A program made the position numbers and the translations under genes. The notes beneath the pieces were generated by a model. The model was not told where the DNA came from. It made no database searches and was given only the letters and a program-made list of their open reading frames with translations. A stretch of 8,565 nucleotides of DNA from Magnetovibrio sp. (GTDB lineage: Bacteria > Pseudomonadota > Alphaproteobacteria > Rhodospirillales > Magnetovibrionaceae): NCBI GenBank assembly GCA_016763895.1, contig JAESSV010000289.1, forward strand, positions 1 to 8,565, in the 5' to 3' direction. This document shows positions 1-8,565 of the stretch, piece by piece. Numbering within the stretch: the stretch's first letter is position 1; each line of letters starts with the position of its first letter.

Positions 1-905
<905 letters not shown>

Positions 906-906
906 A

Positions 907-2301
907 ATGCCCACCAGTTTGATTGATCCCGTCGATGGGGCCGTACCCGTATATGCCTTGAAATCTGGTCATTTTTCAAAATGGCTGGGCGCGCAAAGTG
1001 CGCGTCTTCAGGCCTGGGTTAAAAGTTCAGATTTCGCGGCCAAAGCCAACCAAACCTTGCTTTTGCCGGGGGCCGATGGCGGTTTGGATGCGGCTATTTA
1101 TATTCGAGGTGAAGAGGCCGGGCCTTGGGGCTGGACGTCTTTTTTTGGCGCACTTCCCAAATCCAGCACATTTCATTTCGTCACCGAGCTGGACAAAGCC
1201 GATGCGAACGATGCGGCTTTGGCTTTTGTCTTGGCGTCTTATTCGTTTGACCGTTACCGGACCACCAAGACTTCCGATGTGTCAGGCCCATTTTTGGTGT
1301 GGCCCGAAAAAGCCGATCAAGCGGCGGTGCGCCGGGCACACGGGGCAACCACCATGATCCGCGATTTGGTGAACACTCCGGCTTCTGATTTGGGTCCCGC
1401 GCAATTGGCCAAGGCGGCAAAAGAATTGGCAGAAGCGTCTCATGCTACGTATTCAGAAGTCGTGGGCGTGGACTTGATCCGGGAAGGTTATCCCGCCATT
1501 TATGCCGTGGGACGCGGCGCCGAAGACAGCCGTGCCCCCCGCCTGATCGATTTTACCTGGGGCAAAAAAACATCCCCAAAGGTTACCTTGGTCGGCAAGG
1601 GCGTATGTTTCGATACGGGTGGTTTGGATATAAAATCAGCCGCCGGAATGAAAATTATGAAAAAAGACATGGGCGGCGCGGCGCATGTTTTGGGCTTGGC
1701 ATCGATGATTATGGCGGCCCATTTGGATGTGCGTTTGCGGGTGTTGACTCCGGCTGTGGAAAATTCCGTGTCCGATGCCGCCACGCGGCCCTTGGATGTG
1801 GTCGCTTCGCGCAAGGGCTTGACCATAGAAATTGGCCACACCGATGCCGAAGGCCGGGTGGTTTTGGCCGATGCCTTGGCTTTGGCATCAGAAGAAAACC
1901 CCGAAATGATTTTAGACTTTGCGACCTTGACCGGGGCGGCCCGCGTGGCGCTGGGCACCGATCTTCCGGCTTTGTTTTGCAATGATGATGATTTGGCCCA
2001 AGACATTTTAGCGGCGGCTGAACAAACGGCTGACCCCCTTTGGCGGATGCCGTTGTATCAACCCTATAAACAGAAAACCCATGGCAAAATTGCCGATTTA
2101 AGCAATGATACCGACGGACCTTATGGGGGCGCGATTATGGCCGGGTTGTTCTTGGAAGCTTTTGTTAAAGAAGGGATTTCCTGGGCGCATATTGATTTGA
2201 TGGCGTGGAATTTAAGGTCCAGACCGGGGCGTCCCGAAGGCGGCGAAGCCTTGACGGTACGCGCGATGTATTCCATGTTGGAAAATCGTTTCGGTTATTA
2301 A
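907..2301 (+). CDS. M17 leucyl aminopeptidase family protein
   Basis: Cytosolic two-metal exopeptidase that removes N-terminal residues from peptides; M17 enzymes are usually hexamers. The 464-residue protein has a divergent N-terminal domain (about 1-165) and a C-terminal catalytic domain. The bovine lens enzyme's ligands all appear at matching spacing: K231 (VGKG), D236 (CFDTGG), K243, D254 (KKDMGG), D313 and E315 (TDAEG), with the bicarbonate-site R317. The signature reads GHTDAEGRVVLADAL, with His where most members have Asn. It belongs to the shorter alphaproteobacterial group rather than classic PepA (about 500 residues), so I give no symbol. The start at ATG 907 fits the expected N-terminus (MPTSLIDPVDGAVPV). 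An in-frame ATG at 841 lies inside gyrB and would add a non-homologous 22-residue extension. A weak GGA lies about 8 bases upstream; coupling to gyrB may drive initiation. Confidence 0.93.
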   Translation: MPTSLIDPVDGAVPVYALKSGHFSKWLGAQSARLQAWVKSSDFAAKANQTLLLPGADGGLDAAIYIRGEEAGPWGWTSFFGALPKSSTFHFVTELDKADANDAALAFVLASYSFDRYRTTKTSDVSGPFLVWPEKADQAAVRRAHGATTMIRDLVNTPASDLGPAQLAKAAKELAEASHATYSEVVGVDLIREGYPAIYAVGRGAEDSRAPRLIDFTWGKKTSPKVTLVGKGVCFDTGGLDIKSAAGMKIMKKDMGGAAHVLGLASMIMAAHLDVRLRVLTPAVENSVSDAATRPLDVVASRKGLTIEIGHTDAEGRVVLADALALASEENPEMILDFATLTGAARVALGTDLPALFCNDDDLAQDILAAAEQTADPLWRMPLYQPYKQKTHGKIADLSNDTDGPYGGAIMAGLFLEAFVKEGISWAHIDLMAWNLRSRPGRPEGGEALTVRAMYSMLENRFGY

Positions 2302-2409
2302 ATAATTTGCTTTTGTGGTAACGCTTGGTTAAGAATAGTTCGCTATCGTAATGATCCACCAGCTTGATTCGTTTCGTAATTTTTAAGCCCCGTTTGGAGA
2401 CCCAAGGCA

Positions 2410-2769
2410 ATGTCCTTTGACCTCAATGAATTAGCTGCCTTAGACCTGTGGCGCCGGACCATTGTTAGCAGCGTGCGTCTGGATGCCCCAGATTTAACAG
2501 CGCGGCAAATGTCTTTGTTGTTGACGGTATATTTAACGCCTCCGCCCCATACGGTGCGTGGCTTGTCCGAAACCCTTAAAGTTTCAAAACCCGCCATCAC
2601 GCGTGCGATTGATCGTTTGAGCGATATGGAAATGGTGCGCCGCAAAACCGATGTCGAAGATCGCCGTTCGGTGTTGGTTCAACGTACCGTCAAGGGCTCT
2701 GTGTTTTTGCGCGAATACGGCGAATTGATCGTTGCTGCTGGTAAAAATCTAAGCAAAAAATCCGAATAA
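2410..2769 (+). CDS. MarR-family winged helix-turn-helix regulator
   Basis: Small (119 aa) DNA-binding protein of the MarR fold, expected to act as a dimer in the cytoplasm. The N-terminal helix (FDLNELAALDLWRR) is followed by LTARQMSLLLTVYL and the motif PPPHTVRGLSETLKVSKPAI (about 44-63). This gives the HTH with recognition helix SKPAITRAIDRL (59-70). The wing carries TDVEDRR (80-86), the MarR-type D-x-x-DRR. It ends soon after VKGSVFLREYGELI, so the C-terminal dimerisation helix is short. In alphaproteobacteria I recall this subtype near an M17 aminopeptidase, as here; ligand and targets are unknown. SD GGAGA at 2396-2400 lies nine bases before the ATG. The 108-bp gap from the aminopeptidase gene shows no clear promoter or terminator, so either a separate unit or read-through is possible. 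Confidence 0.88.
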   Translation: MSFDLNELAALDLWRRTIVSSVRLDAPDLTARQMSLLLTVYLTPPPHTVRGLSETLKVSKPAITRAIDRLSDMEMVRRKTDVEDRRSVLVQRTVKGSVFLREYGELIVAAGKNLSKKSE

Positions 2770-2802
2770 TCCTTGCTCCATTGCCCCAGAGGCGACATCC
2801 TA

Positions 2803-2827
2803 TATATCTATAGTCACTAGAGATATA
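2803..2827. promoter_or_regulatory. 25-bp palindrome, candidate operator of the merR gene
   Basis: Odd-centred inverted repeat about base 2815: arms TATATCT and AGATATA enclose TAGT-C-ACTA, and 11 of 12 base pairs match (the 2810/2820 pair, A and G, fails). It ends at the merR Shine-Dalgarno. The inner part, CTATAGTCACTAGAG, resembles from memory the dyads bound by CadR/PbrR-type MerR regulators. A possible promoter is TTGCCC (2781-2786), 16 bp, TATATC (2803-2808). That would place the dyad over the -10 and transcription start, suiting autorepression. The usual MerR layout, with the dyad inside a 19-20 bp spacer, is not evident on either strand. Binding by the neighbouring MarR protein is an alternative. 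Confidence 0.55.
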
Positions 2828-2837
2828 AGGGTGATGC

Positions 2838-3263
2838 ATGGACATCAAAATGGACATTAAAATGGGCATTGGGGCGTTGGCCAAACGCACCCGATGCAAA
2901 GTAGAAACCATTCGCTATTACGAACAAACGGGCTTGATGCCCAATCCGCCAAGAAGTTCTGGCGGGCATCGGGTCTATGGGGATGGGCATTTAAAGCGAT
3001 TGAGCTTTATCCGCAAGGCTCGCACCCTGGGCTTTTCCATGGACAACATCAAAAGCCTTCTCGCCCTGATGGAGGCCGATCATTTAAGTTGCGGCGAGGT
3101 CGCCGAAAAAGCCGAGCTTCATTTAAAAGACGTGCGCCAACGCATCCAGGCTTTGCAAAACATGGAACAAACCTTAAGTTTAACGCTTGCCGATTGCCAC
3201 CGGGGATCTAACCCCGAGTGTGCGATTATAGACTTTTTTACACAGGACGCAGACGACGATTAG
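2838..3263 (+). CDS. MerR-family metal-responsive transcriptional regulator
   Basis: Dimeric DNA-binding regulator that would distort promoter DNA on metal binding. After an N-terminal MDIKMDIKM stretch comes the MerR winged HTH: IGALAKRTRCKVETIRYYEQ (11-30), TGLMPNPPRSSGGHRVY, then LKRLSFIRKARTLGFSMDNI. A long dimerisation helix follows (about 84-117). Metal-ligand candidates are C85, at the position where ZntR, MerR and CadR carry Cys (CueR has Ser), plus C120 and C128 in the loop DCHRGSNPEC. The C-x7-C spacing is CueR-like, while Cys at the first position points to divalent metal (Zn/Cd/Pb-type). The effector cannot be fixed from sequence. Three in-frame ATGs lie at 2838, 2850 and 2862. 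AAGG at 2827-2830 gives seven bases to the first, which I chose. No efflux or metal-binding gene adjoins it. The acidic tail (DADDD) overlaps the convergent gene. Confidence 0.9.
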   Translation: MDIKMDIKMGIGALAKRTRCKVETIRYYEQTGLMPNPPRSSGGHRVYGDGHLKRLSFIRKARTLGFSMDNIKSLLALMEADHLSCGEVAEKAELHLKDVRQRIQALQNMEQTLSLTLADCHRGSNPECAIIDFFTQDADDD

Positions 3264-4260
3264 ACGGTGGACGATACGTCTTAAGATAGGTCGGCAACAC
3301 CGATTCGATGGAATGCGCTTCAAGCCCCAAATCGGCCAAGGTCTTGTTTTCACCGGTGGGCAGGTTGTCTTGGTTCAATAAATTGACCATTTCGCGGGTG
3401 AACGGTTTGCCGGGCATGAATTCCAACCAAAAGGCCCAGTAATAAGCCCAAAATGCCGGCAGAGACACGATGCAGGCTTTGCGACCAATGGCCTTTAACA
3501 TCATTTCCATAAGGCATTTAAAGGTATAGGCCGTGGGGCCGGTGATGTCATAGATTTGGCCTTTGGCGTCCTTGCTTTCGATCGCCTTGAGAACCGCATC
3601 GGCGACGTCACCCACAACCACGGGCTGGAAAGCAGAGCCTTCGGTTGGGCGCGGTTTAATGGTGGGAAGTAAAAAACTGTACAGTTTGCTTCGGACCATT
3701 TTGATGGAAGGAAGAATGGGGTTCACCATGGGCAAAACCGGGCTCCACCGGGCAAGGCTGGCATACAGGTTTAAAAAATTGTCTTCCGCACCGATGATCA
3801 AAGACGGACGCAAAATGGTGGCATCGGGGAAATTGCCCAAGATGGCTTCTTCGCCGTGGGCTTTGGTTTGTGTATAGCGGCATTCGGATTTTAACGTTGC
3901 GCCCAAAGCCGACAAATGCACCAAGGTTTTGATGCCTGCGGCGTTGACAGCCTTGGCCAAAATAGCCGATCCGGCCTTGTGCACAGATTCCAATGTGTTC
4001 CAACCCCGGGACGCGATCACGCCGGCGCAATTGACAACCGCGTCAGAGCCTTCGATGGCTTTGGCAACTTCGTGCTTGTCCGTAATGTTGGCTTTGACGG
4101 CAATGATTTGACCGGGATCGCCAAGGGGTTTGAGAAACAGCGCGGATTCTGGATCACGACACACCACACGAACCCGTGTTCCTGCGTTGGCGAGGCGCCC
4201 AACAACGTGTCTTCCGACAAAACCTGTTCCGCCAAATACTGTTACCACCCGTGCGCTCAT
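3238..4260 (-). CDS. Complex I NDUFA9-type NAD(P)-binding protein (atypical SDR)
   Basis: Rossmann-fold protein of the atypical short-chain dehydrogenase group that includes mitochondrial complex I subunit NDUFA9, where NADPH binding is structural; bacterial members are often annotated as NAD-dependent epimerases. The 340-residue sequence begins VVTVFGGTGFVGRHVVGRL, with nucleotide-binding glycines G10, G13 and G16. Then come DAVVNCAGV (73-81), LVHLSALGA with S117, and Y129-x3-K133 (RYTQTKAHGEE), so a complete Ser-Tyr-Lys set survives. ILRPSLIIGAEDNFLN and a C-terminal region ending VLPTYLKTYRP are typical of the family. Two adjacent ATGs exist (4263 and 4260). GGAG of a strong GGGGAG lies four bases from the first and seven from the second, so I prefer 4260. 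No nuo gene is in the window. Its 3' end overlaps merR by 26 bp. Catalytic activity is unproven. Confidence 0.9.
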   Translation of the reverse strand: MSARVVTVFGGTGFVGRHVVGRLANAGTRVRVVCRDPESALFLKPLGDPGQIIAVKANITDKHEVAKAIEGSDAVVNCAGVIASRGWNTLESVHKAGSAILAKAVNAAGIKTLVHLSALGATLKSECRYTQTKAHGEEAILGNFPDATILRPSLIIGAEDNFLNLYASLARWSPVLPMVNPILPSIKMVRSKLYSFLLPTIKPRPTEGSAFQPVVVGDVADAVLKAIESKDAKGQIYDITGPTAYTFKCLMEMMLKAIGRKACIVSLPAFWAYYWAFWLEFMPGKPFTREMVNLLNQDNLPTGENKTLADLGLEAHSIESVLPTYLKTYRPPSNRRLRPV

Positions 4261-4457
4261 CATTTTTCTCCCCGTAATTTGTTTTTAATCGCGGCCTTTT
4301 GGGCGCGGATAACATGATTTATAACAAGATGTGTGGAATTAGCCCACTAAAAAGGCAACAATTGTCATAACCAGTTGACAGAACCCGGTATGCGCTTTAG
4401 TTCATGCGCCAGGCAACGCGCTTTTATAGCCCGTATGTCTGGCCTGATTTTATATGG

Positions 4458-4544
4458 GCCCAGGTGGCGAAATTGGTAGACGCGCAGGCTTCAGGTGCCT
4501 GTGACCGCAAGGTCGTGGAAGTTCGAGTCTTCTCCTGGGCACCA
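4458..4544 (+). tRNA. tRNA-Leu, anticodon CAG
   Basis: An 87-nt class II tRNA. Acceptor arms GCCCAGG (4458-4464) and CCTGGGC (4534-4540) pair fully, with discriminator A and an encoded CCA (4542-4544). The D arm carries AATTGGTAGA. The anticodon stem CAGGC/GCCTG encloses loop TTCAGGT, with anticodon CAG at 4492-4494, which reads CUG. The long variable arm forms a hairpin (GACC-GCAA-GGTC, 4503-4514), as expected for leucine. The T arm is GGAAG-TTCGAGT-CTTCT. Upstream, 4261-4457 holds no gene. It has a perfect TTGACA at 4375-4380 but no well-spaced -10. Confidence 0.97.
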
Positions 4545-4565
4545 AGGCCTGATTAGATCAGCCTT
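4544..4565 (+). terminator. Hairpin directly after tRNA-Leu, possible processing or termination signal
   Basis: AAGGC and TGAT (4544-4553, one bulged C at 4549) pair with ATCA and GCCTT (4557-4565) across a three-base TAG loop, nine base pairs in all. There is no T-run; the next bases are ATCATAATAAAATC. It is therefore a poor intrinsic terminator and may instead mark the 3' trailer. It shares the final A of the CCA end. Confidence 0.35.
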
Positions 4566-4600
4566 ATCATAATAAAATCGCTTTACCGCCCCAAATACAC

Positions 4601-4606
4601 CATAAT
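4601..4606 (+). promoter_or_regulatory. Possible -10 element upstream of the histidine kinase gene
   Basis: CATAAT matches the sigma-70 -10 consensus at five of six bases, about 50 bp before the chosen kinase start. A second CATAAT lies at 4568-4573. Neither has a recognisable -35 at 16-18 bp. The 4566-4655 stretch is A/T-rich and holds no gene, so a promoter here is likely, but the exact site is a guess. Confidence 0.25.
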
Positions 4607-4655
4607 CGATTAGCTCCTTCTATTTTTCAATCTTGCTCAGGCATTGGAAAAAAAG

Positions 4656-7283
4656 ATGTTAAAGAACTACGGTGGCTTATCCATTATTTCAGGGATTGCG
4701 ATAGGCGTTCTTTTGACTGCGGGGTGGCTGGCGTATGGCAAAATTGAGGCTGAAGTTAAGACAGGTCTTGAAAAAACCCTAAACACGGTGCTGCAAACGT
4801 CACGGAAATCCCTTGAGTCTTGGGCGGGTGGTGTCAAACAGGAAGCCACTGTTTGGGCGGGGCTTCCCGTAACACAAGCGTTCGTCGCGCATTTGGCGGA
4901 AAAGCATGGCTCCTCTATCAACCCCCATAGACACGAAGTGTTACAGAAAGAATTCGGCCCTTTGTCCAAGGTGCACAATTATTTGGGCCTGTATATTTTC
5001 AGAAAAGACAATCTGAGCGCAACGTCATTTTTGACCGACAACATCAATGTATTGGCGCTGTATGCGCAAAATAAATCGTTCTTCGAAGAAATATGGGCCG
5101 GCAAGGTGGTTTTGTCCTTGCCCAAACGTGTGAAGCCACACGATCAGACGGCCAAGTTAGCGGTTGCCCGGATTTTTGTGGGCGCCCCCGTTCGCGACCA
5201 AGAAAATAACGTGGTCGGGGCGTTGGTGTTGTCCTTGAGCCCGCAGGATGGTTTTTCGCAAATTTTGCAACGCGGACGCCTTGGCAATTCGGGAGAAACA
5301 TACGCCTTTAACGCATCCGGCCTGCTGATCAGCGAAAGTCGTTTTGATGCTCAATTGCGCCAAATGAACCTGATTAAGCCCGGGCAACGGGCGGCTTTAA
5401 ACATTTATATTCATGATCCAGAAACCAACTTGCTTGTGAATGGCCCTTTTGTCGGGAATATTCATGATCACCCCCTTACGCGGATGGCAACCCATGCGCT
5501 GACGTTTCAAGATGGCATGAATTTAGAAGGCTATAACGATTATCGCGGCGTACCGGTTGTGGGCGTGTGGGCGTGGGACAAATCCCTCAATATCGCAATA
5601 GCGACGGAAATGGATGCAGAAGAAGCCTATCTTTTTTTGACATCGATGAAAAAAGTCATGATCGGCTTAACGATTATTTCAACGGCGTTGGTCGGATTTT
5701 TATTCATCATTTACGTCATAGGCCGGGAAAAATTGGCCACCAGCGAAGAAGATTTAAGCATCACGCTCAATTGCATCGGTGAGGGGGTGATCGCAACCGA
5801 TGTGTCGGGCAATGTAATGCGAATGAACCCTGTGGCTGAAAAGTTGTCGGGTTGGTTATTTGAAGAAGCCAAAGGGCGACCTTTGGAAGACATTTTTAAG
5901 GTTATCAATGCGATAACCAAAAAACCAGTTATGAACCCTGTGAAAAAAGTGATGGCCAGCGGCAAGGTTGCGGGCCTGTCAAATCACACCATTTTGTTGG
6001 CACGCACGGGGGAAAAGCTTCAAATCGCCGATTCCGCAGCGCCCATCCGCAATCGAAAAAACAAGATTTGCGGCGTGGTGTTGGTGTTTCGGGATGTTTC
6101 TGATGAATACACAATGGCCGAAGAACTCAGCACGGCCCTGGGCGATGCGGAACGGGCAAATCAGGCCAAATCGGAATTTTTGGCGAGTATGAGCCATGAA
6201 TTAAGGACGCCGATGAATGCGGTGCTGGGCTTTGCACAAATGCTTCAGTTTGATCTGAAATATCCTTTGTCTTTATCGCAAAATGAATATGTGGAAAATA
6301 TCTTGGCGGGCGGGCATCATCTGTTAGAGCTGATTAATGAGATTTTGGATTTGGCCCGCATTGAATCGGACCAGCTTCCGGTCACCGTGGAAAGCATAGA
6401 TGCTTGCAAAATCATTGAAGATTGCGTGGCCCTGATTCTGCCGTTGTGCCAACCGCAAAACATAAAAATTATCCAATCGGCCGATCCGGTTCTCCCGATA
6501 ATGGTGCGGACGGATCGGTTGCGCTTTAAACAGGCTCTTTTGAATCTTCATTCCAACGCCGTGAAATACAATAAACAAGGCGGCACCATCACGTTGAAAA
6601 CGAAGGAAATCGAAGCGGGTTTTTTGCGGGTCTATGTCAGCGATACGGGCGTGGGCATCCCCGACGATGAACATCACAGTATTTTCAATATGTTCCACCG
6701 GCTCGGAGCCGACCCAACCATCGCCAGAGAAGGGACGGGCATTGGCCTAACCGTAACAAAATTGTTGATCGAACGCCTGGCAGGCCATGTTGGATTTGAA
6801 AGTGAAGAAGGGGTCGGCAGCACATTTTGGATTGAATTGCCCCTGGCTTCAAATACCAAGACTCTGATTTGGTCAGACGCCTTGCAAGTGGGTATCGGTG
6901 CCATTGACCAGGATCATCAAGTCATAATTCGCTTGCTCAACAAATTGTGCCGCAGTTCGGTTGGCCAAAGTGAATTGGCGGCTGTTGTTGAAGAACTGTG
7001 GGATTATTCCCAGTACCATTTTCGTCGGGAAGAAACCATCATGAAGCTGTGCGAATACCCACACCTTGAACATGAACGTGTGGCCCAAGAAAAACTCGTT
7101 TCTAAAATCGAGTCCCTGAACGAAGCGTGGCAAACGTACCAAGAGCCCGAAATGTTGGAAAATTTGCGGACATTTTTAAGGAGCTGGTGGCTCGATCATA
7201 TCATTAACGTTAATACCGAACTTGCAAAATACGCAAAAGGCAAAGAACAGCGTATTCGCAAGGCCTTGAATGATTTAGAGTAG
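4656..7283 (+). CDS. Membrane sensor histidine kinase: dCache-PAS-HisKA-HATPase-hemerythrin-like
   Basis: Predicted inner-membrane sensor kinase of 875 residues. TM1 spans about 8-27. A periplasmic sensor of about 300 residues carries double-Cache hallmarks (RLGNSGETYAF near 208; DYRGVPVVGVWAWD and ATEMDAEEAY near 294-324). TM2 is about 334-356, followed by a PAS domain (about 365-485, ITLNCIGEGVIATD). HisKA has H514 in FLASMSHELRTP. The ATPase domain shows N-box N630/N634 (NLHSNAVKYN), G1 D663 (DTGVGIP), the F-box region FNMFHRL and G2 EGTGIGL. A C-terminal hemerythrin-like domain (about 738-865) begins LIWSDALQVGIGAIDQDHQ; several of its ligands are replaced. There is no receiver or HPt domain, and no response regulator nearby, so it is an orphan here. 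Start: TTG 4644 is also open, but ATG 4656 has TTGGA seven bases upstream and leaves a short N-terminus before TM1. Ligand and output are unknown. Confidence 0.9.
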   Translation: MLKNYGGLSIISGIAIGVLLTAGWLAYGKIEAEVKTGLEKTLNTVLQTSRKSLESWAGGVKQEATVWAGLPVTQAFVAHLAEKHGSSINPHRHEVLQKEFGPLSKVHNYLGLYIFRKDNLSATSFLTDNINVLALYAQNKSFFEEIWAGKVVLSLPKRVKPHDQTAKLAVARIFVGAPVRDQENNVVGALVLSLSPQDGFSQILQRGRLGNSGETYAFNASGLLISESRFDAQLRQMNLIKPGQRAALNIYIHDPETNLLVNGPFVGNIHDHPLTRMATHALTFQDGMNLEGYNDYRGVPVVGVWAWDKSLNIAIATEMDAEEAYLFLTSMKKVMIGLTIISTALVGFLFIIYVIGREKLATSEEDLSITLNCIGEGVIATDVSGNVMRMNPVAEKLSGWLFEEAKGRPLEDIFKVINAITKKPVMNPVKKVMASGKVAGLSNHTILLARTGEKLQIADSAAPIRNRKNKICGVVLVFRDVSDEYTMAEELSTALGDAERANQAKSEFLASMSHELRTPMNAVLGFAQMLQFDLKYPLSLSQNEYVENILAGGHHLLELINEILDLARIESDQLPVTVESIDACKIIEDCVALILPLCQPQNIKIIQSADPVLPIMVRTDRLRFKQALLNLHSNAVKYNKQGGTITLKTKEIEAGFLRVYVSDTGVGIPDDEHHSIFNMFHRLGADPTIAREGTGIGLTVTKLLIERLAGHVGFESEEGVGSTFWIELPLASNTKTLIWSDALQVGIGAIDQDHQVIIRLLNKLCRSSVGQSELAAVVEELWDYSQYHFRREETIMKLCEYPHLEHERVAQEKLVSKIESLNEAWQTYQEPEMLENLRTFLRSWWLDHIINVNTELAKYAKGKEQRIRKALNDLE

Positions 7284-7310
7284 GAAACGGTAGGCTAGGC
7301 CTCATTGCAC

Positions 7311-7338
7311 TGCTATAGTCGCCTCGATCGTTTCTAAT
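7311..7338 (+). promoter_or_regulatory. Possible promoter region of rnd-kdsD
   Basis: The 97-bp gap after the kinase gene holds two -10-like hexamers: TATAGT (7314-7319) and TCTAAT (7333-7338, five of six to consensus). Neither has a good -35 at 16-18 bp. TTGCAC (7305-7310) lies too far from the second (22 bp). It is offered as a region rather than a defined promoter. Confidence 0.3.
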
Positions 7339-7380
7339 GACCGTCTGAAAATGACCCTTTACGAAGAGAGATACGTTGCC

Positions 7381-8007
7381 ATGAAGACCCCAGATATTCG
7401 CCTGCATAAGAATGATTTGCCAGACGGGCTTGTGTTCAAAGACGTGATTGCTGTGGATTCTGAAGCTATGGGCCTGAACCCGCATCGGGATCGTTTGTGT
7501 GTGGTGCAATTGTCGGGGGGGGATGAAGTCTGTCATTTGGTTCAATTCGACCTCGGTGTGACCCACGCGCCAAATCTGCAAAAATTGTTAGAAGACGATA
7601 GCATCATCAAAATTTTTCATTATGCGCGTTTCGATGTGATGTTGTTAAAGAAAGCCTTGAGCATTCGCGTGAACCCTGTGTATTGCACCAAAATTGCCTC
7701 TAAGTTGGCCCGGACCTACACCGATCACCATGGCTATAAAAGTGTGTGCCGGGAATTGGCCGGGGTGCAAGTGTCTAAGGAACAACAGTCTTCGGATTGG
7801 GGCGCCGCCGTTCTGAGCGAAGAACAATTGGTCTATGCGGCCACAGATGTTTTGTATTTGCACGCCATTCGCGACAGCTTAAACACCATATTGATCCGCG
7901 AAGGGCGTATGGACATGGCGCAATCGTGTTTTGATTTCTTGCACACCCGCACCGACCTTGATCTGGCGGGCTGGATTGAACGAGATATTTTTTCCCACAA
8001 CGGCTAA
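7381..8007 (+). CDS. rnd: Ribonuclease D, short form (DEDDy 3'-5' exonuclease)
   Basis: Cytosolic 3'-5' exoribonuclease; E. coli RNase D trims tRNA precursors and other structured RNAs. The 208-residue protein is a single DEDDy domain. Exo I has D26 and E28 (IAVDSEAMGLNPHRDRLCVV), Exo II has D85 (FHYARFDVML) and Exo III has Y152-x3-D156 (YAATDVLYLH), so all four acidic ligands and the Tyr are present. SKLARTYTDHHGYKSVCREL and SKEQQSSDWGA are typical of the alphaproteobacterial short form, which lacks the HRDC domains of the ~375-residue E. coli enzyme. The start at ATG 7381 gives MKTPDIRLHKNDLPDG, the expected N-terminus. An ATG at 7351 would add ten unmatched residues. A purine-rich GAGAG lies ten bases upstream. 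It sits 25 bp before kdsD, a common pairing in this class, so the two are likely co-transcribed. Confidence 0.93.
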   Translation: MKTPDIRLHKNDLPDGLVFKDVIAVDSEAMGLNPHRDRLCVVQLSGGDEVCHLVQFDLGVTHAPNLQKLLEDDSIIKIFHYARFDVMLLKKALSIRVNPVYCTKIASKLARTYTDHHGYKSVCRELAGVQVSKEQQSSDWGAAVLSEEQLVYAATDVLYLHAIRDSLNTILIREGRMDMAQSCFDFLHTRTDLDLAGWIERDIFSHNG

Positions 8008-8032
8008 TCCTTTTCTTTTGGAGCTCTCTTGA

Positions 8033-8565
8033 ATGGCGCACAGCACAGCCCTTGATGATGCAAAATTAACCGATCGGGACGCGGATGCTGATTTGGCGTC
8101 TGCCCGGTTGGTTTTAAAAGTCGAACAAGATGGCTTGGCGGCATTGTCTGACAGCTTGGGCAAACCGTTTGTGAAGGCCCTTGATTTGATCGAGGCCGCA
8201 AATGGGCGCGTGGTCATTACCGGCATGGGCAAAAGTGGCCATGTGAGCAAAAAAATTGCGGCCACGATGGCGTCGACCGGACAGCCTGCTTTTTTTGTTC
8301 ATCCGGGCGAAGCAAGTCATGGCGATTTGGGCATGGTGTTGCAAGGCGATGTGGTTATCGCTTTGTCCAATTCTGGGGAAACTTCAGAATTATCAGACAT
8401 CATTGCTTATACGCGGCGTTACGGCATTGGTTTGATCGCCATGACCGGGGGGCAAAATTCAACACTCGCCAAGGCCGCTAAGGATTTCGGACTTGATGCC
8501 AAGTGGGAGAACACCGCAGCTCAAAAGAAAATGGATAGATTCAACAAGAGAAGAGAAACAACTGA
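8033..8565 (+). CDS. kdsD: Arabinose-5-phosphate isomerase (KpsF/GutQ family), 3' truncated with foreign tail
   Basis: Converts D-ribulose 5-phosphate to D-arabinose 5-phosphate, the first step toward Kdo for lipopolysaccharide. The SIS domain is clear: GRVVITGMGKSGHVSKKIAA (K67 matching the E. coli catalytic Lys), ASTGQPAFFVHPGEASHGDL, then ALSNSGETSEL (E116) and IGLIAMTGGQNSTLAKAA. Bacterial identity stops there, at about residue 149. Normally the next segment is a hydrophobic VLLLP-type strand, then EACP(L/N)GLAPTTS, the HPGG His and two CBS domains (~330 residues in total). Here a basic, unrelated 28-residue stretch continues in frame to the window end. SD GGAG (8020-8023) lies nine bases before the ATG, and the gap to rnd is 25 bp. 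The lptC/lptA/lptB genes expected downstream are absent. Family call is secure for 8033-8479; the rest is probably not this gene. Confidence 0.9.
   Translation, partial: MAHSTALDDAKLTDRDADADLASARLVLKVEQDGLAALSDSLGKPFVKALDLIEAANGRVVITGMGKSGHVSKKIAATMASTGQPAFFVHPGEASHGDLGMVLQGDVVIALSNSGETSELSDIIAYTRRYGIGLIAMTGGQNSTLAKAAKDFGLDAKWENTAAQKKMDRFNKRRETT
8480..8565 (+). other. Foreign segment resembling eukaryotic ribosomal protein eL14 coding sequence
   Basis: Read in the kdsD frame, this stretch gives FGLDAKWENTAAQKKMDRF, then NKRRETT and a codon beginning GA. It resembles, from memory, the C-terminal part of 60S ribosomal protein eL14, where KW-x-x-(S/T)-x-x-x-KK precedes a basic run and a DF-x-RF motif. 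The final GA would fit the D of DF. All three Arg codons are AGA, whereas the kdsD part uses only CGN. The junction lies roughly at 8470-8485. The best explanation is a chimeric contig end; identification rests on a short stretch without a database search. Confidence 0.6.

Follow-up and report, generated by a model that had tools for sequence, protein, structure and literature searches.

The window analysed here, 8,565 nucleotides long, is the whole of contig C242 of the alphaproteobacterial MAG G000, a genome of 293 contigs and 1.94 Mb with a completeness of 59.41% and an estimated contamination of 0.48%. Its last open reading frame begins as the isomerase gene kdsD and continues, in the same frame, into a short tail that is cut by the end of the contig. 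The features of this part of the window are the following.

4644-7283, + strand: sensor histidine kinase gene (Pfam domains).
7351..8007, + strand: ribonuclease D-like 3'-5' exonuclease gene, upstream of kdsD (Pfam PF01612, E = 2.6e-38).
8033..8563, + strand: last open reading frame, 177 aa, without a stop codon before the contig ends.
8033..8461, + strand: bacterial 5' part (residues 1-143) of kdsD, the gene of an arabinose-5-phosphate isomerase with a SIS domain (Pfam, PDB 2xhz, congeners).
8462..8482, + strand: junction zone TLAKAAK, with the breakpoint in or beside it (KdsD and eL14 alignment columns, fall of DNA identity).
8480..8565, + strand: coding fragment assigned by sequence to eukaryotic eL14 (60S ribosomal protein), KDFGLDAKWENTAAQKKMDRFNKRRETT, truncated where the contig stops, with a GC content of 0.42.

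In the histidine kinase, dCache is matched weakly, and PAS, HisKA and HATPase_c domains are accompanied by hemerythrin at the C-terminus; oxygen or redox sensing is a natural guess for its function.

Up to about residue 149, the last frame has the marks of KdsD. Pfam recognizes a SIS domain at residues 57-155 (E = 2.9e-20), and over the matched part three congeners are 85-86% identical to it and a fourth is 77% identical. The best solved relative, the arabinose 5-phosphate isomerase of PDB entry 2xhz (E = 5.7e-35), is aligned to residue 151 only. Matches to the frame occur in 40 of 41 genomes, its own included; with the window itself left out, they end at residue 149 or 150 in 35 of 40 cases and between residues 147 and 154 in the other five. 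Altogether, the frame is like its relatives in residues 1 to about 149, in the SIS domain and in its place behind an RNase D-like gene; it differs from them in that the second half of the SIS domain, with the APTTST stretch, and the C-terminal half of the protein, presumably a CBS pair, are absent.

The missing half can be placed by comparison with congener G003, where the order of genes is rnd-kdsD-lptC-lptA-lptB-rpoN (all names but kdsD are presumed from sequence and order). Since an RNase D-like gene also precedes kdsD in G003, the bacterial side of C242 lies in its normal place. The operon resumes on C82, a contig of 3245 b that ends inside lptB: positions 3102-3245 are 98% identical to G003 over residues 272-319, and rpoN adjoins lptB there as it does in G003. 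The stretch between C242 and C82 is therefore an assembly gap, at which C242 ends; by the G003 layout it measures about 2.9 kb, from the 3' part of kdsD to the 5' part of lptB. A search of G000 for the 3' half of kdsD did not find it, the three matches being 28-33% identical.

The tail has another affinity. The top Pfam match of the last 31 residues is PF01929 (Ribosomal_L14e; E = 0.0023, 18.9 bits), and the whole frame matches the same family with E = 0.00047 and 21.1 bits, both below the gathering cut-off of 30.5 bits. Such scores can be expected because under half of the domain is present, the 31 residues covering profile positions 30-60 of 75. Behind L14e comes DUF7582, with E values of 0.11 and 0.2. 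When 5.8 billion proteins were searched directly with residues 138-177, only the window's own protein was found. Among the PDB matches, three CD2 chains (E 0.089-0.22) come first, ahead of a single eL14 (E = 7.9). These three results, the Pfam scores under the cut-off included, are what might be expected if the foreign part were an unrelated basic stretch, similar to eL14 by chance.

Closer relatives give a different picture. A second probe, made of the tail in the eL14 frame and a typed continuation, found eight other proteins, all labelled PF01929. Among them, the environmental eL14 proteins P0122, P0123, P0124 and P0125 are identical to the 28-residue tail at 19, 20, 16 and 18 of 28 positions, respectively, in ungapped register, although, having been found with a probe that contains the tail, they are selected for similarity. 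P0122 and the tail have an identical run of 12 residues, KMDRFNKRRETT. Rescanned with Pfam, P0122, P0124 and P0125 match L14e at E values of 1.1e-21 to 2.1e-24 and 77.6-86.2 bits, over the cut-off; the high same-register identity of the tail is thus to eL14 proteins. Against a profile of the four, from which the window was left out, the tail scores 37.0 bits, and the best of 199,996 shuffles reaches 16.2. Run over 398 genomes, the profile A3 of the same four proteins has C242 as its sole match (E = 9.4e-14). A chance likeness is very improbable in the face of the 12-residue run, the ungapped identities and a score that no shuffle attains.

The signal is modest with an unselected profile, made from 120 of 1512 eL14 proteins, mostly fungal and plant: the last 31 residues are equalled or outscored by 191 of 99,953 shuffles, and none of the 120 listed proteins is identical to the tail at more than 10 of 28 positions. 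At its very end, the tail has TT at the place of the TT or LT that precedes DFDRF in eL14, and the last two bases of the contig, GA, start a next codon that fits D or E. Judged by its sequence, the tail belongs to eL14 rather than KdsD, and the resemblance of the last 28 residues to the eukaryotic 60S protein, which the original prediction had pointed out, is borne out by the 16-20 of 28 identities and the shuffle test, beside the L14e match under the cut-off. It matches the family over a part of the profile and differs from it in being a fragment only, diverged from the mostly fungal and plant proteins; we read it as a diverged eL14, probably of a protist.

The point at which KdsD homology, strong until then, stops is as abrupt as had been claimed. 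Comparison with the full kdsD of relatives, proposed as a check, gave a uniform result: after the junction point, 14 of the 14 fully read relatives, with frames of 328-386 aa, go on with DVALV, DIALV or DVGLV, and a continuation of this type was found in none of the six frames of the last 110 nt (8456-8565). Position 150 is D in 77 and K in 0 of 93 readable rows, and the window has K there. The 94 rows of the alignment behind these counts represent 14 + 80 loci on 90 distinct contigs, four of which occur twice. At the DNA level, identity to the four congeners per block of 27 nt, computed in ungapped register, is 0.63-0.89 over residues 61-141, 0.56-0.63 over residues 142-150 and 0.15-0.26 beyond. 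The KdsD sequence of the window reaches residue 143-149 (nt 8461-8479).

If the tail were nevertheless a real continuation of kdsD, diverged or frameshifted, one would understand why the frame is open to the contig end, and why, with the whole frame as BLASTP query, the alignments of 41 out of 80 KdsD relatives at a greater distance pass residue 150, mostly as far as 163, with 26 of the 41 reaching residue 163 or 167. These extensions align KDFGLDAKWENTAA to pieces such as DVHLDARVEREAC, with at most 6 of 13 residues identical and one gap; the longer ones are all gapped, and none reaches KMDRFNKRRETT beyond its first two residues. We read them as chance, since they are short or gapped, poor in identities, and end short of the tail's strongest part or just where it begins. 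Neither LDAKW nor AKWEN occurs in the translated stretches of at least 100 aa from the 80 distant-relative loci. A match of the tail to KdsD homologues would have spoken for a continuation, but in register 0 of 28 residues are identical to the KdsD of G003, and eL14 is strongly matched instead. With the six frames and position 150 also against it, a continuation of kdsD has practically no standing; its frameshifted form is ruled out by the six-frame translation.

The two sequences meet inside a common word. Just before the tail, the four closest eL14 proteins read TIQKAAK, TLLKAAK, TLAKAAK and TLQKAAK, following the pattern [S/G]T[L/I]xKAAK, and KdsD has at the same place STLAxAx: STLA and a variable residue, followed mostly by A and then by A, S or G. 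K at KdsD position 147 is found in 22 rows and in none of the four congeners. As TLAKAA fits both proteins, the join lies in the shared word; as KAAK is also an eL14 motif, residue 150 may already lie within the eukaryotic part. The earliest start is about 8462, so that the short shared word of the original prediction stands, while the eukaryotic part may start as many as 18 bases ahead of the point first proposed. The foreign stretch would then comprise 86 to about 104 bases at the contig's end. An exact 16-nt match to 8467-8482, across the junction, lies on another contig of G000 (C123:3050-3065, E 0.25) and is probably due to chance.

Shifts in codon use and GC coincide with the junction. 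The Arg codons are CGN in 5 of 5 cases in the kdsD part and AGA in 3 of 3 in the tail, as the earlier observation of a switch had it; all CGN is true of kdsD and not of the window as a whole, where AGA and AGG make up 10 of 143 Arg codons in eight genes. In the same genes, only 7 of 2400 stretches of 28 codons are at least as atypical in codon use as the tail, and these 7 overlap, all at the start of one gene.

The two sides of the C242 end come from unrelated sources. We are highly confident that they form an artificial join of kdsD and eukaryotic eL14 at TLAKAA(K), a word that the two genes would both encode, and that either the assembler or a chimeric molecule produced it; we infer the joining step as follows. 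A short-read assembly would have run out of bacterial coverage inside kdsD, and the contig would have been extended along a eukaryotic sequence with which it had an exact word, at most about 15-21 nt long, in common; alternatively, a chimeric read could have made the join. Most likely, the chimera is one of these: an assembly-graph join, or a chimeric molecule or read. An overlap join predicts that the sides meet in a shared word with the frame kept, as they do here, and the length of the tail does not exceed that of one ordinary short read. The original prediction had preferred a chimera at a short shared word to a real fusion, and our analysis supports it, the shared word being seen at the protein level.

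The end of C242 is thus neither a gene fusion nor a sign of transfer, and no fused KdsD-eL14 protein is predicted to exist. True insertion or recombination of eL14 DNA into the bacterial kdsD, by which a living cell would have acquired an inter-domain gene junction, agrees with a joined sequence that is in frame and contiguous in C242, but is extremely improbable: it needs a chance in-frame strike where both proteins have a common word, the foreign part stops where the contig does, kdsD is full-length in four congeners (in G003 within the operon), and G000 has no L14e match elsewhere.

For the artificial join there are known parallels. One published account states that the merging of similar regions in metagenome assembly can yield chimeric sequences (PMC8862208), and in another, chimeric contigs and graph nodes are treated at length (PMC8171044). 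C242 is like inter-domain chimeric metagenome contigs in joining the sequences of two organisms; it differs in the small size of its foreign part, 86 to about 104 nt, and in the frame being kept, and this is why the join looks like a gene fusion. As biology, the junction matters little; its value lies in a caution and in the trace of an otherwise unseen eukaryote. An inter-domain chimera of roughly 100 nt keeps the reading frame, in a bin whose estimated contamination is below half a percent, and a gene caller would for that reason report a plausible 'KdsD fusion protein'. Unless the reads are at hand, the end of a short MAG contig should not be interpreted as a gene fusion, and in the deposited genome C242 would best be trimmed at about 8461.

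The donor would be a eukaryote, presumably from the same sample, and the presence of a eukaryote there is a fair inference. In G000, the DNA of the tail was matched outside the window by 13 pieces of 14-42 nt, with E values of 0.25 or more, the one on C123 among them. No exact 20-mer of the tail was found in viral contigs, none of 59 pattern-matched viral stretches encodes eL14 (tblastn), and a BLAST search of phages gave 19 records with E values of 0.7-9, none covering 80% of the query. Among 297 genomes at the level of the order, its own included, two others have partial matches to the tail DNA, one of 27 nt with 93% identity and one of 29 nt with 86%.

The four environmental eL14 proteins lie on short contigs and have an invariant KMDRFNK stretch; they are 64-73% identical to P0125. 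As a group, they are not close to the fungal and plant proteins among the 120 listed. In the PDB, P0125 matches proteins of what are taken to be several lineages, with similar scores. The four perhaps represent one protist lineage.
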